Shown: positions 1-64,000 of the stretch, piece by piece
Layout of the letters: every line of letters starts with the position of its first letter
Position numbering within the stretch: position 1 is the first letter of the stretch
NCBI RefSeq assembly: GCF_017571465.1
Contig: NZ_JAGETV010000013.1
Span: forward strand, 1 to 64,000
From: Thiomicrorhabdus marina
Lineage (GTDB): Bacteria > Pseudomonadota > Gammaproteobacteria > Thiomicrospirales > Thiomicrospiraceae
Direction of reading: 5' to 3'
Length of the DNA: 64,000 bases
Position numbers and translations under genes: made by a program
Notes under the pieces: model-generated
The model's input: only the letters and a program-made list of their open reading frames with translations
What the model was told of the DNA's origin: nothing
The model's database searches: none

Positions 1-137
1 CGTAGGGGCTTTGCAAAATTTGGCTAAGCGGTGTTGTCTCTTTTTGTCAGGTCTAGACATAACTGCAAACAGACGCCTTGCTTAGCCTAAATTTTTCTTT
101 GCCTGAAGTCATTTGGACTTGTTCTGCGCTTCCTTAG
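1..137. repeat. Dispersed repeat A, copy 1 (left end outside window)
   Basis: These bases align almost throughout with the complete element at 5529-5696. Shared stretches include AGGGGCTTTG, AAACAGACGCCTTGCTTA, TGAAGTCA and the right end TTCTGCGCTTCCTTA at about 123-136. The left terminal repeat would lie upstream of base 1. The copy ends about 100 bp before the porin gene, so the promoter of that operon is in or just after it. Bases 138-242 hold only the leader and an AGGGGG ribosome site. Confidence 0.75.
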
Positions 138-242
138 GTTTCTAGTCGGCTGGAAAAATGAATTGCTGAATTGGGTTATGAATATTCGATAACCACACAT
201 TGTTGTTTGGCACACAGTGAATGTGAAGTGTAAGGGGGTGCT

Positions 243-1496
243 ATGAAAAAGCCTGTTTTATTAAGTCAATCTTTTCCGGCACTTCTCTTTTCATGCCTGT
301 TAGGAATTCCTCTCACTTCATTGGCTGATGAAAAAAACAGTACAGATAATATTATTTACAAGGGGTTTGTTTCCCAATCTTTTATCAAATCGTGGGAGAA
401 CCCTTATTTGACCGAAAAGTCTCTTGATGGGTCGTTTGATATGCGAGAGCTTTCTTTAAATGTGAATTGGCTCGCTACTGATAATTTTCGAATGAATGGG
501 CAAGTGCTTTCTCAGAAGCTTGGCCAATATGAGGATGGGAAACCTAAGGTTGATTTTTTATTGGCTGAATATAATTATCCGCAGGCCGATTCCAATAAAG
601 GGATTCGTATCGGGCGGGTTAAAACGCCATATGGCTTGTTTAACCGAGTGAGAGATATTCCAACTTCACGGCCAGGATTTACGGTTCCTAACTCGGTTTA
701 TCTCGAAGGCTTAAGAGACTTTATGATTTCTACTGATGGTGTGAACCTTTATGGGGAGTGGTTTACTAAATCTGGTGAAATAGAATTCGATGCTTATGCA
801 GGAAAACGTGAGAGTAGCGTTATCGATGGGCTTGTCACGGAAGAAATGGATGATCTGAACTTTGACCATATAAGAAAGCAGGGAGCCAGATTGTTTTTCC
901 GCCCGGCAAACGTTTCCGGTTTACAGGTTGGAGCCAGTGGGTTAAGAGCGTCAACCTCAGTGAAAGGAGCGATTTCATCTCAAGGGGTTTATAACGATCC
1001 TAACTTTGGCCCAATACCATACACCGCCTTGAGCAATCTCAATGTTGATGTCGTGGCAGATTTATATCTACTCTCGGTTGAATATAAATGGGCGGAGTTC
1101 ATTTTTCGGAGTGAATATGAGAGAGGAGAACTGGCATTTAAAGGGGACTCTCGTACCACAACAACGCTTAATCCTTCATTTACTCAAACGAGCCCAGTCA
1201 ATGAATCTTTAGATATTCATGGCTATTATGTTCAGCTTGGTTGGGAACTCTCTCCTAAATGGACATGGTATGTCACTCATGAGAACTACCGAGTTGGTGA
1301 AGGTAATTCTAAGGATTCTAAACAAACCTCCAATTCGCTGGCTTTCCGCTGGAACATGACAGAAGACTGGTCACTTTCTTCCCAATATTCTGACAATAAT
1401 GGGATTGGTTTACTGCCATATTTTAACGGGATGTCAAGAACTTCTGCAAAAGAGAATTGGGGGTTCTGGGGGACAACGTTAACGTATCTATTTTAA
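243..1496 (+). CDS. Outer-membrane porin-like beta-barrel
   Basis: The protein (417 aa) has a signal peptide ending near residue 28 (PLTSLA, then DEK), alternating aromatic/polar strands and a C-terminal phenylalanine (TLTYLF), all typical of an outer-membrane barrel. A motif around RIGRVKTPYGLFNRVRD and the strand spacing resemble phosphate-selective or general porins of the OprO/OprP kind, but I cannot fix the substrate. The ATG follows AGGGGG at good spacing. It is the first gene of a close set: a PstS-like periplasmic protein starts 29 bp later and a hybrid histidine kinase follows. That context suggests a channel feeding a periplasmic binding and sensing pair. Repeat A copies lie on both sides of the three-gene set. 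The barrel call is firm; the substrate is inference. Confidence 0.75.
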   Translation: MKKPVLLSQSFPALLFSCLLGIPLTSLADEKNSTDNIIYKGFVSQSFIKSWENPYLTEKSLDGSFDMRELSLNVNWLATDNFRMNGQVLSQKLGQYEDGKPKVDFLLAEYNYPQADSNKGIRIGRVKTPYGLFNRVRDIPTSRPGFTVPNSVYLEGLRDFMISTDGVNLYGEWFTKSGEIEFDAYAGKRESSVIDGLVTEEMDDLNFDHIRKQGARLFFRPANVSGLQVGASGLRASTSVKGAISSQGVYNDPNFGPIPYTALSNLNVDVVADLYLLSVEYKWAEFIFRSEYERGELAFKGDSRTTTTLNPSFTQTSPVNESLDIHGYYVQLGWELSPKWTWYVTHENYRVGEGNSKDSKQTSNSLAFRWNMTEDWSLSSQYSDNNGIGLLPYFNGMSRTSAKENWGFWGTTLTYLF

Positions 1497-1525
1497 GTAG
1501 TCGCTTAGCTGTTAGGTGGTGATAT

Positions 1526-1993
1526 ATGAAAAACCAGAGAAACATCAAGTTGAGCCTAGTTCGTGCGTCTATTTTTGTGTATGTGCTATTGGGAACACCC
1601 TTTCTTGTGCAAGCTGCCCCGCTGGACCCTGAAAAGGTTGTTGTGGTTGCGAATCTTAAAGCTCCGGTAACACTAAGTGTATCTGAGTTGAGTCGTATTT
1701 TTAAAATGCGTCAGAAAGTATGGCGTAATGGACAGCCGATCTCGGTATTTGTTTTATCAGGAAGCAATGAGTTTCACAGAGTCTTTGTTAAAGAGAATCT
1801 AAATATGTCGACTACCCAATTAAGGCATGCATGGAGCCGTTTAATTTTCAGTGGAACGGGATCAATGCCGGAAGAAGTGGATGGAACCGACAAAATGTTG
1901 AAACGCTTATATGAAACCCCTGGGGCTATAGGTTACTTGCCGCTTGTTATGATGAATGATTCGAATCTTCAACAAGTTACGGTGACACATTAA
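1526..1993 (+). CDS. PstS-like phosphate-binding family periplasmic protein
   Basis: This small protein (155 aa) has a signal peptide cleaved near residue 30 (LVQAA). The mature part matches the short PstS-like family: a beta strand VVVVANLKAPV, the LSVSELSRIFKMRQKVW segment, then SGSNEFHRVFVKENL and the terminal PGAIGYLP motif, which in phosphate-binding proteins marks the second lobe. At about 125 mature residues it is much shorter than true PstS (about 320), so it probably binds a small oxyanion or acts as a co-sensor rather than serving an ABC transporter; no permease or ATPase genes are nearby. It lies between a porin and a hybrid histidine kinase with a large periplasmic domain, so presenting ligand to the kinase is an attractive inference. 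RBS GGTGGTGA precedes the ATG. Confidence 0.75.
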   Translation: MKNQRNIKLSLVRASIFVYVLLGTPFLVQAAPLDPEKVVVVANLKAPVTLSVSELSRIFKMRQKVWRNGQPISVFVLSGSNEFHRVFVKENLNMSTTQLRHAWSRLIFSGTGSMPEEVDGTDKMLKRLYETPGAIGYLPLVMMNDSNLQQVTVTH

Positions 1994-2037
1994 ATGAGTT
2001 GGCCAAACGTTGACTGCGAGTCTGGGGGTTAGAACCA

Positions 2038-5000
2038 ATGTATAAAACACATATTATTAATAGCCTATCGCTTCTCATTCTGGTCTTGTTGATCTGGGTT
2101 TTTGGTTGGATTAACTATCAGAATTATAGTCAGATTCAAGCTCAAAAAAATTGGCAGTTGTATTTGCATAAATTCCAAGCGGGTTTGAATGTTTACGATG
2201 CATTGTTGTCTGAACAATTGGCTATTCAAGGATTAAGTTCTGGCAATCGAGATAAGATAAACCAAATTAGCGAGAAGAGTAACGCAGAGAAATTACACAG
2301 AAATTTAAAAGTACTTGATGTCGAATTCGAGTGGAAGCCGATTCATCAAGATGTTTTAGAAGAAGTTCAATTTTCGAGAGAGGATTTTCTTTCTTGCCTT
2401 GAAAATACTTCATCTGACTGTCGTTCAAATTATGATTTGTTTTCTCTGGCGATTGATGAAGCCAGTATTCAATTGGTAAACGAGCTTCAGTCAGCTTCGT
2501 CTCAGGCGAATTTTGATCCATTTGTTAATGAATTATATTTATTCATTATTCGATTAAATGATTGGCAAACTAACTTGCAAAAATTAGCGGCCTCTCTTTC
2601 CCTTTATAGCCATAACCCTTCTGATCCCGATTGGGAAATAATTAAGAACTACCTGTTTGTATTGTCAAAAACCTCAATTCTTATTCAGCCGAGTGCGAAT
2701 CTCACCGCTGAATATCCTGAATTAACAGATGGGATGCTAAGAGTTGCCCAAGATTTGCAGCAGCTTAGACAAATTGCTTTGCCTTTAAAGCAACGCCAGA
2801 CTCCCTACAAGAAAGCCTCTTATGCAGTAGATAAAGTGGTGTTGCCTTCCGAGCTTAATCAACTTCAAGTGTATCCCCAGAATTTAAGAGACCAGCTTTT
2901 TAGGCAGTTGGTTCAGAAATCAGATGATCTATACAATGAAGGAATTCGCTATTCATTTGGAGTGATTGCATTATCGCTATTCATGCTGCTGTTAATGTTG
3001 GCATCGATTTTTTCAATTAGAAAGCACGCCATTTTGCCTCTTCGCCAAAATGAAGTCTTGTTGGCGCATGCCCCTGTGGGAATTCTGCAGATCGATTTAA
3101 AACAAAATATTAATATGATTAATAATCAGGCATTGCAGATGTTTGGTTATTCCTTGAAGGAGATTCAAGAACAGCCGCTTAGAAAGTTATCGCCTCTACT
3201 GGCTGATTTCCTAAAAACGGTAAATAAAGAACCCGTTTTTTCTAAAGAAATTACCGGAATCAAACATAACGGAAACGCTTTTCCCATTGAGTTGTCAGCG
3301 GTAGAAATAGGCGAGGGAAATGAAAGGTTGTCTCTTTTATTGTTATCCGATCTTACGGAGAAACATAATGCAAAAGTATTGGAAAACAAACAAAAAGATT
3401 TGGTGGAAATTTTAAAAGATGCCACCGAAACGACATTGGCTCAAGTGGTTGATATTCAAGTAATTTGGGAAGGTTTCTTACAGCAGATGCAGAACCTAAT
3501 CGGAGCAAATTGTTGTTTTGTTGTTGAGGTTTTAGATCAAGATAACCCTCACTTTAAGATATTGGCTAAAGTTCCTCCTCATCATGATAAAAATAATGAA
3601 TCAGAGAGTTCTTCTTATGTAAAAGGCCACGAAAAATTTTATATAGAGTTATTTAAAAAATCGCCGCTATTAATGTTGTCTGAATTCCCAGAGATTAGCG
3701 TTTTGTTTGATGAGGTTTTTCCGGAAGATGTTCCTGGGAGTGAGAAAATCATTGTTCCTATTCACCACTCTGAGGTATTGGTTGGTTTCTTCGGTGTAGA
3801 TTTGGTCGTGGGTGATATAGAAGTAACACAGAGTTATTTAGAACGCTTTAAAACGACCTTCTCGGTGATGATTTCACACGAAATTTATAATAAACGACAG
3901 CAGACGCTCATTGACGCACTGAACTGCCAAACTGAGGAAGCGATTCGTGCCAAAGATAATGCTGAAGCCGCTGCAAAAGCAAAAAGCCGTTTTTTAGCGA
4001 ATATGAGTCACGAAATACGCACGCCAATGAATGCTGTATTAGGAATGCTTCACCTCCTGAAGTTAACGGATTTGACTAAAACCCAGAGCGATTATGTGCA
4101 AAAGAGTCAGCGAGCGGGCGAATCCTTAATGGGGATCATTAATGATATTCTCGATTTTTCAAAAATTGATTCAGGCAATTTAGAGCTTGAAGAAGTCGCA
4201 TTTGATCTGGAAACCTTATTATTGAATCAGATGGAGTTAATCGCCGAATCTAATCAAAAGAGTAAGCTTGCATTTATCTTGGATTTTGATGCGCCTGATT
4301 TTGAGAGAGGTGGGCAGTGGATTGTGGGAGATGCTTTGCGACTACAGCAAGTCATCACCAATTTATTATCTAATGCAGCCAAATTTACCGAATATGGTTC
4401 AGTCAAACTTGCTGTACAAGGCAGCAAAAAGAATGGACGTGCAGAATTTAGTTTTGCCGTTAGAGATACCGGAATAGGAATTTCTCCCGAGGCGCAAACT
4501 CGACTCTTCCAGCAATTCACTCAAGCCGATGAATCGACCACGAGGAAATATGGAGGCACTGGTTTAGGATTGGCTATTTCACAACAGATCATACAGTTGA
4601 TGGGCGGCGAGATCATTCTAAAAAGTGAACTAGGAAAAGGAAGCACTTTTAGTTTTGACATAGGTTTTCCGGTGCAGAATTCAAACGTTGAGAAGCCGGA
4701 TGTTGATACCGCAAATAAGCATGTACTAATGTTTGGTGAATTGCTCGTGCAATCATCCGTAGTCGCATCTTATTTGAAACGCAAAGGGGTGAGGGTTACA
4801 AGGCTTGATCTAGCAGACGTTTTTACGCTAGATTTTGATAGTCTGGAGTTATTTGATGGAATATTCATTGAATTATCTAAAGGCCTAGAGTCTCCTGAAA
4901 GTTTTGAAAATGCCAGAGATGTACTGACTTTTATGCGAGAAACACAACGGCAGATTATGAGTAAAACTTACTTATTAAATTGTGGTATCGAAGACATCGT

Positions 5001-5532
5001 CAACTTGATTACTGAATTTGATCTGGCAGGGCAAATTCATTGCTTGACGACACCGAGTCAGCTGCTCCATGAATGGCTCTTAAATTCTGGGGAAGAAATC
5101 AAACAAAACTCGGCACTGACAAATTTTGACCTTCAAGGTAAAAGCGTTTTGTTAGTTGAAGATAACCCGATTAATCAACAAGTTGCCATGGAGTTGTTGC
5201 ATTCCCAAGGCATGTTGGTTGAAGTTGCCGATAACGGGCAGCATGCTTTGGATGTTATTCATTCTCACCCAGATAATTATTTTGATGTTGTTTTGATGGA
5301 CTTGCAGATGCCTGTAATGGGAGGGCATGATGCAACTATTCGGTTACGTGAGGAATCACGATATAACTCCCTCCCTATTATTGCTTTGTCTGCCCACGCG
5401 TTCCAAGAAGAAATTGATCGTAGTATGGCTATTGGAATAAACGACTTTATTACCAAGCCGGTTCTTCCAGAGGCGTTGTACCAAACTATTGGTAAGGTAA
5501 TCGGAGCAGCACAGAACAATTCATTAGGTTAA
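2038..5532 (+). CDS. Hybrid sensor histidine kinase (PAS, GAF-like, HisKA, HATPase, REC)
   Basis: The product has 1164 aa. A membrane helix lies at about residues 8-25, a periplasmic domain of some 270 residues follows, and a second helix sits at about 303-326. Then come a PAS domain (about 335-445), a GAF-like region (about 455-630), a dimerisation domain with phospho-acceptor His658 in FLANMSHEIRTPMN, and a HATPase domain with N box (ITNLLSNAAKF) and G boxes (DTGIGIS, GGTGLGLAIS). Next is a degenerate receiver-like stretch (about 890-1010) that lacks the acidic cluster. Last is an intact receiver with Asp1088 in VLMDLQMP. No separate response regulator or output domain follows, so the phosphoryl target is elsewhere. 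It starts 44 bp after the binding-protein gene. The stop codon TAA lies inside the left terminal repeat of the MITE at 5529, so the insertion may have set the present C-terminus. Confidence 0.9.
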   Translation: MYKTHIINSLSLLILVLLIWVFGWINYQNYSQIQAQKNWQLYLHKFQAGLNVYDALLSEQLAIQGLSSGNRDKINQISEKSNAEKLHRNLKVLDVEFEWKPIHQDVLEEVQFSREDFLSCLENTSSDCRSNYDLFSLAIDEASIQLVNELQSASSQANFDPFVNELYLFIIRLNDWQTNLQKLAASLSLYSHNPSDPDWEIIKNYLFVLSKTSILIQPSANLTAEYPELTDGMLRVAQDLQQLRQIALPLKQRQTPYKKASYAVDKVVLPSELNQLQVYPQNLRDQLFRQLVQKSDDLYNEGIRYSFGVIALSLFMLLLMLASIFSIRKHAILPLRQNEVLLAHAPVGILQIDLKQNINMINNQALQMFGYSLKEIQEQPLRKLSPLLADFLKTVNKEPVFSKEITGIKHNGNAFPIELSAVEIGEGNERLSLLLLSDLTEKHNAKVLENKQKDLVEILKDATETTLAQVVDIQVIWEGFLQQMQNLIGANCCFVVEVLDQDNPHFKILAKVPPHHDKNNESESSSYVKGHEKFYIELFKKSPLLMLSEFPEISVLFDEVFPEDVPGSEKIIVPIHHSEVLVGFFGVDLVVGDIEVTQSYLERFKTTFSVMISHEIYNKRQQTLIDALNCQTEEAIRAKDNAEAAAKAKSRFLANMSHEIRTPMNAVLGMLHLLKLTDLTKTQSDYVQKSQRAGESLMGIINDILDFSKIDSGNLELEEVAFDLETLLLNQMELIAESNQKSKLAFILDFDAPDFERGGQWIVGDALRLQQVITNLLSNAAKFTEYGSVKLAVQGSKKNGRAEFSFAVRDTGIGISPEAQTRLFQQFTQADESTTRKYGGTGLGLAISQQIIQLMGGEIILKSELGKGSTFSFDIGFPVQNSNVEKPDVDTANKHVLMFGELLVQSSVVASYLKRKGVRVTRLDLADVFTLDFDSLELFDGIFIELSKGLESPESFENARDVLTFMRETQRQIMSKTYLLNCGIEDIVNLITEFDLAGQIHCLTTPSQLLHEWLLNSGEEIKQNSALTNFDLQGKSVLLVEDNPINQQVAMELLHSQGMLVEVADNGQHALDVIHSHPDNYFDVVLMDLQMPVMGGHDATIRLREESRYNSLPIIALSAHAFQEEIDRSMAIGINDFITKPVLPEALYQTIGKVIGAAQNNSLG

Positions 5533-5696
5533 GGAAACACAGAAGCCGACGCCCGAAGGGGGAAGTCGAGACAGGGGCTTTGTAAAGGGCGTTGTCTGTT
5601 TTTGCCAGTTCTAGATATGACTGTAAACAGACGCCTTGCTTACCCAAAATTTTACTTTGCATGAAGTCAATGGGGACTTACTCTGTGTTTCCTTAA
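5529..5696. mobile_element. MITE-like element, repeat A copy 2 (168 bp, complete)
   Basis: The element begins TTAAGGAAACACAGA (5529-5543) and ends with the exact reverse complement TCTGTGTTTCCTTAA (5682-5696), a perfect 15-bp terminal inverted repeat. It has no coding capacity. Its interior matches copy 1 at the window start. The kinase stop codon (5530-5532) is in the left repeat. No clear target-site duplication is visible, and no transposase is present, so any mobilisation must come from elsewhere. Confidence 0.8.
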
Positions 5697-5706
5697 ACGA
5701 GATTTT

Positions 5707-5740
5707 GAAATCAATGAGGACTTATTTTGCGCTTCGTTAA
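5707..5740. repeat. Repeat A right-end fragment
   Basis: The sequence GAAATCAATGAGGACTTATT and the following TTGCGCTTCGTTAA repeat, with about nine differences, the right 34 bases of the element just before it (GAAGTCAATGGGGACTTACT). It looks like a decayed second right end placed in tandem with the MITE at 5529-5696. Confidence 0.55.
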
Positions 5741-5814
5741 GTCCCGTAACCTAGGATAATTGGTGATATTATTGCATCATTAAAATATTCAAAATAAGAA
5801 AAAGGACATCACCA

Positions 5815-6516
5815 TTGGATTATTTAGCAAGATCAAAACACCTGGTTCAATTACAGGATGATTTGAATGAAGCAACCATTGCTAACTGGGTAAGTAATGG
5901 AAATGATTGGGAGACAGCGATTGTTATTGAGTGCGCGGAAGCTATCGATAGCACGCCTTGGAAGTGGTGGAAGTCAATGGACGCGGATATAGCGAATCTG
6001 AAAGTCGAAACCATCGATACGTTGCACTTTTTGATTTCTAAGGCCATGAATGATTTAACGACTGATTCACCAGTCAGAGAAGAATATATTGATAATGTCA
6101 CGCACTCACTTGCCAATGCCTTAAGAAAACATCCCGCAAAAACGGAAGTACAGATTAAAGGGATTAAAGAGCTTTATAAAAAACTGATGTTAAGTACTCT
6201 AAAACAAGGCCATATGGACGAGTATTTAGAGGTGATTTCAGAAATTTTTGCTTGTTTAGGGATGGGAATTGATGACATTTATGCGAGCTATATTTCTAAA
6301 AATCTCTTGAACCACTTTAGGCAGGAGAGAGGTTATAAAAATCCAGATGTCCACTACACTAAAGTCTTTGCTGATGGCCGGGAAGATAATGCGGTTTTCT
6401 TTGATGTAGTGACGAAAGTGGCAGAAGATCACCCTGATGTTGAACTGCACTCATTGAAGGAACTGGTCTTTAGTGAAATGGATGCAAAGGTTTTTGCCAA
6501 CAGCGAAAAAGCGTAA
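5815..6516 (+). CDS. Dimeric dUTPase-like all-alpha NTP pyrophosphatase
   Basis: The protein (233 aa) matches the dimeric dUTPase family (dUTPase_2, MazG-related). Visible family features are Glu39 and Glu42 in IECAEAID, the WKWW block at 49-52, and Glu65, Asp68 and His71-Phe72 in VETIDTLHF; these acidic residues bind Mg2+ and the triphosphate. The expected reaction is dUTP to dUMP plus pyrophosphate, which keeps uracil out of DNA. This all-alpha form is unrelated to the trimeric dUTPase usual in enterobacteria. The start is TTG, placed after an AAAAAGGAC ribosome site; there is no in-frame ATG before the conserved region. It is a single-gene unit between repeat A DNA and a hairpin terminator. 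Substrate could also be another dNTP. Confidence 0.8.
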   Translation: MDYLARSKHLVQLQDDLNEATIANWVSNGNDWETAIVIECAEAIDSTPWKWWKSMDADIANLKVETIDTLHFLISKAMNDLTTDSPVREEYIDNVTHSLANALRKHPAKTEVQIKGIKELYKKLMLSTLKQGHMDEYLEVISEIFACLGMGIDDIYASYISKNLLNHFRQERGYKNPDVHYTKVFADGREDNAVFFDVVTKVAEDHPDVELHSLKELVFSEMDAKVFANSEKA

Positions 6517-6565
6517 TGTTTTGTGCTAGGCCTATCCTATGATTGCTATTGTGTAGGATATAAAA

Positions 6566-6602
6566 ACGGCACAGCTGGTTTCTTTGGCTGTGCTGTTTGC
6601 TT
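6566..6602 (+). terminator. Intrinsic terminator after dUTPase gene
   Basis: GGCACAGC (6568-6575) pairs with GCTGTGCT (6587-6594), followed by GTTTGCTTTT. The T-run is interrupted, so efficiency may be modest. Confidence 0.55.
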
Positions 6603-6722
6603 TTAAATTCGCTGAGCAGACTTTTGTAAGGCTTCAGTCCATCATTCATAAAAACTCGCCTCTTTTCTCGAATGCTACTGGCTTGGTAGGATGAAATCTC
6701 ACTTAAGTAGAGGGTTTAATCC

Positions 6723-6908
6723 ATGAAGAAACTAGCACTTATTTTAGGCTCCGCCGTTCTATTCAGCCAAGGCGCTATGGCAGAAACCTCTGACGCACGA
6801 GGTGGTTTTGATCGTGAGCAGGTAAAATACGAACGCCAAGCAAAGATAGAGCGCGATAAAAAATATCACTACGCGCGTTTAAGTCGTGAAGATGAAAAAT
6901 TTAACTAA
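6723..6908 (+). CDS. Small exported protein, unknown function
   Basis: A 61-aa product with a clear signal peptide (MKKLALILGSAVLFSQGAMA, cleavage after residue 20) and a mature part of about 41 residues rich in Arg, Lys, Glu and Asp, with a YERQAKIERDKKYHYAR stretch likely to form one charged helix. I do not recognise a family. An AGAGGG ribosome site precedes the ATG, and a good terminator follows at once, so it is probably expressed alone. The terminator loop contains a piece of repeat A. Confidence 0.6.
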   Translation: MKKLALILGSAVLFSQGAMAETSDARGGFDREQVKYERQAKIERDKKYHYARLSREDEKFN

Positions 6909-6909
6909 G

Positions 6910-6953
6910 GCATTAACTTATTCTGCGCTTCTTTAAGCGGTTAATGCTTTTTT
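6910..6953 (+). terminator. Intrinsic terminator enclosing a repeat A fragment
   Basis: GCATTAAC (6910-6917) pairs with GTTAATGC (6940-6947), followed by six T. The loop holds TTATTCTGCGCTTCTTTAA, which is the conserved right end of repeat A. Confidence 0.7.
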
Positions 6954-6975
6954 GATAGCGCTGAAACAATTGGTG

Positions 6976-7296
6976 CTATTGGTCGCTAAATACGCGAACG
7001 TTCCATTTTTCCGCTAAGCCATTCTCAGCTAAGCACTGCTGTTCAAAGAAATTGACGATATAGTCTTTCTGGCAGTGCTCTTCAAAGGCATTCATATCCT
7101 GCCAGATTTCATTAAAGACAATCGGAAACCCCGTGCCTTCGGCAAAGCTACTGGCGATTTGTCGGGTTACTCGGTATTGGATGCAGCCGTCTTCACGTAA
7201 CGTTTGCGGTTCCAGTGCGCGTAGAACTTCAAATAAGGCTTGTTCTTGGCCGGCTTTTGGAAGAAATTCGGCGATGCAGTAAACTTTTGAAGACAT
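6976..7296 (-). CDS. ABM-domain (YgiN-like) quinol monooxygenase family protein
   Basis: The likely protein is 106 aa, starting MSSKVYCIAEFLPKAGQ. It shows the antibiotic-biosynthesis-monooxygenase (ABM) ferredoxin-like fold pattern: strand VYCIAEF, helix AGQEQALFEVLRAL, LREDGCIQYRV, then FNEIWQDMNAFEEHCQ and a closing FFEQ segment. Members are small dimers that act on quinols or serve as stress proteins. A longer frame starts at 7329, but AGAGAG stands just before the internal ATG at 7296 and family members begin at that point, so I prefer the shorter form. It is monocistronic and divergent from the universal stress protein gene. Substrate unknown. Confidence 0.75.
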   Translation of the reverse strand: MSSKVYCIAEFLPKAGQEQALFEVLRALEPQTLREDGCIQYRVTRQIASSFAEGTGFPIVFNEIWQDMNAFEEHCQKDYIVNFFEQQCLAENGLAEKWNVRVFSDQ

Positions 7297-7531
7297 TTTT
7301 CTCTCTTTTGGTTCCTTGAAAAGAGCCATATCTTAGTGCAATTGATTACCAAATTGGGGCTGTTGAAAAATTATCTTGCGCTGTTGTCGTGCACAAAATT
7401 TCGAGTTGCAGGAAGTAATTGATTTCCAATAATTTTAATCGGTTTGTTAAGCAAATTTCCTTAGTAAGCACTTTTAAAAAAAATATTAGCTGATACTTTT
7501 AAACAATATGTCTTTAGACTGAGGATGAGCT

Positions 7532-8302
7532 ATGCGTGTTGTTTCCATGATTAATGGTTCTTTACTTTCCGAATCGGCCAGTTATTACGCTCTGTCTTAT
7601 GCACGAGCGGTGCAACTGCCTTTTACTGCGTTATTTGTTGATAACGGTAAAGAATCTGAGGAGCGTGTACAGCAATCAGTCGCGGCGCTGCAAGAGTATG
7701 CCGAAGCTAATAATGTCTCTTTTGAGGTCGTCACTCTGCAAGGCGAAGTGGTGCCGCAGCTACAACATTTCTGCCAGCTCTATGCAGTCGATACCCTGTT
7801 TTGCGCGACGCGGCAAAAATCTAGCCTGCGTTCTTTCAGTGAGCAGATCGTCAAATCTGGAATTGAAACGGATATTGCCGTCGTCAAGGTCAAAAATGTT
7901 ACTCACGTTCGCAGTTTCAATCGCCTAATGCTGGTTTCCAAAGAACTGATTAATCCGCATGTATTTGTGCTCTGGCTTGGATTGCTTAAGGCGAACGATG
8001 GCGTTGGCCGTATCTATCTTTCTTCAGAAAAAGCCTTTGCCAAGGCGACGACTAAATCCGGCCTTAAATATCTGGCCGCGCCCTTTATGCAGTTGGCAAC
8101 CTTAAGTGATATTTCTGCCGATAACATTGAAGTGGTCAACGCTTTGCAGCCGATGGATGCGGAAGCGTTAATGCGCTATGAGGTTGAAAATAATATCGAT
8201 TTGTTAGTGATTCGCGCAGGTGTTTATCCGCAAAAAGAACTGAACCATATTGGTGATCACAGCGGTGTCAATTCGATTATTTTCCACCCGTGGAAAGGTT
8301 AA
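7532..8302 (+). CDS. Universal stress protein (UspA family), two-domain
   Basis: The product (256 aa) looks like two fused Usp-type alpha/beta units. The first has MRVVSMINGSLLSESASYYALSYA, a hydrophobic FTALFVD strand and a C-terminal DIAVVKVK strand; the second begins near NRLMLVSKELINPHVFVLW and ends LLVIRAG. The classic ATP-binding GxxG loop is not obvious, so nucleotide binding is uncertain. It ends 12 bp before a P-type ATPase gene with its own AAGAGGAC ribosome site, so the two are very likely co-transcribed. Usp proteins often sit beside ion transporters, where they may regulate or sense; that role here is inference. A 200-bp AT-rich leader with a GAGGA ribosome site precedes it. Confidence 0.75.
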   Translation: MRVVSMINGSLLSESASYYALSYARAVQLPFTALFVDNGKESEERVQQSVAALQEYAEANNVSFEVVTLQGEVVPQLQHFCQLYAVDTLFCATRQKSSLRSFSEQIVKSGIETDIAVVKVKNVTHVRSFNRLMLVSKELINPHVFVLWLGLLKANDGVGRIYLSSEKAFAKATTKSGLKYLAAPFMQLATLSDISADNIEVVNALQPMDAEALMRYEVENNIDLLVIRAGVYPQKELNHIGDHSGVNSIIFHPWKG

Positions 8303-8314
8303 GAGGACGCATCG

Positions 8315-11023
8315 ATGATATTTCAAAAGCCGATAGAAAAAGTTTTTGCACAGGTTAAAAGTAGCAAAGATGGCCTGCATAATGGCGAAATTGAGCGTCG
8401 CTTGCGTGATTTTGGTCCGAACCAGATCGCTAAGACAGAGAAAAAAGATTACCGTATCGAATACCTCAAGGAGTACATCAGCTTCTTCCCGATTCTTTTG
8501 GAAGTTGCAGGTTTACTGGCCTTGGTAGCGCACTATTTTCAGCCGGACGAAGGCAATGATATTCTGGCCTATGCAGTGTTTGCGGCGGTGTTCGTCAATG
8601 CCACCTTTACCTTTTGGCAGAAGTTTAAAGCCGACAAGGCGATGGAAGCATTGCTTAAGTTGGTGCGCTCCGAAGCGACGGTTTTGCGCAATGGTGAAAC
8701 CGTTACCATTGATGCCACGCAGATTGTGCCCGGCGATGTCTTGATTCTCAATGAGGGCGATAAGGTCGCTGCCGATGCGATTTTGTTTGAATCGAATGAT
8801 TTATATTTGAATCTATCGGTACTGAATGGCGAATCGACACCTTCTCTGCGAAGCCTGAATGCCGGAGACGCAAAGCGTGAATTGGATGCCAAGAATATGG
8901 TTTTTGCCGGTGCCTCGATTACCAATGGTAATGGCTTGGCGGTAGTGGTGGCAACTGGTGAAGCGACCGAGTTCGGTAAGATTGCGCGAATGACCGCCGA
9001 GGTCGGAAAAACCGAAACGCCGATTGAAAAAGAGATCAAGCACATGACCAAAATCCTGACGATTTTGGCGTTAGCAGCGGGTGTTGTGTTCTTTTTATTG
9101 GGTTGGTTCTCTGACCGAGGTTTATTGATTTCGGCCATTTTTGCCTTGTCGCTGATTGTTGCCAATGTGCCGGAAGGTTTACTGCCCACGATTACTCTTT
9201 CGTTGTCGCTTGCTTCGCAACGCATGGCGCGTCGCCAAGCTTTGATTAAAAACCTCAATTCGGTAGAAACACTGGGTTCAGCGACAGTAATCTGTACCGA
9301 TAAAACCGGTACCTTAACCCAGAACGAGATGACGGTTAAATCAGTTTGGATGGCAAATGGTTGCGCCTGCTCGGTGGACGGTAACGGTTATTACGAAAAA
9401 GGCGAATGGCAATTTACCGGAGAGCCGGGACGTTCGCCGCATGAATCGAAAAAAAGTTCCTTTGAACCGCTACAGGAAATGCTGCAATTGGCGGCAATTA
9501 ATACCCATGCGCAGGTTGATTATCAGGCGAAAAACGCTTTTGGCGATCCGACAGAAATCGCTCTGGTAGTAGCTGCCGAGAAAGCAGAAGCTTCGTTAGA
9601 CGGTTGGGAAAAGCAGCAAGAGTACGCTTTCTCTTCAGAGCGTAAAATGATGTCGACTTTGGTCAAGCCGAAGGGGGAATACCAGCCTGTTTTGGCGGTT
9701 AAAGGGGCGCTTGAAGCGGTGTTACCGCTGTGTACGACCTGGCAAAGCGATGGTGAAGCCAAGTCTATGGATGCCGATAAAATCGCGCAGATTGAGCAGC
9801 AAAATCAGAAAATGGCACAACAAGCTTATCGTGTCTTAGCAATCGCAATGAAAAAAGGTGATGGCGAAAACGACTTGGTATTCCTTGGTCTGATGGGCTT
9901 AATGGACCCACCGCGAAATGGCGTTAAAGAAGCAGTTGCACAATGTTATTCAGCACAAATTCGAGTGATGATGATTACCGGAGATAATCCGATTACTGCG
10001 CAAGCAATCGGCAAGCAGATTGGCTTGAAAGTCGATGAAGTCTTGACCGGCCCTGACCTAGACCATATGAGCGATGATTTACTACGTAGTAAGCTCAAAG
10101 AAGAACATCTGTTGTTTGCGCGAATGGCGTCGGCGCAGAAGTTACGTATCGCGCAGTTGTTGCAAGATAATGGCGAAGTGGTGGCAATGACCGGCGACGG
10201 AGTTAACGATTCGCCGGCTCTGAAACAAGCGGATATCGGTATCGCTATGGGCTCGGGTACCGATGTTGCCAAAGAGTCCGGCGATATGATTTTGCTGGAT
10301 GATAACTTCCGCTCGATTGTTGCGGCAGTCGAAGAAGGGCGTACGGTGTATTTCAATATCAAGAAAATCACCACTTATATTCTTAGTTCTAATGTGCCGG
10401 AAATCGTGCCTTATGTGTTGTCTTTCTTCCTGAAAATACCGATGCCGTTATCGGTGATTCAAATCTTGTTGATTGACTTGGGGACTGACCAGTTGCCGGG
10501 CTTAGGATTAGGTTCTGAAAAACCGGAAAAACACATTATGCAACGCCCGCCGGTCGGTAAGAACGAGCGGATTCTTGATAAGGAAGTGTTTAAACGCGGC
10601 TATTTTATGAACGGTGTATTTGAAGGGGCGGCAGCGATGTTCGCTTTCCTTGGTTTCCTGTTCTTGACCGGTTGGGAATACGGTAATCTGGATATCTCCG
10701 ACGAGTATCATCGTCAAGCGATGACCATGACGCTATTGGGAGCGATTACCTGTCAGATGGCGAATGTCTTCACCTTACGTTCTTGGGAAGATTCGCTATG
10801 GAATATGCAGGGCGTGAATAAGATGATTTGGTTCGGTGTCGGCACCGAGGTGATTATCGTCTTGTTGATTTTATATGCGCCACCGGTACAGACTGTCTTT
10901 AATACCGCAACGGTACCACTGGAATATCTATGGCTACTGATTCCATTCCCGATTTTGCTGTTGCTGAATCACGAATGGTATAAAAAGCGTCAACGCGAAA
11001 AGCTTGGTTTGACAACAGCCTAA
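8315..11023 (+). CDS. P2-type cation-transporting ATPase (Na+/K+-ATPase-like, type IIC-related)
   Basis: The 902-aa protein has the full P-type layout: N-terminal cation ATPase domain, actuator domain with the TGE-type loop (NGEST), helix-4 motif NVPEGLLPTITLSLSLA, phosphorylation site Asp329 in DKTGTLT, nucleotide domain, hinge MTGDGVNDSPALKQAD near residue 627, and a C-terminal block of about six membrane helices. PEGLL with LVKNL-like IKNLNSVETLGSA resembles eukaryotic type IIC (Na+/K+, H+/K+) and their bacterial relatives more than heavy-metal pumps; there are no CPC or metal-binding domains. The ion is not fixed by sequence alone: Na+, K+, Ca2+ or H+ are possible. It is the second gene of a pair with a universal stress protein. 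Confidence 0.9.
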   Translation: MIFQKPIEKVFAQVKSSKDGLHNGEIERRLRDFGPNQIAKTEKKDYRIEYLKEYISFFPILLEVAGLLALVAHYFQPDEGNDILAYAVFAAVFVNATFTFWQKFKADKAMEALLKLVRSEATVLRNGETVTIDATQIVPGDVLILNEGDKVAADAILFESNDLYLNLSVLNGESTPSLRSLNAGDAKRELDAKNMVFAGASITNGNGLAVVVATGEATEFGKIARMTAEVGKTETPIEKEIKHMTKILTILALAAGVVFFLLGWFSDRGLLISAIFALSLIVANVPEGLLPTITLSLSLASQRMARRQALIKNLNSVETLGSATVICTDKTGTLTQNEMTVKSVWMANGCACSVDGNGYYEKGEWQFTGEPGRSPHESKKSSFEPLQEMLQLAAINTHAQVDYQAKNAFGDPTEIALVVAAEKAEASLDGWEKQQEYAFSSERKMMSTLVKPKGEYQPVLAVKGALEAVLPLCTTWQSDGEAKSMDADKIAQIEQQNQKMAQQAYRVLAIAMKKGDGENDLVFLGLMGLMDPPRNGVKEAVAQCYSAQIRVMMITGDNPITAQAIGKQIGLKVDEVLTGPDLDHMSDDLLRSKLKEEHLLFARMASAQKLRIAQLLQDNGEVVAMTGDGVNDSPALKQADIGIAMGSGTDVAKESGDMILLDDNFRSIVAAVEEGRTVYFNIKKITTYILSSNVPEIVPYVLSFFLKIPMPLSVIQILLIDLGTDQLPGLGLGSEKPEKHIMQRPPVGKNERILDKEVFKRGYFMNGVFEGAAAMFAFLGFLFLTGWEYGNLDISDEYHRQAMTMTLLGAITCQMANVFTLRSWEDSLWNMQGVNKMIWFGVGTEVIIVLLILYAPPVQTVFNTATVPLEYLWLLIPFPILLLLNHEWYKKRQREKLGLTTA

Positions 11024-11030
11024 AATAAGA

Positions 11031-11054
11031 AAGGCGCAGTTAAGCGCCTTTTTT
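11031..11054. terminator. Bidirectional terminator between ATPase gene and cus operon
   Basis: AAGGCGC (11031-11037) pairs with GCGCCTT (11044-11050); T-run on the + side and A-rich bases on the other side suit convergent genes. Confidence 0.8.
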
Positions 11055-11067
11055 ATGGCGTTCTGTT

Positions 11068-12381
11068 TTATGACAGTGGCATTCCCAAAGCCCAAAACAG
11101 TTTGCTTTTCAGTTGGCTAATTTGTGCTTCGATTTGCGGTAAGCTGCTTTGCACTTGGTACACCTTGCGTTGCGCCTCGAGTAATTCTAATGTATCGCTA
11201 TCGCCGCTGACCAAGGCGTGTTCAATGGTTTCAAGATAACATTGCGCGGTGTTCAATGCCTTGAGTTGTACAGCACGTTGTTGATAGAGATTACGGATTT
11301 GTTGCCAACTGTTTTCTGCCAGTGCAATGAGCTGATTTTCCTGATCGCGTTGTAGCGCTTGCAACTGGTGCATTTGGGCACGGGCTTGGGCACTTAACGC
11401 TTTGTCTTGACCCGCTAGATAAAGCGGTGCGTTGAGACGAATTCCAGCTTTGATGCCAGTCATATCGTCGTAGAAGTTACGGTTGGAATCGTTGTACACC
11501 AGCGCGCTAAACGCTTCGATGCGCGGTGCGGCGAAATGCTTTTGCTGAGCGATCTTCTTACGTGCAGTTTTGACTTGTTGTTGAATCGCTTCGACTTTGG
11601 GGTTATGCATCACCAACAACTGCCAAATGCTCTCTTCTCGAGTGCTGAAAGCCTTCTGTTCGAGAGGATTAACATAAGCCTCTAGCAAATCTTCCGGCAC
11701 AATCGGCTTCTCGTCGGCAATCGCTTTAGTATTGAATGAAGGCAATGCAATCTCCGGTCGGTCGATGATTCCAAGCTGTTCACGCAAAGCTGTCCGCAGG
11801 GTATCAAGCTTGCTTTGCGATTGCAGGCGTGTTCTCCGGTTTTGCTGTAGGCGACTTTCCACTTGTGCCATGTCCTCCAAGGCTTCGATGCCGAGTTGCA
11901 TGCGTTCTTCTACCTGAAACAGCAAGTCGATAAGAAAATCTCGTTCGCGTTGCAGATAGTCGAGTTGCGCCTGTTCCTGCCAATATTGATAGTAGGATTG
12001 AGCGGCCGCTAGACGAATTTGCTGCAAGCCGGCTTCCAACAGCAGAGACTGACTCTGCATATCGCTGATGGCAACCTCTTCACCGGCGCTGAGCATCGGG
12101 TCTGACAGCGGATAATTCAGCGCCAGTGTATTGGCAAAACGCGGATAGTTTTTATGTTCGGCGATGGTATAGCTGAGCTCACTTTGCAGTCTAACCTGCG
12201 GTTGCAGCTGCGCTTGCAGTTCCTGAATTTTCGCCAAGGATAGATTTTCCGCCGCGCGTAGATAATCGATTTGTGGATGATTGTGCTCGGCGATGATTAG
12301 TAGCTCTTTAAGCGCCGAGTCGGCTTTTGTCGGCAACGGCATTAAGCAGAACGTTGCCAAAATTATGGATGTCAGTTTCAT
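11068..12381 (-). CDS. TolC-family outer-membrane efflux protein (CusC-like)
   Basis: The protein (437 aa) has a signal peptide ending near residue 20 (LPTKA) and the two long helical repeats of outer-membrane efflux factors (LQAQLQPQVRLQSELSYT and a second copy after IWQLLVMHNPKVEAIQQQV), rich in Gln and Leu. It would form the trimeric channel of a tripartite metal pump. It is the last gene of the unit and its start overlaps the stop of the RND gene by 4 bp (ATGA), which implies translational coupling. The ribosome site AAGGAGC is clear. It has no N-terminal lipobox, unlike E. coli CusC. Confidence 0.85.
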   Translation of the reverse strand: MKLTSIILATFCLMPLPTKADSALKELLIIAEHNHPQIDYLRAAENLSLAKIQELQAQLQPQVRLQSELSYTIAEHKNYPRFANTLALNYPLSDPMLSAGEEVAISDMQSQSLLLEAGLQQIRLAAAQSYYQYWQEQAQLDYLQRERDFLIDLLFQVEERMQLGIEALEDMAQVESRLQQNRRTRLQSQSKLDTLRTALREQLGIIDRPEIALPSFNTKAIADEKPIVPEDLLEAYVNPLEQKAFSTREESIWQLLVMHNPKVEAIQQQVKTARKKIAQQKHFAAPRIEAFSALVYNDSNRNFYDDMTGIKAGIRLNAPLYLAGQDKALSAQARAQMHQLQALQRDQENQLIALAENSWQQIRNLYQQRAVQLKALNTAQCYLETIEHALVSGDSDTLELLEAQRKVYQVQSSLPQIEAQISQLKSKLFWALGMPLS

Positions 12382-15300
12382 GCGTGAGCTCCTTGATTAT
12401 CAGTCCGGTTTTCGGTTTGTAGCTTGCCGCGTTTTAGACGATTGAGCATTAACAGATAAGTCAGTATCGGTAATAGAATCATCGATACCAAAGGTGCGGA
12501 AATCATGCCGCCAATCATGGGTGCGGCAATACGTTGCATAACATCCGAGCCGGTGCCTTCGCCGAACATAATCGGTAGCAGGCCAATGACAATTACGCTG
12601 ACAGTCATCGCTTTCGGGCGCACGCGTTGCACTGCGCCTTGCAGAATCGCGGCGCGTAGTTCAACGGCATTATTGAGACGGTTTTCGTCAATCGCTTGGT
12701 TGATCGCTTGTTTTAAATACAGCAGCATGACTACGCCAAACTCGGCGGCGACGCCGGCGAGCGCAATCATCCCGACTGCCACGGCAACCGAATAATCGAA
12801 GTCCAGCCACCAGATAAACCACACCGAGCCGAGTAGAGCGAATGGCACTACCAGCATAATCATCAGTGCTTCAATGGCGTCTTTGAAAATCGCATACAGC
12901 AGGACAAAGATAATCAGCAGAGCAAGCGGCACAATCTGTTGTAGGCTTTGTTGTGCCTTGAGTAGGTATTCATATTGGCCGCTCCACGTCAGGCTGTAGC
13001 CGGTCGGTAGATCAAGATTGTCGGCAACGGCTTGTTTGGCGCGTTCGATATAGCCGACCAAGTCGGTGCCAGGTTGCAGGTCAACAAAGGTCCAGCCGTT
13101 AAGACGGGCATTTTCCGATTTAATCATCGGCGGGCCGAGTTTCACCACCACATCGGCAACCATACCGAGTTGCAGTTGTTGCCCGCTGGCAGTAACAATT
13201 GGTAAGGTCTGCAAGGCTTGCACGGAATCACGCCAGCTTTGCGGGTAACGCAAATTCATGCTGTAACGTTCACGGCCTTCCAAGGTGGTTTGCAATTTCT
13301 TACCGCCAACTGCGGTGGCAAGAATATCGGCCAGTTCCGCGGCTTGTAAACCATATAACGCCAGTTGTTTGCGGCGCGGCAGGATTTCAATATAACGGCC
13401 GCCTTCGGCACGATCGGAATAAGCCGAGAGGGTGCCATCGACTTTACTCAGCGTCGCTTCGAGTTGTTTACCGATGTTTTCGATTTCGTTGAGGCTATCG
13501 CCGGAAATTTTGACCCCAATCGGGGTTTTAATCCCAGTCGATAGCATATCGATACGGGTCTTAATCGGTTGCACCCAAGCATTGGTCACTCCGGGTAATT
13601 TAACGGTTTGATTGAGTTCTTCAATCAATTTTTCCAAGGTCATACCGTCGCGCCATTCGGATTTGTCTTTGAGTTGAATGGTGGTTTCAATCATCGTTAA
13701 GGGCGCCGGGTCGGTGGCGGTATCAGCACGACCGATTTTACCGAACACACTTTTCACTTCCGGAAACTGTTTAATTAAACGGTCGGTCTGTTGTAATAGT
13801 GCTTGCGCATTACCAATCGACAGCCCCGGCAGAGTGGTCGGCATATACAGTAAATCGCCTTCTTCTAGTTCCGGCATAAACTCGGAGCCGAGTTGTTGCC
13901 AAGGATAGATGATGGTAGCCAGTGATAGCGTCGCTAAGAGAATCACGCCTTTAGGCCAGTTCAATAAAAAGGTCATGACTGGGTTATAAATCGCAACCAA
14001 AAAACGGTTCAGCGGATTACTGGATTCTTTCGGCAATTTGCCGCGTACGAAATAACCGAGTAGCACCGGCACAAGAGTAATCGCTAAACCGGCGGCAACC
14101 GCCATGGACAGGGTTTTGGTCATTGCCAAAGGGCTGAATAAGCGGCCGGCCTGTTCTTGTAAAGCGAACACCGGCACAAAGCTCATGGCGATAATCAGCA
14201 AGGATAAGAACAGTGCGCCGCCTACTTCTTTGGAGGCTTTCAATACCAAAGCCCAGTGTTCAGTGACGCTCGGCAAGCGTTGTTGCTGTTTCTCAAAAAA
14301 TTCCATGTGTTTGTGGGTGTTTTCAATCATCACGATGGCGGCATCAACCATGGTACCGATGGCGATGGCTATTCCTGCTAAACTCATAATATTTGCGGTA
14401 ATGCCGAGCCATTCCATAATGATAAAGGCTCCGAGAATGCCGAGCGGTAGAGAGATAATCGCCACCAAGGCCGAGCGCAAGTGAAACAGAAACAGAATCG
14501 ATACCAGCGCGACCACAATCATCTCTTCAATTAGTTTATCGCTGAGATTGTCGATAGAGCGTTCAATCAGTGCCGAGCGGTCATAGGTTTCAATGAGCTC
14601 TACACCTTGCGGTAAGCCCCTCTGCAATTCGCTCAGTTTCGCTTTGACGTTATTAATGACGTCCAAAGCATTTTCTCCAGAGCGCATTACGACAATGCCG
14701 CCGACCACTTCGCCTTCACCATCCAGTTCAGCAATGCCGCGACGTGCTTCAGCTCCGAATTTAATCTTGGCGAGATCGCCGAGTAAAATCGGAATGCCGG
14801 TGCTGGAATTAAGGCCGATGGTCATCTGTTGCAGGTCTTCTAAGCCCGTCGCGTAACCTTTAAAAGCGACCATATATTCGGCTTCTCCTTGTTCGATAAC
14901 TGAAGCGCCGACTTCAGCTGAACTATTTTTAATTGCTTGCTGAATTTGCGTCAAAGTAATGCCATAAGCACGCAATTTATTCGGCTCGATTTCCACTTGA
15001 TACTGACGCAACATACCGCCGATAGAGGCGACCTCGGAAACGCCGGAAATCGATTGCAGCTCGTATTTTAAAAACCAATCCTGAATCGAACGTAATTGCG
15101 CCAAATCTTGCTGATTACTGCGGTCGACCAGTGCATATTGATAAATCCAGCCGACACCGGAAGCATCCGGCCCGAGATTCGGTTGTACGCCAGCCGGTAA
15201 GGTACTTTTCACCTGTGATAGATATTCCAGCACCCGCGAACGCGCCCAATACGGATCGGTGCCGTCCTCAAATAGGACATACACATAGGAATCGCCGAAG

Positions 15301-15563
15301 AAGGAATACCCGCGTACCGCTTTAGCTTGCGGTACCGACATCATCAAGCTGGAAATCGGGTAGGTGACTTGATCTTCCACTACTTGCGGAGTCTGTCCGG
15401 TGTAGTTGGTTTTGATAATCACTTGTACATCGGATAGGTCGGGAATGGCGTCCAGCGGGGTTTTATGTAGCGACTGCCAGCCCCAGACGGCAATGGCGAT
15501 GCTGACCAGTAATACCAAGATGCGGTTGCGCAGCGAATACTCGATAATTGAATTTAACATCAT
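12378..15563 (-). CDS. cusA: CusA-type copper/silver RND efflux pump
   Basis: A 1061-aa inner-membrane RND transporter of the heavy-metal efflux class with twelve membrane helices and two large periplasmic loops. It carries the three methionines that mark monovalent Cu/Ag transport in CusA: Met574 (DLLYMPTTLPG), Met624 (PLTMIETTIQL) and Met673 (RIDMLSTGIK), each one residue off the E. coli numbering 573/623/672. This is strong evidence against a Co/Zn/Cd (CzcA) role. It starts 6 bp after the adaptor gene with a GGAGG site and overlaps the outer-membrane gene by 4 bp. Length equals the family norm. It exports Cu(I)/Ag(I) from periplasm or cytosol using the proton gradient. Confidence 0.9.
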   Translation of the reverse strand: MMLNSIIEYSLRNRILVLLVSIAIAVWGWQSLHKTPLDAIPDLSDVQVIIKTNYTGQTPQVVEDQVTYPISSLMMSVPQAKAVRGYSFFGDSYVYVLFEDGTDPYWARSRVLEYLSQVKSTLPAGVQPNLGPDASGVGWIYQYALVDRSNQQDLAQLRSIQDWFLKYELQSISGVSEVASIGGMLRQYQVEIEPNKLRAYGITLTQIQQAIKNSSAEVGASVIEQGEAEYMVAFKGYATGLEDLQQMTIGLNSSTGIPILLGDLAKIKFGAEARRGIAELDGEGEVVGGIVVMRSGENALDVINNVKAKLSELQRGLPQGVELIETYDRSALIERSIDNLSDKLIEEMIVVALVSILFLFHLRSALVAIISLPLGILGAFIIMEWLGITANIMSLAGIAIAIGTMVDAAIVMIENTHKHMEFFEKQQQRLPSVTEHWALVLKASKEVGGALFLSLLIIAMSFVPVFALQEQAGRLFSPLAMTKTLSMAVAAGLAITLVPVLLGYFVRGKLPKESSNPLNRFLVAIYNPVMTFLLNWPKGVILLATLSLATIIYPWQQLGSEFMPELEEGDLLYMPTTLPGLSIGNAQALLQQTDRLIKQFPEVKSVFGKIGRADTATDPAPLTMIETTIQLKDKSEWRDGMTLEKLIEELNQTVKLPGVTNAWVQPIKTRIDMLSTGIKTPIGVKISGDSLNEIENIGKQLEATLSKVDGTLSAYSDRAEGGRYIEILPRRKQLALYGLQAAELADILATAVGGKKLQTTLEGRERYSMNLRYPQSWRDSVQALQTLPIVTASGQQLQLGMVADVVVKLGPPMIKSENARLNGWTFVDLQPGTDLVGYIERAKQAVADNLDLPTGYSLTWSGQYEYLLKAQQSLQQIVPLALLIIFVLLYAIFKDAIEALMIMLVVPFALLGSVWFIWWLDFDYSVAVAVGMIALAGVAAEFGVVMLLYLKQAINQAIDENRLNNAVELRAAILQGAVQRVRPKAMTVSVIVIGLLPIMFGEGTGSDVMQRIAAPMIGGMISAPLVSMILLPILTYLLMLNRLKRGKLQTENRTDNQGAHA

Positions 15564-15569
15564 CGCCTC

Positions 15570-16817
15570 CTATTCGCCGCTAATCAAACGACGTAAGTTA
15601 GCTTGAATTTGGCTTTCCGAGTCAATTAAGAATTGCCCAGAGGTAACGATTTCCTGATCGACAGCAAGGCCGGAAACCACTTCGACCACACCGCGTGATT
15701 GCGTGCCGGTAATCACTTCAACGACCTCGAATTTGCCATTGCCGAGACGTTTTACCACGCGTTTTTGCTGACCGTCATCGATTACCGCTTCCAGAGGAAT
15801 TGCGAGCACGCCATGTTTCGGCCCGCCGAAGATTTCCACGTCCACCAGCATATTCGGTTTTAGGTTGCCGTTTTGATTAAGCAGTGGAATACGCACCGTA
15901 GTCGCTTGAGTTTTGCTATCGGCCACCGGATAGATATAGCTGATTTCGCCTTCCCAGCGCTGATCGGGAAGTGCACTAGAGGTGATATTGGCAGTGAGGT
16001 TTTCTGTCAGCCATGCTTGTTGTAACGGTAAAACTTGCGCCTCAATCCAGATCGAACTTAAATCCTGAAGACTCATTAGTTCGGTTTGCGGTTGCACATA
16101 CATGCCGTTTTGTACTATCAGATTAGCGACTATGCCGTCTTGTGCGGCATAGACCGGAATTTCATCAAATACACGGCCGCGTTTTTGCAAAGACTTGATG
16201 GTGCCGCCGCTAATGCCGAGAAACTTTAAACGTGATTCAAGCGCATCAAGAATTGCTTGATTGCCGTTGCGCATCTTCGACTTTTTATAGGCTAGCAGGT
16301 AATCTTGTTGGGCGGCGACGATTTCTGGTGAATAGATTTTATATAGCAGTTGGCCGCGTTTAACCGCTTCGCCGTTATTGCGTACGCTGAGATTGCTAAT
16401 CCAGCCTTCCGCACGGGGGTGGATGTGGATCACTTTGGATTCGTCAGCGACCACCTTGCCAAAGGTTGGAATGTATTTCCAAATGGTGGTTTCTTGCACG
16501 CGTGTGGTACGAATGGCAAAACCTTGGCGTAAGTCACTCGGCATGCTTTGACTGCTGGCAATCTGCAATTGATTGCTTTGCTGTTCGAAAGCTTGGCGAA
16601 CTAAATCCATTCCGCAAATCGGACAAGCGCCTTCATGCTCTCGAATAATCTGCGGATGCATCGGGCAGACATATTTGTAGAGTGTACCGGCATTGTCGGC
16701 CGGAGCCATCTGCTGTATTTCGGTATCGTGATTGGTGTGCCCATCAGCACCGTTTGCGGCTTGAAAATTGAAAACGGTTAGCGCCCAAACCCATGGCGCA
16801 AGATGTCGCTTAGACAT
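15570..16817 (-). CDS. cusB: CusB-type periplasmic adaptor with N-terminal heavy-metal-binding domain
   Basis: The 415-aa protein has a signal peptide (cleavage near residue 20-23), then a short metal-binding domain with Cys51-Pro-Met-His and Cys65-Pro-Ile-Cys68-Gly-Met (YVCPMHP and CPICGMDL). A membrane-fusion adaptor follows: lipoyl-like hairpin (GWISNLSVRNNGEAVKRGQLLYK), helical hairpin, and beta-barrel ending in SGQFLIDSESQ. The HMBD is common in Cus-type adaptors and probably hands Cu(I) to CusA. It is upstream of cusA in the same operon, with an AAAAGGAA ribosome site. A small Met/His/Cys-rich exported protein gene lies 77 bp upstream on the same strand. Confidence 0.88.
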   Translation of the reverse strand: MSKRHLAPWVWALTVFNFQAANGADGHTNHDTEIQQMAPADNAGTLYKYVCPMHPQIIREHEGACPICGMDLVRQAFEQQSNQLQIASSQSMPSDLRQGFAIRTTRVQETTIWKYIPTFGKVVADESKVIHIHPRAEGWISNLSVRNNGEAVKRGQLLYKIYSPEIVAAQQDYLLAYKKSKMRNGNQAILDALESRLKFLGISGGTIKSLQKRGRVFDEIPVYAAQDGIVANLIVQNGMYVQPQTELMSLQDLSSIWIEAQVLPLQQAWLTENLTANITSSALPDQRWEGEISYIYPVADSKTQATTVRIPLLNQNGNLKPNMLVDVEIFGGPKHGVLAIPLEAVIDDGQQKRVVKRLGNGKFEVVEVITGTQSRGVVEVVSGLAVDQEIVTSGQFLIDSESQIQANLRRLISGE

Positions 16818-16894
16818 AATAAATTCCTTTTAACGCATAGAGATAACGTCGCTAAACTCGGCATTGAGCCGTGGCATTAGCGGTTAGTAAAAAT

Positions 16895-17326
16895 TTAAGC
16901 GTTAAAAGCTCTTGGAGGGCGTTCTAGGTTTTGGCTTGGTGCTGAAATCAATACCGGTTGATAGGCATTAACGGGATATTGCGCGTTGTTGTATAAAACA
17001 AGTGGCGCAAGGGTTGGTAAATTCAGGGTCTGTAGATGTAAGTGTTTGACGCAGTCGCACTGCTCGCCGCAATCATCGCAGGGAGTTAAATCATAACTGG
17101 CGGCTAAATGGTGGTGATGTGCAGATAGAGATTGATGGTTGGCATTTTGTGCCATCATCGATGGGCAGTGTTCGCCCATCATTTGCGGTGCTTCGGCTTG
17201 CATCGCCATGTGTTGTTCGTGCTGAGATGATGGCGTCCACAAAGCTGCCTCTGCCAAAATTGGCCTAAGCATAATGCTGATGGCAAGCACCATCAGAAGC
17301 AGCATTGAGGTTGTGGATTGACGCAT
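16895..17326 (-). CDS. Exported Met/His/Cys-rich protein at head of cus operon, putative copper-binding
   Basis: A 143-aa protein with a hydrophobic signal (MLLLMVLAISIMLRP) cleaved around residue 27. The mature part carries a Met/His-rich stretch (HEQHMAMQ, PQMMGEH, MMAQN), a run of four histidines, and a cysteine cluster TPCDDCGEQCDC, all plausible soft-metal ligands. I know small proteins of this look (CopL/DUF2946-like) near copper-resistance genes, but cannot assign a family with confidence. Position directly before cusBAC on the same strand suggests a periplasmic copper sponge or chaperone made first in the response. A near-palindrome sits just upstream at 17357-17378. Confidence 0.65.
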   Translation of the reverse strand: MRQSTTSMLLLMVLAISIMLRPILAEAALWTPSSQHEQHMAMQAEAPQMMGEHCPSMMAQNANHQSLSAHHHHLAASYDLTPCDDCGEQCDCVKHLHLQTLNLPTLAPLVLYNNAQYPVNAYQPVLISAPSQNLERPPRAFNA

Positions 17327-17356
17327 TCTTTTAGCCTGAAGTCGGTTACTTGATTT

Positions 17357-17387
17357 AACCGTTGATTCCGTAATGGTTTCGAGTATA
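17357..17387 (-). promoter_or_regulatory. Putative promoter/operator of the cus unit
   Basis: On the minus strand TATACT (17382-17387) is a good -10 box with an upstream TAGGC; no strong -35 is seen at usual spacing, which fits an activated promoter. Just downstream, AACCATT and AACGGTT form 7-base arms (one G/A mismatch) around 8 bases (17357-17378), a possible regulator site. It does not match the CusR or CueR consensus. Confidence 0.35.
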
Positions 17388-17433
17388 GCCTAAAAATTTA
17401 AATCGGCGCAATCCTTAAAGTTTGACGGAAGTC

Positions 17434-18633
17434 TTAAATACTTGTGTCACCCAAGTTATTAATAAATTGTCGAATTCGTTCAACAGCCTCTTCGATTCGG
17501 TCATTGGTATAGGCCAGCCGGACATGAGTGTTACCGGCAACTTTACCGAAGTCGGTGCCGGGAGTAATTGCCACGCCGGTTTGTTCCAGAAGTTGAGCGC
17601 AGAACTGTTCGGAATCGTGTGTGTATTCCGAGACATCCCAATACAGATAGAAAGCGCCTTGCGGTAGTGTTGTCAAGGTGAAGCCGGCCGCTTGCATCGC
17701 TTGGTATAGACGGTCGCGACGTTGTTGGAAAATTTGTCGACGTTGTTCCAACTCTATTAAAGCGTCTTTTTCTAATGCCGCCAAAGCCCCGTATTGCGAC
17801 GGTGTCGGTGCGGAAAGATACAGGTTTTGACCAAGGCGGTCGAGTACATCAATCAGTTGCTTAGGTGCGACAGCCCAACCCAAACGCCAGCCTGTCATGC
17901 CGAAAAACTTGGAAAAGCTGTTTATCACAATGACATTCTCCGGCAAGTGATTATGTGCGAGAACCGACTCTGCCGGACGCTCATACACTAAGCCTTGGTA
18001 AATTTCGTCGACAATCAGATAACCGTCGCGCTCGGCAAGGAAGTGTGCCATTTTTAGTAATTCATCCTGCTCGATTAGGGTTCCGGTCGGGTTTGCCGGA
18101 CTAGCGACCATCACTGCTTTAACATCGCTGTTCCAGTGTTTTTCCAGTCGCTCTACGGTTAGTTGATATTGGCTGTCGGCATCGACCGGCACGCTAATTA
18201 CTTGCGCTTGCAATAGTTCGACAAATTGGCGATTACATGGATAGGTTGGATCGGCCATTAAAACCTTATCGTTAGGATTGAGGATGGCGGTCAAAACCAA
18301 CTGCAGTGCCGACGAAGAGCCGGGGGTGATGACAATCTGTTCGGCATTCACTTCGGCTTGATAGAAATCCGCATAAAACGCGCTTAGTTTTTGGCGTAGT
18401 GCCGGTAAGCCCAAAGTCGGCGTATAGTGAGTGCAGCCTTGTTCGGCGGCTTTAATTGCCGCTTGGTGAACGCATGGCAAGGAAGGAAAGTCTGGTTCGC
18501 CGATTTCCATATGAATGATGTCTGCGCCTTCGGCTTCAAGTTGTTTGGCTTGACCTAGAATTTTCATGACCCGAAACGGGGCAATTTGTGCAGCGGTTTT
18601 TGAAATGGGTAGGCTCATTGAATTGTGCTTCAT
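17434..18633 (-). CDS. PLP-dependent class I/II aminotransferase (aspartate-type)
   Basis: The 399-aa protein is a fold-type I aminotransferase. Visible landmarks: MEIGEPDFP near 42-50, PANPTG (179-184) that holds the PLP ring, DEIY near 209-212, the PLP Schiff-base Lys242 in INSFSKFFGMTGWRLGW, and the C-terminal Arg in THVRLAY that binds the substrate carboxylate. It is probably an aspartate, alanine or aromatic-type aminotransferase; specificity cannot be read. Two starts are possible (18633 or MSLPIS at 18618); neither has a strong ribosome site. It is divergent from yajQ with only a few dozen bases between, so promoters overlap. Confidence 0.85.
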   Translation of the reverse strand: MKHNSMSLPISKTAAQIAPFRVMKILGQAKQLEAEGADIIHMEIGEPDFPSLPCVHQAAIKAAEQGCTHYTPTLGLPALRQKLSAFYADFYQAEVNAEQIVITPGSSSALQLVLTAILNPNDKVLMADPTYPCNRQFVELLQAQVISVPVDADSQYQLTVERLEKHWNSDVKAVMVASPANPTGTLIEQDELLKMAHFLAERDGYLIVDEIYQGLVYERPAESVLAHNHLPENVIVINSFSKFFGMTGWRLGWAVAPKQLIDVLDRLGQNLYLSAPTPSQYGALAALEKDALIELEQRRQIFQQRRDRLYQAMQAAGFTLTTLPQGAFYLYWDVSEYTHDSEQFCAQLLEQTGVAITPGTDFGKVAGNTHVRLAYTNDRIEEAVERIRQFINNLGDTSI

Positions 18634-18677
18634 GATAGAATTTGTGGTTTGTGATTTTAATTGAACTGGGAGTTGAA

Positions 18678-20082
<1,405 letters not shown>

Positions 20083-20184
20083 GTTTACGCTTAATTAGTG
20101 AAATAATTACAGTTTAAGGGCTTGTATCAAGAGAGTTTTTAGCTATTCTTAGATGAAAATCTATCGGCTGTGACGGAGGGAATG

Positions 20185-21006
20185 ATGGACTTTGATTTAA
20201 CCATGTTGATTAACGATTACGCAGTGCCTTGGGGAATTAATATTGCCACGGCTCTGCTGATTTTTATTATCGGGCGTTGGGTGATTAATGGCGTTTTGTC
20301 ACTAATCGGTAAGGCGATTGCCAAGACATCAAATATTGATCAGATGTTGATTGATTTTGTGCAGTCGATTGCCAAAGCACTATTATTCCTCGTTCTGGTT
20401 ATTGTCACTCTAAATCAATTGGGTGTCGATACCACTTCTCTAGTCGCTCTTGTCGGTGCTGCCGGTTTAGCCATCGGCCTAGCGTTAAAAGATTCATTGC
20501 AGAACTTCGCTTCCGGTGTAATGTTATTGGTGTTGAAGCCATTCAAAGCAGGTGATTTTGTTGAAGTTGCCGGTGTTATGGGGGTTGCCGAGAAAATCAC
20601 CATTTTCAATACCATTATGCGTACTGGTGATAACAAAGAGATGATTATCCCGAATGGTTCGATTTACAGCGATTCGATTACCAATTACTCTGCGCGTGAA
20701 ACTCGACGTGTTGATATGGTGTTTGGCATCAGCTATGACGATGACATCAAATTGGCGAAAGAGATTTTGCAGAAATTGATTGCTGAAGATGAGCGTGTTC
20801 TTCCTGAACCTGAGCCGGTGATTGCCTTGGGTGAGCTAGGTGCGAGCAGTGTTGATTTTATTGTTCGTCCTTGGGTTAAATCTGGTGATTATTGGAAGTT
20901 AAAATGGGATATGAATGAACGCGTGAAAACGGCTTTCGATGAAGCAGGAATTTCTATTCCTTATCCGCAAATGGATGTGCATGTACACCAAGAAGCGGAA
21001 AAGTAA
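20185..21006 (+). CDS. MscS-type small-conductance mechanosensitive channel
   Basis: The protein is about 273 aa, near the E. coli MscS length. It has three N-terminal membrane helices, the last being the glycine/alanine-rich pore helix (TTSLVALVGAAGLAIGLALKD), followed by the beta domain with PFKAGDFVEVAGV and NGSIYSDSITNYS motifs, and a C-terminal alpha/beta vestibule. It opens under membrane tension to relieve osmotic downshock. An upstream GTG at 20170 is in frame, but a GGAGGG site lies between it and ATG at 20182/20185, so the start is one of the ATGs. A terminator follows. Confidence 0.9.
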   Translation: MDFDLTMLINDYAVPWGINIATALLIFIIGRWVINGVLSLIGKAIAKTSNIDQMLIDFVQSIAKALLFLVLVIVTLNQLGVDTTSLVALVGAAGLAIGLALKDSLQNFASGVMLLVLKPFKAGDFVEVAGVMGVAEKITIFNTIMRTGDNKEMIIPNGSIYSDSITNYSARETRRVDMVFGISYDDDIKLAKEILQKLIAEDERVLPEPEPVIALGELGASSVDFIVRPWVKSGDYWKLKWDMNERVKTAFDEAGISIPYPQMDVHVHQEAEK

Positions 21007-21052
21007 CGAGCTATCTGATTGATTGTTTAATCGCAAAGATTAAGTTAATAAA

Positions 21053-21085
21053 AGCCTCTAAGCATTAATTGTTTAGAGGCTTTTT
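21053..21085 (+). terminator. Intrinsic terminator after MscS gene
   Basis: AGCCTCTAA pairs with TTTAGAGGCT around ATTAATTG-type loop bases, followed by five T. Confidence 0.85.
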
Positions 21086-21135
21086 GTTTGGTATGACCGA
21101 AACGTTTGTTTATTGGGTCTAAAAGATAATTTTGT

Positions 21136-21906
21136 ATGGATTTATTTGAGCAATTTTTATTATTTGTGGTGTCCTTGGTTGCCAATCTGTTTTCCGCTTT
21201 GGCGGGCGGAGGGGCCGGCTTATTGCAGCTCCCCGCTTTGCTCTTTTTGGGCTTGCCGTTCGGTGTGGCTTTGGCGACTCATAAAGTGGCCAGTGTCTTT
21301 CTCGGTTTAGGCGCTACAGCGCGACATATGAAATCTTCCAGCTTGGATTGGAAGTTTGCTGCCTTTATCCTCGCCATGGGTTTGCCGGGTGTTGTGCTGG
21401 GAGCATCGATTATTTTGCAAATTGATGACCGAGTGTCGCAAGGTTTGCTAGGTCTTCTAACCTTAGGCTTGGGTCTGTATTCATGGTTTAAACCCGAATT
21501 AGGGCAGAGTACCGCAGCTGTAAATCGTGATATACGTGGCTATCTTATTGGTGGAGTCGTGTTGTTCTCAATTGGTGCTTTAAATGGTTCCCTTACTTCT
21601 GGAACCGGGCTGTTTGTGACTCTGTGGCTAGTTCGTTGGTTCGGTTTGGATTATAAATCTGCGGTCGCCTATACTCTGGTGTTGGTGGGGATTTTCTGGA
21701 ATGGCTCAGGTGCAGTGACCTTGGGAATTCTTGGCGAAATTGAATGGAGCTGGTTACCGGCGTTAATTTTAGGTTCGCTGATTGGTGGTTATCTTGGCGC
21801 GCACTTTGCGATAGTAAAGGGCAATAAACTGGTAAAACGCAGTTTTGAAGTTGTGACCGTTTTGGTCGGTATTAGCTTAATTTTTAGAGCATTAAGCTTG
21901 ATTTAA
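21136..21906 (+). CDS. TSUP (TauE/SafE) family anion exporter
   Basis: A 256-aa polytopic membrane protein with about eight helices. Each half starts with a Gly-rich motif, ALAGGGAGLLQLPALLFLG in the first and GALNGSLTSGTGLFVTL in the second, the duplicated signature of the TauE/SafE family. Members export sulfite, sulfoacetate or other sulfonates; in a sulfur-oxidising host sulfite is an obvious candidate, but this is inference. The gene is single, with terminators on both sides, so it has its own promoter. No clear ribosome site is seen ahead of the ATG. Confidence 0.85.
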   Translation: MDLFEQFLLFVVSLVANLFSALAGGGAGLLQLPALLFLGLPFGVALATHKVASVFLGLGATARHMKSSSLDWKFAAFILAMGLPGVVLGASIILQIDDRVSQGLLGLLTLGLGLYSWFKPELGQSTAAVNRDIRGYLIGGVVLFSIGALNGSLTSGTGLFVTLWLVRWFGLDYKSAVAYTLVLVGIFWNGSGAVTLGILGEIEWSWLPALILGSLIGGYLGAHFAIVKGNKLVKRSFEVVTVLVGISLIFRALSLI

Positions 21907-21950
21907 TTCGCTGATTTGAAGTGCTCAAAAATCGCAAAATAGAAGATATA

Positions 21951-21978
21951 AAAAAACCGCCGAAGCGGTTTTTTTATA
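21951..21978. terminator. Bidirectional intrinsic terminator
   Basis: AAAAAACCGC, loop CGAA, GCGGTTTTTTT: a strong hairpin with A-run and T-run on opposite sides, serving the TSUP gene and the convergent OmpA-like gene. Confidence 0.88.
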
Positions 21979-21984
21979 TCGCGG

Positions 21985-22079
21985 GTTGAAGTTACCTTCG
22001 GCAACTTCAACTTAAATTAAAATCATTATTTAACGATTTCAATCTTGTATGGTTTTGAAGTTACCTACGGTAACTTCAA
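21985..22079. repeat. Duplicated 3' end of OmpA-like gene with paired hairpins
   Basis: Two hairpins with the same core flank a remnant. The first is GTTGAAGTTACC/GGCAACTTCAAC (21985-22011) and the second a perfect 11-bp stem TTGAAGTTACC/GGTAACTTCAA (22055-22079). Between them, minus-strand 22052-22026 reads Pro-Tyr-Lys-Ile-Glu-Ile-Val-Lys-stop, nearly the real end of the OmpA-like protein (Val-Glu-Ile-Glu-Ile-Val-Lys-stop). It looks like a decayed tandem copy of the gene tail. Confidence 0.7.
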
Positions 22080-22095
22080 CCAAAGATTTTGTTAA

Positions 22096-22953
22096 TTACT
22101 TAACAATCTCAATCTCTACACGACGGTTTTCAGCGCGACCTGCTTTGGTGTTGTTGTCAGCGATTGGAGAAGTTTCACCTTTACCGATAGCTGTCATACG
22201 GTCACCTGCAACACCGCTTTCTTCAAGATAAGTCTTAACGGCCATAGCGCGTTTTTCAGATAGCTTTTGGTTATAAGCATCTGAACCAGTGCGGTCAGTG
22301 TGGCCAGTGATTTTTAGCGTAACGTCGTCAACGGCTTTCATGTAATCAGCGTAATCGTTAAGCTGAGTCTTCGCTTTATCACTTAGGTTAGTTTTGTTAG
22401 TGTCGAAGAAACCAGTGAAGTGCATTGGCGCATTGATTGGAGCCGGAGCAATTACTGGCTTAGCAACAGGCGCTGGGAATGGTTTGATTTCTGGTTTTGG
22501 CTTAGCGACAACCGGAGCTGGCTCTGGTTTTGGCTCAGGCTTTTTAACAACACCTTCACAAGCGTCAATTTGCTTCTCTGGAGTCCAGTTGATAGTACGA
22601 ACACAACGACCAGATCCGTCTTTTACAACGTAACCGTTTGAACCAACCCAGTATGCATTAGTGCCGTTACCTTCAATGTTTGCAGGTACTTTATATGCTG
22701 GTTTAGCTTCTGCCGCTGGAGCCGCAGCTTCGGTTGCTGCAGTTTCAGTAGCTGCCGGAGCCGCTTTTTCGTCGGCCGCTTTACAGCTTGCGTCTTGTTT
22801 GTCTGCAGTCCAGTGGATAGTACGAACACAACGATCAGAACTATCGCGAACGATATTTCCGTAGCTGTCGGTAACATAAGCGTTGTTTGCTGCTGCTGGC
22901 ATCGCAGCTGCTGCAGAGATAATTGCTACAAGAGGCAGTAACTTAGTTTTCAT
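22096..22953 (-). CDS. OmpA-family outer-membrane protein with two N-terminal Cys repeats
   Basis: The 285-aa protein has a signal peptide ending near residue 22 (MPAAA). Two tandem copies of a 34-residue unit follow, at 24-57 and 99-132; each runs NAYxxxSxGxxVxD...RCVRTIxWT and has two cysteines (42/57 and 117/132). Ala/Pro/Glu-rich linkers lead to an OmpA C-terminal peptidoglycan-binding domain (FFDTNKTNLSDKAK, ITGHTDRTGSDAYNQKLSEKRA, GRAENRRVEIEI). There is no eight-strand barrel, so it is an OprF/Pal-like anchor rather than a classic OmpA. Strong ribosome site GAGGAAT. A copy of its tail sits downstream. Abundant codon bias suggests high expression. Confidence 0.88.
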   Translation of the reverse strand: MKTKLLPLVAIISAAAAMPAAANNAYVTDSYGNIVRDSSDRCVRTIHWTADKQDASCKAADEKAAPAATETAATEAAAPAAEAKPAYKVPANIEGNGTNAYWVGSNGYVVKDGSGRCVRTINWTPEKQIDACEGVVKKPEPKPEPAPVVAKPKPEIKPFPAPVAKPVIAPAPINAPMHFTGFFDTNKTNLSDKAKTQLNDYADYMKAVDDVTLKITGHTDRTGSDAYNQKLSEKRAMAVKTYLEESGVAGDRMTAIGKGETSPIADNNTKAGRAENRRVEIEIVK

Positions 22954-23164
22954 AGAGATTCCTCTGATTCCTTAGATGGAAAAAAATATCAAAATTCTGG
23001 CAAATCATAACATATTCAATAATTGAGCTTGCAGATGATTTAACGGAAATAGCACAGAATTATTTATAAATGAATTAGTTATTTGAGTTTAGTCAATCAA
23101 TTGATTCTTGAAAGTAATCAGCAATTACCTTCAAGAGCAAAAGATAGACGTGCTTACCGTGAAA

Positions 23165-23686
23165 TTAAGCAGCATGATGCATGTGCTTAATGTCTTTCGG
23201 GCGAATAAATTGTTGTAATTTACCGTCACCGGCTTCGAGGTTTTGCCAATCTTCCGGAAGGATAAAATGTGCAATCGATGCCGTTGGGAAAAGATGAATA
23301 TCATCTACCAAGGGATCGTTATGTAGGAAACCGTACAGTTTTTCCAATCCCGGATTGTGGCCGATAATCATGATACGGTCATGGGCTTCAGTTGATGCCA
23401 GTACCTGTTTTAGATCGTCTAATTCAGCCATATATAGAGCGTCAACTGTTTCCGAGAGGCAAGGGCATTCATTACAGATGCGCTTGAAGGTTTGCTGGGC
23501 GCGTTTTGCCGGAGAGACCAAAATCAGATCGGGCATCAGATTACATTCACGTAACCAGCGCCCAACTTTTTTGGCGTTTTTTTTGCCTTTTTCCGAAAGT
23601 GGTCGATCAATATCTTGCTGTTCTGGCTCGCGCCAGTCAGATTTGGCGTGCCGCACCAATAATAATTCACGCAGCTTATTTGCCAT
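23165..23686 (-). CDS. sixA: SixA-like phosphohistidine phosphatase
   Basis: The 173-aa product belongs to the histidine phosphatase superfamily: LLLVRHAKSDW (the RHG-type motif, catalytic His), RPLSEKGKKNAKKVGRWL, SPAKRAQQTF, and a second catalytic His in IIGHNPGLEKL. SixA removes phosphate from histidine phosphotransfer or PTS proteins. AGGAGA precedes the ATG at 23686, which also fits family starts; the longer frame to 23749 lacks support. pyrE lies 64 bp upstream on the same strand. Confidence 0.88.
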   Translation of the reverse strand: MANKLRELLLVRHAKSDWREPEQQDIDRPLSEKGKKNAKKVGRWLRECNLMPDLILVSPAKRAQQTFKRICNECPCLSETVDALYMAELDDLKQVLASTEAHDRIMIIGHNPGLEKLYGFLHNDPLVDDIHLFPTASIAHFILPEDWQNLEAGDGKLQQFIRPKDIKHMHHAA

Positions 23687-23750
23687 AATTTTCTCCTGCA
23701 AAAAGCATTTGATTGCACTGCCCGCAAATCCTGTGCGGGCGGCAAACAAA

Positions 23751-24392
23751 TTAAATACCGTACTCTTTACGATATTGTTGCATGGCAGTTAGGTAAGCTT
23801 TACTGTCACTGTCTGCTGTGGTTTCTAAATACGCGATAATATCTTCAAGTGAGATGATACTTACTACAGGGATTCCATAGTCTCGTTCTACTTCTTGAAT
23901 CGCTGATAGTTCGGTCTTGCCTTTTTCCATACGATCCAAAGCAATGACTACACCCGCTGGTTCTGCGCCATTTGCTTTAATGATGTCGATGGCTTCACGG
24001 ATTGCGGTACCGGCAGTGATGACATCATCGATAATCAGCACTTTACCTTCTAGTGCATGCCCGACGATATTACCGCCTTCTCCATGATCTTTAGCTTCTT
24101 TGCGATTAAATGCATAAGGCTTATCGGTGGCATGGTTATTGGCAAGGGAAACCGCTGTCGTTGCGGCCAGAGGAATACCTTTATAGGCCGGTCCGAATAG
24201 GACGTCAAAATCCAGATCCGATTCTGCGATCGCTGCGGCATAACCGTTGGCAAGAGTGCTTAATTGAGCGCCGGTATTGAATAGGCCGGCATTAAAAAAG
24301 TACGGGCTTTGACGCCCAGATTTGAGAGTGAAATCGCCAAGCTTTAACACACCGGTCTGCATAACGAATTCAATAAACTGATTTTTATCCAT
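23751..24392 (-). CDS. pyrE: Orotate phosphoribosyltransferase
   Basis: The 213-aa protein shows the type I PRTase fold with the PRPP-binding motif [17 protein letters not shown], the loop [13 protein letters not shown] and an N-terminal [14 protein letters not shown] that closes on orotate. It makes OMP in pyrimidine synthesis. Length matches the family. Its ribosome site AAGGAAC is held in a perfect 12-base palindrome GGAACTCGTTCC just upstream, which might affect translation. sixA follows on the same strand and may be co-transcribed. Confidence 0.95.
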
Positions 24393-24397
24393 TTGAG

Positions 24398-24409
24398 GGA
24401 ACGAGTTCC
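24398..24409 (-). promoter_or_regulatory. Palindrome covering the pyrE ribosome site
   Basis: GGAAC-TC-GTTCC includes part of the AAGGAA ribosome-binding sequence and ends 5 bases before the ATG. The loop is only two bases, so a stable hairpin in RNA is doubtful; it may equally be a protein site. Confidence 0.3.
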
Positions 24410-24501
24410 TTTTGACTTTAATGATTTATATTACTCCAAGCAAAAAGCTTGACGCAAGCTGAAAAACTTAATGGCTATTTTAGAATAATTTGTGTCGCTT
24501 T

Positions 24502-25347
24502 TCAGTCAATGTAACCGGCTAAACGTTTGAGTTCAGCAATTTCTTGTGGCCAGATTTCCGGTTGGATGGTTTCTAACGTCATCGGAATATTATCGATGCG
24601 TTCGTCTTGCATAATTTGCTTAAAGCAATCCCAACCGATTTCCCCTTCGCCAAGCGAGTGGTGGCGGTCAACGCGTTGCCCTAAGGTCGCTTTGGAATCG
24701 TTCAAATGCATGCCTTTTAGGTATTCAATGCCGACCACGTCGATAAAATCCTGCATAAAACCTTGGTAATCATTTTTTAAGTCATAGCCACCTGCATAGG
24801 CATGGCAAGTATCTAGACAAACACCAATACGACTTTTGTCTTCAACCTTGTCGATGATGTGCGCCAACTGTTCATGTTGGTAGCCAAGGTTGGAGCCTTG
24901 TCCGGCAGTATTTTCCAGTACGGCAATCACGTCTTTGGTCTGCTCTAATGCGAAGTTAATCGATTCAGCGATATAGTCTAGACACTGTTCCGGCGAAATT
25001 TCGCGCAAGTGACTGCCGGGATGAAAGTTCAAGCGGTCAATCCCAAGTTGTTCGCAACGCTGGAGTTCATCTATAAAGGCATCCAAAGATTTTTGGCGCT
25101 TATCAATGTCGGGATGACCAAGGTTAATCAGATAGCTGTCATGAGGAAGGATTTGCCCCGGCCCGTAACCGTAACGCTCGCAACGCTCTTTAAATAGGTC
25201 AATGCTTTTTGGGGTCAGTGGTTTGGCAACCCATTGACGCTGATTTTTGGTAAATAAGGCAAATGCGGTGGCGCCGATTTCATGGGCGCGTAGTGGGGCA
25301 TTCTCAACACCGCCGGCGGCGGAAACATGAGCTCCGATATATTTCAT
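24502..25347 (-). CDS. nfo: Endonuclease IV (AP endonuclease)
   Basis: The 281-aa protein has the complete Nfo pattern: [17 protein letters not shown] at the N-terminus, [66 protein letters not shown] and LETIQPEIW. The His, Glu and Asp residues in these blocks bind three zinc ions. It cuts 5' to abasic sites during base-excision repair. Ribosome site AGGAATC is good. It is a single gene, divergent from the next coding region. Confidence 0.95.
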
Positions 25348-25470
25348 GGTTGATTCCTAGTTCTGGCACAGTTTATGTTTTAACACCAACATAAATTGAC
25401 GGCCTGTCATAACTTTGGCAGGCATTATAGCAGTCAAGGTTACGCGCATTAATCATCGAGGGAAGTAAAG

Positions 25471-25980
25471 ATGGCAATTGATTTAAGTCAGGTAGAACCA
25501 CTAGGCTCAAAAAGTGTTTTGATGGAACAGGCGATGCGGCGCCAGCGTGAACAGAAAAAGATGGGCGCCACTGCTAATTACTATGCGGATATGCACGAAG
25601 ATATGGTGCAGCCAGATTTTGAGTGGCTAAAAGACGATCAGGCAGCGATTAAAAATCTAGTAACGCAGATGGATGCATCGGTTGGGCAACTGGCACAGCA
25701 GTTAGCCGAAGTGCAGAGCAAAAGCGAACGCTCGCGTCAATACATTGAAAAAGAGCAACAGTTGTTGTTCAAGCAGATACATACCTTGAACGGTTTGTTG
25801 AAAAAACAAATTGATGTCTTTAGCGTGATGGAGCGTCAGGTTTCCGATATGCATATTCAAAATAACAAGGCTTGGCAATCAGTGGCAATTGGTGTGGTAG
25901 CCGGTTTGGCTTCGGCGATTACCATTTTGGCGGCGTCGCCGTTTGCAGTCATGTTATTGCAAAAACTTAGCGTCGTTTGA
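25471..25980 (+). CDS. Hypothetical protein with coiled coil and C-terminal membrane helix
   Basis: This 169-aa protein has no family I recognise. Residues 1-55 are polar with an R/K-rich helix (MRRQREQKKMG). Residues 56-130 look like a coiled coil with heptad-like leucines (LVTQMDASVGQLAQQLAEVQ and later QLLFKQIHTLNGLL). Residues about 139-168 form a hydrophobic C-terminal segment (VAIGVVAGLASAITILAA), so it is probably tail-anchored in the inner membrane with the coiled coil in the cytoplasm. GAGGGAAG precedes the ATG. A repeat A element follows 22 bp after its stop. Confidence 0.65.
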   Translation: MAIDLSQVEPLGSKSVLMEQAMRRQREQKKMGATANYYADMHEDMVQPDFEWLKDDQAAIKNLVTQMDASVGQLAQQLAEVQSKSERSRQYIEKEQQLLFKQIHTLNGLLKKQIDVFSVMERQVSDMHIQNNKAWQSVAIGVVAGLASAITILAASPFAVMLLQKLSVV

Positions 25981-26002
25981 TTCTCCAACAACAAAAGCTT
26001 TC

Positions 26003-26072
26003 CTTAAGGAAACTCGGAATCAGTTCTTATTGATTTGGCGCTAAGCCATTGGACTTGTTCTGTGTTTCTCTT
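26003..26072. repeat. Dispersed repeat A, short copy
   Basis: Begins CCTTAAGGAAACTCGGAA and ends GGACTTGTTCTGTGTTTCTCTT, so both ends carry the family inverted repeat, but the interior is only about 35 bases. It sits in the gap between the coiled-coil protein and the reductase gene. Confidence 0.65.
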
Positions 26073-26145
26073 GCACTGGAATGCGCAATCAAGCTATTCC
26101 AGTTTCTCTCCATGCTATAACTTGCATTGGCAGTGGTATCATTTA

Positions 26146-26163
26146 CTAATGATTCTCAATTAG
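26146..26163 (+). promoter_or_regulatory. Possible Fur-type box before reductase gene
   Basis: CTAATGATTCTCAATTAG has outer arms CTAAT/ATTAG and a core AATGATTCTCAATT resembling the AATGATAATCATT Fur consensus. It lies 10 bases before the start codon. Visual match only. Confidence 0.35.
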
Positions 26164-26173
26164 GGCATTATCA

Positions 26174-27241
26174 ATGCAATTACGACTCATTCAATCAGAA
26201 CTGCTGACTGAAAATTCGCAAATTAAACAGGTTTATTTACAGACTTATGTTGCCGCCAATGGCGGTCAACTGGATTACCAAGCCGGTGATTGGCTATTAA
26301 TGCACGCCATTAATCCCGAGGTATTGGTGGCCGAGATTTTAAATCAACTCGGTTTGCAGGGCGATGAAACGGTTCAATTGCGCCGCATCGGCGAAGTTAG
26401 CGCCGAACAAGCGTTAAGCCAGTATCTGGAAATCACGCAGCTCAATCCCGCTATTCTTAATAAGATGCAGCGTCAGCTACAGATTGGCGAGTGGGACGGC
26501 CGACAAGCGATGATGGATTATGCCTATGGACGTGATATTGTCGATTTGCTGAATGCCTTTCCGCAAATGGCCGAACTGGGTGCGGAATTCTTAAGTTGGC
26601 TGTCACCGTTGGCACCGCGTTATTATTCGATTGCATCTGCCGAGAGTCAGCAGGTCAAAATTCTGTTTAAAGCGCTTAATTATCATTATGCCGGTCGCGA
26701 TAAATCGGGTGTTGCTTCCAATTATTTGGCGCAGTTGCCGATTGATGCAGTGGTTGAAGGTGAGCTAAAAACCAATCCGCTATTCAAACTGCCAGAAAAT
26801 CCGCAAACGCCGATTATTATGGTCGGCGCCGGAACAGGTCTGGCACCGTTTCTTGGTTTTATCGAAGCGCGTCAACGTCAGCAAGCCGGCGAAAATATTC
26901 TGTTTTTTGGCGAAACCGAAAAAGCCAATGCCTGTTTGTGTTGTGAGCAATTACAGGCCGCACAAGCGAAAGGTGATTTGCAGTTATTTATGGAATTCTC
27001 GCGAGACCAAGCCGAGAAACGTTATGTGCAAGATGCGATGCGTGAGCAGAAAGCTTTGCTCTGGCAGAAATGGCAGGATGGTGCCGTTTTGTATGTGTGC
27101 GGTAGCCAGAAAACCTTAGCACCGGCGGTGGAGCGTTTATGGCAGCTGTGGCTCGCCGAAGAAGGGGGAAGCGAACAAGAGGCGACACAAATTTGGCAAA
27201 GCCTGCGCAAAGAGCGCCGCATTCAGTTTGATGTTTACTAG
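26174..27241 (+). CDS. Stand-alone CysJ-like FAD/NADPH reductase domain protein
   Basis: The 355-aa product resembles the FAD- and NADPH-binding half of sulfite reductase flavoprotein or cytochrome P450 reductase. It has RYYSIAS (149-155) and GVASNYL (179-185) for FAD, GAGTGLAPF (218-226), FGETEK (245-250) and LYVCGSQKTLAP for NADPH, and an aromatic C-terminal end (DVY) that stacks on the flavin. The N-terminal flavodoxin domain of CysJ is absent, so an outside electron acceptor is needed. A cysteine cluster (CLCC, 254-257) is unusual. No cysI is adjacent. A possible Fur box upstream hints at an iron role, for example a ferric-chelate or flavodoxin reductase; this is inference. Confidence 0.75.
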   Translation: MQLRLIQSELLTENSQIKQVYLQTYVAANGGQLDYQAGDWLLMHAINPEVLVAEILNQLGLQGDETVQLRRIGEVSAEQALSQYLEITQLNPAILNKMQRQLQIGEWDGRQAMMDYAYGRDIVDLLNAFPQMAELGAEFLSWLSPLAPRYYSIASAESQQVKILFKALNYHYAGRDKSGVASNYLAQLPIDAVVEGELKTNPLFKLPENPQTPIIMVGAGTGLAPFLGFIEARQRQQAGENILFFGETEKANACLCCEQLQAAQAKGDLQLFMEFSRDQAEKRYVQDAMREQKALLWQKWQDGAVLYVCGSQKTLAPAVERLWQLWLAEEGGSEQEATQIWQSLRKERRIQFDVY

Positions 27242-27249
27242 AGCCGTTG

Positions 27250-28830
27250 TTATTTAAAGTTCAATTCAAAGCCGATTGGCGCTAAGCGTTTCGCTTCCGA
27301 TTCCAAATCTAATTGGCTGAGCGGGTGCTCTTCTAACCATTTATCGGCAAATACCAGAGTTAACCCGGTGCTGTCTTCGTTACTGATAATTTGTAACTCC
27401 GGTTCCAGTTTCTCCAAGTCGCGACCACGGTGCATTCGCACCGCTAAACGCAATAAAACCGTTAAGTACAAAACGGCTTCGCGTAAGTCGCTGTCTAAAC
27501 CGTCCAATACCTTATTGGAGAATTTCCCGCGATGGTTCAGCAGCATTGCGCCAAGAATTTGTTTTTCCTGCTGATCAAAGCCGGCCATATCGGAATTTTC
27601 CACCAAGTAGGCACTGTGATTACGGTAGCGTCGGTAGTTGATGGCGATGCCGCACTCATGTAATTCTGAAGCCCAGCGTAATAAGTTTTGATAGTCGAGG
27701 GTTTCCGAGTGCAGTCCCCAAACATTATGCGCTTGCTTGAGCAGATGAATCGCTGTGGTACTAACTGCGTCGGCCTGTTTTTCATCAACCTGCATCCACT
27801 TCTGCATTGCGTGTACGCTGACATTACGAGCATCGTCGGAATGCAGACGACCGAGGGTGTCGAAGACCAGACCCTCTCGTAAGGCGTTAGCAGAAACTTG
27901 CATGACGTCGATATTTAGTTCCATAAAAGTTGCAATCAACACGGATAGACCGCCACAGATCACCGGGCGACGTTCTTCTTTTAAGCCAGCAATCTTGGCC
28001 TGTTCAATCTGTTGCGCATCGATTAAAGCGTCTTTAAATTTCAACATTCCTTCTAAGGTAATGCCGTTTTCCGACCATTTATTTTGTTCCAAAATCTGAC
28101 CAATCGATTTAATGGTGCCAGACGCGCCGATTGCCGTATCCCAAGAACGAGTGATTAATTGTTGGCGGTGCGGACGTAGAATATTACGACAGGCATCAAT
28201 CGCTTTAGCGAAATTAATGGCACTGGTTTCGTCGTTGCCGAAGAACTTTTGGTTGACGCTGACGCAGCCCATTTCGGTACTGGTCAGATGATGGTGTTGG
28301 TTGCGCTGGCCGATAATGTATTCGGTGCTGCCGCCGCCGATATCCATCACTAAACGTTGTTCGTCACTTTTCGGCAGGCCAAGTGCAACGCCGAGATAAA
28401 TTAGACGTGCTTCTTCTTGACCGGAAATAATTTGAATACTGCTGCCAAGTGCTTGACGGGCTTTGGCTAAAAACTCGCGGCTGTTTTTGGCATTGCGTAA
28501 GGTGTTGGTGCCGACCGCGCGAATATTCTGTAGTGGTACGCCTTTAAGGCGTTGCCCGAAGCGCTCTAAACAGGCGATGCCACTTTCAAAGGCTTCTTCG
28601 GTCAGATAACCCTTTTTATCCAAACCGGAGCGTAAGCGAACCATCTCTTTATGTTTATCGACCACTTGCATCTGACCATGCGCTTGACGGGCGATAATCA
28701 TATGAAAACTATTCGAACCAAGATCTATCGCGGCATAAGTCTCTTCTGCATCATTATCAACAATGCCGAGTTGTTGGCGGTTAATAACATTAAGTTGCGT
28801 GGGAATTTGAGCGGTAGTGGTTAGACTCAT
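27250..28830 (-). CDS. ppx: Exopolyphosphatase (Ppx/GppA family)
   Basis: The 526-aa protein has the ASKHA phosphatase core: AIDLGSNSFHMII (34-46), SGQEEARLIYLGV with Glu139/140, and the ATP-loop-like DIGGGSTE (163-170). A helical C-terminal half with an HD-like domain (residues about 320-510) matches long Ppx forms of E. coli length (513 aa). It removes terminal phosphates from polyphosphate, or acts on pppGpp. It lies downstream of ppk1 on the same strand with a 226-bp gap, so the synthesis and breakdown enzymes are neighbours. The ribosome site is AGAGAG. Confidence 0.9.
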   Translation of the reverse strand: MSLTTTAQIPTQLNVINRQQLGIVDNDAEETYAAIDLGSNSFHMIIARQAHGQMQVVDKHKEMVRLRSGLDKKGYLTEEAFESGIACLERFGQRLKGVPLQNIRAVGTNTLRNAKNSREFLAKARQALGSSIQIISGQEEARLIYLGVALGLPKSDEQRLVMDIGGGSTEYIIGQRNQHHHLTSTEMGCVSVNQKFFGNDETSAINFAKAIDACRNILRPHRQQLITRSWDTAIGASGTIKSIGQILEQNKWSENGITLEGMLKFKDALIDAQQIEQAKIAGLKEERRPVICGGLSVLIATFMELNIDVMQVSANALREGLVFDTLGRLHSDDARNVSVHAMQKWMQVDEKQADAVSTTAIHLLKQAHNVWGLHSETLDYQNLLRWASELHECGIAINYRRYRNHSAYLVENSDMAGFDQQEKQILGAMLLNHRGKFSNKVLDGLDSDLREAVLYLTVLLRLAVRMHRGRDLEKLEPELQIISNEDSTGLTLVFADKWLEEHPLSQLDLESEAKRLAPIGFELNFK

Positions 28831-29011
28831 AGATGGTTCTCTCTAGCCATAAATCGATTAAGCGACCGCAACAAGACTGCAAGAGCTGTGCGGTTTTGTC
28901 GCGTTTTTTAGCGCTAGTTTACTCGGTCATGGCAAGGCTGGGTAGTCAAAGATAGGCGTTTAACCTTGTTGTGAATCAGGAAAAACACCAATCTTGCGAA
29001 GAAAATGGTCG

Positions 29012-29037
29012 CCGACAGAGGATTGTGTCTCTATCGG
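29012..29037 (-). terminator. Weak hairpin in the ppk1-ppx gap
   Basis: CCGACAGAG and CTCTATCGG pair with one mismatch; on the minus strand, past the ppk1 stop, ATTTTCTT follows. A second hairpin-like stretch with six T on the + strand lies at 28860-28912 (GCGAC...GTCGCGTTTTTT). Either could be processing or termination signals; neither is convincing. Confidence 0.35.
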
Positions 29038-29056
29038 TTTGCCTTAGGAGTTGCTT

Positions 29057-31183
29057 TTATTGGCTGTATTTGTCGATTAAATAAGCTTGCGCACTATACG
29101 CCGGACGCCCGACCGGCGTTGCCAGTTGGTAGCTTCCGTCACTTTGTAGTTTCCATGCCCCGGTATTGTCTTGCAGATAGGCTGCCAAACCTTCGGTGTA
29201 CACTTGCTGGAAAACCTCTTGATCAAGAATCGGGAAACAGGTTTCAACACGCGCCAGCAGATTGCGGCGCATCCAATCGGCACTGGAGCAGAACAGTTCC
29301 GGTTTTCCGTCGCTGTTTTCAAAATAATAGACGCGGTGATGCTCTAAGAAACGACCAATGATTGAGGTGACGGTAATGTTCTCCGACAAGCCGGCTACGC
29401 CCGGACGTAGGCTACAGATACCGCGTACGATCAAATCGATTTTTACGCCGGCTTGTGACGCTTCATAAAGAGCGTCGATAATTTCTTTCTCTTCCAGACC
29501 GTTCATTTTGGCAATAATGCGCGCCGGTTTTCCTGCTTTGGCATTGTTCGCTTCGCGAGCAATGCGTTCCAACATGCCGGACTGCAAAGTAAACGGTGAC
29601 TGCAATAGCACTTCCAAGTCTTTGGTTTCACCGAGACTGGTCAATTGTTGGAACACTTTCGAGGCATCGCGGCCAATTGCTTGGTTAGCGGTCAGTAGGC
29701 CGAAATCCGAATAGAAACGGGTCGTGATGTGGTGGTAGTTACCGGTTCCCATATGGGTGTAATATTTAATTCGATCATTTTCGCGGCACACGACCAGAAT
29801 CATTTTGGCGTGCGTTTTATAACCGACCACACCATACACCACGTGCACCCCGGCATCTTGCAGGCGTGTCGCTTGAATAATGTTATTGTCTTCGTCAAAA
29901 CGAGCGCGTAGTTCGACCACTGCGGTAACTTCTTTACCATTTTGTGCCGCTTTCATCAGTGCTTTGATGATTTCCGAGTCTTCACCGGTACGGTACAGTG
30001 TCATGCGAATCGCTAACACATCCGGATTGGTTGCGGCTTCTTTAAGGAAGTCGATAACCGGCGTGAAAGATTCGTAAGGGTGGTGTAGCAGCAGATCTTT
30101 CTTGTTGACTAAAGAGAACAGCGAGTCGTTCTTCTTCTGACGAGTGAACAGTTTGAATGCTTTTTTCGGCGACTTCTTGCTTAAGGTTCGCGCCGAGAAA
30201 GGTTCGAATTGTAAGTCTGGACGTTTAGCCATATCTGGCACGGTGCTTAGACGATGCAGGTTGACCGGACCATGTACTTGGTACAGAGCCTGTTCGGTCA
30301 AATTAAAACGATCCAATAGATAATCGACCATATGCGGCGGACAATTGTCGGCAACTTCCAAGCGAATTGAACCGCCGTAATCGCGGCTCGATAATTCGCC
30401 ACGCAGAGCACTCATGATATCGTCGACTTCTTCTTCGTCGATAAACAAGTTAGTGTTACGAGTGACGCGGAACTGGTAACAACCCGTTACAGTCATGCCT
30501 GGGAACATCAAAGACACATGTGCGTGTAGAATTGACGATAGGAAGACAAAGTCGTTTTCGCCGTCGGTCGCTTCCGGCGGCAATTTGATAATACGCGGCA
30601 GAGAACGCGGCACCGGCACAATCGCCAAACCGTTAGAACGACCGAAAGCATCCTCTCCTTCTAGGGAGACAATGAAGTTTAAACTCTTATTCAAAACGCG
30701 AGGGAATGGATGTGAAGGGTCTAAGCCGACCGCGCTTAATACTGGATGCAGGGCTTCGATAAAATAATTTTTAATCCATGCTTTTTGTGTGTCGTTCCAG
30801 TGTGTGCGACGTAGAAAGCGAATGTTTTCTTTTTGCAGTTCTGGAATCAGAATGTGATTCAGTGTGCTGTATTGCATCGCTACAATTTCGTGAGCGGTCT
30901 TGGATAGCATTTCGATCGCATCTTGCGGTGCCATGTCGTCCGGGCGAGTCAGTGCACCCGGTTGATTCACCACTTCATATAAACTGGCAAGACGAACCTC
31001 AAAAAATTCATCCATATTACTGCTGGAAATACATAGATATTTCAAACGCTCCAGCAGCGGAATATCCGGGTTTTTTGCCTGCGCCAGAACTCGTCGGTTA
31101 AATTCCAATAAGCTTTGTTCGCGGTTGATATAGCGCGGGTATTCGGTATTGGTAACAGCGTTGTTTGACTCAGGTGTGCTCAT
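29057..31183 (-). CDS. ppk1: Polyphosphate kinase 1
   Basis: The 708-aa protein has all four PPK1 domains: N domain (YINREQSLLEFNRRVLAQA), head domain, and two phospholipase-D-like catalytic domains. The autophosphorylated histidine is His458 in GYKTHAKMILV, and the second catalytic His615 is in RFLEHHRVYYFEN. It makes polyphosphate from ATP reversibly. I choose ATG at 31183 because GGAAGG stands five bases before it; the frame is open to 31201. ppx follows and an orphan yidD precedes on the same strand. Confidence 0.95.
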   Translation of the reverse strand: MSTPESNNAVTNTEYPRYINREQSLLEFNRRVLAQAKNPDIPLLERLKYLCISSSNMDEFFEVRLASLYEVVNQPGALTRPDDMAPQDAIEMLSKTAHEIVAMQYSTLNHILIPELQKENIRFLRRTHWNDTQKAWIKNYFIEALHPVLSAVGLDPSHPFPRVLNKSLNFIVSLEGEDAFGRSNGLAIVPVPRSLPRIIKLPPEATDGENDFVFLSSILHAHVSLMFPGMTVTGCYQFRVTRNTNLFIDEEEVDDIMSALRGELSSRDYGGSIRLEVADNCPPHMVDYLLDRFNLTEQALYQVHGPVNLHRLSTVPDMAKRPDLQFEPFSARTLSKKSPKKAFKLFTRQKKNDSLFSLVNKKDLLLHHPYESFTPVIDFLKEAATNPDVLAIRMTLYRTGEDSEIIKALMKAAQNGKEVTAVVELRARFDEDNNIIQATRLQDAGVHVVYGVVGYKTHAKMILVVCRENDRIKYYTHMGTGNYHHITTRFYSDFGLLTANQAIGRDASKVFQQLTSLGETKDLEVLLQSPFTLQSGMLERIAREANNAKAGKPARIIAKMNGLEEKEIIDALYEASQAGVKIDLIVRGICSLRPGVAGLSENITVTSIIGRFLEHHRVYYFENSDGKPELFCSSADWMRRNLLARVETCFPILDQEVFQQVYTEGLAAYLQDNTGAWKLQSDGSYQLATPVGRPAYSAQAYLIDKYSQ

Positions 31184-31350
31184 TTTTCCTTCCCAGTTCA
31201 TTACATGGATTGTCTTGCGCGGATTCTATTAGCAAGACGGTGAAGTATTATCGTTTTTTTGCAAAATAAAAAGATTAAATATTTATGATGCTGTGCAAAA
31301 AAACTTTGCCCTAGTGGGCGTGCGATGCTTTTTATTTAGCGAATTTGACG

Positions 31351-31380
31351 GTCATTGCGAACGCAGTGAAGCAATCTTTA
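31351..31380. repeat. Dispersed repeat B fragment
   Basis: GTCATTGCGAACGCAGTGAAGCAATC is one arm pair of the family B repeat (compare GGATTGCTTCACTACGTTCG, reverse complement, at 42293). It lies just past the yidD stop. Confidence 0.65.
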
Positions 31381-31384
31381 TCTT

Positions 31385-31675
31385 TTAATCTTTATTCGGT
31401 CTGTCTTTGCTTTCATTGTGTTCGGCATGCTCTTGTTTCTGGCAACCGCAGGGCGGCACCGGATCAACCCCGCCGGGATTTCCCGGATGGCAACGACTGA
31501 TACGTTTGATTGCCAGCCAAGACCCTTTCAGGATGCCGTGAGTCTGTAGGGCTTCGATAGTGTAGCTTGAACAGCTTGGATAGAAACGACATCGTGGCCC
31601 GAGAAGCGGGCTGATAAATAGTTGATAAAAACGAATAATTAGATACATTAACCAATAAAGAGGGTTCCAGCGCAT
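31385..31675 (-). CDS. yidD: YidD membrane insertion efficiency factor
   Basis: The 96-aa protein carries the YidD core: [36 protein letters not shown], and [16 protein letters not shown], with the four conserved cysteines. It normally sits between rnpA and yidC; here it lies alone between a GGDEF-EAL gene (6 bp away) and ppk1, far from an rnpA or yidC that I can see. The tail beyond VPP is extended with a [15 protein letters not shown] region rich in His/Glu. The AAGGATT ribosome site lies in the end of the upstream gene. Confidence 0.9.
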
Positions 31676-31681
31676 TTTGAG

Positions 31682-34480
31682 TTAATCCTTATTATCGTTA
31701 TCGGCTAGATAGTCTAAATAAGTTTCACTTTGATAAAAGTTTTTACCGTGCTGCTGTAACCATTTATTTAGATCTGCTATTTCTAGCGGACGGCTAATAA
31801 AGTAACCCTGACCGAATTCGCAACCCAATTCTTGCAAGAACTCCAGTTGTGCATGAGTTTCTATGCCTTCTGCAACTACCTTAATATCCAGACTGTGCGC
31901 CAGTTGCACAATTGCCTGACTAATCGACATGTCTTCGTCGTCATTTGGTACGCCATCAATAAAGCTCTTATCGATTTTCAAAATCGTTAAAGGGAAACGT
32001 TTTAAATAGCTTAAAGAAGAATAACCGGTACCGAAATCGTCGACCGCTAGATCGAAGCCTTTATGACGCAGTAATTGTAGGCGCTTGATGTTTTCATCAG
32101 CATTGGTCATGACCGTACTTTCGGTTAACTCCACTTCCAGTAAGCGACGCGGCAAATTGGCGCCATCCAGCTGGCGAGCAAGATCGTGAATGAAATCTTC
32201 GTGACTGAACTGGTTGGAACTGATATTGACTGCAATGCTCAGATTTTGGTATTCGGTGCCTTGCCAAGCTTGGAGCTGTCGGATGGTGTTTTCGATGACC
32301 CATTCGCTAATCGGAATAATCATCCGGCTTTCTTCTGCAATGCGAATAAATACATTTGGCGGAACCAGTCCAAGTTTAGGATTACGCCATCGAAGTAGGG
32401 CTTCAACGCCAATTACTTGCCCGCTAAAAAGGTTGATTTTGGGTTGATAAACTAAATACAGTTCATCCTGATTAATGGCATTGCGTAGATGTTTTTCCAT
32501 TTGCAATCGTGCCGACAAATGTTTCCCCATCTCTTCCTTGTAGACAGAGAAAGTGTTTTTGCCCGTCGCTTTAGCCTCGTACATAGCGGTGTCTGCGAGC
32601 CTCAATAGTGTATCGACATCGCTCGCGTCCTCCGGATAGAAACAGATGCCGATACTGGCACTGACTTTTAACTCGTGACTTTCAATTTGAATGGTGCGTT
32701 CGATATTATCTAGAATGCGCAAAGCGACAGAGCCGATGTTTTCTTCGGAGCTATTACGAATCATCAAGACAAACTCATCTCCTCCGAAACGAGCAATATG
32801 CGACTGGCGACCAACACCGCGGATATTGTGATTCAGGCGATTAGCGACCACCTTGAGAAGTTCATCACCGATGTCATGGCCGAGCGAGTCATTGACATGC
32901 TTAAAGCCGTCTAAGTCCATAAACATTAATGCAAACGGTTGACCAGGGTAGGCTTCAATCTGTTGCTGTACTTGGCTTTTGAAGAAAATTCGGTTTTCCA
33001 GTTGCGTGAGCGAATCATAGTAAGCGTATTGGCGTATTTCACGCTCGTTTTCACGTTGACTGGTGATGTCTTTAATAAATAAGCTGATTTCCGGTTCATT
33101 ATTGACGGTCAGAACTGAATAGGAGATTTCGGCAAGAATAAGACGTTGGTCTTTGGTCTTTAGTTGCATCTCTATTTTAGATGCTTTTGGTGGCACGAAA
33201 CTCTTGTCTTTGGAGGCGACAAAAAGATCAAGAAGCTTGCCTGACATGTCGAAAACGGTGTTCAAATTTTGATGATCGAACACTAATTGCACCAGCGATT
33301 TATTAACCACTTCGGAAAATTTATAGCCGAATAGGGTTTCTGCCGCGGGGTTCCATACTTGAATAATGCCGTTTTTATCGGTGATGACGACCGCTTCTTG
33401 TGAGAAGGTTAAAATTTCCTGAAGACGGTTATGCATTTCGGTCAGGGTTTGGGTTTTACTGAGAATATTCAGTATGACCATGCTCAGCAGTAGAAAGCTT
33501 AACAGGCCGAGTAGCCCGAATAGTGATGCCTTTTGCCAATCGATTTGTGACCACGGCAGATGTTGTTGGATGGTTATGGTGCAGGTTGAGCAATCTTGTG
33601 ATGGCAGAATCGTAGCGCTAAAAATTTCCCAGAAATAAGGTGTTTCTGTGCTTGCTTGCGAGTTATTCCAACGCCATGAAAAGTCCTGCTGTGTATCGCT
33701 GAGGTGGAAATTAACCTGTAGCTGACTGTTGCCAAGCCGGTTAATTATCGGCGTTAACAGCGCTTTTTGTGCATCTACCATTAAAAACATAACACCGATG
33801 GCTTGTTGCTGTTTTTGTTGCAGCGAAAGAGAACTCGGCTCATTGGTATATACCGGATTAAGAACCATAACGTATGGATGCTGGTCATGCTTTGCTTCAA
33901 ACCATATTGTGAAAGGCTGGTTTTGTTGAATATTCTGCTGCAATTTTTGTTGCATTTTCGGCAAGACAAAAAGGTCTTGACCGATAAAAGAGGAATTCAG
34001 GGGCGTTTTCGGCTGGATTTGGGTGACCGCTAGAAAATGTAGCGGATTCTTCCGTTTGATTTGCGTTGTGAATAAATCGTTATCGAGGATCTGATAATTT
34101 TGGTAACCGAGTTGCTGGCGCAGTTCGATAAAACTTTGTTGATCCTTAGCGGCAACCAATTTTGCCAGTCCGACGGCGTGTACATAATCTTGGTTTTTTC
34201 GCAAACCTTGCGAAAAAATTTTCATTTCGTTGCGTTCATTGACAAGATGACCGGAGTACTGCTGGCTAATGGACTGCAATAGAGAGAGGGTTTTTTGTTC
34301 TTCAATATATAGACTGTTTTGAACTTGCCCGATTTTTTGCTGAAAATCGCGTTGGAAGTCGACCGATTGCAAATGGATATGAAATAGCACAAAAGCGGCG
34401 CTCCAGAACAGAGCGAGTAGCCAGGTCCATTTTTTGACTTTGCCGTGCCAGATTGAATGTTCTTTTTGCTGTTGAACCAT
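31682..34480 (-). CDS. CHASE-PAS-GGDEF-EAL c-di-GMP signalling protein
   Basis: The protein is about 932 aa. A membrane helix at about 16-34, a CHASE-like periplasmic domain (about 60-290), and a second helix at about 314-336 are followed by a PAS domain (VVITDKNGIIQVWNPAAETLFG), a GGDEF domain with intact G566-G-D-E-F570, and an EAL domain with E693-A-L695 plus DDFGTGYSSLSYLKRFP. Both catalytic signatures are complete, so it could make and break c-di-GMP, with direction set by the sensor. The frame is open from a TTG at 34486; ATG at 34480 is more likely. yidD follows after 6 bp and is likely co-transcribed. Confidence 0.9.
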   Translation of the reverse strand: MVQQQKEHSIWHGKVKKWTWLLALFWSAAFVLFHIHLQSVDFQRDFQQKIGQVQNSLYIEEQKTLSLLQSISQQYSGHLVNERNEMKIFSQGLRKNQDYVHAVGLAKLVAAKDQQSFIELRQQLGYQNYQILDNDLFTTQIKRKNPLHFLAVTQIQPKTPLNSSFIGQDLFVLPKMQQKLQQNIQQNQPFTIWFEAKHDQHPYVMVLNPVYTNEPSSLSLQQKQQQAIGVMFLMVDAQKALLTPIINRLGNSQLQVNFHLSDTQQDFSWRWNNSQASTETPYFWEIFSATILPSQDCSTCTITIQQHLPWSQIDWQKASLFGLLGLLSFLLLSMVILNILSKTQTLTEMHNRLQEILTFSQEAVVITDKNGIIQVWNPAAETLFGYKFSEVVNKSLVQLVFDHQNLNTVFDMSGKLLDLFVASKDKSFVPPKASKIEMQLKTKDQRLILAEISYSVLTVNNEPEISLFIKDITSQRENEREIRQYAYYDSLTQLENRIFFKSQVQQQIEAYPGQPFALMFMDLDGFKHVNDSLGHDIGDELLKVVANRLNHNIRGVGRQSHIARFGGDEFVLMIRNSSEENIGSVALRILDNIERTIQIESHELKVSASIGICFYPEDASDVDTLLRLADTAMYEAKATGKNTFSVYKEEMGKHLSARLQMEKHLRNAINQDELYLVYQPKINLFSGQVIGVEALLRWRNPKLGLVPPNVFIRIAEESRMIIPISEWVIENTIRQLQAWQGTEYQNLSIAVNISSNQFSHEDFIHDLARQLDGANLPRRLLEVELTESTVMTNADENIKRLQLLRHKGFDLAVDDFGTGYSSLSYLKRFPLTILKIDKSFIDGVPNDDEDMSISQAIVQLAHSLDIKVVAEGIETHAQLEFLQELGCEFGQGYFISRPLEIADLNKWLQQHGKNFYQSETYLDYLADNDNKD

Positions 34481-34614
34481 GTGCAATTGCTTAAGTTATT
34501 TTTAATATAAAAACCATCTCACAGTTTAATGAAAAATGGAGGTTCTCTGCTACTTTATTCATCAAATTACTCTTTATAATCATGTTTTCGATCATTCTTC
34601 CAAGCGGCTTGCAA

Positions 34615-34636
34615 TTAATTCTGTGCTTCCTAAAGA
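34615..34636. repeat. Repeat A end fragment
   Basis: ATTAATTCTGTGCTTCCTAAAG matches the conserved right end of family A (TTCTGTGTTTCCTTAA). No matching left end is seen nearby, so it is a solo remnant upstream of the dihydroorotase gene. Confidence 0.4.
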
Positions 34637-34760
34637 TAAAACTTTGTAAATCCTCGCATCAAATCATCACAATTTTTTAGTAATGCAGAGTGAATGGTTT
34701 AAACTGTTTCGATATTTATTTTGAATATCTGCAATCGCAATTAGTAAGAAAAGGACGAAT

Positions 34761-36107
34761 ATGTCAGTCAATCGTAAAAGCTACTTTATTTCGCAAGCGA
34801 CTATGGTCAACGAAGGTTCGCAATCTCTAACCAATGTTTTGGTTGAGGATGGTCGTATCGCCAAGATCGATGCTGAGATGAGCGCACCGGAAGGTGTGGA
34901 AGTGATTGATGCGCATGGTCTGCATCTGCTACCCGGGTTTATCGACGACCAAGTGCATTTTCGTGAGCCAGGTTTGACTGCCAAAGCAGATATTGGTACT
35001 GAATCGAAAGCGGCGGTGGCGGGTGGAACCACCTCGTTTATGGAAATGCCAAATGTTAAACCGCCAACCGTCACGATTGATCTGTTGGAACAAAAATATG
35101 CGATTGGTGCGGAAAAGTCATGGGCTAACTACTCTTTCTACTTTGGTGGCACTAATGACAATGTGGAAGAGATCAAAAAGGTCAATCCAAAGAACGTTTG
35201 TGGCGTGAAAGTGTTTATGGGTTCTTCAACCGGAAATATGTTGGTTGACCAAGAAGAAGCATTACGCGGTATTTTCACTCACAGCCCGACCATTATTGCG
35301 ACACACTGTGAAGACACGCCGATGATTAAAGAGCGTGAAGCGCAATGGCTAGAAAAATTCGGCGAAGATATTCCGGCTGAAGAGCATCCGAAAATCCGTT
35401 TTCATGAAGCCTGTTATAAATCATCGTCAATGGCGGTCAAATTGGCAAAAGAGACCGGCGCGCGTCTGCATATTCTGCACATCACCACTGCCGATGAACT
35501 TGAACTGTTCGAGCCGGGCCCGGTTAAAGGCAAGCAAATCACTGCCGAAGCTTGTACCCACCACCTTTGGTTCTCGGATAAAGATTACGCAGAAAAAGGG
35601 CATTACATTAAATGTAACCCTGCGATTAAAACCCAAGCAGACCGTGATGCAGTTCGCCAAGCATTGATTGACGGTCGTATTGATGTGGTCGCGACCGACC
35701 ATGCACCGCACTTGGAAGAAGAAAAGCACAATCCGTATTTCTCTGCACCTGCCGGTTTGCCGCAAGTGCAAAAGTCACTAAATGTGTTGTTGGATTTGGT
35801 TGAGCAAGGCGTATTTACCCTTGAGCAAGTGGTCGAGAAGATGGCGCATAACGTTGCCGACCTATTTGAAATTGATGGCCGCGGTTATATCCGTGAAGGT
35901 TACTGGGCGGATTTGGTATTGGTTGATTTAAATAAACCGCATGTCGATAAAAAAGAAGATGTACTTTATAAGTGTGGATGGTCGCCGTGGGAAGGGCATG
36001 AATTCACCAATACGGTTATCGGGACTTTCGTGTCTGGTGAGCTGAAATACTACAAAGGTGAATTTGCGGAATTTACACCAGGTGAACGTCTATTGTTCGA
36101 CCGATAA
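34761..36107 (+). CDS. pyrC: Dihydroorotase (DDQVHFREPG subfamily)
   Basis: The 448-aa amidohydrolase has PGFIDDQVHFREPGLT (His66), AVAGGTTSFMEMPN, IIATHCED, ARLHILHITTADE, the Asp motif ATDHAPHLEEEK, and a C-terminal composite domain. The first motif has Gln in place of the usual first metal His (D-x-H-x-H is D-D-Q-V-H); the same DDQVHFREPG form is found in known dihydroorotases such as those of Bacteroidetes, so activity is likely though metal content may differ. It closes carbamoyl-aspartate to dihydroorotate. AAAGGACG precedes the ATG. An aldehyde dehydrogenase gene follows after 25 bp. Confidence 0.85.
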   Translation: MSVNRKSYFISQATMVNEGSQSLTNVLVEDGRIAKIDAEMSAPEGVEVIDAHGLHLLPGFIDDQVHFREPGLTAKADIGTESKAAVAGGTTSFMEMPNVKPPTVTIDLLEQKYAIGAEKSWANYSFYFGGTNDNVEEIKKVNPKNVCGVKVFMGSSTGNMLVDQEEALRGIFTHSPTIIATHCEDTPMIKEREAQWLEKFGEDIPAEEHPKIRFHEACYKSSSMAVKLAKETGARLHILHITTADELELFEPGPVKGKQITAEACTHHLWFSDKDYAEKGHYIKCNPAIKTQADRDAVRQALIDGRIDVVATDHAPHLEEEKHNPYFSAPAGLPQVQKSLNVLLDLVEQGVFTLEQVVEKMAHNVADLFEIDGRGYIREGYWADLVLVDLNKPHVDKKEDVLYKCGWSPWEGHEFTNTVIGTFVSGELKYYKGEFAEFTPGERLLFDR

Positions 36108-36132
36108 ATTGGCAAGTTTAGAGGAGAATATT

Positions 36133-37500
36133 ATGATGCAATCCATTAATCCAGCCACCAACGAACTGCTTGGTGAGTTTGAAACTTGGGATGACGAAAC
36201 CCTAGATTATGTGGTTACGCAAGCCGGTTATATGTTCGGTGACTGGGGTAAGCTGACGCCGATTGAAGACCGTGTTGCTTTAATGCGCCGCGTTGCCGAT
36301 GTACTGCGTGACGATGCCGATATGTTGGCGGAGCTAATCACCTTGGAAATGGGGAAAACGTACGCCGAAGCGAAAGCAGAGGTAGAGAAATCCGCTTGGG
36401 TTTGTGAATTCTATGCCGATAAAGGGCCGGAATTTCTAGCCGACGAGCCGGTGGAAACCGATGCCTCGAAAAGCTATGTTGCTTATTTGCCATTAGGTGT
36501 TGTGCTGGCCGTTATGCCTTGGAACTTCCCGTTTTGGCAGGTATTCCGCTTTGCTGCGCCAGCGTTGATTGCCGGTAATATCGGGCTGTTGAAACATGCT
36601 TCCAATGTTCCACAGTGCGCCTTGGCGATTGAAGAAGTATTCCGTAAAGCCGGTTTCCCGGATTTTGTCTTCTCAACTTTGATGATCGGTTCGGATAAGG
36701 TCGAGCAGGTAATTCGTCATAAGGCCGTTAAGGCAGTGACTTTGACCGGTTCGGAATCTGCCGGCCGTAAGGTCGCGGCCATCGCCGGTTCGGAATTGAA
36801 AAAGACGGTATTGGAGTTGGGCGGTTCGGATGCATTTATTGTGCTGGATGATGCCAGTATGAAAACTGCCGTTGAGAACGCCGTTAAGGGTCGCTTTATA
36901 AATATGGGACAGAGCTGCATTGCTTCGAAACGTTTTATTGTCGATCAGATGCAGGCGGATAAGTTCACTGAAATGTTCAAACAAGCGGTTGAAGGGCATT
37001 TTGTCGCCGGCGATCCGATGGATGCGGGAACCACTTTAGCGCCAATGGCGCGTCAGGACCTTCTTGACGAGCTGCACGATCAAGTAATGCGTTCGGTGGA
37101 AATGGGCGCGACGCTAGTGTGTGGCGGCTATCAACTGGATCGCGAAGGTTGTTACTATGCGCCGACTATTCTGGCCGATGTAAATAGTTCTATGCCGGCA
37201 TGGAATGAAGAATTTTTCGGACCGGTGGCGATTATCATCAAATCGACCGAACCGGCACACGCTTTGGGTATCGCCAATGGCGTCGACTTTGGTTTAGGTG
37301 GCTCGATTTGGACTTCTGATATTGCTACTGCAGAGACCATGGCGCGTGGTATGGAATCGGGGGCGACTTTTGTGAATAGCATCACCTTCTCAGATCCGCG
37401 CATGCCTTTTGGCGGAGTGAAAAATTCCGGCTATGGCCGCGAGTTATCGGTGCAAGGGATTCGAGAATTCACCAATATCAAATCCATCTGGATTAAATAG
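36133..37500 (+). CDS. NAD(P)-dependent aldehyde dehydrogenase (succinate-semialdehyde type)
   Basis: The protein is 455 aa from [16 protein letters not shown]. It has [21 protein letters not shown], the catalytic Glu in LELGGSDAF, catalytic Cys in [12 protein letters not shown], and [11 protein letters not shown] and [13 protein letters not shown] near the end. The short length and PWNFPFWQV motif match the GabD/Sad-like succinate-semialdehyde dehydrogenase group. GAGGAGAA stands before the ATG pair at 36133/36136; the longer frame from 36058 overlaps the dihydroorotase gene and lacks support. Placement after pyrC looks fortuitous rather than pathway-linked. Confidence 0.88.
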
Positions 37501-37528
37501 CTCCCGAGTTTTAAGGTTGCAATAATTT

Positions 37529-37612
37529 GTCATCGCGAGCGCAGCATGGCGATCTCTGAATTGGATCGTTTCGATTCAAAATGGATTGCTTCACTTTGTT
37601 CGCAGTGACCTT
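37529..37612. repeat. Dispersed repeat B copy
   Basis: CATCGCGAGCGCAGCATGGCGATCT, and then GGATTGCTTCACTTTGTTCGCAGTGACC after a 28-base insert, give both halves of family B in the gap before the EI24 gene. Confidence 0.7.
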
Positions 37613-37638
37613 TAAGTTTAAGGAATTTGACGAAAAAT

Positions 37639-38427
37639 ATGCTCGATTTATGGTTAAGAACGCTGGGTGATTTACGCTCAGCGAAAATTTTAATGTTAAT
37701 GGCTATTCCATTTGTCGCAGCGATTATTTTAGTGTCCCTGCTTGGCTATGGCATTTTCGGCTTTTTTATCTTCAGTGATTTTATCACTCAGAATCCAATG
37801 GTTCTGGAGATGCAACAATCAATGGAAAGCGCGGAAGAGACGATTGGTTCAATTCCGCTAATCGGTGGTATTTTGCTGTGGATTATCGGTATCGCGGTGA
37901 CCGTGGTGGCAGGTATCTTAGGTTTCCTTCTCGGTAGTTATCTGATATTGATTTTCGCGATGATTATTACCGGTTTTATGACCGATGCCTTGGTCAAAGC
38001 GGTGCGTGATTTGAATTATCCGGGATTGGAGTACCAAGGTCATGGTTCGATGACCGAGATGATTTGGAAAGTCTTTAAATATGCACTTGGCATGTTATTG
38101 CTGTTCTTGGTGACTATTCCGATGCTGTTTATTCCGGTGGTTAATATCGTCTGGTTCTGGCTGCTTGGCTTTATGTTCTTCCGCTATTCGGTGGTACTGG
38201 ATGTGGGTATGGTGATTCTGCCGAAAGACGTTTATGAGAAACATAATGCTTTGAGCAAGTGGACACCGACCTCAGCGCAGGCAGGTATTTTCTCGTTAAG
38301 TTTATTCCCGGTTATGGGATTGATTGTTCCTGTCTTGGCGGTGATTGCCCAAGCGCATTACTTCTTCGATAAATTAACCGAGAGTCAAGCAAACGCCGCT
38401 AAATCGGAAGTGTTAACTCAGCAATAA
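37639..38427 (+). CDS. EI24 domain (CysZ-like) membrane protein
   Basis: The 262-aa protein has about four to five membrane helices, in the order expected of the EI24/CysZ family: LMLMAIPFVAAIILVSLLGYGIFG, IIGIAVTVVAGILGFLLGSYLILIFAM, FKYALGMLLLFLVTIPMLF and a last helix near SLFPVMGLIVPVLAVIAQAHYF. The FMTDALVKAVRDLNYPG loop is characteristic. CysZ members carry sulfate inward, but the family is broad and no cys genes are near. The frame can begin at a TTG at 37627; the ATG at 37639 gives the natural first helix. Confidence 0.75.
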   Translation: MLDLWLRTLGDLRSAKILMLMAIPFVAAIILVSLLGYGIFGFFIFSDFITQNPMVLEMQQSMESAEETIGSIPLIGGILLWIIGIAVTVVAGILGFLLGSYLILIFAMIITGFMTDALVKAVRDLNYPGLEYQGHGSMTEMIWKVFKYALGMLLLFLVTIPMLFIPVVNIVWFWLLGFMFFRYSVVLDVGMVILPKDVYEKHNALSKWTPTSAQAGIFSLSLFPVMGLIVPVLAVIAQAHYFFDKLTESQANAAKSEVLTQQ

Positions 38428-38434
38428 TCTCTTA

Positions 38435-38468
38435 CGGCAATTGTCTTGCGCTTGTAAAACAATTGCCG
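38435..38468 (+). terminator. Hairpin after EI24 gene
   Basis: CGGCAATTGT (38435-38444) pairs perfectly with ACAATTGCCG (38459-38468), loop CTTGCGCTTGTAAA. The bases after it are not T-rich, so it may be an RNA-end hairpin instead of a full terminator. Confidence 0.5.
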
Positions 38469-38524
38469 CTTAGTTGTCATCTTCATTTCTTACACTCAAT
38501 ATAAGCCTATCTCTCTTTCTGCTT

Positions 38525-39418
38525 ATGTTGCGTTATTTTCTGATTTTTACCTTCGTTGTGTTGTCCCCCAAGCTGTTCGCTAGTGATACGTTGCCCACTG
38601 AAGCCGATAAATCGGTTGAAGAGTTATTGGCAGTCAAGCTAAATGTCGACATTGATAATTTCCACAATGCCAAGATTGAACAGGGCGGCGGCTATGATGT
38701 GAAACACGCCAAATATGAGATTGGTAACTTCATTGTCAGTGCTGCATACGAACAGTTTGCCGTGGATTGGAATGGGCTTTCGCAATTGCCGTTTGGTGAT
38801 GGAAAGCAAGTGCCGATGAGCGATTTGCAACGTTTGACTTTAAAAGGACATATTCCGTATCGTTTAGATGAAAAGCGAATGTGGCTTGGGCATCTAGCCG
38901 CGGAATGGGCTTATGAAGAGCAGATGGATGATGCGCTCAGTTTGCAGGCATATCTGATTTACAGTCAATATTGGCAATCGCTGAAATCATGGCAAATTGG
39001 TGCCTACGTTAATTACCATCCAGTGGAGACCTTATACCTCCCAATAATTGAATACACCTATAACTATCCGTTTAAAAATCGTCACGGCTATTACGGTCAT
39101 CTCGGTTTTCCCAAATCCATTGTCGGTTATTTTTTGTCCCCAAAACTACGCACCGAAGTAGGCTTTTTCTATCATCAAGCGATGGTTAAGCTCGCCGAGC
39201 AAAGTGTGGTTGAACCAGCCGGATATTTACAATCGCAAAATTGGCGTGCCAGTTGGCGTACGCACTATCAATGGAACAGCGATCTTGAGTTGCATCTAGG
39301 CTTGCAGACCAATATTTCCAACACACTGACGTTATACGATCAAAACAACCAACGCCAAGGCGAATATGCAGTGAATAATGGAGTTGGCGGAAACTTGGGG
39401 TTTAGTTTTAGGTTTTAA
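38525..39418 (+). CDS. Outer-membrane beta-barrel protein, function unknown
   Basis: The 297-aa protein begins with a good signal peptide (MLRYFLIFTFVVLSPKLFA), then many short amphipathic strands with aromatic girdles (WQIGAYVNYHP, YYGHLGFPKSIVGYF) and ends GNLGFSFRF with terminal Phe, all typical of an outer-membrane barrel of about 12 strands, possibly DUF6268-like. Motifs of phospholipase A (His-Ser-Asn) are missing. A TTG at 38474 extends the frame but adds an odd N-terminus; ATG at 38525 gives the standard leader. No ribosome site is clear. Function and substrate unknown. Confidence 0.6.
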   Translation: MLRYFLIFTFVVLSPKLFASDTLPTEADKSVEELLAVKLNVDIDNFHNAKIEQGGGYDVKHAKYEIGNFIVSAAYEQFAVDWNGLSQLPFGDGKQVPMSDLQRLTLKGHIPYRLDEKRMWLGHLAAEWAYEEQMDDALSLQAYLIYSQYWQSLKSWQIGAYVNYHPVETLYLPIIEYTYNYPFKNRHGYYGHLGFPKSIVGYFLSPKLRTEVGFFYHQAMVKLAEQSVVEPAGYLQSQNWRASWRTHYQWNSDLELHLGLQTNISNTLTLYDQNNQRQGEYAVNNGVGGNLGFSFRF

Positions 39419-39583
39419 AGTCAATGTGTCCGAATATTAACCGTTATAAATGGTGTTTATGAAAAGTCTCTATAAATACTTTGAAATAGTTGGTAATCAC
39501 TGTTTAAGTGCGGCTTAGTTATGTATTAAAAATAATTACTTAGCGATATATAATATTTTGAATTATTCAAAGGGTTGTTGATA

Positions 39584-40213
39584 TTGTCTAAGTTTGATCT
39601 TGCTCATTTGTTAAAAGATTTGGTTGTCCAAACAGGACTTTCTAAGAAAGCGCTTGCGGAACAAGCCAAAATCTCTCGTCAAAGTCTATACAACCTATTA
39701 AATGGTGATATTTCTGAGGTTAAGGTTTCTACCTTGGTTAACTTGGCTTCCGCACTACGTGTCCATCCTTTAGAGTTATTAAGACCCTACTTTAATGGCT
39801 ATATACTTGATTGTGACAGCCGCTCTTCATCCAATCTTATAAAAGGTTTAAATGCCGGATTTATTGAAGATGTCACCTATCCTGATTATTCTTCGGTAAG
39901 TGTTAATCAGACCTTTGATAAAACGTGGCTGGTTATCAACACCGGCAGCGTGCCTTGGGAAGATCTGTATTTAGTTTGCCAAGATGAACCGTGTGAAATA
40001 CGAGGGTTGTGCGTTGGCCTCAAACCGCAATATAGAAAAATTCCTATCCCATATACCTTGCCAGGCGAGAAAGTCGAGTTGACTGTTACTCTAACGGCAC
40101 CAGTGATTCCGGGGAGTGTGCGTTCTGAATGGAAAGCCGAAAATGTACAAGGGCAATTGGTTTTAGGCAGCAAGTTTCCGCTGTACTGTTTAGTGAAAGT
40201 TGTCAGTTTATAG
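39584..40213 (+). CDS. XRE-type regulator fused to NBR1-like FW (Ig-like) domain
   Basis: The 209-aa protein has a Cro/CI-type helix-turn-helix (LAHLLKDLVVQTGLSKKAL, then ISRQSLYNLLNGD, residues about 5-60). From residue 95 on it has an Ig-like domain with the FW (four-tryptophan, next-to-BRCA1) pattern: FDKTWLVINTGSVPWEDLYL, LPGEKVELTVTLTAPVIPG, SEWKAENVQGQLVLG and a final LYCLVKVV strand. No ATG is available near the start; TTG at 39584 lies 9 bases after AAAGGG and is my choice (TTG 39578 is possible). It ends 10 bp before a TonB-dependent receptor, so the two form one unit. FW domains bind proteins in eukaryotes; its partner here is unknown. Confidence 0.75.
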   Translation: MSKFDLAHLLKDLVVQTGLSKKALAEQAKISRQSLYNLLNGDISEVKVSTLVNLASALRVHPLELLRPYFNGYILDCDSRSSSNLIKGLNAGFIEDVTYPDYSSVSVNQTFDKTWLVINTGSVPWEDLYLVCQDEPCEIRGLCVGLKPQYRKIPIPYTLPGEKVELTVTLTAPVIPGSVRSEWKAENVQGQLVLGSKFPLYCLVKVVSL

Positions 40214-40223
40214 AATTCGAAAT

Positions 40224-42209
40224 ATGAACAGCGGAATCAGGTTGTCTTTGATCACCCTTAGCGTAGTGCAGAGTTTGAATGTTTTGGCTTCGGAGTTACC
40301 GTCGGTTGACGTTTACAGTGCAGATGAGGTTTATCTTAATGAAACGGCGCAAACTAAACAGACATTGAGTACCGAAGAACTTGATCAGCGTCAGGCGACT
40401 AAATTAGAAGAATTAGCGATTTATTTGCCAAATATTCAGGCCGCACGAGTTGGCGCAGGCGGTTCGGAAGATTTTATTATTCGCGGTTTTTCTCTGGGCG
40501 GTCGTTTAATGCTCGATGGCGTTTTAGGCAACCAAAATCGTTTTGTTCGTGATCCGGCAACCCTTGATTCGGTCGAATTCGTAAAAGGTCACGCCAGTGT
40601 GTTGTATGGTTCAGGAGCACCGGGTGGAACCGTTAATTTTGTCTCCAAAAAACCGCAGGCCAAACAGGAAAATACCTTCAAAGTCGTCTTTGGAAATGAT
40701 AACTACAAGCGTTCGGTGATTGATTCAACAGGTGCTTTGGCTGATAGCTTGAGCTATCGCACGATTCTGGCTGGAACCGATGCGGATACTTGGAAAGAAA
40801 ATGTTCGTGATCGCCAGTTCACTTTTATGAATGTTTTGGATTGGCAATATAATTCGGGCGGAAAACTCTCGGCAACTTATGAGATTTCGCATCAAACTTA
40901 CCCATGGGATTTTGATAATGTCTATGCTAACGGAGCGCCGGTTTACGATGTGTCCTATGTGCATCCGGCGACCTCGAATGATCAATGGTATCAGCGCCTC
41001 TCTTTAGGTTGGGAGCAGGCGATAGACGAACACTCATGGATTGAAGCTCAGACCTATGTTTATGTCGGCGATCGCGAAGAGCGTAAAGTCGGTTTCTATT
41101 TTTTATGGCGGGATGATCAGCCACTGTTCGGCTACTATCAAGACAGTACCGATGACTATTTGCAAGCATCCGGAAAAATCGCCTATTTGCGCAATTATCA
41201 GTTAGGCGATTGGCAAGGCACTTGGCAATTCGGTTTATCAAAAGTTTGGTTAGACGATAAGTTCGATAGTGACTTGGCCGCTTATACCTTTACCCTTGAT
41301 ATCTATAACCCGGATTTTGATGTTGAGTTGCCGAGCAAAGATCAACTGGCGCCAAGAGATATTTATACCAAAACCGCAGAACGCGGCGTTTTTCTGTTTA
41401 ATCAAATGGAATTGGCAGACGAGTTGAGTTTATCGTTTGGTTTACGTAAGTCGAATTTTGAAACCCGCCAGACGATTAATGATAATCAAAGCATCGACAA
41501 CCAAAATTCCGATATCAGCTACAGTGCCGGCATGATTTGGGAATTTGCGGTAAACCATAAACTTTATGCCAGTTACAGCGATTCGTTTTTACCGAATGTG
41601 GATACCGACCGGAATGGCGAATCCTTTGATCCTAAAGAAGGTGTGCAGTATGAATTAGGTTGGCTGTATCAGCCGTCTTCCAATTTGCACCTGCAATTAA
41701 GCGCTTTCGATATTACGCAAACCAACCTCTTGACGGATGACCCGAATGATCCTGCCTATTCGGTTTTGGCGGGAACTTATAAAGCCAGAGGTATTGAGTT
41801 GGCAAGTCAGTGGCAAATCACGCCGCAACTCAAGTCAACGCTGAATATCGGGCTGATAAAAGGCTATGTTGCCGAAGACAATAACGGAAATGAAGGCAAT
41901 GATTTCTTTAGTGTTCCAAAACGCAATGGTTCACTTTGGTTAAGCTATCAAGCCAATTCGCAATGGCTGTTACAGGGTGGTGCCGTCTATCAAGGCAAGC
42001 GCGCCGGTGATTTAGCCAATAGCTTCTATGTTGATGCTTACACTCGTTACGATGCGGCCATTCAATACCAAGCCGATAAACAAAACCGCTTTAACTTCAC
42101 AGTACAAAATCTCACCGACATTAACTATGTTAGCTACAGCTCCCTAAATGACTACGTTCGTTTTGGCGATCCGCGTACCATTCGCTTAGGTTGGACGCAT
42201 CACTTCTAA
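40224..42209 (+). CDS. TonB-dependent siderophore-type receptor
   Basis: The 661-aa protein has a signal peptide (residues 1-22, SLNVLA), a TonB-box-like LPSVDVYSA, a plug domain (QTLSTEELDQRQATKLEELA, FIIRGFSLGGRLMLDGV, DSVEFVKGHASVLYGSGAPGGTVNFVSKKP) and a 22-strand barrel ending GDPRTIRLGWTHHF. It resembles the FhuA/FpvA siderophore group. There is no N-terminal signalling domain, so it should not drive a sigma/anti-sigma pair. Control is more likely by the XRE-FW protein directly upstream (10 bp). ATG at 40224 matches the leader; the longer frame from 40200 overlaps the regulator. Confidence 0.85.
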   Translation: MNSGIRLSLITLSVVQSLNVLASELPSVDVYSADEVYLNETAQTKQTLSTEELDQRQATKLEELAIYLPNIQAARVGAGGSEDFIIRGFSLGGRLMLDGVLGNQNRFVRDPATLDSVEFVKGHASVLYGSGAPGGTVNFVSKKPQAKQENTFKVVFGNDNYKRSVIDSTGALADSLSYRTILAGTDADTWKENVRDRQFTFMNVLDWQYNSGGKLSATYEISHQTYPWDFDNVYANGAPVYDVSYVHPATSNDQWYQRLSLGWEQAIDEHSWIEAQTYVYVGDREERKVGFYFLWRDDQPLFGYYQDSTDDYLQASGKIAYLRNYQLGDWQGTWQFGLSKVWLDDKFDSDLAAYTFTLDIYNPDFDVELPSKDQLAPRDIYTKTAERGVFLFNQMELADELSLSFGLRKSNFETRQTINDNQSIDNQNSDISYSAGMIWEFAVNHKLYASYSDSFLPNVDTDRNGESFDPKEGVQYELGWLYQPSSNLHLQLSAFDITQTNLLTDDPNDPAYSVLAGTYKARGIELASQWQITPQLKSTLNIGLIKGYVAEDNNGNEGNDFFSVPKRNGSLWLSYQANSQWLLQGGAVYQGKRAGDLANSFYVDAYTRYDAAIQYQADKQNRFNFTVQNLTDINYVSYSSLNDYVRFGDPRTIRLGWTHHF

Positions 42210-42231
42210 CACTTTTTACTACAAAAATTAT

Positions 42232-42440
42232 GTCACCCAGAACCAAGAGCGAAGTGTGCCGATCTAAAATAGTTTCTTTCTCGGGGCTTTAATGGATTGC
42301 TTCACTACGTTCGCAATGACTGGCTGCTTATCATCGAGAGCGGAGCGTGGCGATCTAATAATTTCTTTCTGTCCCCAAATCTTTAAAAAAGTTTAAGTTC
42401 TTGTGCTCGGTGTCCAACTTTTTGGACACCTTGTTTGTTA
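42232..42440. repeat. Dispersed repeat B, long copy with 22-base hairpin
   Basis: This is the main content of the 408-bp gap between the TonB receptor and the next gene. It has AGCGAAGTGTGCCGATCT, GGATTGCTTCACTACGTTCG, CATCGAGAGCGGAGCGTGG and then a perfect 9-bp hairpin GGTGTCCAA-CTTT-TTGGACACC (42409-42430). The same order, including the hairpin, recurs at 47630-47790. The rest of the gap holds only an AT-rich leader; I see no gene. Confidence 0.75.
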
Positions 42441-42617
42441 CGCTTAATCAGTGATGCGGGACAAAGAGCGTATCGTTTCAATTAATGTCTGTCGAGAGTT
42501 TGTAGAGAGTAGGCCTAATTAAAAATGGCAACTGTTTACAAAGTCCGGCGCAATTTAGGAGTTGCAGTTATTACTTGAATCTGCGTTTTTAAAGAAATGA
42601 AAAAAGGAAGGAGTTTA

Positions 42618-43127
42618 ATGACACAAAAATATTTTCGACAGGCTTTCCAATTGGATAACTTAAATAAGTTTTTGAATTTACGTTTGATTTCTTCTGAAAT
42701 CATGATAAAAGGCCTTGCTATTTTCCTTACTGTTTCGTTGATGGGGTGTGGTGACAATAGAAGTGATGCAGAAAAATTTGGTGCTGCGGTTGCAGAACTG
42801 CGTTTACAGAAGAATCCGTTTTTGGAATTTCAAAGCGTGGATTCAATGATTGCATGGACTAATAAAAATGGTGTTTATCCTGCTGCTTCTGCTGCGAGAA
42901 GGCCTATACGCTTTCCTGGTGTAGTCGAGGGTTGGTTACCGGTAATGGGACTAACTATTTATGTAAAATCTCAGTCCGATAAAAAAGTAAGCTTAGATAT
43001 GAGACTAACGGAAAAGGTGAAGAATACAAACTTTATAAAAGGTAAGACGTACTTTTTTGAATGCCGAGGTGAGTTAACAAATAAAAAAAATGGAATTTGG
43101 GTTTCTAAATGTAATGTTATTAACTAA
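42618..43127 (+). CDS. Hypothetical protein with internal lipobox, putative lipoprotein
   Basis: The 169-aa frame starts MTQKYFRQ behind an excellent AAGGAAGGAG site. A lipoprotein-type segment, MIKGLAIFLTVSLMGCGDN, lies inside, with its Cys at residue 44 from this start or 16 from the internal ATG at 42702, which has no ribosome site. So either the protein has an unusual 28-residue N-terminal extension or the true start is 42702. The rest has a globular region with PGVVEGWLPVMGLTIYVKS and a CRGEL/SKCNVIN end, two further cysteines that may pair. No family recognised. It precedes a zinc-ribbon membrane protein on the same strand. Confidence 0.6.
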   Translation: MTQKYFRQAFQLDNLNKFLNLRLISSEIMIKGLAIFLTVSLMGCGDNRSDAEKFGAAVAELRLQKNPFLEFQSVDSMIAWTNKNGVYPAASAARRPIRFPGVVEGWLPVMGLTIYVKSQSDKKVSLDMRLTEKVKNTNFIKGKTYFFECRGELTNKKNGIWVSKCNVIN

Positions 43128-43148
43128 TTTTTGAAACAGGAAAAAATA

Positions 43149-43676
43149 ATGAGTTTAAAAAGTAGATGTAATACATGTGGAGCAGCTTTGTCGGTATCAG
43201 CACAGACATGTACACACTGTGGTGATACAAACCCTTTTTTAAAAAACAAGATTCTCTCTATCAATCCTGCGTTAACGATCATTGGCGCACTGCCGCTGCT
43301 TGGATTACCGGTGATTTTTTTTATTACTTTAGGTTTTGCTTTGGAATACAAGAGTTGGGGAATCGTGATTACGGGTGCCGTTGGAGCAGTGATTTGGTAT
43401 TTTGGGCTTTTCCATAGCTTGGGGCGTGATAAATTAAGTGCAATGAGAAAAGTTGTTCTTCCTTCCTTTTCAAATTTTGTAAAAGAAACTAAGCCTGGGT
43501 ATAGGGATGAGCATGGATTTTGGCGCGAATTAGGAGAGGATGATTTTTTGCAGGCTTGGGAAGCCTATCAATTAAAATTGATTGGAAAACCCTTAACGAT
43601 TCACTCAGAGTCTTTTGGTGACTCTTTAAACGCAGAGCTTCGTGACATTTATCGCAAATCCCTTAAAGAGACCTGA
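43149..43676 (+). CDS. Zinc-ribbon membrane protein, unknown function
   Basis: The 175-aa protein starts MSLKSRCNTCGAALSV after AGGAAA. Four cysteines (residues 7, 10, 21, 24; CNTC and CTHC) form an N-terminal zinc ribbon; two membrane helices follow (ALTIIGALPLLGLPVIFFITLGF and GIVITGAVGAVIWYFGLF). The cytoplasmic C-terminal part is polar. I do not recognise the family. It lies 21 bp behind the putative lipoprotein gene and ahead of a strong terminator, so the two may be an operon. Confidence 0.6.
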   Translation: MSLKSRCNTCGAALSVSAQTCTHCGDTNPFLKNKILSINPALTIIGALPLLGLPVIFFITLGFALEYKSWGIVITGAVGAVIWYFGLFHSLGRDKLSAMRKVVLPSFSNFVKETKPGYRDEHGFWRELGEDDFLQAWEAYQLKLIGKPLTIHSESFGDSLNAELRDIYRKSLKET

Positions 43677-43811
43677 GAGGCCTAGAGGAATGTTTGTACT
43701 GGTAAATAATTATAAGTGCCGTTTTGCGATTTTTAGTGAAACCTTACATGCTAGTTTGTAGTTCAATAACTTTTATGTATCTCCCTTAATTCAGTTTCGT
43801 TTTTCAACCCT

Positions 43812-43843
43812 AAACCCCAAGCTAAAAATTTGGGGTTTTTTGT
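43812..43843 (+). terminator. Strong intrinsic terminator
   Basis: AAACCCCAA (43812-43820) pairs with TTGGGGTTT (43830-43838), followed by TTTTTGTTT. Confidence 0.88.
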
Positions 43844-43923
43844 TTATAGATTTTTGAGGGGGTATAAAGCGGCATTGCTGGCAAAGACTGGAGATTTGGC
43901 AATGTCTTTGTTATTTGAATTTA

Positions 43924-43990
43924 GATGGATTGCTTCACTACGTTCGCAATGACTGGCTGCTTGTTATCGCGAGCGGAGCGCGGCGATCTA
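43924..43990. repeat. Dispersed repeat B copy upstream of hip island
   Basis: GGATTGCTTCACTACGTTCG, ACTGGCTGCTTGTTATCGCG and GAGCGGAGCGCGGCGATCTA are one full family B unit without the hairpin. It lies in the 448-bp gap between the zinc-ribbon gene and hipA1; the remainder holds a terminator (43812) and the operator region (44061-44117). Confidence 0.75.
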
Positions 43991-44060
43991 AGGCTGTTTG
44001 CTTTTGATTTTTTAAATATGTGCAATAATTTGCGCATTTTTATCGTTTAACTGCTTTAAT

Positions 44061-44117
44061 GAGAATTATTTTGCTCTTTTTTGGTTTGTTATGGTAAATT
44101 TGAGCATAATTTTTCTC
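44061..44117 (+). promoter_or_regulatory. Putative operator pair of first hipA-xre unit
   Basis: GAGAATTATTTTGCTC (44061-44076) and GAGCATAATTTTTCTC (44102-44117) are inverted copies (about 13 of 16 bases), each GAG-N10-CTC, 25 bases apart and ending 8 bases before the hipA start. This is the layout expected for autorepression by the XRE protein. Part of the first site also resembles a Fur box, probably by chance. Confidence 0.5.
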
Positions 44118-44124
44118 ATTTGTA

Positions 44125-45441
44125 ATGGCTATGATATTTACGCTACAAATTTTTCATCATCAAGTCTGGCAGGATGCAGCGAGCTTAGCGGTTGATTTGG
44201 AAACTAGGCAGGTCTCATTAGAGTATCTGGACGGCTATAAGGTTGCCTATCTTTTTGAAAACTTAGAAACCGCTTGTTCAGTCAACTATCCGGTGGAAAT
44301 TTTTCAAACTTATCGTAGGCAGGGTTGGTTTGGATTCATTGATGATATTTTGCCTTCCGGTTCCAGCCGTCGTTACTGGCTACAAAAACTGGGGATCGCT
44401 GAGTTATCCGTCTGGCAACAAGATTTGCAGTTATTGCAGGAAGCGGTAATCGCTCCGGTCGGCAATTTGCGCATTAAAGAGGCGGTTCCGGAAAAATTCG
44501 AAGATAGCTTGCAGCAAAAGCGTTTTTCAATCCAAGAGGTGATTTCGCTGAATATCGATTTTCTTGAATACGCACAAGAGATGGGTGCGGTTAGTGGCGG
44601 TGCGACCGGCGCCGGCGGCGAAGCGCCAAAATTATTAGTACGTCAAAGCGATGATCAGCAAATCTGGATTGATACCTATCAAGATGATTTAGACAACTTA
44701 GATCAACACTATCTGGTCAAGTTTCCACGAGGCAGAGGCGCTTTACGGGATCGTCAAATCTTGCAGGCCGAGTATGCTTATCTGCAAGAACTGCATCGTT
44801 TACAGATGAATGCGATTGATATAAGCAAAACTCGACTCGAAATTGAAGGTGAGGCCATGTCGTTATGGTTACCAAGGTTTGATGTGTGTTATCAATCCGG
44901 CAAGGTCGAACATTTTGCGCTGGAATCAGTCTTCTCGATTTTAGAAAAACCGGCCGGAAGCGTTTTGAATCATTTTGACGTGATTGACGGTGTGTGTGAT
45001 AAGTTACGCAATGCACAAACATTTGATTCAGAGGCTTTTGTTCGAGAGTGGGTTAAGCGGGATTTTTTGAATGTGATATTTGCTAATTCCGATAACCATG
45101 GCCGAAACAGCGCGTTGATAAAAAAACATGGGCATATCGAACTATCGCCGATTTATGACTTTGCGCCAATGCGCGCTGACTTAGAGCAAATTGTCCGTAC
45201 TATCAAATGGGGAAGGCCGTACGAAGCCGGTGGTGAATTTGACTGGCAAGGGATTGTCGATCAATTAAATGAATTAACCGATACCGAAAGGCTCTGGCAA
45301 GAAATGCGTCAGCTCGCAAGCCAATTGTTAGGCTTGAAACAGCGATTAGTTGAATACGGGGTGGATGAAGATTTTTTGGAAATTCCTGTATTGGGAATGA
45401 ATACCATTGATGCCCGACTACAGCGGTGGCAACTATTATGA
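44125..45441 (+). CDS. HipA-type serine/threonine kinase toxin 1
   Basis: The 438-aa protein has the HipA layout: N-terminal subdomain (FLDGYK-like EYLDGYKVAYLF), P-loop SGGATGAGGEAPKLL (156-170), catalytic Asp323 in FANSDNHGRNS, and metal Asp345 in SPIYDFAPM. All key residues are intact. E. coli HipA phosphorylates glutamyl-tRNA synthetase; the target here is unknown. The stop overlaps the antitoxin start as ATGA (45438-45441), so the order is toxin first, the reverse of hipBA. No ribosome site precedes the ATG at 44125, which suggests weak translation. Alternative start: 44131. Confidence 0.85.
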   Translation: MAMIFTLQIFHHQVWQDAASLAVDLETRQVSLEYLDGYKVAYLFENLETACSVNYPVEIFQTYRRQGWFGFIDDILPSGSSRRYWLQKLGIAELSVWQQDLQLLQEAVIAPVGNLRIKEAVPEKFEDSLQQKRFSIQEVISLNIDFLEYAQEMGAVSGGATGAGGEAPKLLVRQSDDQQIWIDTYQDDLDNLDQHYLVKFPRGRGALRDRQILQAEYAYLQELHRLQMNAIDISKTRLEIEGEAMSLWLPRFDVCYQSGKVEHFALESVFSILEKPAGSVLNHFDVIDGVCDKLRNAQTFDSEAFVREWVKRDFLNVIFANSDNHGRNSALIKKHGHIELSPIYDFAPMRADLEQIVRTIKWGRPYEAGGEFDWQGIVDQLNELTDTERLWQEMRQLASQLLGLKQRLVEYGVDEDFLEIPVLGMNTIDARLQRWQLL

Positions 45442-45734
45442 AAAATCAAAACAGCAAAGAACAACTCATGATCGAAGGCTTAAAACAAGTTTGGGCCGGA
45501 GAGAAAACCGAAGGTGAATTACTGCGTTATTTGCGCAAAGAAATCTTAGGGCTTACTCAACAACAATACAGTCAGCTAGCCGGTATTAGTCGCCGAACGC
45601 TATCCGATATTGAAAATGGAAAAATCCAAGCCAATAGCGCTGTGCTAAACCAAGCTTTTAAACCGCTCGGGTTAAAACTTGGCCTTGTTCCTCGTTTTGA
45701 AAATCACTGGCAACAACTGCTTTCTACGAATTAG
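45438..45734 (+). CDS. XRE antitoxin of first hip unit (HipB-like)
   Basis: The protein is 98 aa from MKNQNSKEQLMIEGLKQVW. Residues about 30-85 form a Cro/CI-type HTH: LRKEILGLTQQQYSQLAGIS, RTLSDIENGKIQANSAVL. ATG at 45438 is within the hipA stop (ATGA), giving coupling; GGTGG lies 9 bases before. The frame is open to 45426 but the ATGA start is the natural one. It should bind HipA and repress the unit at the GAG-N10-CTC sites. Confidence 0.8.
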   Translation: MKNQNSKEQLMIEGLKQVWAGEKTEGELLRYLRKEILGLTQQQYSQLAGISRRTLSDIENGKIQANSAVLNQAFKPLGLKLGLVPRFENHWQQLLSTN

Positions 45735-45861
45735 ATTACACTTACCTTTAAAAGCAACTTCTGGACGACAGCCTAGTGGCTGACCTTTTGATGTGATTGG
45801 TGTAATAAAAAGAAAAACGGAATATTCGGATTGCTAAAATATAACCTTTATTCTCAATCCA

Positions 45862-45932
45862 TTGACACGAAATTAAAAGGTTAATATACTAGCTGTTAAA
45901 TATTATAAAAACTAATATACTGTCTAATATTA
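45862..45932 (+). promoter_or_regulatory. Consensus sigma-70 promoter and operators of second hip unit
   Basis: TTGACA (45862-45867), 17-base spacer, TATACT (45885-45890): a near-perfect promoter. Two related sites overlap or follow it: TAATAT-N12-ATATTA (45882-45905) and TAATAT-N8-ATATTA (45913-45932, the last base being the A of the start codon). The N8 dyad has the same geometry as E. coli HipB sites (TATCC-N8-GGATA). Confidence 0.6.
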
Positions 45933-47140
45933 TGGAAGATGAATTTAAGACGACCTTACAGCTGAACGGTGTAGACATTGATATAGGAACTCTATACTCA
46001 ATACCAGGCCGCAAGGAAATGATTTCATTTGAATACAGTGAAGATTTTCTGTCGTCTCCAGATTTTATCAATATCGACCCCCTGCTTTCAAAGGCCCGAG
46101 GACGTCAATACCCGCCTGCTGACAAAAATAACTTTGGATTCATTGAAGATGTTTCTCCTGACCGATGGGGGCGCAATCTTCTTAAAAAGAAAATTGGCCG
46201 TGCCCCCTCAAATATTGAGGCAACCATTTTGACAAGTGACTCAATGCGACTTGGCGGGATAAGAATTTGGGATTCAAATGGAGAGCCACTATCCAAGGAT
46301 CCAAGTATTCCAACCTTGAAAAATATTAGAGAGCTGCAAAATCTTGCTCGTAAGGCAGAAGAGTTTGATACAGATATTCAGGAACTTTACGGTCCAGGTT
46401 CTTCATTGGGAGGCGCCAGACCAAAAGCCGGAATAATGGATGCCGGTAAATTAAAAATAGCGAAATTCCCAAAGAAGGACGATGTTATTAATATCGAGGC
46501 GTGGGAAAGCGTCATGCTTAAGCTTTGCGAGGATTGTGAAGGTATTACAACGGTTCCACATAGAATAATTAATAACAAAGAGCTCTCTCGGCATGCCACT
46601 CTTATTCTTGACCGGTTCGATCGTAATAATAATGGGGACAGAATACCCTATATGTCCGCTATGACAGCATTAGGGTATTCAGATGGAACCGACGATGGTT
46701 CTTACTTGGAAATTGCCGATTTCATTACTCAGTATGGCGATGTTAATGATGCGAAAGAGCTTTGGAAGAGAATGGTTTTTTCAATGCTTACTAGTAACTT
46801 TGATGATCATTTAAGAAACCATGGCTTTTTGTTAGCAGATGGAAAGTGGCGACTTTCACCTGTTTTTGATGTTAACCCTGCCTATGACAAAAACTTCCAT
46901 TCATTATCCAGTGACGGTGATTCATACGATGCAAATATCGAAAATGCTATCGGTATTTGCGGGTTCTTCTACTTGGATGAAATTGCGGCAACTCAGTGGA
47001 TCGAGAATACCGCTAAGCTAATATCTGAAAAGATGGAGAAATACTCAAAATTAAACGGAATTTCGACTTCTGAGTATGATGAAGTTACAAAAAACATGCT
47101 CGTTTTCTCTTTAGATGATTTCGGCTTGGAGCCTAAATAA
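45932..47140 (+). CDS. HipA-type serine/threonine kinase toxin 2
   Basis: The 402-aa protein belongs to a different HipA branch from the first. It starts MEDEFKTTLQLNGVD; P-loop GSSLGGARPK (156-165), catalytic Asp291 in SNFDDHLRNHGF, metal Asp313 in SPVFDVNP. Base use is more AT-rich than in the core genes, with few C-ending codons, which suggests transfer. No ribosome site lies in the 35-base leader behind the TATACT promoter. It shares one base with the next gene (TAATG). Target unknown. Confidence 0.85.
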   Translation: MEDEFKTTLQLNGVDIDIGTLYSIPGRKEMISFEYSEDFLSSPDFINIDPLLSKARGRQYPPADKNNFGFIEDVSPDRWGRNLLKKKIGRAPSNIEATILTSDSMRLGGIRIWDSNGEPLSKDPSIPTLKNIRELQNLARKAEEFDTDIQELYGPGSSLGGARPKAGIMDAGKLKIAKFPKKDDVINIEAWESVMLKLCEDCEGITTVPHRIINNKELSRHATLILDRFDRNNNGDRIPYMSAMTALGYSDGTDDGSYLEIADFITQYGDVNDAKELWKRMVFSMLTSNFDDHLRNHGFLLADGKWRLSPVFDVNPAYDKNFHSLSSDGDSYDANIENAIGICGFFYLDEIAATQWIENTAKLISEKMEKYSKLNGISTSEYDEVTKNMLVFSLDDFGLEPK

Positions 47141-47460
47141 TGAAAAGCAAAGCACTTGAATTTTTAAGCCCTGTTGTTCGTAAAAAACTAAAAAGTATTG
47201 GTAAAAACATTTCTATGGCCAGAAGACGACGCAAGCAGTCTCAAAAAGAGTTCGCAGAAAGGTGTCGAATCAGTATTACAACTCTGAAAAATATTGAATC
47301 TGGTGATCCCGCTGTTGGATTCGGCCTGTATGGCATGGCCTTACATGCTTTAGGTCTTTCGAATGATCTGGATTTAATTGGAGCACCGGAAAGAGATTCA
47401 CTCGGAAATTTAATTACGGAAAGCGAACTCCCTAAAAGAATTAAAAAATCAAAAAGCTAA
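47140..47460 (+). CDS. XRE antitoxin of second hip unit (HipB-like)
   Basis: The 106-aa protein has a Cro/CI HTH (IGKNISMARRRRKQSQKEFAER, SITTLKNIESGDPAVGFGLY) at about residues 20-75 and a C-terminal tail GAPERDSLGNLITESELPKR common in HipB-like proteins of this type. A GGAG site is 9 bases before its ATG, and the start overlaps the toxin stop by one base, so the antitoxin should be better translated than the toxin. It presumably binds the TAATAT-N8-ATATTA dyad. A hairpin follows. Confidence 0.8.
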   Translation: MKSKALEFLSPVVRKKLKSIGKNISMARRRRKQSQKEFAERCRISITTLKNIESGDPAVGFGLYGMALHALGLSNDLDLIGAPERDSLGNLITESELPKRIKKSKS

Positions 47461-47473
47461 TAAAAAGAACTGC

Positions 47474-47500
47474 GGAGCAAGGGCTTATAAGCCTTGCCTC
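47474..47500 (+). terminator. Hairpin after second hip unit
   Basis: GGAGCAAGGCTTA-type arms (GGAGCAAGGGCTTATAAGCC and TTGCCTC) make a near-perfect dyad after the antitoxin stop. The T-run is poor, so termination strength is uncertain. Confidence 0.45.
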
Positions 47501-47629
47501 TGCTTATCACTCCTAATCATCGTGCTCATTCTCTAAATTCGCTATTTTTGATAAGGCCTCGCCGTCCAACCAGATTCTGCATAAACTATGCATAGCAAGC
47601 AAATCGTAGCAATCAAACCATAAGTTGCG

Positions 47630-47790
47630 ATGGATTGCTTCACTGGGTCCGCAATGACTGGCCTGCTTGTCATCGCGAGTCGAGCGTGGCGATCTAATAA
47701 TTTCTTTCTGTCCCTAATCCTAATCCTAATCCTTAAAAAGTTTGAATTCTCATGCTCTGTGTCCAACTTTTTGGACACTTTGTTTGCTAA
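47630..47790. repeat. Dispersed repeat B, long copy with hairpin
   Basis: This fills the middle of the 402-bp gap between the hip island and the FN3 lipoprotein. GGATTGCTTCACTGGGTCCG, CATCGCGAGTCGAGCGTGG, then three CCTAAT units and the hairpin GTGTCCAA-CTTT-TTGGACAC (47759-47778). Order and sequence match 42293-42440. No gene seen in the rest of the gap. Confidence 0.75.
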
Positions 47791-47862
47791 TCTTCTGAAA
47801 GTTTTAATTTTCAAGATTGAGTCTGCCTAATTCAATACGGCGGCGCTTATGGGAACACAAAT

Positions 47863-48552
47863 ATGTTCAAAAACATCAGCAAACTTTTTGCAATATCAAC
47901 TCTCACTGTTCTTATAACTGCTTGTGGAGGAGGAACAAGCTCAGATGGCAACGCGCCTGTTGCGGATAATAAAACCTTATCCGATACCCTTTCGGCGCCC
48001 GTTATAAGTTCTGTGGCATCTGTCTCAAAAGGAGAGGTAGTCTTATCTTGGCAGGCTTCGGCAAGCCAGCAATCGCTGCAAGACGGCATACGATATTCGG
48101 CTTATGCCAGTAAAAATGAAGCTTTTGACCCTGGATCAACAAATCTGGTTAAAGATGATTTAACAATACAAAATGATACGTTAAAGGGGTTAGAACCCGG
48201 ATTAACTTACTACTTTAAAGTGGTTGCCAGTAATGGCACAGAAAAGGCGGTTTCCAATGAAGAAGCCGTGACGGTTTCTTTAGTAGAGGCAAAATTGGCA
48301 GCAGGTGTTACAGCAAAAAACACGGCCGATATAAAAACAAAAGTTGACAACATTCAAGACAACCAGCTGGCAATAGACCCGAATGATGGTTTACAACGGG
48401 GCGATGTTATTGTTGATGAATCCACCGGCACGGCGCTCATTATTGAGGATGTCGATGCAACTACTAATCAAGCTACTGTAAAACCAGCGGATGTTGGCGA
48501 TGTTTTTGAGTCTATATCCATCAATTCGTCAACCAGCCTTGAGCTGTACTAA
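47863..48552 (+). CDS. Lipoprotein with fibronectin type III domain
   Basis: The 229-aa protein has a lipoprotein signal with lipobox Cys21 (VLITACGGG), then one FN3-like domain at about residues 44-140 (LSAPVISSVASVSKGEVVLSW, YSAYASKNEAF, GLEPGLTYYFKVVASNGTE). The C-terminal part (140-229) is unlike anything I know: KNTADIKTKVDNIQDNQLAIDP and a short beta-rich VIVDESTGTALIIEDVD. It ends 12 bp before the LRR gene and is very likely co-transcribed with it, so it could anchor or present that protein. GGGA is a weak ribosome site. Confidence 0.65.
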   Translation: MFKNISKLFAISTLTVLITACGGGTSSDGNAPVADNKTLSDTLSAPVISSVASVSKGEVVLSWQASASQQSLQDGIRYSAYASKNEAFDPGSTNLVKDDLTIQNDTLKGLEPGLTYYFKVVASNGTEKAVSNEEAVTVSLVEAKLAAGVTAKNTADIKTKVDNIQDNQLAIDPNDGLQRGDVIVDESTGTALIIEDVDATTNQATVKPADVGDVFESISINSSTSLELY

Positions 48553-48564
48553 GGGGGGGTAAAA

Positions 48565-51500
48565 ATGAATAAAAAAACATTATTAACTTTGGCATCATTA
48601 TTTGCCTTATGCCTTTCTTTACTTTCACTTCCAGTGCAAGCAATTCAATATGACATTTCACCCGTTAAGTTTGGTAGCAGCACAGACGCTGTAGAGGTAA
48701 AAAAAGACCTAAAATTGGGTTTTGGTAAAGAATTGTTTCGATTAACGCACCCTTCAGTCATTGCATTCAATGCCTCAAAGGAAGAATACTTATCGATTAG
48801 CGTTGAATCCCCTTTCCCTTGGAGTGTGGCAGTTGCGAACATTGAGATTAAACAAAAAGGTTCAAGCGTAGCGGGTGATGTTCAATCACTGAGACTTAGA
48901 GGTGAAAAGGATATAGAAGGGCATAACTCTGGGAGTTTTGATTTAATCCATCTACCCATAGAATCTCAATATATTTCAAATGACCCATATGAATTAACGA
49001 TTACCTTCCAAGTCTATACAGACGACAGCAAAACAGAAGAAGTTAAAACGAGCCTAGACTTATACATTTTAGCGAGTGGTGATGCCGAGGATTTTAAACC
49101 TAAAACGTTTGAATTTGATACGTTGTTCTATTTGGATCAGCAAGATAAACCTAAAATTTCAGGTTTAGACATTATTACTGATGCTTCAACCTTAATAACA
49201 GAGCTAAAGTCTCTAGACTTAGAAAAACTAAAAAGAGACGCTGATTCAACGGCAGCTTCTTTCGGTGATGTTATTAGTGGCTTGGATGAACTCTTAACCA
49301 ATGACCTAAAGGCGGTTGTTGATACCAATGAACAAGCCGAGTTAGCGAAAAATCAAAATATACTCACTTTTTTGGCTGCTAAGAACATTGATGAAGTCAC
49401 CGAGCAAGACCTTGAACAAGTTAAAGGCCTCATAGCTAAGTATAATTCTGATTTTAATAATTTAAAATCGGGCTTACCTGACATTGGGCTATCAAAAGAG
49501 CAGATGGAATGTAAAGGTAATAGCGCTTGTAAAGCGTACATTAAATTGGCTGGAAGTGTTAATTTTAGGCCAGAGCTAATAAGCGAGCTAAACAAAGAAG
49601 AAAAAACGGGGCAGCTTTTACTTTACACTCCGTCTGAAAAACCCTTTTCATTCAATGTAAAGGCAACGGTGGGTGCTAACCAAGCTGTGGTAACACAATT
49701 TAAATCACCTAGAAAACGCTTGCTATCAAAACGTTTTTTTCAAGTTTATCCTACTCCTGTGGGCGTTCCGGTAGTGCTTTCGCAACGAATTAGTATGTTT
49801 GCCGAGGCGGAGTTTTCCGGTAAATTAAATGCAAATGCAGAATTAGAGTTTAATTTTGATCGAGAAGAGCTGTTTGCAATTGGCGCAGGTTTAAACGCAG
49901 CAGACTTTACATTGGATGGTGAAAACTGTACCGAATCGGTAACAGACAAAATTAAACTCTACAAATGCAGAGTAACCAAAAAAAATGCCATCACTGCAAC
50001 GGCCTCTATTGAGGGTGAAGCAGAGGCAGAGGCCACCTTATGGTTATATCCAGAAGTCGAGTTTATGCTGTACAGAAATGCAAGTGTCACGGGCTCTGTT
50101 GAACCAGGGGTTTATACTGCAGCATCGCTCGCAGCCAATATTGAATCGCAGGCGATAATAGATGATCAAGATCAAATCCAAGAAGGATCCCTTGATAAAA
50201 GTTACAGCTTTAAAAATTTTGAACTCGGTGCAAAGTTAAGAGGCCGTTTTAGAGCAGACTTTGGTTTGATTTATGAAAAAAGTGGAGAAGAAAAAACAGC
50301 AGGCATATGTTTTCCATTAGAACTTGGCATATGCAACCGAGAAGAGCGCTACGAATTTGGTGGTAATAATAAATTCCCTGTGGTGACTTTACCTAGCCTT
50401 AGCAGTACCGCTAAAAATGGTATTTTAGGTAAAGACTTCACCCTTGAAGCTAGGACAACATCAGGAAAACAATTTTTTGGCGATAACAACGTAGCTGGCT
50501 ATGAATGGCAAGCTATTGGCAAAGCCAAAGAGGTGTTTGCCGTCGATGCGTTTAATTATGAAATAGCCTTGCCGCTTAAAAACGGTGATATTGTTTCTCA
50601 ATTAGTCAAGGTTGCGGACAAAACCAAACTTGTCGTAGGTGAAAGCTATACAGTTAGACTCGTTTATTGGAGTGACTTAGGACAGCTATTCCGTCAAACT
50701 CAAGACTTTACCATTGCTTACAACCCGCCATCTGGGGATGTAAACTTGCAATTCTCCGCCACGCCGGAAAATAAAGTGACGGTGCAATGGGATGCAGTAG
50801 CTGGCGCAACAGAATACCTAATTTATCGTGATGGTGAGTTTATTCAGGCTTTTAATGCAACTGAAGAACTTAGTTTTTCCTTTGTAGATGAAACCAGCGA
50901 TAGTGCAACGGATTATACCTATCAAATCCTCCCTGCTTCTCAAGAAGGAATACAGTACAACCAACCTGTTTACGAATATACTAATGAGATTACCAAAGAG
51001 CCTTTAATTATCTCAGACTCTGCTTTAAAAGCCTGTATAAATAGAAAGCTTGGACTGGATCCTGAAGCGACGCCAACACGAAAACAATATTTATCTGTAA
51101 CAAGCTTGGTTTGTAGAGATGCAAATATTCAAGAGCTTAGCGGAATAGAAGATATGTCCGCTTTAAAAAGTCTATATTTAGATAATAATCAAATTAGTGA
51201 CCTAAGTGCTTTACAGAACTTAAGCTCATTGGTTGGGTTAGATTTACGTAATAACCAAATTAGTAATATAAATAGCTTGTCTGACCTAACCAATCTTGAA
51301 ACTTTAATGTTACAGGGTAACCAAATTGATGATATCAGTGCGTTGGCTAACATGAGTTTTCTAGACGCTTTAGGTCTTCATAACAATCATATTAGTGACT
51401 TAAGTAGCCTGCGCAACTTAACAAAGCTCAAATATCTATCTTTGTATGATAATGAAATTAATGAGGTTACTGCTTTAACAAGCCTGGCAGCACTAGAAAC

Positions 51501-52350
51501 TCTAGAGCTAAGTGATAATCAAATTAGTGATATTGGAGTTTTATCAAATCTTACTAATCTGGATCGTCTATATTTAGAAAATAACCAAATTAGTAATATC
51601 AATGCTTTAGCAAACCTATACTCATTAAGAACTTTAGAGTTAAGTGGTAACCAAATTGCTGACCTCAGTGCTTTAACGAACCTTTCCATGCTTAGGGTTT
51701 TATCTTTGTACAATAACCAGGTCAGTGATATTAGCAACTTGTCCAACTTAACAGAGTTGGAACGATTAGATTTAGATTTTAATGAGGTTAGTAATATCAG
51801 TAGTCTAAACAACTTAACTTCTCTGCAATCTTTGAGTCTATGGGGAAATCAAGTTAATGATATCAGTGCTGTAGCATCTTTAACTAAACTGCAATTTTTA
51901 GATTTTTCATTTAATCAAATTAAAGATATCAGTAGTTTAGTTAATCTGACGAATCTTACAGGTTTGACATTGTTTAATAATCAAATTAACGACATCAATA
52001 GTCTGTATCAAATGACTACGCTTAAATACCTGCATCTAAGCAATAATCAGATTACTGATCTCAGTGGCCTAGCTAATCTAACTAACCTAGCTAGGTTGAG
52101 TTTAAGTGTTAATCAAATCAGTGATGTGAGTCCTTTATCTAAATTATCCGTTGAGCTTGAGTTATCTATTGATGAAAACTGTATTCAAGATTTTTCACCA
52201 ATTGACCACATTAATGATGTCAGAGGAAAAAATAACCAAAATGAAACCTGTAACGAAGCTGGTGTGTCAAGTCAGGCAGGGGTTGAAAATGAGTCAGCAG
52301 ACGGTGGCGGGGGAAATGGTACGCCGACCACCCAAGAAGGAGATCGCTGA
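48565..52350 (+). CDS. Internalin-like secreted LRR protein, 1261 aa
   Basis: The protein has a signal peptide cleaved near residue 26 (PVQA, then IQ). The first 720 residues are a long beta-rich region I do not recognise, including helical linkers near 200-300. An FN3-like domain lies at about 722-815 (VTVQWDAVAGATEYLIYRDG). Residues 845-1196 are 16 leucine-rich repeats of exactly 22 residues (LxxLxLxxNQISDISxLxxLTx), the SDS22/internalin pattern, preceded by an N-cap with Cys (KACINRKLG, SLVCRD). The end is Gly-rich with no anchor motif. GGGGGGGT precedes the ATG. Such repeats bind proteins, so surface adhesion or recognition is likely; the ligand is unknown. Confidence 0.85.
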   Translation: MNKKTLLTLASLFALCLSLLSLPVQAIQYDISPVKFGSSTDAVEVKKDLKLGFGKELFRLTHPSVIAFNASKEEYLSISVESPFPWSVAVANIEIKQKGSSVAGDVQSLRLRGEKDIEGHNSGSFDLIHLPIESQYISNDPYELTITFQVYTDDSKTEEVKTSLDLYILASGDAEDFKPKTFEFDTLFYLDQQDKPKISGLDIITDASTLITELKSLDLEKLKRDADSTAASFGDVISGLDELLTNDLKAVVDTNEQAELAKNQNILTFLAAKNIDEVTEQDLEQVKGLIAKYNSDFNNLKSGLPDIGLSKEQMECKGNSACKAYIKLAGSVNFRPELISELNKEEKTGQLLLYTPSEKPFSFNVKATVGANQAVVTQFKSPRKRLLSKRFFQVYPTPVGVPVVLSQRISMFAEAEFSGKLNANAELEFNFDREELFAIGAGLNAADFTLDGENCTESVTDKIKLYKCRVTKKNAITATASIEGEAEAEATLWLYPEVEFMLYRNASVTGSVEPGVYTAASLAANIESQAIIDDQDQIQEGSLDKSYSFKNFELGAKLRGRFRADFGLIYEKSGEEKTAGICFPLELGICNREERYEFGGNNKFPVVTLPSLSSTAKNGILGKDFTLEARTTSGKQFFGDNNVAGYEWQAIGKAKEVFAVDAFNYEIALPLKNGDIVSQLVKVADKTKLVVGESYTVRLVYWSDLGQLFRQTQDFTIAYNPPSGDVNLQFSATPENKVTVQWDAVAGATEYLIYRDGEFIQAFNATEELSFSFVDETSDSATDYTYQILPASQEGIQYNQPVYEYTNEITKEPLIISDSALKACINRKLGLDPEATPTRKQYLSVTSLVCRDANIQELSGIEDMSALKSLYLDNNQISDLSALQNLSSLVGLDLRNNQISNINSLSDLTNLETLMLQGNQIDDISALANMSFLDALGLHNNHISDLSSLRNLTKLKYLSLYDNEINEVTALTSLAALETLELSDNQISDIGVLSNLTNLDRLYLENNQISNINALANLYSLRTLELSGNQIADLSALTNLSMLRVLSLYNNQVSDISNLSNLTELERLDLDFNEVSNISSLNNLTSLQSLSLWGNQVNDISAVASLTKLQFLDFSFNQIKDISSLVNLTNLTGLTLFNNQINDINSLYQMTTLKYLHLSNNQITDLSGLANLTNLARLSLSVNQISDVSPLSKLSVELELSIDENCIQDFSPIDHINDVRGKNNQNETCNEAGVSSQAGVENESADGGGGNGTPTTQEGDR
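51097..52152 (+). repeat. Sixteen 66-bp coding repeats (LRR)
   Basis: Codons 845-1196 of the LRR gene. Each unit is 66 bp, with AATAACCAAATTAGT-like and AATCTTACTAAT-like cores. Identity between units is high at some positions, so recombination between repeats could change their number. Confidence 0.85.
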
Positions 52351-52477
52351 ACACAAGCAGGCGACCAGGGAGAGTCTCTGTTGATGATAACTTTTAAACC
52401 TGCCGAAGGGTAAGTGCACTGATGTATATCAAGGCATACGTAAAAAGAGATGTTGCCTGTTTTTTTGAGGAGAAAAA

Positions 52478-52921
52478 ATGAAATTAAGTTTACCAGTATT
52501 GTTACTAACGGCTATGACTTTGGTCACTAGCCTTGTTCATGCTAACCCTGATGAAATCGTTGGGGATTGGTATTTTTCAAAATTTTTAACCTATGATAAA
52601 GAAAAAATTAGTGCCAAAGAAGCCGATAAAGAGTTTGGTTGGAATCAAAACCAGCCAGCCATCACTATAAATGGGCAACAAAAGGGTGAAATCTTTGTAA
52701 AACAAGCTTCAGCACCCAAAAAAGGTAACCCCAATAAGGTTGAAATGAAAATATCTGTTATTGGTTTGCCATTTAAATATCACTATTCAAGTTCTGGCAT
52801 TGGAACACTAACGATTGAGCTTCAAGGTGAAAGATACTTAGCCCTTATTGATCCAAAAAACACAATGAATATCAAAAACTTTCCTAATAAAGACATCGTC
52901 ACAGTTTTGAAAAGAAAATAA
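52478..52921 (+). CDS. Small exported protein, unknown function
   Basis: The 147-aa protein has a signal peptide ending near residue 22 (SLVHA) and a Lys-rich, beta-type mature part (IVGDWYFSKFLTYD, AITINGQQKGEIFVKQ, GTLTIELQGERYLALID). The opening IVGDWYF resembles lipocalin-like or extracytoplasmic beta-sandwich proteins, but this is not firm. TGAGGAGAA precedes the ATG. It lies 127 bp after the LRR gene in the same direction and is Lys/Asn-rich like its neighbour, so it may belong to the same accessory set. Confidence 0.6.
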   Translation: MKLSLPVLLLTAMTLVTSLVHANPDEIVGDWYFSKFLTYDKEKISAKEADKEFGWNQNQPAITINGQQKGEIFVKQASAPKKGNPNKVEMKISVIGLPFKYHYSSSGIGTLTIELQGERYLALIDPKNTMNIKNFPNKDIVTVLKRK

Positions 52922-52937
52922 ATCACCGAAACCTTAA

Positions 52938-53081
52938 CTGCCAGTGTTTAGACCTGCCTCGTTAAGCTTAGATTATGGCATAGTTATGTTCCAGGCAAAG
53001 AACAATAAACATTATGTTCGCTTAGTTCGAGATATCGGGTTATCGGAAGGGGTAAGTAGTACCCCAGGCGTAGAACGATAA
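52938..53081 (+). pseudogene. Remnant of Lcl/DUF1566-type C-terminal domain
   Basis: An open frame from a stop at 52935 to TAA at 53079 reads LSLDYGIVMFQAKNNKHYVR, then LVRDIGLSEG. The order (WxLDxxxG near the start, then K-x-N, YVRLVR) is the usual end of Lcl_C (DUF1566) domains. The front of the gene is missing and no start or signal peptide is present. The 261-bp gap otherwise shows only a short hairpin (GGGGTA...TACCCC) within this frame. Confidence 0.5.
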
Positions 53082-53182
53082 TCTATTCGAAATAAATCGG
53101 AGCCCCTCATCTATTGATTGCTGTTGCGGTTTAAATAAAGTCTGAAAAGTACTTTTTCTTGATAGCTGTCGAACGTGTCTAA

Positions 53183-54334
53183 TTAAATTTCCGCGTTCCC
53201 TAATTTGATCAGCAAGCGGATAAACGCTTTGGTGCTGTCAATCGAGGCGGTTTCGTTCATTGTGTGATAGCCGGTGGTCGGAATCTGCAAGGTGGTGCCG
53301 TGCACCAAGCCGTTGGATTTATCGGTAATGCGGCCAAGTTCGGTACGGCCTAAGCTCATTGGAGTCTTGTCAGTGCCTCGATTATCGCGGTTCATTTTCT
53401 CAATGTAGTGATCTTTAAAACCGTAACTGATGCCAAGCTGTTCACAAACGTGAGCTAAATTCTGCGTTGTTGGCACATTGAATTCGGCAAACTCGTCGCG
53501 ATTACGTAGCACCACCTGTTGTTTATCCGCTTCCTCACGAGTTTTGTATGGGCTGGTATCGACCACATAAAGTTCATTGGTGGAACCGCCAAAACGGCGG
53601 AACCACTCTAGTAGATAACGCCAACTGCCGCCGGATTCTTCTTCGGCGGTAAAGAATGCCGTGCCTTGATAGCCTAAGCTGAATAGATGCACTAATGCCG
53701 CCGCAGTCAAAATATTATCCAACTGACCGGAAAGCAAGCCGTTTTCGATTTTTAGGCGGTCGAGAAAACCGACCGGCGTGCCTGCAACAACATGTTCAAG
53801 ACGTTCTACTTCAAAAATCAAATTATTGCGGTTTTCGCAAATATAGGCGTTATTGATAATTCCGCGCCCACGATAAGCGCCCGACCAAGGTTCATAAGCG
53901 ATAACCGGCGTATTGTCGAAACGGTTTGCCAGCGTTAGCATCAGCTCTTCACTGACGGATTTTCCTAAAAGGTCGGTCATTTGACCGGCAACAAAAGCAG
54001 CAAACTGGAATTCGTTCGGGCCGGTGCAAATCAAACCATGGCGGTCGATATGGCTGGAAAACATACAGCTTTGAGGCGCATCGCCTTGTGCGACCAATAA
54101 GCCTTCATACCAAGTTACTTTCGCACCGCGTTCTTCCAATTCGCGCTGTAAAACTCGGAAAAAAGCGTGTTCAGCACCGACCACACAAGGCTCGCGAATC
54201 AGCGACTTTAACAAATCAATATATTCGGCAAAACGCAGAGGATCGTCGTCTGGGAAGAGTTCAGCAGGTAAGACCGTCATGGGCAAGTGCTCCGCAACAA
54301 AACCGTGGTGCAGGCGTGAGAAATAAGCATGCAT
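53183..54334 (-). CDS. Zn-dependent M20/M42-type aminopeptidase
   Basis: The 383-aa protein has the metal ligands of the M42/M20 peptidases: His in FSSHIDRHG, Asp in LSGQLDN, the Glu pair in TAEEESGG, Asp in VVDTSPY, and His in TGYHTMNE. Most M42 members are tetrahedral aminopeptidases of 330-360 aa. A shorter form starting MTVLPAELF (18 residues later) has GGAG upstream and may be the true start; the start at 54334 lacks a ribosome site. The gene is alone, with no operon. It could also act as a deacylase; the peptide specificity is unknown. Confidence 0.75.
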   Translation of the reverse strand: MHAYFSRLHHGFVAEHLPMTVLPAELFPDDDPLRFAEYIDLLKSLIREPCVVGAEHAFFRVLQRELEERGAKVTWYEGLLVAQGDAPQSCMFSSHIDRHGLICTGPNEFQFAAFVAGQMTDLLGKSVSEELMLTLANRFDNTPVIAYEPWSGAYRGRGIINNAYICENRNNLIFEVERLEHVVAGTPVGFLDRLKIENGLLSGQLDNILTAAALVHLFSLGYQGTAFFTAEEESGGSWRYLLEWFRRFGGSTNELYVVDTSPYKTREEADKQQVVLRNRDEFAEFNVPTTQNLAHVCEQLGISYGFKDHYIEKMNRDNRGTDKTPMSLGRTELGRITDKSNGLVHGTTLQIPTTGYHTMNETASIDSTKAFIRLLIKLGNAEI

Positions 54335-54459
54335 AAGGTAAGGCTAAAAATTGGATTTTATCTTGAAATTTTAAATTTGCTAGTAAAAAGTGTGCCGTGT
54401 TAGGTAAATTGTTGTGTGATTAGCATTGTTTGTCGATATGCTGTATTCCCCGTATTTTT

Positions 54460-54535
54460 AGGGAGAAACCCAGAATAAATCCGCATTGGCTTCAGGGATA
54501 TTTCTGAAGAGAAAATTCTAGGTGGCGTTTGAAAA
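54460..54535. repeat. Dispersed repeat A, short degenerate copy upstream of LuxR gene 1
   Basis: GGGAGAAACCCAGAATAAAT, GGCTTCAGGGATATTTCTGA, and ATTCTAGGTGGCGTTTGAAA follow the same order as the better copy at 55651-55729. It lies in the 340-bp gap between the peptidase gene and LuxR gene 1; nothing else is clear in that gap except AT-rich promoter-like DNA near 54600. Confidence 0.65.
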
Positions 54536-54674
54536 GTATTGCGTCTACTGCGCGGCAAACTTAGAAACATGTAAAGTAATTTTTACTGATCGTTTTTTTA
54601 AATTTTTGTATCGTGCTAATGTAACAACGATTATTTATATGTAGTAACACTGGATGAAAATAGGTCTTATTTAA

Positions 54675-55649
54675 ATGATGATTTCTACACAAGCCAATCA
54701 ATTAGTCACACAACTGTATCGTGAAGCTTATGCAACGCCGATTGCAGAATTCAAACAGCGCTGCTTTGAATTAATGGCTGAGACTTTCGCAATTGATAGT
54801 GGAACATGGATTACTCGTTGTGAGCGTGAAATTCCATTTTATACACAAGACAGTTTTACTTACCAATTGCCGGATGGATTTATGGAACACTATCACCATC
54901 TATCGACGGTTTCTGATCAGGTACATCAAGTTTTCGGGGTGATGCTCGGCAATCTCGGTAAGACGTTGGATATTCTAGATGTGGTTCCGGAGGATGAATG
55001 GTTTGGTTCGGATATGTATAAATTGTATTGTGAAGAATTTGATTTACATCACTCTTTGATGACGGTTACCGCCAATCCCTTAAACCAAGCGGTTAATGTT
55101 GTCACGTTCGCACGTAATAATCCTGAACGACCATTTACGCAAGAGGAAAAAGCGACAAAAGAATTTGTTGTTCCAAACCTAATTGAGGCCATGCGCGTTA
55201 ATTTGTTGAACGCTTTTCATATTAACCGTAGTGATCCGAGTGCTTATCGTGCGGTAAGTGATCGCTACGGAAATTTGATTGAAGCTGAGGAAGGTTTTAT
55301 GCAGCTTATCAATCGCTTTGGACTGCTACAAGATAACAAATTATTGATTAGCCTGGAATCAGATGAAGGTACTCAGCAAGCTGATGATTATCTGCTCAGT
55401 TACCAAAATAATGATGGTTTAGTTCTTATTGAACTGCAAACCGCCCCGGTTTTGGAATCGTTAGGGCAACGTAAATTAGAGATTTGTCGTTATTTGCTTG
55501 AGGGATTGAGCAATAAAGAAATTGCCAAAAAGGCGGATCTTTCGCCGAATACCGTTAATAACCATTTGAAAGAAATTTTTCGAGTTTTACATGTTAGTTC
55601 TAGGCATGAAGCCATGTCGTATCTTATCCGGCAGAATGCGCTTAAATAA
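54675..55649 (+). CDS. LuxR-type transcriptional regulator 1
   Basis: The 324-aa protein ends in a GerE/LuxR HTH (LEICRYLLEGLSNKEIAKKA, SPNTVNNHLKEIFRVL; residues about 262-318). The N-terminal 250 residues have no obvious PAS, autoinducer or receiver signature; the second LuxR protein has a related plan, so the two are probably distant paralogs. No ribosome site precedes the ATG pair at 54675. It lies between two short copies of repeat A. Target and signal unknown. Confidence 0.8.
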   Translation: MMISTQANQLVTQLYREAYATPIAEFKQRCFELMAETFAIDSGTWITRCEREIPFYTQDSFTYQLPDGFMEHYHHLSTVSDQVHQVFGVMLGNLGKTLDILDVVPEDEWFGSDMYKLYCEEFDLHHSLMTVTANPLNQAVNVVTFARNNPERPFTQEEKATKEFVVPNLIEAMRVNLLNAFHINRSDPSAYRAVSDRYGNLIEAEEGFMQLINRFGLLQDNKLLISLESDEGTQQADDYLLSYQNNDGLVLIELQTAPVLESLGQRKLEICRYLLEGLSNKEIAKKADLSPNTVNNHLKEIFRVLHVSSRHEAMSYLIRQNALK

Positions 55650-55650
55650 C

Positions 55651-55729
55651 TAAGGAAACGCAGAACAAGTCCCCATTGACTTCAGTGAGGAGCTTGAAGA
55701 GATAAATTCTAGGCAGCGTTTCCCTAAGA
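55651..55729. mobile_element. MITE-like element, repeat A short form (79 bp)
   Basis: Left end CTAAGGAAACGC (55651-55662); right end GCGTTTCCCTAAG, its reverse complement with one extra base. The interior has ACAAGTCCCCATTGACTTCA and ATTCTAGG, matching the right half of the 168-bp element in reverse. It fills the gap between the two LuxR genes, 2 bases after the first stop. Confidence 0.75.
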
Positions 55730-55743
55730 GTCTAATTTAAATT

Positions 55744-56643
55744 ATGTCGTTTTTACAGTTAAGTACAAAGTCAGCCAGTCAGCAACTTGGTGAAACGGTT
55801 GCAGAAATTTATCATTACTCGCAAGGTGCTCATTTGAGTGATTTTAAGCGTCACTGTTATCAGGCGCTGAGTAAGTTGGTTCCGCTTGGTGAATGTTACT
55901 GGGTGATTCGAAGCGAGACGCTATTGCCAGATAGTTCACAGGAATTACAGGTATTTTCTGGTGACTCCGCAAATTCATCGTTAATTGATGCATTATCTGG
56001 TTGTTCTTTCAGCAATCAATTGGAGAGGGTAGAACTGCCGAAGCAGATATTAAATTCGCAAAGCAACTTTGCAGTTTGCGAAATGGTTTCGGATGATGAG
56101 GGCGTTACTCATCAGTTTTTGTTAACGCTGCAAAATTCGGATGCGGATTTGCAAAAACTCAATCAGCTTATACCGCATTTGCAGCAAGCTTTTCGGCTCA
56201 ATGTGCTTTCTAGAATTCAACGACAACAACAAGGCTGTTCTCTACATTGCGCCTTGTGCGATAGGCAAGGTAATTTACTGGCAGCAGATCAAGAATTCAA
56301 TCAGTTAATGCAATCTGTTTCTGAACAGTTTTCAGGAACCAATGTTCCTTTTAATCTACCTGATTTATCCAAATTTATGCTATTGGGTGATGTGGCGATT
56401 AACTGTGTTCGAACCCTAGATGTTTTTAGTCTCCAAGCAACCCGTTTTGCAAAATGCCATGACCGTCTTACCTTAAAAGAGTTGCAGGTCTGTTTTTACT
56501 TGAAACAGGCGCTTTCTAATCAACAAATTGCTGAAGTGATGGGGGTTTCTCGAAAGACGGTAGAGAACCATCTAGGTAATATCTATCGCAAACTCGGGCA
56601 GATTAGCCGTTCGGAACTGTTTGCGTTATTGAATCAGGCTTGA
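55744..56643 (+). CDS. LuxR-type transcriptional regulator 2
   Basis: The 299-aa protein ends in a LuxR HTH (ELQVCFYLKQALSNQQIAEV, SRKTVENHLGNIYRKLG; residues about 237-292). The N-terminal part has the same order of features as LuxR 1 (YHYSQGAHLSDFKRHCYQAL against YREAYATPIAEFKQRCFELM), so the two genes likely arose by duplication. Several Cys pairs (SLHCALCD) occur in the middle. No ribosome site is clear. It is separated from LuxR 1 by the 79-bp MITE and closed by a shared terminator. Confidence 0.8.
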   Translation: MSFLQLSTKSASQQLGETVAEIYHYSQGAHLSDFKRHCYQALSKLVPLGECYWVIRSETLLPDSSQELQVFSGDSANSSLIDALSGCSFSNQLERVELPKQILNSQSNFAVCEMVSDDEGVTHQFLLTLQNSDADLQKLNQLIPHLQQAFRLNVLSRIQRQQQGCSLHCALCDRQGNLLAADQEFNQLMQSVSEQFSGTNVPFNLPDLSKFMLLGDVAINCVRTLDVFSLQATRFAKCHDRLTLKELQVCFYLKQALSNQQIAEVMGVSRKTVENHLGNIYRKLGQISRSELFALLNQA

Positions 56644-56670
56644 TTAAAAGTTAAAAATGATTGAAATAAA

Positions 56671-56693
56671 AAAGGCGCTCATTGAGCGCCTTT
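56671..56693. terminator. Bidirectional terminator (LuxR 2 / lipoprotein 1)
   Basis: AAAGGCGCTC-ATT-GAGCGCCTTT, with A-run before and T after; the same hairpin recurs at 59478-59500 next to the paralogous lipoprotein. Confidence 0.88.
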
Positions 56694-56713
56694 TGAGTGA
56701 ATCCCAATAATGC

Positions 56714-58063
56714 TTATACCTGTGGAGGCATATTAATTGAGCAATTGGTTGGCGTGTTTGTCGGTGTTAAGCCATTGTCATCATAAATATCTGCACAAGT
56801 TGGCTCATTGCTGAACCAAAGAATATCCGTTGTAGAGCTTGGTGAATTTAATGTGTCAACTGAACCATCATTGTTAAGGTCGTTTGCTTGTTCATAAAAA
56901 CTATATGAGGTTGCTTGACCATCGGTGTTGTAGATAGTCACTGTGTATCGGTTCACTCGAGTATCGGCCAAATCCCCATCGTAAAGAGAGGTCAACATTT
57001 GACCATCGTCATTATAGGTATAGAAATAGTGGCGGTCTTTCGTGCCATCTGGCACAGCATCTATATCTAGCTCTCTATAAATCTGAACATACTTGTACTC
57101 ATCGCCGTATAAAGCCTGCATTTGTGCGCTTTCAATAAGATGTTGGGTTTCATTTGGGAATAAGCCTGAGCCTGATGCAGCAGGATCAGGGCCGTTCACA
57201 TTGTAAATGGTTCTAACGACATAATCTGGATTCGAGTAGTCCCAGTAAGAGGTTGATATATACGTGCCATCTTTTTGCACGCTTTGCAGTTTAACTAGGC
57301 GGTTGTTTGAATCGTACTCATAGTTAAGTTCAGAATAAGTGGCGCCGCTCGGGGTCTGGGTTGCAGTAGCTGTTGGGTCAGTAGTGCTGCCAGGGTCATT
57401 GTTATAAATTTTTTGTGTAATCAGGCCCGTAGCATTATCGATTACGACTGAATTGACATAAGTTGGAACAAGCCCATTCGTTGGAACTTCGTCTGCTCCT
57501 CTGTAGAAGAATTGACTGGTTGTGGTTTCAGTACCATTGTCATTAACCACCACTTCAATCGCACTGCTTCCATCATCTACGCCATTAAAGTAATCGTCAA
57601 TATTGCTGAGCAAGTTGTTGGCGTTGTAGATGAAGTCCGTGTCATAGCGTTCAGGATTAGTGTCATCTGGATAGTACTCTGAATAGGTGTCTTTTGCAGC
57701 AGACAAGGTGCGTTGTTCATAGCCTTCGAAAGCACCGGTTAAACCGTCGTAAGCAAGTTGAGTATCAATGTAACCGACAGGTGCTAGCAACATTTTGGAT
57801 TCCCCAAGTACTTGCAATCGGTTTAAGAATAAATCGATATTTCGATCGACTTTTTCGTACTTTGCGACACTTAAATAATCAACATTGCCGTCGGCGTTAT
57901 CATCTGGCACACTCCCTTCATCATCAGTCAAAATAACAGCATAATAAGCTGGTGCGGTTGTATCTGCTGTTTCAGCAGTTCCATTGCCACCGCCACAAGC
58001 GGTTAGCCCCAGTGCGGTAATCACCGCGATGCTTGCGGCTTTAAGTTGAGTATTGAGTTTCAT
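56714..58063 (-). CDS. Large lipoprotein, paralog 1
   Basis: The 449-aa protein has lipobox Cys23 (GLTACGGG). The mature part has EF-hand-like acidic loops (DDNADGNVDYLS, DLNNDGSVDTL) and RHS/YD-repeat-like strands (YEYDSNNRLVKLQS, YWDYSNPDYVVRTIYNV, YTYNDDGQMLTSLYDGD), then a C-terminal CADIYDDNGLTPTNTPTNCS with paired cysteines. It matches the gene at 59521 along its length. Function unknown; surface exposure and calcium binding are reasonable guesses. Ribosome site AGAGGTAA. The next gene upstream encodes a secreted protein. Confidence 0.7.
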   Translation of the reverse strand: MKLNTQLKAASIAVITALGLTACGGGNGTAETADTTAPAYYAVILTDDEGSVPDDNADGNVDYLSVAKYEKVDRNIDLFLNRLQVLGESKMLLAPVGYIDTQLAYDGLTGAFEGYEQRTLSAAKDTYSEYYPDDTNPERYDTDFIYNANNLLSNIDDYFNGVDDGSSAIEVVVNDNGTETTTSQFFYRGADEVPTNGLVPTYVNSVVIDNATGLITQKIYNNDPGSTTDPTATATQTPSGATYSELNYEYDSNNRLVKLQSVQKDGTYISTSYWDYSNPDYVVRTIYNVNGPDPAASGSGLFPNETQHLIESAQMQALYGDEYKYVQIYRELDIDAVPDGTKDRHYFYTYNDDGQMLTSLYDGDLADTRVNRYTVTIYNTDGQATSYSFYEQANDLNNDGSVDTLNSPSSTTDILWFSNEPTCADIYDDNGLTPTNTPTNCSINMPPQV

Positions 58064-58097
58064 TGATTCTTACCTCTGTTATTAAGTCTTGTCAGCT

Positions 58098-59078
58098 TTA
58101 TAGGTTTTTACAGCTCATATACTGGCCGTATGGCGGATTGCGGAGCATGGTTTTTGAGTAGACCATATCGTTGTAACCGCTTCCGTCGTAATCCTGTCTA
58201 ATTTGGAAACCGAGCAACATGCATTTGCCGTTTTTGTTCTTCTGTGTAAAGGCGACGTTGGCGTAGCGATAAAGTGGTACGCCGGTAATCGCGTGTTTTT
58301 TGAAACTCCAGCCATTTGAAACCACATGAGTTGTGCCCATTTTCTGGCCGTCTTGTTCGGCGATGCGTTTGGCGAGTTTGATGGATTGTTTAGCTACGCT
58401 ACCGCTATGCAATTTGCCTTTAGACGGAATTTTGAGGGCTGCGAGATCTTGATTGTTAACCTTGTCAAAGTGCGCTTTTAGCACTCCTTCTTGCGCTTTC
58501 GGGTCGGCCATTAACTCTTCATACTGCACGCCCTTGTAGTTCGCAAGATCGGCTTCTTTTAGAACGAAAGTAGTGAAGTAGGGTGTTTCCATAAATCTTG
58601 GCGCTTTGCTTTCGTCGACATGGCTAGGATCACCCATATACATGATAAGAGAGCCGTCTGGCTGTTCGGCTATACGAGTCAAAAGGGTGTTTTGTTGAAC
58701 GGTAATCGCTTGCCCCGGTTGAGTTGGATGCAACGCCATAAATTGGCCAGAAATCAGGGTGTAAAAAGTGTTTTTGCTGTCCACAAGTTGGTTGACGTTT
58801 TTCTCTTCAGCAAATTCAAGCCAAGGGGCGTTCGGCTTGTCAAATGGAGAAATGGTGATGCGGGTATTACCATTGATGTCGACTTTTTTGACCATGACAT
58901 GGTTTAACGGAACAAAGTCGCGATGTAATGGATAACCGAGTTGTTGAGCCATCACCATTTCGGTTTCTTGAGCGGCATGAGCAGGTGAACTCAGTGCGAA
59001 AAAAGCGAGTAATTGCGTTATAGAAATGAGTACGCCAAGCACTGGCTTGGAGAAATGTTTGCTGTGTAGTTGGAACAT
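58098..59078 (-). CDS. Secreted protein, unknown function
   Basis: The 326-aa protein has a signal peptide of about 35 residues (LISITQLLAFFALSSPAHA). The mature part is mixed alpha/beta with PLNHVMVKKVDINGN, LEFAEEKNVNQL, and near the end CMLLGFQIRQDYDGSGYND with a terminal MSCKNL; the two cysteines may pair. I recognise no family. It lies between the two lipoprotein paralogs, starting 34 bp before lipoprotein 1 on the same strand, so the two are probably co-transcribed. AGGATT precedes the ATG. Confidence 0.65.
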   Translation of the reverse strand: MFQLHSKHFSKPVLGVLISITQLLAFFALSSPAHAAQETEMVMAQQLGYPLHRDFVPLNHVMVKKVDINGNTRITISPFDKPNAPWLEFAEEKNVNQLVDSKNTFYTLISGQFMALHPTQPGQAITVQQNTLLTRIAEQPDGSLIMYMGDPSHVDESKAPRFMETPYFTTFVLKEADLANYKGVQYEELMADPKAQEGVLKAHFDKVNNQDLAALKIPSKGKLHSGSVAKQSIKLAKRIAEQDGQKMGTTHVVSNGWSFKKHAITGVPLYRYANVAFTQKNKNGKCMLLGFQIRQDYDGSGYNDMVYSKTMLRNPPYGQYMSCKNL

Positions 59079-59477
59079 TTTTTAATCCTTTATGCAAGGG
59101 CAGTAAGCTTTTGTGTTAAAAGTGCTTGTCTTTTGATTTGGGGGTAAAAGGTTATTGATGAAAGTTGGGTTTTTCATGATGTATCAGCAACAAGCTTTGA
59201 GTGTTAATGTTGGTGATACTAGCAGGGCGCTAAATCGAGAAGAATAGTGTATTTGCACTAGGCGTTTTTAGTGTCAATTGCTTGTTTTTAAAGGCTAAAG
59301 TATCCTCTGTATTGCTTTAAGTGGACTTAACTGCATAGAAGTTAGAAATATTTACCGTTTCCCGTCTACTTCCTTTTCGGGTCAATAGGTAGAATTGGCT
59401 AATTTAATGGTTGCTTTGTCATTAGCTAGTCATGCAATTACTTAAAATTTTGACAGGAAAAGAGTTACGGGCATAAA
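59079..59477. other. Intergenic region between secreted protein and lipoprotein 2
   Basis: About 400 bases with no supported gene on either strand. It is AT-rich, should hold the leftward promoter for the secreted protein/lipoprotein 1 pair, and shows no repeat A or B. Nothing further is clear. Confidence 0.5.
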
Positions 59478-59500
59478 AAAGGCGCTCATTGAGCGCCTTT
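59478..59500 (-). terminator. Terminator of lipoprotein 2 gene
   Basis: AAAGGCGCTC-ATT-GAGCGCCTTT, identical to the hairpin at 56671-56693. On the minus strand it is followed by six or more T. Confidence 0.85.
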
Positions 59501-59520
59501 CATATGCCTGTATTTAATAT

Positions 59521-60891
59521 TTAAAATTGGTCAGGAATGCGAATTGAGCAATTCGTTGGGGTATTCGTCGGAGTTAAATTATTGTCAGTGTAAATCTGAT
59601 CACAGGTTGGCTCAGAGCTAAACCATTGATAAGTGGTTGTTCCATAAGCTGAGCCTACTTCATCATTGACATCATCAAGGTCGCCATCGGAGTTAGCATC
59701 GATCGCATTTCGATAAACGCTGTGAGAACTTTGTGTTCCGTCACTGTTATAGCTAGTTACTTCATAACGGGTTACCGCATTATTGCTCAAATCTTGATCG
59801 GAGAGGTAAGTCAATCTTTGACCAGCAGCGTTATAGGTATAGAAAGCATGCGAGTCTTTAGTACCATCTAGATTAAAATCACTCTCTTCATAAATAGGAA
59901 CATATTTGAACTCATTACCATACAGAGACTCTAGTGATTCACTTACAACAAGATGTTGGGTTGAATTTGGGTTTATACCTGAAGTTTGTGCATTAGGTTC
60001 TGGATCGTTAACGTTGTAAATGGTTCTCACTACATAATCAGGGTTTGAGTAATCCCAATAGGAGGTTGAGTTGTATGCAACAACTGTTCCTGAAAAATCT
60101 TTGTCTAGACTTTGAAGTTTAATTAGACGATTACTTGTGTCGTATTCATAGATGAGTTCTTCAAGCGTAGTACCTGCTTGAACTGAACTTGGGTTTGAGG
60201 TACTTCCAGGATTACTGTTATAGATTTTCTTAACAATCAAACCACTCGCATTGTTAATTACCACCGCATTGACTCTACTTAGACTCGAACCATCGGTTGG
60301 AACTGTATCTTTGCCGGAATAAATAAATTGACTGGTGGTTGTTTCAGTACCATTGTCATCAACTCTAACATCAATCGCGGTGCTCCCATCAGCTGCACCA
60401 TTGTTATAGTTATCAATATTGGTTAGTAGGTTATCTGAATTGTAAATAAAATCTGTGTCATAGCGGGTTGGACTCCCCGAATTTGGATAGTATTCGGTGT
60501 AGGTGTCTTTCGCGGTAGAAAAAGAGTACTCCTCATACCCGAAGAAATAGCCTCTCAAAGGATTATCAAAAGCATTTTGGGTAAGCGCGTAGCCAACAGG
60601 CGGTAAAATGCCCGTGCTTTCTCCATAAACTTTAATTCTGTCCAAAAACAAATCGATAGTCGTCTCTATTGGTTCAAATTTTGAAACTGATAAATAGTCA
60701 ACGGTACCATCGGCATCACTGAATCGACTTGTCCCTCCATCTGACAAAGCTACCGCATAAAGGGTTGGTAATTCTACGTCGTCAGGAAGAGCTGCTGTTC
60801 CACTCCCACCGCCACAAGCGGTTAAGCCGAGCGTAGCAACTAAGGCTGCCGGTAGTAGTTTTAAATGAGTGTTTAATTTTGCTGTATACAT
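59521..60891 (-). CDS. Large lipoprotein, paralog 2
   Basis: The 456-aa protein starts MYTAKLNTHLKLLPAA and has lipobox Cys26 (GLTACGGG). It matches lipoprotein 1 throughout: DADGTVDYLSVSKFE, YWDYSNPDYVVRTIYNVN, SQFIYSGKDTVPTDG, and the tail CDQIYTDNNLTPTNTPTNCS. The frame is open to 60936, but the lipoprotein leader begins at the ATG at 60891. A 297-bp AT-rich gap lies upstream, divergent from the FadL gene. Function unknown; it may be a surface partner or variant of the first. Confidence 0.7.
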   Translation of the reverse strand: MYTAKLNTHLKLLPAALVATLGLTACGGGSGTAALPDDVELPTLYAVALSDGGTSRFSDADGTVDYLSVSKFEPIETTIDLFLDRIKVYGESTGILPPVGYALTQNAFDNPLRGYFFGYEEYSFSTAKDTYTEYYPNSGSPTRYDTDFIYNSDNLLTNIDNYNNGAADGSTAIDVRVDDNGTETTTSQFIYSGKDTVPTDGSSLSRVNAVVINNASGLIVKKIYNSNPGSTSNPSSVQAGTTLEELIYEYDTSNRLIKLQSLDKDFSGTVVAYNSTSYWDYSNPDYVVRTIYNVNDPEPNAQTSGINPNSTQHLVVSESLESLYGNEFKYVPIYEESDFNLDGTKDSHAFYTYNAAGQRLTYLSDQDLSNNAVTRYEVTSYNSDGTQSSHSVYRNAIDANSDGDLDDVNDEVGSAYGTTTYQWFSSEPTCDQIYTDNNLTPTNTPTNCSIRIPDQF

Positions 60892-61188
60892 AATTGATTG
60901 CCTTGCCTTTGAGTGATTCACTAAAATTACCTTCAAGTGGTTTTATAAAAATCTTAAGGGGTTTAGATGGCAAAAAATATAAGGAGCATGGGCTAAGCAA
61001 GATTTATTGCGATAAATCCAAAATGAGGCATTTTTTTAAAAAAATATACTGTCTTTTACTTGTTTGATGGTGGGTGCTAAAGGTTTTTTATAGGTAGTAT
61101 TGGCTAGTTTTCTTATGTGAAAGACATTATTTTCGGTAATTGTATTAAACTAATTTTGTACTCTTATTAATTCAGCTTTAAGTTAACA

Positions 61189-62418
61189 ATGTCTCGTATC
61201 TATCAAAAGTCTTTTTTGCTATTCCTTAGTTTTTGCTCAAGTTCTGTTTTCGCGAACGGGTTTTATGCGTTTAATCATTCCAATAACTCTTTTGGCTTAG
61301 CTGGTGCTTATCAATCTCAAGCACTTGGTGTCGATGCCGCTTATTACAATCCGGCTAATTTGGTTTTTATCAAAGAGTCAGAAGGGCTTTGGGAATTCGA
61401 TGGCATTGTTGCGCATCAACCACAGCAAGCGTTTCGCGGCACAATTAATCTTCCTGTGGAGGATACGCCTGCCTCTGGACAAGCGGATGCGATTAATGCG
61501 GTGATGCCCTATGTTTTTTATGTGTCGCCCGAAAATAATAATTGGCGTTGGGGGCTTTCCACCACGTATCAAGGCGTAACCAGTCAATGGGGCGGACAGC
61601 CGCAGGCATTCTTAGTCGGCTCAGCGACGGTCGCCACGTTTATTCTCAGTCCAGTGGTCAGTTATAAAGTAAGTGAGCAGTTTTCGATTGGCGGTGGATT
61701 GCAGATGACTTATTCGATGTTGGAGCAATCCTCTCAAGGCAATTTATTTGGCCCCGATATGAGTTTGGACTTAAATGCGGATGGTTTTGATCTTAGCCAT
61801 ATTTTGGCAACTACTTATAAAGTAAATCAGGACTTTACGCTTTCTGCAGTGTATCGTTCGGCCACCGAAACAACCTTGAAAGGGGATGCTCAGGCGTTGG
61901 ACGGCATTGATAATTATGATGGTGCCGCAGAAATTGATGCCTTAACGCCGGCGCTATTTCGTTTGTCAGGCGCTTATGAGTTCAATGACACGATTGTTGA
62001 GTTTGTTGCCAGTCGAGTTCTTTGGAGTGAATATGATTCAATTCAATTACGTTTAGATCGCCAGCTAACTGGGCCTGCATCGCTATACCAAGCAAAGGCG
62101 GAAAAAAATTGGCGAGATGTCGATACGGTACATTTAGGTCTAACGCACCGATATAACGATAAAACGACTTTGTTAATGGGGCTTTCCCAAGATTTAGGTA
62201 CGGCGGCACCAGAGGAAAGCATTAACTTTGATTGGCTAGACGGCAAAGTGAGCGCTTTGGGTTTAGGTGTACGTTATCAGTACAGTAAAGACTACCAAGT
62301 GGGGGCTTCTTATAACTATTCGTATTACTCAAGCTCGAAAGTGAGTAATGCGATAATTGATGGCGAATATGATCGGAATGTTCATGTTATTGGCTTTTTT
62401 GTAAGTTCATCCTTTTAG
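61189..62418 (+). CDS. FadL/OmpP1-type outer-membrane channel
   Basis: The 409-aa protein has a signal peptide to residue 22 (SVFA) and the N-terminal hatch motif of FadL-type channels, NSFGLAGAYQSQALGVDAAY followed by YNPANLVF. The rest is a 14-strand barrel ending in HVIGFFVSSSF. Members pass long-chain fatty acids or aromatic hydrocarbons. The gene is single. Its last 12 bases overlap the end of the convergent bioA gene. No ribosome site is clear. Confidence 0.85.
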   Translation: MSRIYQKSFLLFLSFCSSSVFANGFYAFNHSNNSFGLAGAYQSQALGVDAAYYNPANLVFIKESEGLWEFDGIVAHQPQQAFRGTINLPVEDTPASGQADAINAVMPYVFYVSPENNNWRWGLSTTYQGVTSQWGGQPQAFLVGSATVATFILSPVVSYKVSEQFSIGGGLQMTYSMLEQSSQGNLFGPDMSLDLNADGFDLSHILATTYKVNQDFTLSAVYRSATETTLKGDAQALDGIDNYDGAAEIDALTPALFRLSGAYEFNDTIVEFVASRVLWSEYDSIQLRLDRQLTGPASLYQAKAEKNWRDVDTVHLGLTHRYNDKTTLLMGLSQDLGTAAPEESINFDWLDGKVSALGLGVRYQYSKDYQVGASYNYSYYSSSKVSNAIIDGEYDRNVHVIGFFVSSSF

Positions 62419-63723
62419 CTTGAATTCGCTTAATGTTTTTGTAATCGCAGCTTTAATTGCATCCGTGAGTTGTTGTAACTGTTCTTTTGGAATATTAAAC
62501 GCTGGCATGGTGTAGACCAGTTTGCCGAAGGGGCGGAGCCATGCGCCGTTTTCTAGGCAGGATGCTTGGATTTGTGAACCTAGGTCGCTTCTTTGCATTT
62601 CGATGACGCCAATGGCGCCGAGTACACGCACATCGGCAACGCCATCCAGTTCTGCGAGTGGTGAAAGTTCGGTTCTTAAATGTTGCTCAATCTGGGCGAT
62701 ACTCTCTTGCCAAGGCGTTTCTAGAAGTAAATCAATTGAAGCTATTGCAGTCGCGCAAGCCAATGGGTTGGCCATAAAGGTTGGACCGTGCATCAGTACG
62801 CCCGGTTCGCCTTGGCAGATGGTGTCGCTGACGTTATCGGTACAGAGCATCGCTGCCATAGTTAAATTACCTCCAGTCAGCGCCTTACCGATGGTCATAA
62901 TGTCAGGGGTGATGTTTGCCCATTCACAAGCGAAGAGTTTACCGGTACGTCCAAAGCCGGTGGCAATTTCATCGGCAATCATCAATACATCGTATTCTGT
63001 ACAGAGTTCACGCACGGCTTTTAGGTAAGCAGGGCGGTAAAAGCGCATGCCGCCTGCGCCTTGCACAATCGGTTCCAATGTCAGGGCTGCGATTTCATGT
63101 GAATGGCTTTGTAGAATTTGTTCCAGTTCGGCTAAATCATTATTGTCGGAGTCAATATCAAAGCCCATTTGTGGCGCTGGCGCGAAAATGCTTTGGCGCA
63201 GTACATCATTAAACAGATGGTGCATGCCATTGACCGGGTCACACACTGCCATGGTGGCAAAGGTGTCGCCGTGATAGCCATTGCGAATCGACAGCATTCT
63301 ATTTTTTTCTGGACGCTGTTTGCTAATCCAATATTGCAGAGCAATCTTAATTGCCACTTCCATCGACACCGAGCCGGAGTCGGCAAAAAACACCTTGTTA
63401 AGTCCGTCAGGGGTAATCTTAATTAAACGTTTTGCCAGTTCCACTGCCGGTTCGTGAGTTAGTCCACCAAACATAATATGCGGCATGCTGTCGATCTGAT
63501 CTTTCATCGCCTGCATGATTACAGGATGGTTATAGCCGTGAATCGTCGCCCACCATGAGCTCATGCCATCGACCACTTCTCGGTCGTCCGCTAAGGTGAT
63601 TAACGAGCCTTGGGTCTTTTTTACGCCTATCGGCGCAACCGGATTCGGTGATGAGGAGTAAGGGTGCCAAATGTGCTGTTGGTCAACGTTGATAAGTGAT
63701 TGCCAGTGGTCGGAATAATTCAT
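62407..63723 (-). CDS. bioA: Adenosylmethionine-8-amino-7-oxononanoate aminotransferase
   Basis: The 438-aa protein has the BioA signature HIWHPYSS near the start, DGMSSWWATIHGYNHP, FADSGSVSMEVAIKIALQYW, the PLP lysine in TIGKALTGGNL, and GPTFMANPLACA. It converts 7-keto-8-aminopelargonate to DAPA in biotin synthesis, using S-adenosylmethionine as amino donor. It follows truC by 15 bp on the same strand. Length is normal. The other bio genes are not in the window. Confidence 0.93.
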   Translation of the reverse strand: MNYSDHWQSLINVDQQHIWHPYSSSPNPVAPIGVKKTQGSLITLADDREVVDGMSSWWATIHGYNHPVIMQAMKDQIDSMPHIMFGGLTHEPAVELAKRLIKITPDGLNKVFFADSGSVSMEVAIKIALQYWISKQRPEKNRMLSIRNGYHGDTFATMAVCDPVNGMHHLFNDVLRQSIFAPAPQMGFDIDSDNNDLAELEQILQSHSHEIAALTLEPIVQGAGGMRFYRPAYLKAVRELCTEYDVLMIADEIATGFGRTGKLFACEWANITPDIMTIGKALTGGNLTMAAMLCTDNVSDTICQGEPGVLMHGPTFMANPLACATAIASIDLLLETPWQESIAQIEQHLRTELSPLAELDGVADVRVLGAIGVIEMQRSDLGSQIQASCLENGAWLRPFGKLVYTMPAFNIPKEQLQQLTDAIKAAITKTLSEFKLKG

Positions 63724-63738
63724 AGCGGTGTGAGTCGG

Positions 63739-64000
63739 TTAAAGGTTTTGAAAGTGATTAAACATGGCGCAATCTAAATTAAGCGCCTGCAAGGTTGCCA
63801 CAAAATCGTTTTGCAGTGGTGCTTGAATACGAATAGGTTGTTCTGTGTGCGGGTGGGTAAACGCTAAAGACGTTGCTGCCAAATAGAGGCGATGATAGCC
63901 GCGCCAATCATTAAATAAATGGTTGTGATTACGGTCCCCATAGCTGACATCGCCAATAATGGGATGACTGATGCCATTTAGGTGACGACGAATTTGGTGC
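63739..64000 (-). CDS. truC: TruC-type tRNA pseudouridine synthase (partial, C-terminal part)
   Basis: The minus-strand frame enters at the window edge and ends at TAA (63741-63739). It reads HQIRRHLNGISHPIIGDVSY, then GDRNHNHLF, LYLAATSLAFTHP. HQIRRHL and HPIIGD are the closing motifs of the RluA superfamily, and GDRNHNH-like sequence matches TruC, which modifies U65 of tRNA. The front, with the catalytic Asp, is outside the window. It is 15 bp before the bioA start. Confidence 0.75.
   Translation of the reverse strand, partial: HQIRRHLNGISHPIIGDVSYGDRNHNHLFNDWRGYHRLYLAATSLAFTHPHTEQPIRIQAPLQNDFVATLQALNLDCAMFNHFQNL

Follow-up and report, generated by a model that had tools for sequence, protein, structure and literature searches.

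In the window analysed here, a stretch of 64,000 nucleotides from Thiomicrorhabdus marina, a gene for an XRE-type helix-turn-helix (HTH) protein fused to an FW domain of the type best known from the autophagy receptor NBR1 (XRE-FW) lies directly before a gene for a TonB-dependent receptor on the same strand, and XRE-FW genes are found beside receptors of the same subfamily in several other Gammaproteobacteria. It seems fairly probable that the two genes form an operon in which the regulator controls the receptor and the FW domain binds a signal. The XRE-FW fusion is already in print: it was named and described in 2012 by Marchbank et al. (PMC3357945), in proteins with the layout seen here, an XRE HTH at the N-terminus and an FW domain immediately after it at the C-terminus. 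What is new is the specific genomic link to one receptor subfamily. The section of that paper on XRE-FW proteins gives no gene neighbours, whereas we describe a receptor-linked subset. Among titles and abstract openings of the FW-domain and XRE-regulator literature we found no pairing of XRE-FW with a TonB receptor, which is not proof of novelty. The repeated pairing points to a definite gene as the target of a bacterial FW protein and to a signal route that can be tested. The two genes and the elements within them are the following.

39584-40213, + strand: XRE-FW regulator, 209 aa, TTG start (open reading frame and Pfam domains)
39570-39574, + strand: Shine-Dalgarno-like AAGGG (read from the sequence)
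39611-39778, + strand: HTH_3 domain, residues 10-65 (Pfam; helices in the structure model)
39875-40195, + strand: FW (N_BRCA1_IG) domain, residues 98-204 (Pfam, profile, structure comparison)
40224-42209, + strand: TonB-dependent receptor, 661 aa, ATG start, Plug and barrel, siderophore-receptor type (Pfam, NCBIfam)

Both halves of the fusion that the original prediction had proposed are above the Pfam cut-offs in a scan of the 39584-40213 protein, HTH_3 with 36.5 bits against 23 and N_BRCA1_IG (PF16158) with 54.9 bits against 28. The FW profile, whose use had been suggested as a check, matches residues 98-204. With its XRE-type HTH at the N-terminus and the FW domain near the C-terminus of 209 residues, the protein has the XRE-FW layout, and it is the single FW match at E <= 0.001 in the Thiomicrorhabdus marina genome. 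The strings KTWLVINTGSVPW, LPGEKVELTVTLTAP and SEWK, quoted earlier from the FW-like part, are present in the translation. The coordinates and the TTG start given earlier are also correct; nine nucleotides separate AAGGG from the TTG at 39584, and the regulator frame ends at 40213, leaving a gap of 10 nucleotides before the receptor ATG at 40224.

Structure prediction, another of the suggested checks, gives the same picture, the C-terminal half being modelled as the Ig-like beta-sandwich of FW domains. The AlphaFold2 model, built on an alignment of nine XRE-FW proteins (A3; mean pLDDT 78.8, pTM 0.52), has five N-terminal helices, a low-confidence linker at residues 73-92 and a C-terminal part made up of seven strands. 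A Foldseek search with this model places the FW domains of NBR1 and ILRUN on top. By VIA-align the scores are Z 13.9 for ILRUN (6VHI; rmsd 1.7 over 106 residues), 12.9 for NBR1 (4OLE) and 11.7 for Ams1-bound CtNbr1 (7VQO), and no other Ig-like row exceeds 9.8. At the sequence level, too, CtNbr1 is recovered by a profile built from the nine XRE-FW proteins (E 8.6e-9). Three of the four tryptophans that give the domain its name are present (W115, W125 and W183), and the fourth position is an aromatic residue, Y201. Across 15 XRE-FW rows this position, fixed by eye and by MAFFT, is Y in nine, H in three (genus g277), S in two (G172 and G919) and W in one (G882). The window domain shares its fold with the FW domains of NBR1 and ILRUN and, by alignment, keeps counterparts of the pocket residues F, D, D and W of CtNbr1, but differs from them in its fusion to a DNA-binding domain, in having Y in place of the fourth tryptophan and in its occurrence in bacteria, which lack autophagy.

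FW domains are sparsely distributed. PF16158 is matched in 3 of the 62 family genomes (the order comprises the same 62), in 15 of 369 of the class, in 4 of 398 of a phylum sample, in 3 of 116 of the family of G711, and in 14 of 199 of the genus g277, where 12 are above the cut-off. Dropped from the locus counts are a partial FW match (L029, 22.7 bits), the g277 matches below the cut-off (G1004, G1007), the loci outside Gammaproteobacteria (L054-L059) and three (L046, L047, L053) that duplicate L033, L034 and L035. Only two of the 15 FW-positive class genomes have an XRE-FW protein (G000 and G172). The other 13 show no visible XRE part, and 12 of them have two or three FW matches per frame (G093 has one). 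Judged by eye, ten of these 13 proteins have a signal-peptide-like start, the start of the other three being outside the piece or ambiguous. In the same 13 genomes (L005-L028), where most proteins have two or three FW domains, the D and W of the NBR1 pocket are replaced. A genome-collection scan with four XRE-FW proteins gave 15 loci. In G919 the HTH of the XRE-FW protein may be incomplete, because the first usual start codon of the open frame comes no earlier than residue 25. Published work also names Halorhodospira, Methylomonas, Marinospirillum and Vogesella in this context. Relatives on plasmids are limited to four records, three actinobacterial and one from Chloroflexota, and in an incomplete gene table no TonB receptor lies within 3.5 kb either side of three of them (H2, H3 and H4). 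A phage origin of XRE-FW was considered and rejected, with zero matches among 50,697 phage records. A foreign base composition of the gene pair was likewise rejected, its G+C of 0.39-0.45 being like that of the surroundings.

The FW domain of CtNbr1 has been solved with its ligand: F651 and W763 flank the N-terminal Gly-Gly of Ams1, W672 and L762 lie beneath it, and D654 and D658 are close to its free amine (PMC9233695). The authors propose the reading of N-terminal peptides for other FW domains as well, and three bacterial XRE proteins are among the sequences in the alignment figure of that paper (PMC9233695). In a profile alignment, F93, D96, D101 and W115 of the regulator correspond to F651, D654, D658 and W672; since this alignment stops before the last strand, L200 and Y201 were set by eye opposite L762 and W763. 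The four aligned residues are invariant in all 15 XRE-FW rows, which take in only 3 of the 13 g277 proteins and leave out L051, whose frame is broken in the record. Among the 27 FW domains of the 13 other class genomes, the equivalent of D96 is Q in 21. F93 (kept in 16 of the 27) and D101 (kept in 6) are partly retained there, so that the contrast rests chiefly on D96 and W115. The same domains keep N119 (27/27), G121 (23/27), W125 (26/27) and W183 (26/27). As D96 and W115 are kept in XRE-FW proteins and almost wholly lost in these other domains, they are not simply required for the fold. Conservation of the predicted pocket in DNA-binding proteins is in keeping with a role in binding and speaks against one in structure alone, and it ties bacterial FW proteins to the binding mode solved in CtNbr1. 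That the pocket binds a signal is a possibility to which we give somewhat less than an even chance. It might instead be that the FW domain is a dimerisation module only, the protein being a ligand-free autorepressor and the receptor simply co-transcribed with it. Dimerisation is among the options of Marchbank et al. (PMC3357945), alongside the binding of small signalling molecules, and a palindrome in the window (see below) lies where an autorepressor would bind. Against such a role stand D96 and W115, present in 15 of 15 XRE-FW rows against 0 of 27 and 1 of 27 other FW domains, and we regard it as rather unlikely.

The receptor is of the siderophore-receptor type, passing the NCBIfam model TIGR01783 ('TonB-dependent siderophore receptor') with 258.4 bits against a cut-off of 223.5. 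As had been stated from the sequence, it has no signalling extension: the Pfam matches are a Plug domain from residue 39 and a beta-barrel, and no STN domain is found at E <= 0.01. Its closest solved structures by sequence are a chain labelled CntO (E 1.5e-42) and FoxA (6z8a, E 3.9e-42), with FhuA (1by3, E 1.9e-37) after them. The hydroxamate siderophore receptors FoxA and FhuA are therefore among its best solved sequence relatives, but none of the listed single-ligand NCBIfam models reached its cut-off with the window receptor. It has no near plasmid relative, as the best 12 of 1093 plasmid matches have only 27-29% identity. FecA-type TonB receptors are controlled by sigma/anti-sigma signalling. 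Like them, the window receptor would be under a dedicated neighbouring regulator; unlike them, it lacks an STN domain and its putative regulator is a one-component XRE protein. If this is true, XRE-FW proteins represent a further type of regulator for TonB receptors, besides those acting with STN-domain receptors.

A TonB receptor lies directly beside the XRE-FW gene in 7 of 26 gammaproteobacterial loci. Besides the window these are in G041 (L033), G044 (L034), G172 (L035), Vreelandella titanicae (L045), G711 (L065) and G882 (L081). The 19 loci without an adjacent receptor are those of G919, Thiothrix (L048, L050, L051, L052), a MAG (L049) and 13 members of the genus g277 (including G751), most of the g277 loci being viewed with flanks of 1.5 kb only. 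At E <= 1e-4 the receptor profile has no match in the available sequence around L048-L052, L063, L064 and L082. The regulator precedes the receptor in five of the seven pairs, with a gap of a few nucleotides or an overlap, depending on the start codon chosen. In G172 the receptor comes first, 4 nucleotides from the regulator, and in G882 the two genes are tail to tail. The outer neighbours of the pair differ between the window and G041, a member, like G044, of the same genus, showing that the pair stays together in different surroundings. The Thiomicrorhabdus marina genome has 13 TonB-barrel matches, so that, at an assumed 0.92 genes per kb, about 1% of its genes would lie beside a receptor. 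At an assumed rate of 2%, and with independence assumed, the probability is 6e-7 for 7 pairings in 26 loci and 8e-5 for pairing in 3 of 5 lineages. The enrichment of TonB receptors beside XRE-FW genes on which the original prediction depended is thus beyond chance, with 7 of 26 loci, one receptor subfamily and three arrangements. With 19 of 26 loci lacking an adjoining receptor, however, the FW domain does not serve TonB receptors in general.

The paired receptors are of one kind. In a search with a receptor profile (A2), the seven scored 641-1180 bits, against at most 311 (310.5) for other receptors. Four of the seven served to train A2, so that only three are independent of it, and these scored 771, 715 and 641 bits. 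A2 was run on 339 genomes of the class, 60 of the family, 114 of the family of G711 and 15 chosen genomes, in overlapping sets; at most three candidates per genome were scored in the class set and at most ten in the G711-family set, so that subfamily receptors may be missed. Eight receptors exceeded 450 bits: all seven of the paired set and an eighth, with 466 bits, in Thiothrix singaporensis, where the receptor and the XRE-FW gene are more than 0.5 Mb apart. All eight genomes with a subfamily receptor above 450 bits have an XRE-FW gene, although three (G041, V. titanicae and T. singaporensis) had been chosen for having one; the other five (window, G044, G172, G711, G882) turned up in searches made without regard to XRE-FW content, although one of them, the window, was itself the query. 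Conversely, by A2, XRE-FW occurs without a subfamily receptor in T. lacustris, T. caldifontis, the genome of L049, G919 and the six g277 genomes tested.

In a tree of the 15 XRE-FW rows, in which most inner branches are weak, five paired proteins and the unpaired G919 form a supported clade (97/96), while G172 and G882 lie outside this core clade on long branches. These five pairs out of seven share a clade and so do not represent five independent events. In a tree of 11 receptors, three of them other TonB receptors, G882 falls inside the core (100/99), even though its XRE-FW protein is outside the core clade. It may be that the receptor and an XRE-FW gene came together on more than one occasion; alternatively, the G882 regulator may have evolved fast. 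The long branches allow no firm choice between the two. The pair might also be the product of chance or hitchhiking, being inherited as a passenger block while the regulator acts elsewhere. Such inheritance would agree with the 19 of 26 XRE-FW loci that lie elsewhere, the five of seven pairs in one clade and the one unlinked subfamily receptor, but it fits poorly with three gene arrangements involving the same receptor subfamily, and with a G882 receptor that is nested in the core when its XRE-FW protein, allowing for the long branches, is not. We consider it improbable.

That one kind of receptor recurs beside this switch in several bacteria of distant relationship points to control of the receptor by the switch, and we think it fairly likely that the adjacent receptor is a target of the regulator. 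In the operon model that we prefer, the regulator and receptor genes would be co-transcribed and the HTH domain would bind an operator near their shared promoter. The NBR1-like pocket of the FW domain would accept a free amino end, carried by a ligand or partner, altering DNA binding, and supply of this presumed signal would set the expression of the receptor and, by putative autoregulation, of the regulator itself.

XRE-FW genes also have other neighbours of the envelope and transport type. In G717 (L063:5324-8433), a LysE-family gene ends 1 nucleotide from the XRE-FW stop, tail to tail with it, and a second lies about 1 kb before XRE-FW with another open reading frame between. By eye, a convergent LysE-family gene is present in 7 of 13 g277 loci. 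In G711 (L065:8006-11421), a Slam-type (SlipAM) gene and a gene with a TbpB_B_D domain are divergent from the XRE-FW/receptor pair, as an echo of known Slam/TbpB receptor loci (PMC8406197). Such genes were not seen among the scanned genes of the window, and of the seven paired loci, the others being partly scanned, they were found at G711 only. By analogy with the known Slam loci, this suggests that the G711 receptor may work with a surface or secreted binding protein. An outer-membrane-like family, recognised by eye and with no Pfam match at E <= 0.01, is common to the neighbourhoods of L045 (13041-13559), L048 (12403-13173) and L049 (9034-9681).

XRE-FW proteins could accordingly be general envelope or transport regulators that answer a free amino-end signal, with the TonB receptor, LysE-type and outer-membrane genes as different targets. 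The LysE genes of g277 and the Slam/TbpB genes of G711 suggest transport-related targets, and the outer-membrane-like family points the same way. Pfam confirmation, however, extends to the two LysE genes of G717 only, and envelope-type neighbours may be due to chance because envelope genes are common; on the whole we find this broader role unlikely. A more specific form of the operon model would make XRE-FW a one-component sensor whose NBR1-type pocket reads the free amino end of a peptide or peptide-like compound imported by the partner receptor. We offer this as speculation and consider it quite unlikely. If true, FW domains would have sensed peptides or amines in bacteria before serving as readers of autophagy cargo, and a TonB receptor would be controlled from inside the cell by its own imported cargo.

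The control region of the pair contains the following candidate elements.

39526-39554, + strand: promoter-like TTAAAA-17-TATAAT, 10/12, just upstream of the regulator (consensus match only)
39557-39571, no strand: perfect palindrome TTTGAAT-t-ATTCAAA, candidate operator just past the -10 (sequence)
42409-42430, + strand: terminator-like hairpin, 9 pairs, 200 nucleotides past the receptor (consensus match only)

The palindrome sits where transcription should start. It is absent upstream of relatives, which makes it a weak candidate operator. Promoter-like sites in the region number 7 against 6.9 expected from shuffles, and terminator-like hairpins 5 against 3.0. As the promoter sites occur at shuffle frequency and the palindrome is not conserved, this picture of the control region is suggestive only. 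Two further candidates were rejected. The best dyad common to six upstream regions, sought as a conserved operator, was no better than in shuffles, and matches to a Fur box (a 19-base consensus) were in none of nine upstream regions better than in shuffles (p 0.31 to 0.98).

Several other genes lie around the pair. Upstream of the regulator, an outer-membrane-like gene (38474-39418) has no Pfam match over the cut-off and no relative in the other neighbourhoods, and we do not include it in the unit. Two HipBA-like modules in tandem (44125-45734 and 45932-47460) start 1.9 kb past the receptor; each HipA-like kinase gene has a small HTH gene close behind it, although in the second module the HTH match is just below the Pfam cut-offs. 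In two Thiothrix genomes a HipA-like gene is divergent from XRE-FW (L051:8338-9591 and L052:8336-9589). These genes are related to 45932-47140 of the window, with HipA_C and Couple_hipA matches by Pfam (L051 only). Further downstream, 48565-52350 encodes a protein of 1261 aa in which leucine-rich repeats are numerous (LRR_4, 205.7 bits); the gene before it, at 47863-48552, matches fn3 and Pur_ac_phosph_N just below the cut-offs. Finally, short XRE genes without an FW domain are found up to about 4 kb from XRE-FW in Thiothrix (L050:10689-10994, L052:12797-13096 and L051:13562-13843) and a related MAG (L049:10740-11105), and are perhaps duplicates.
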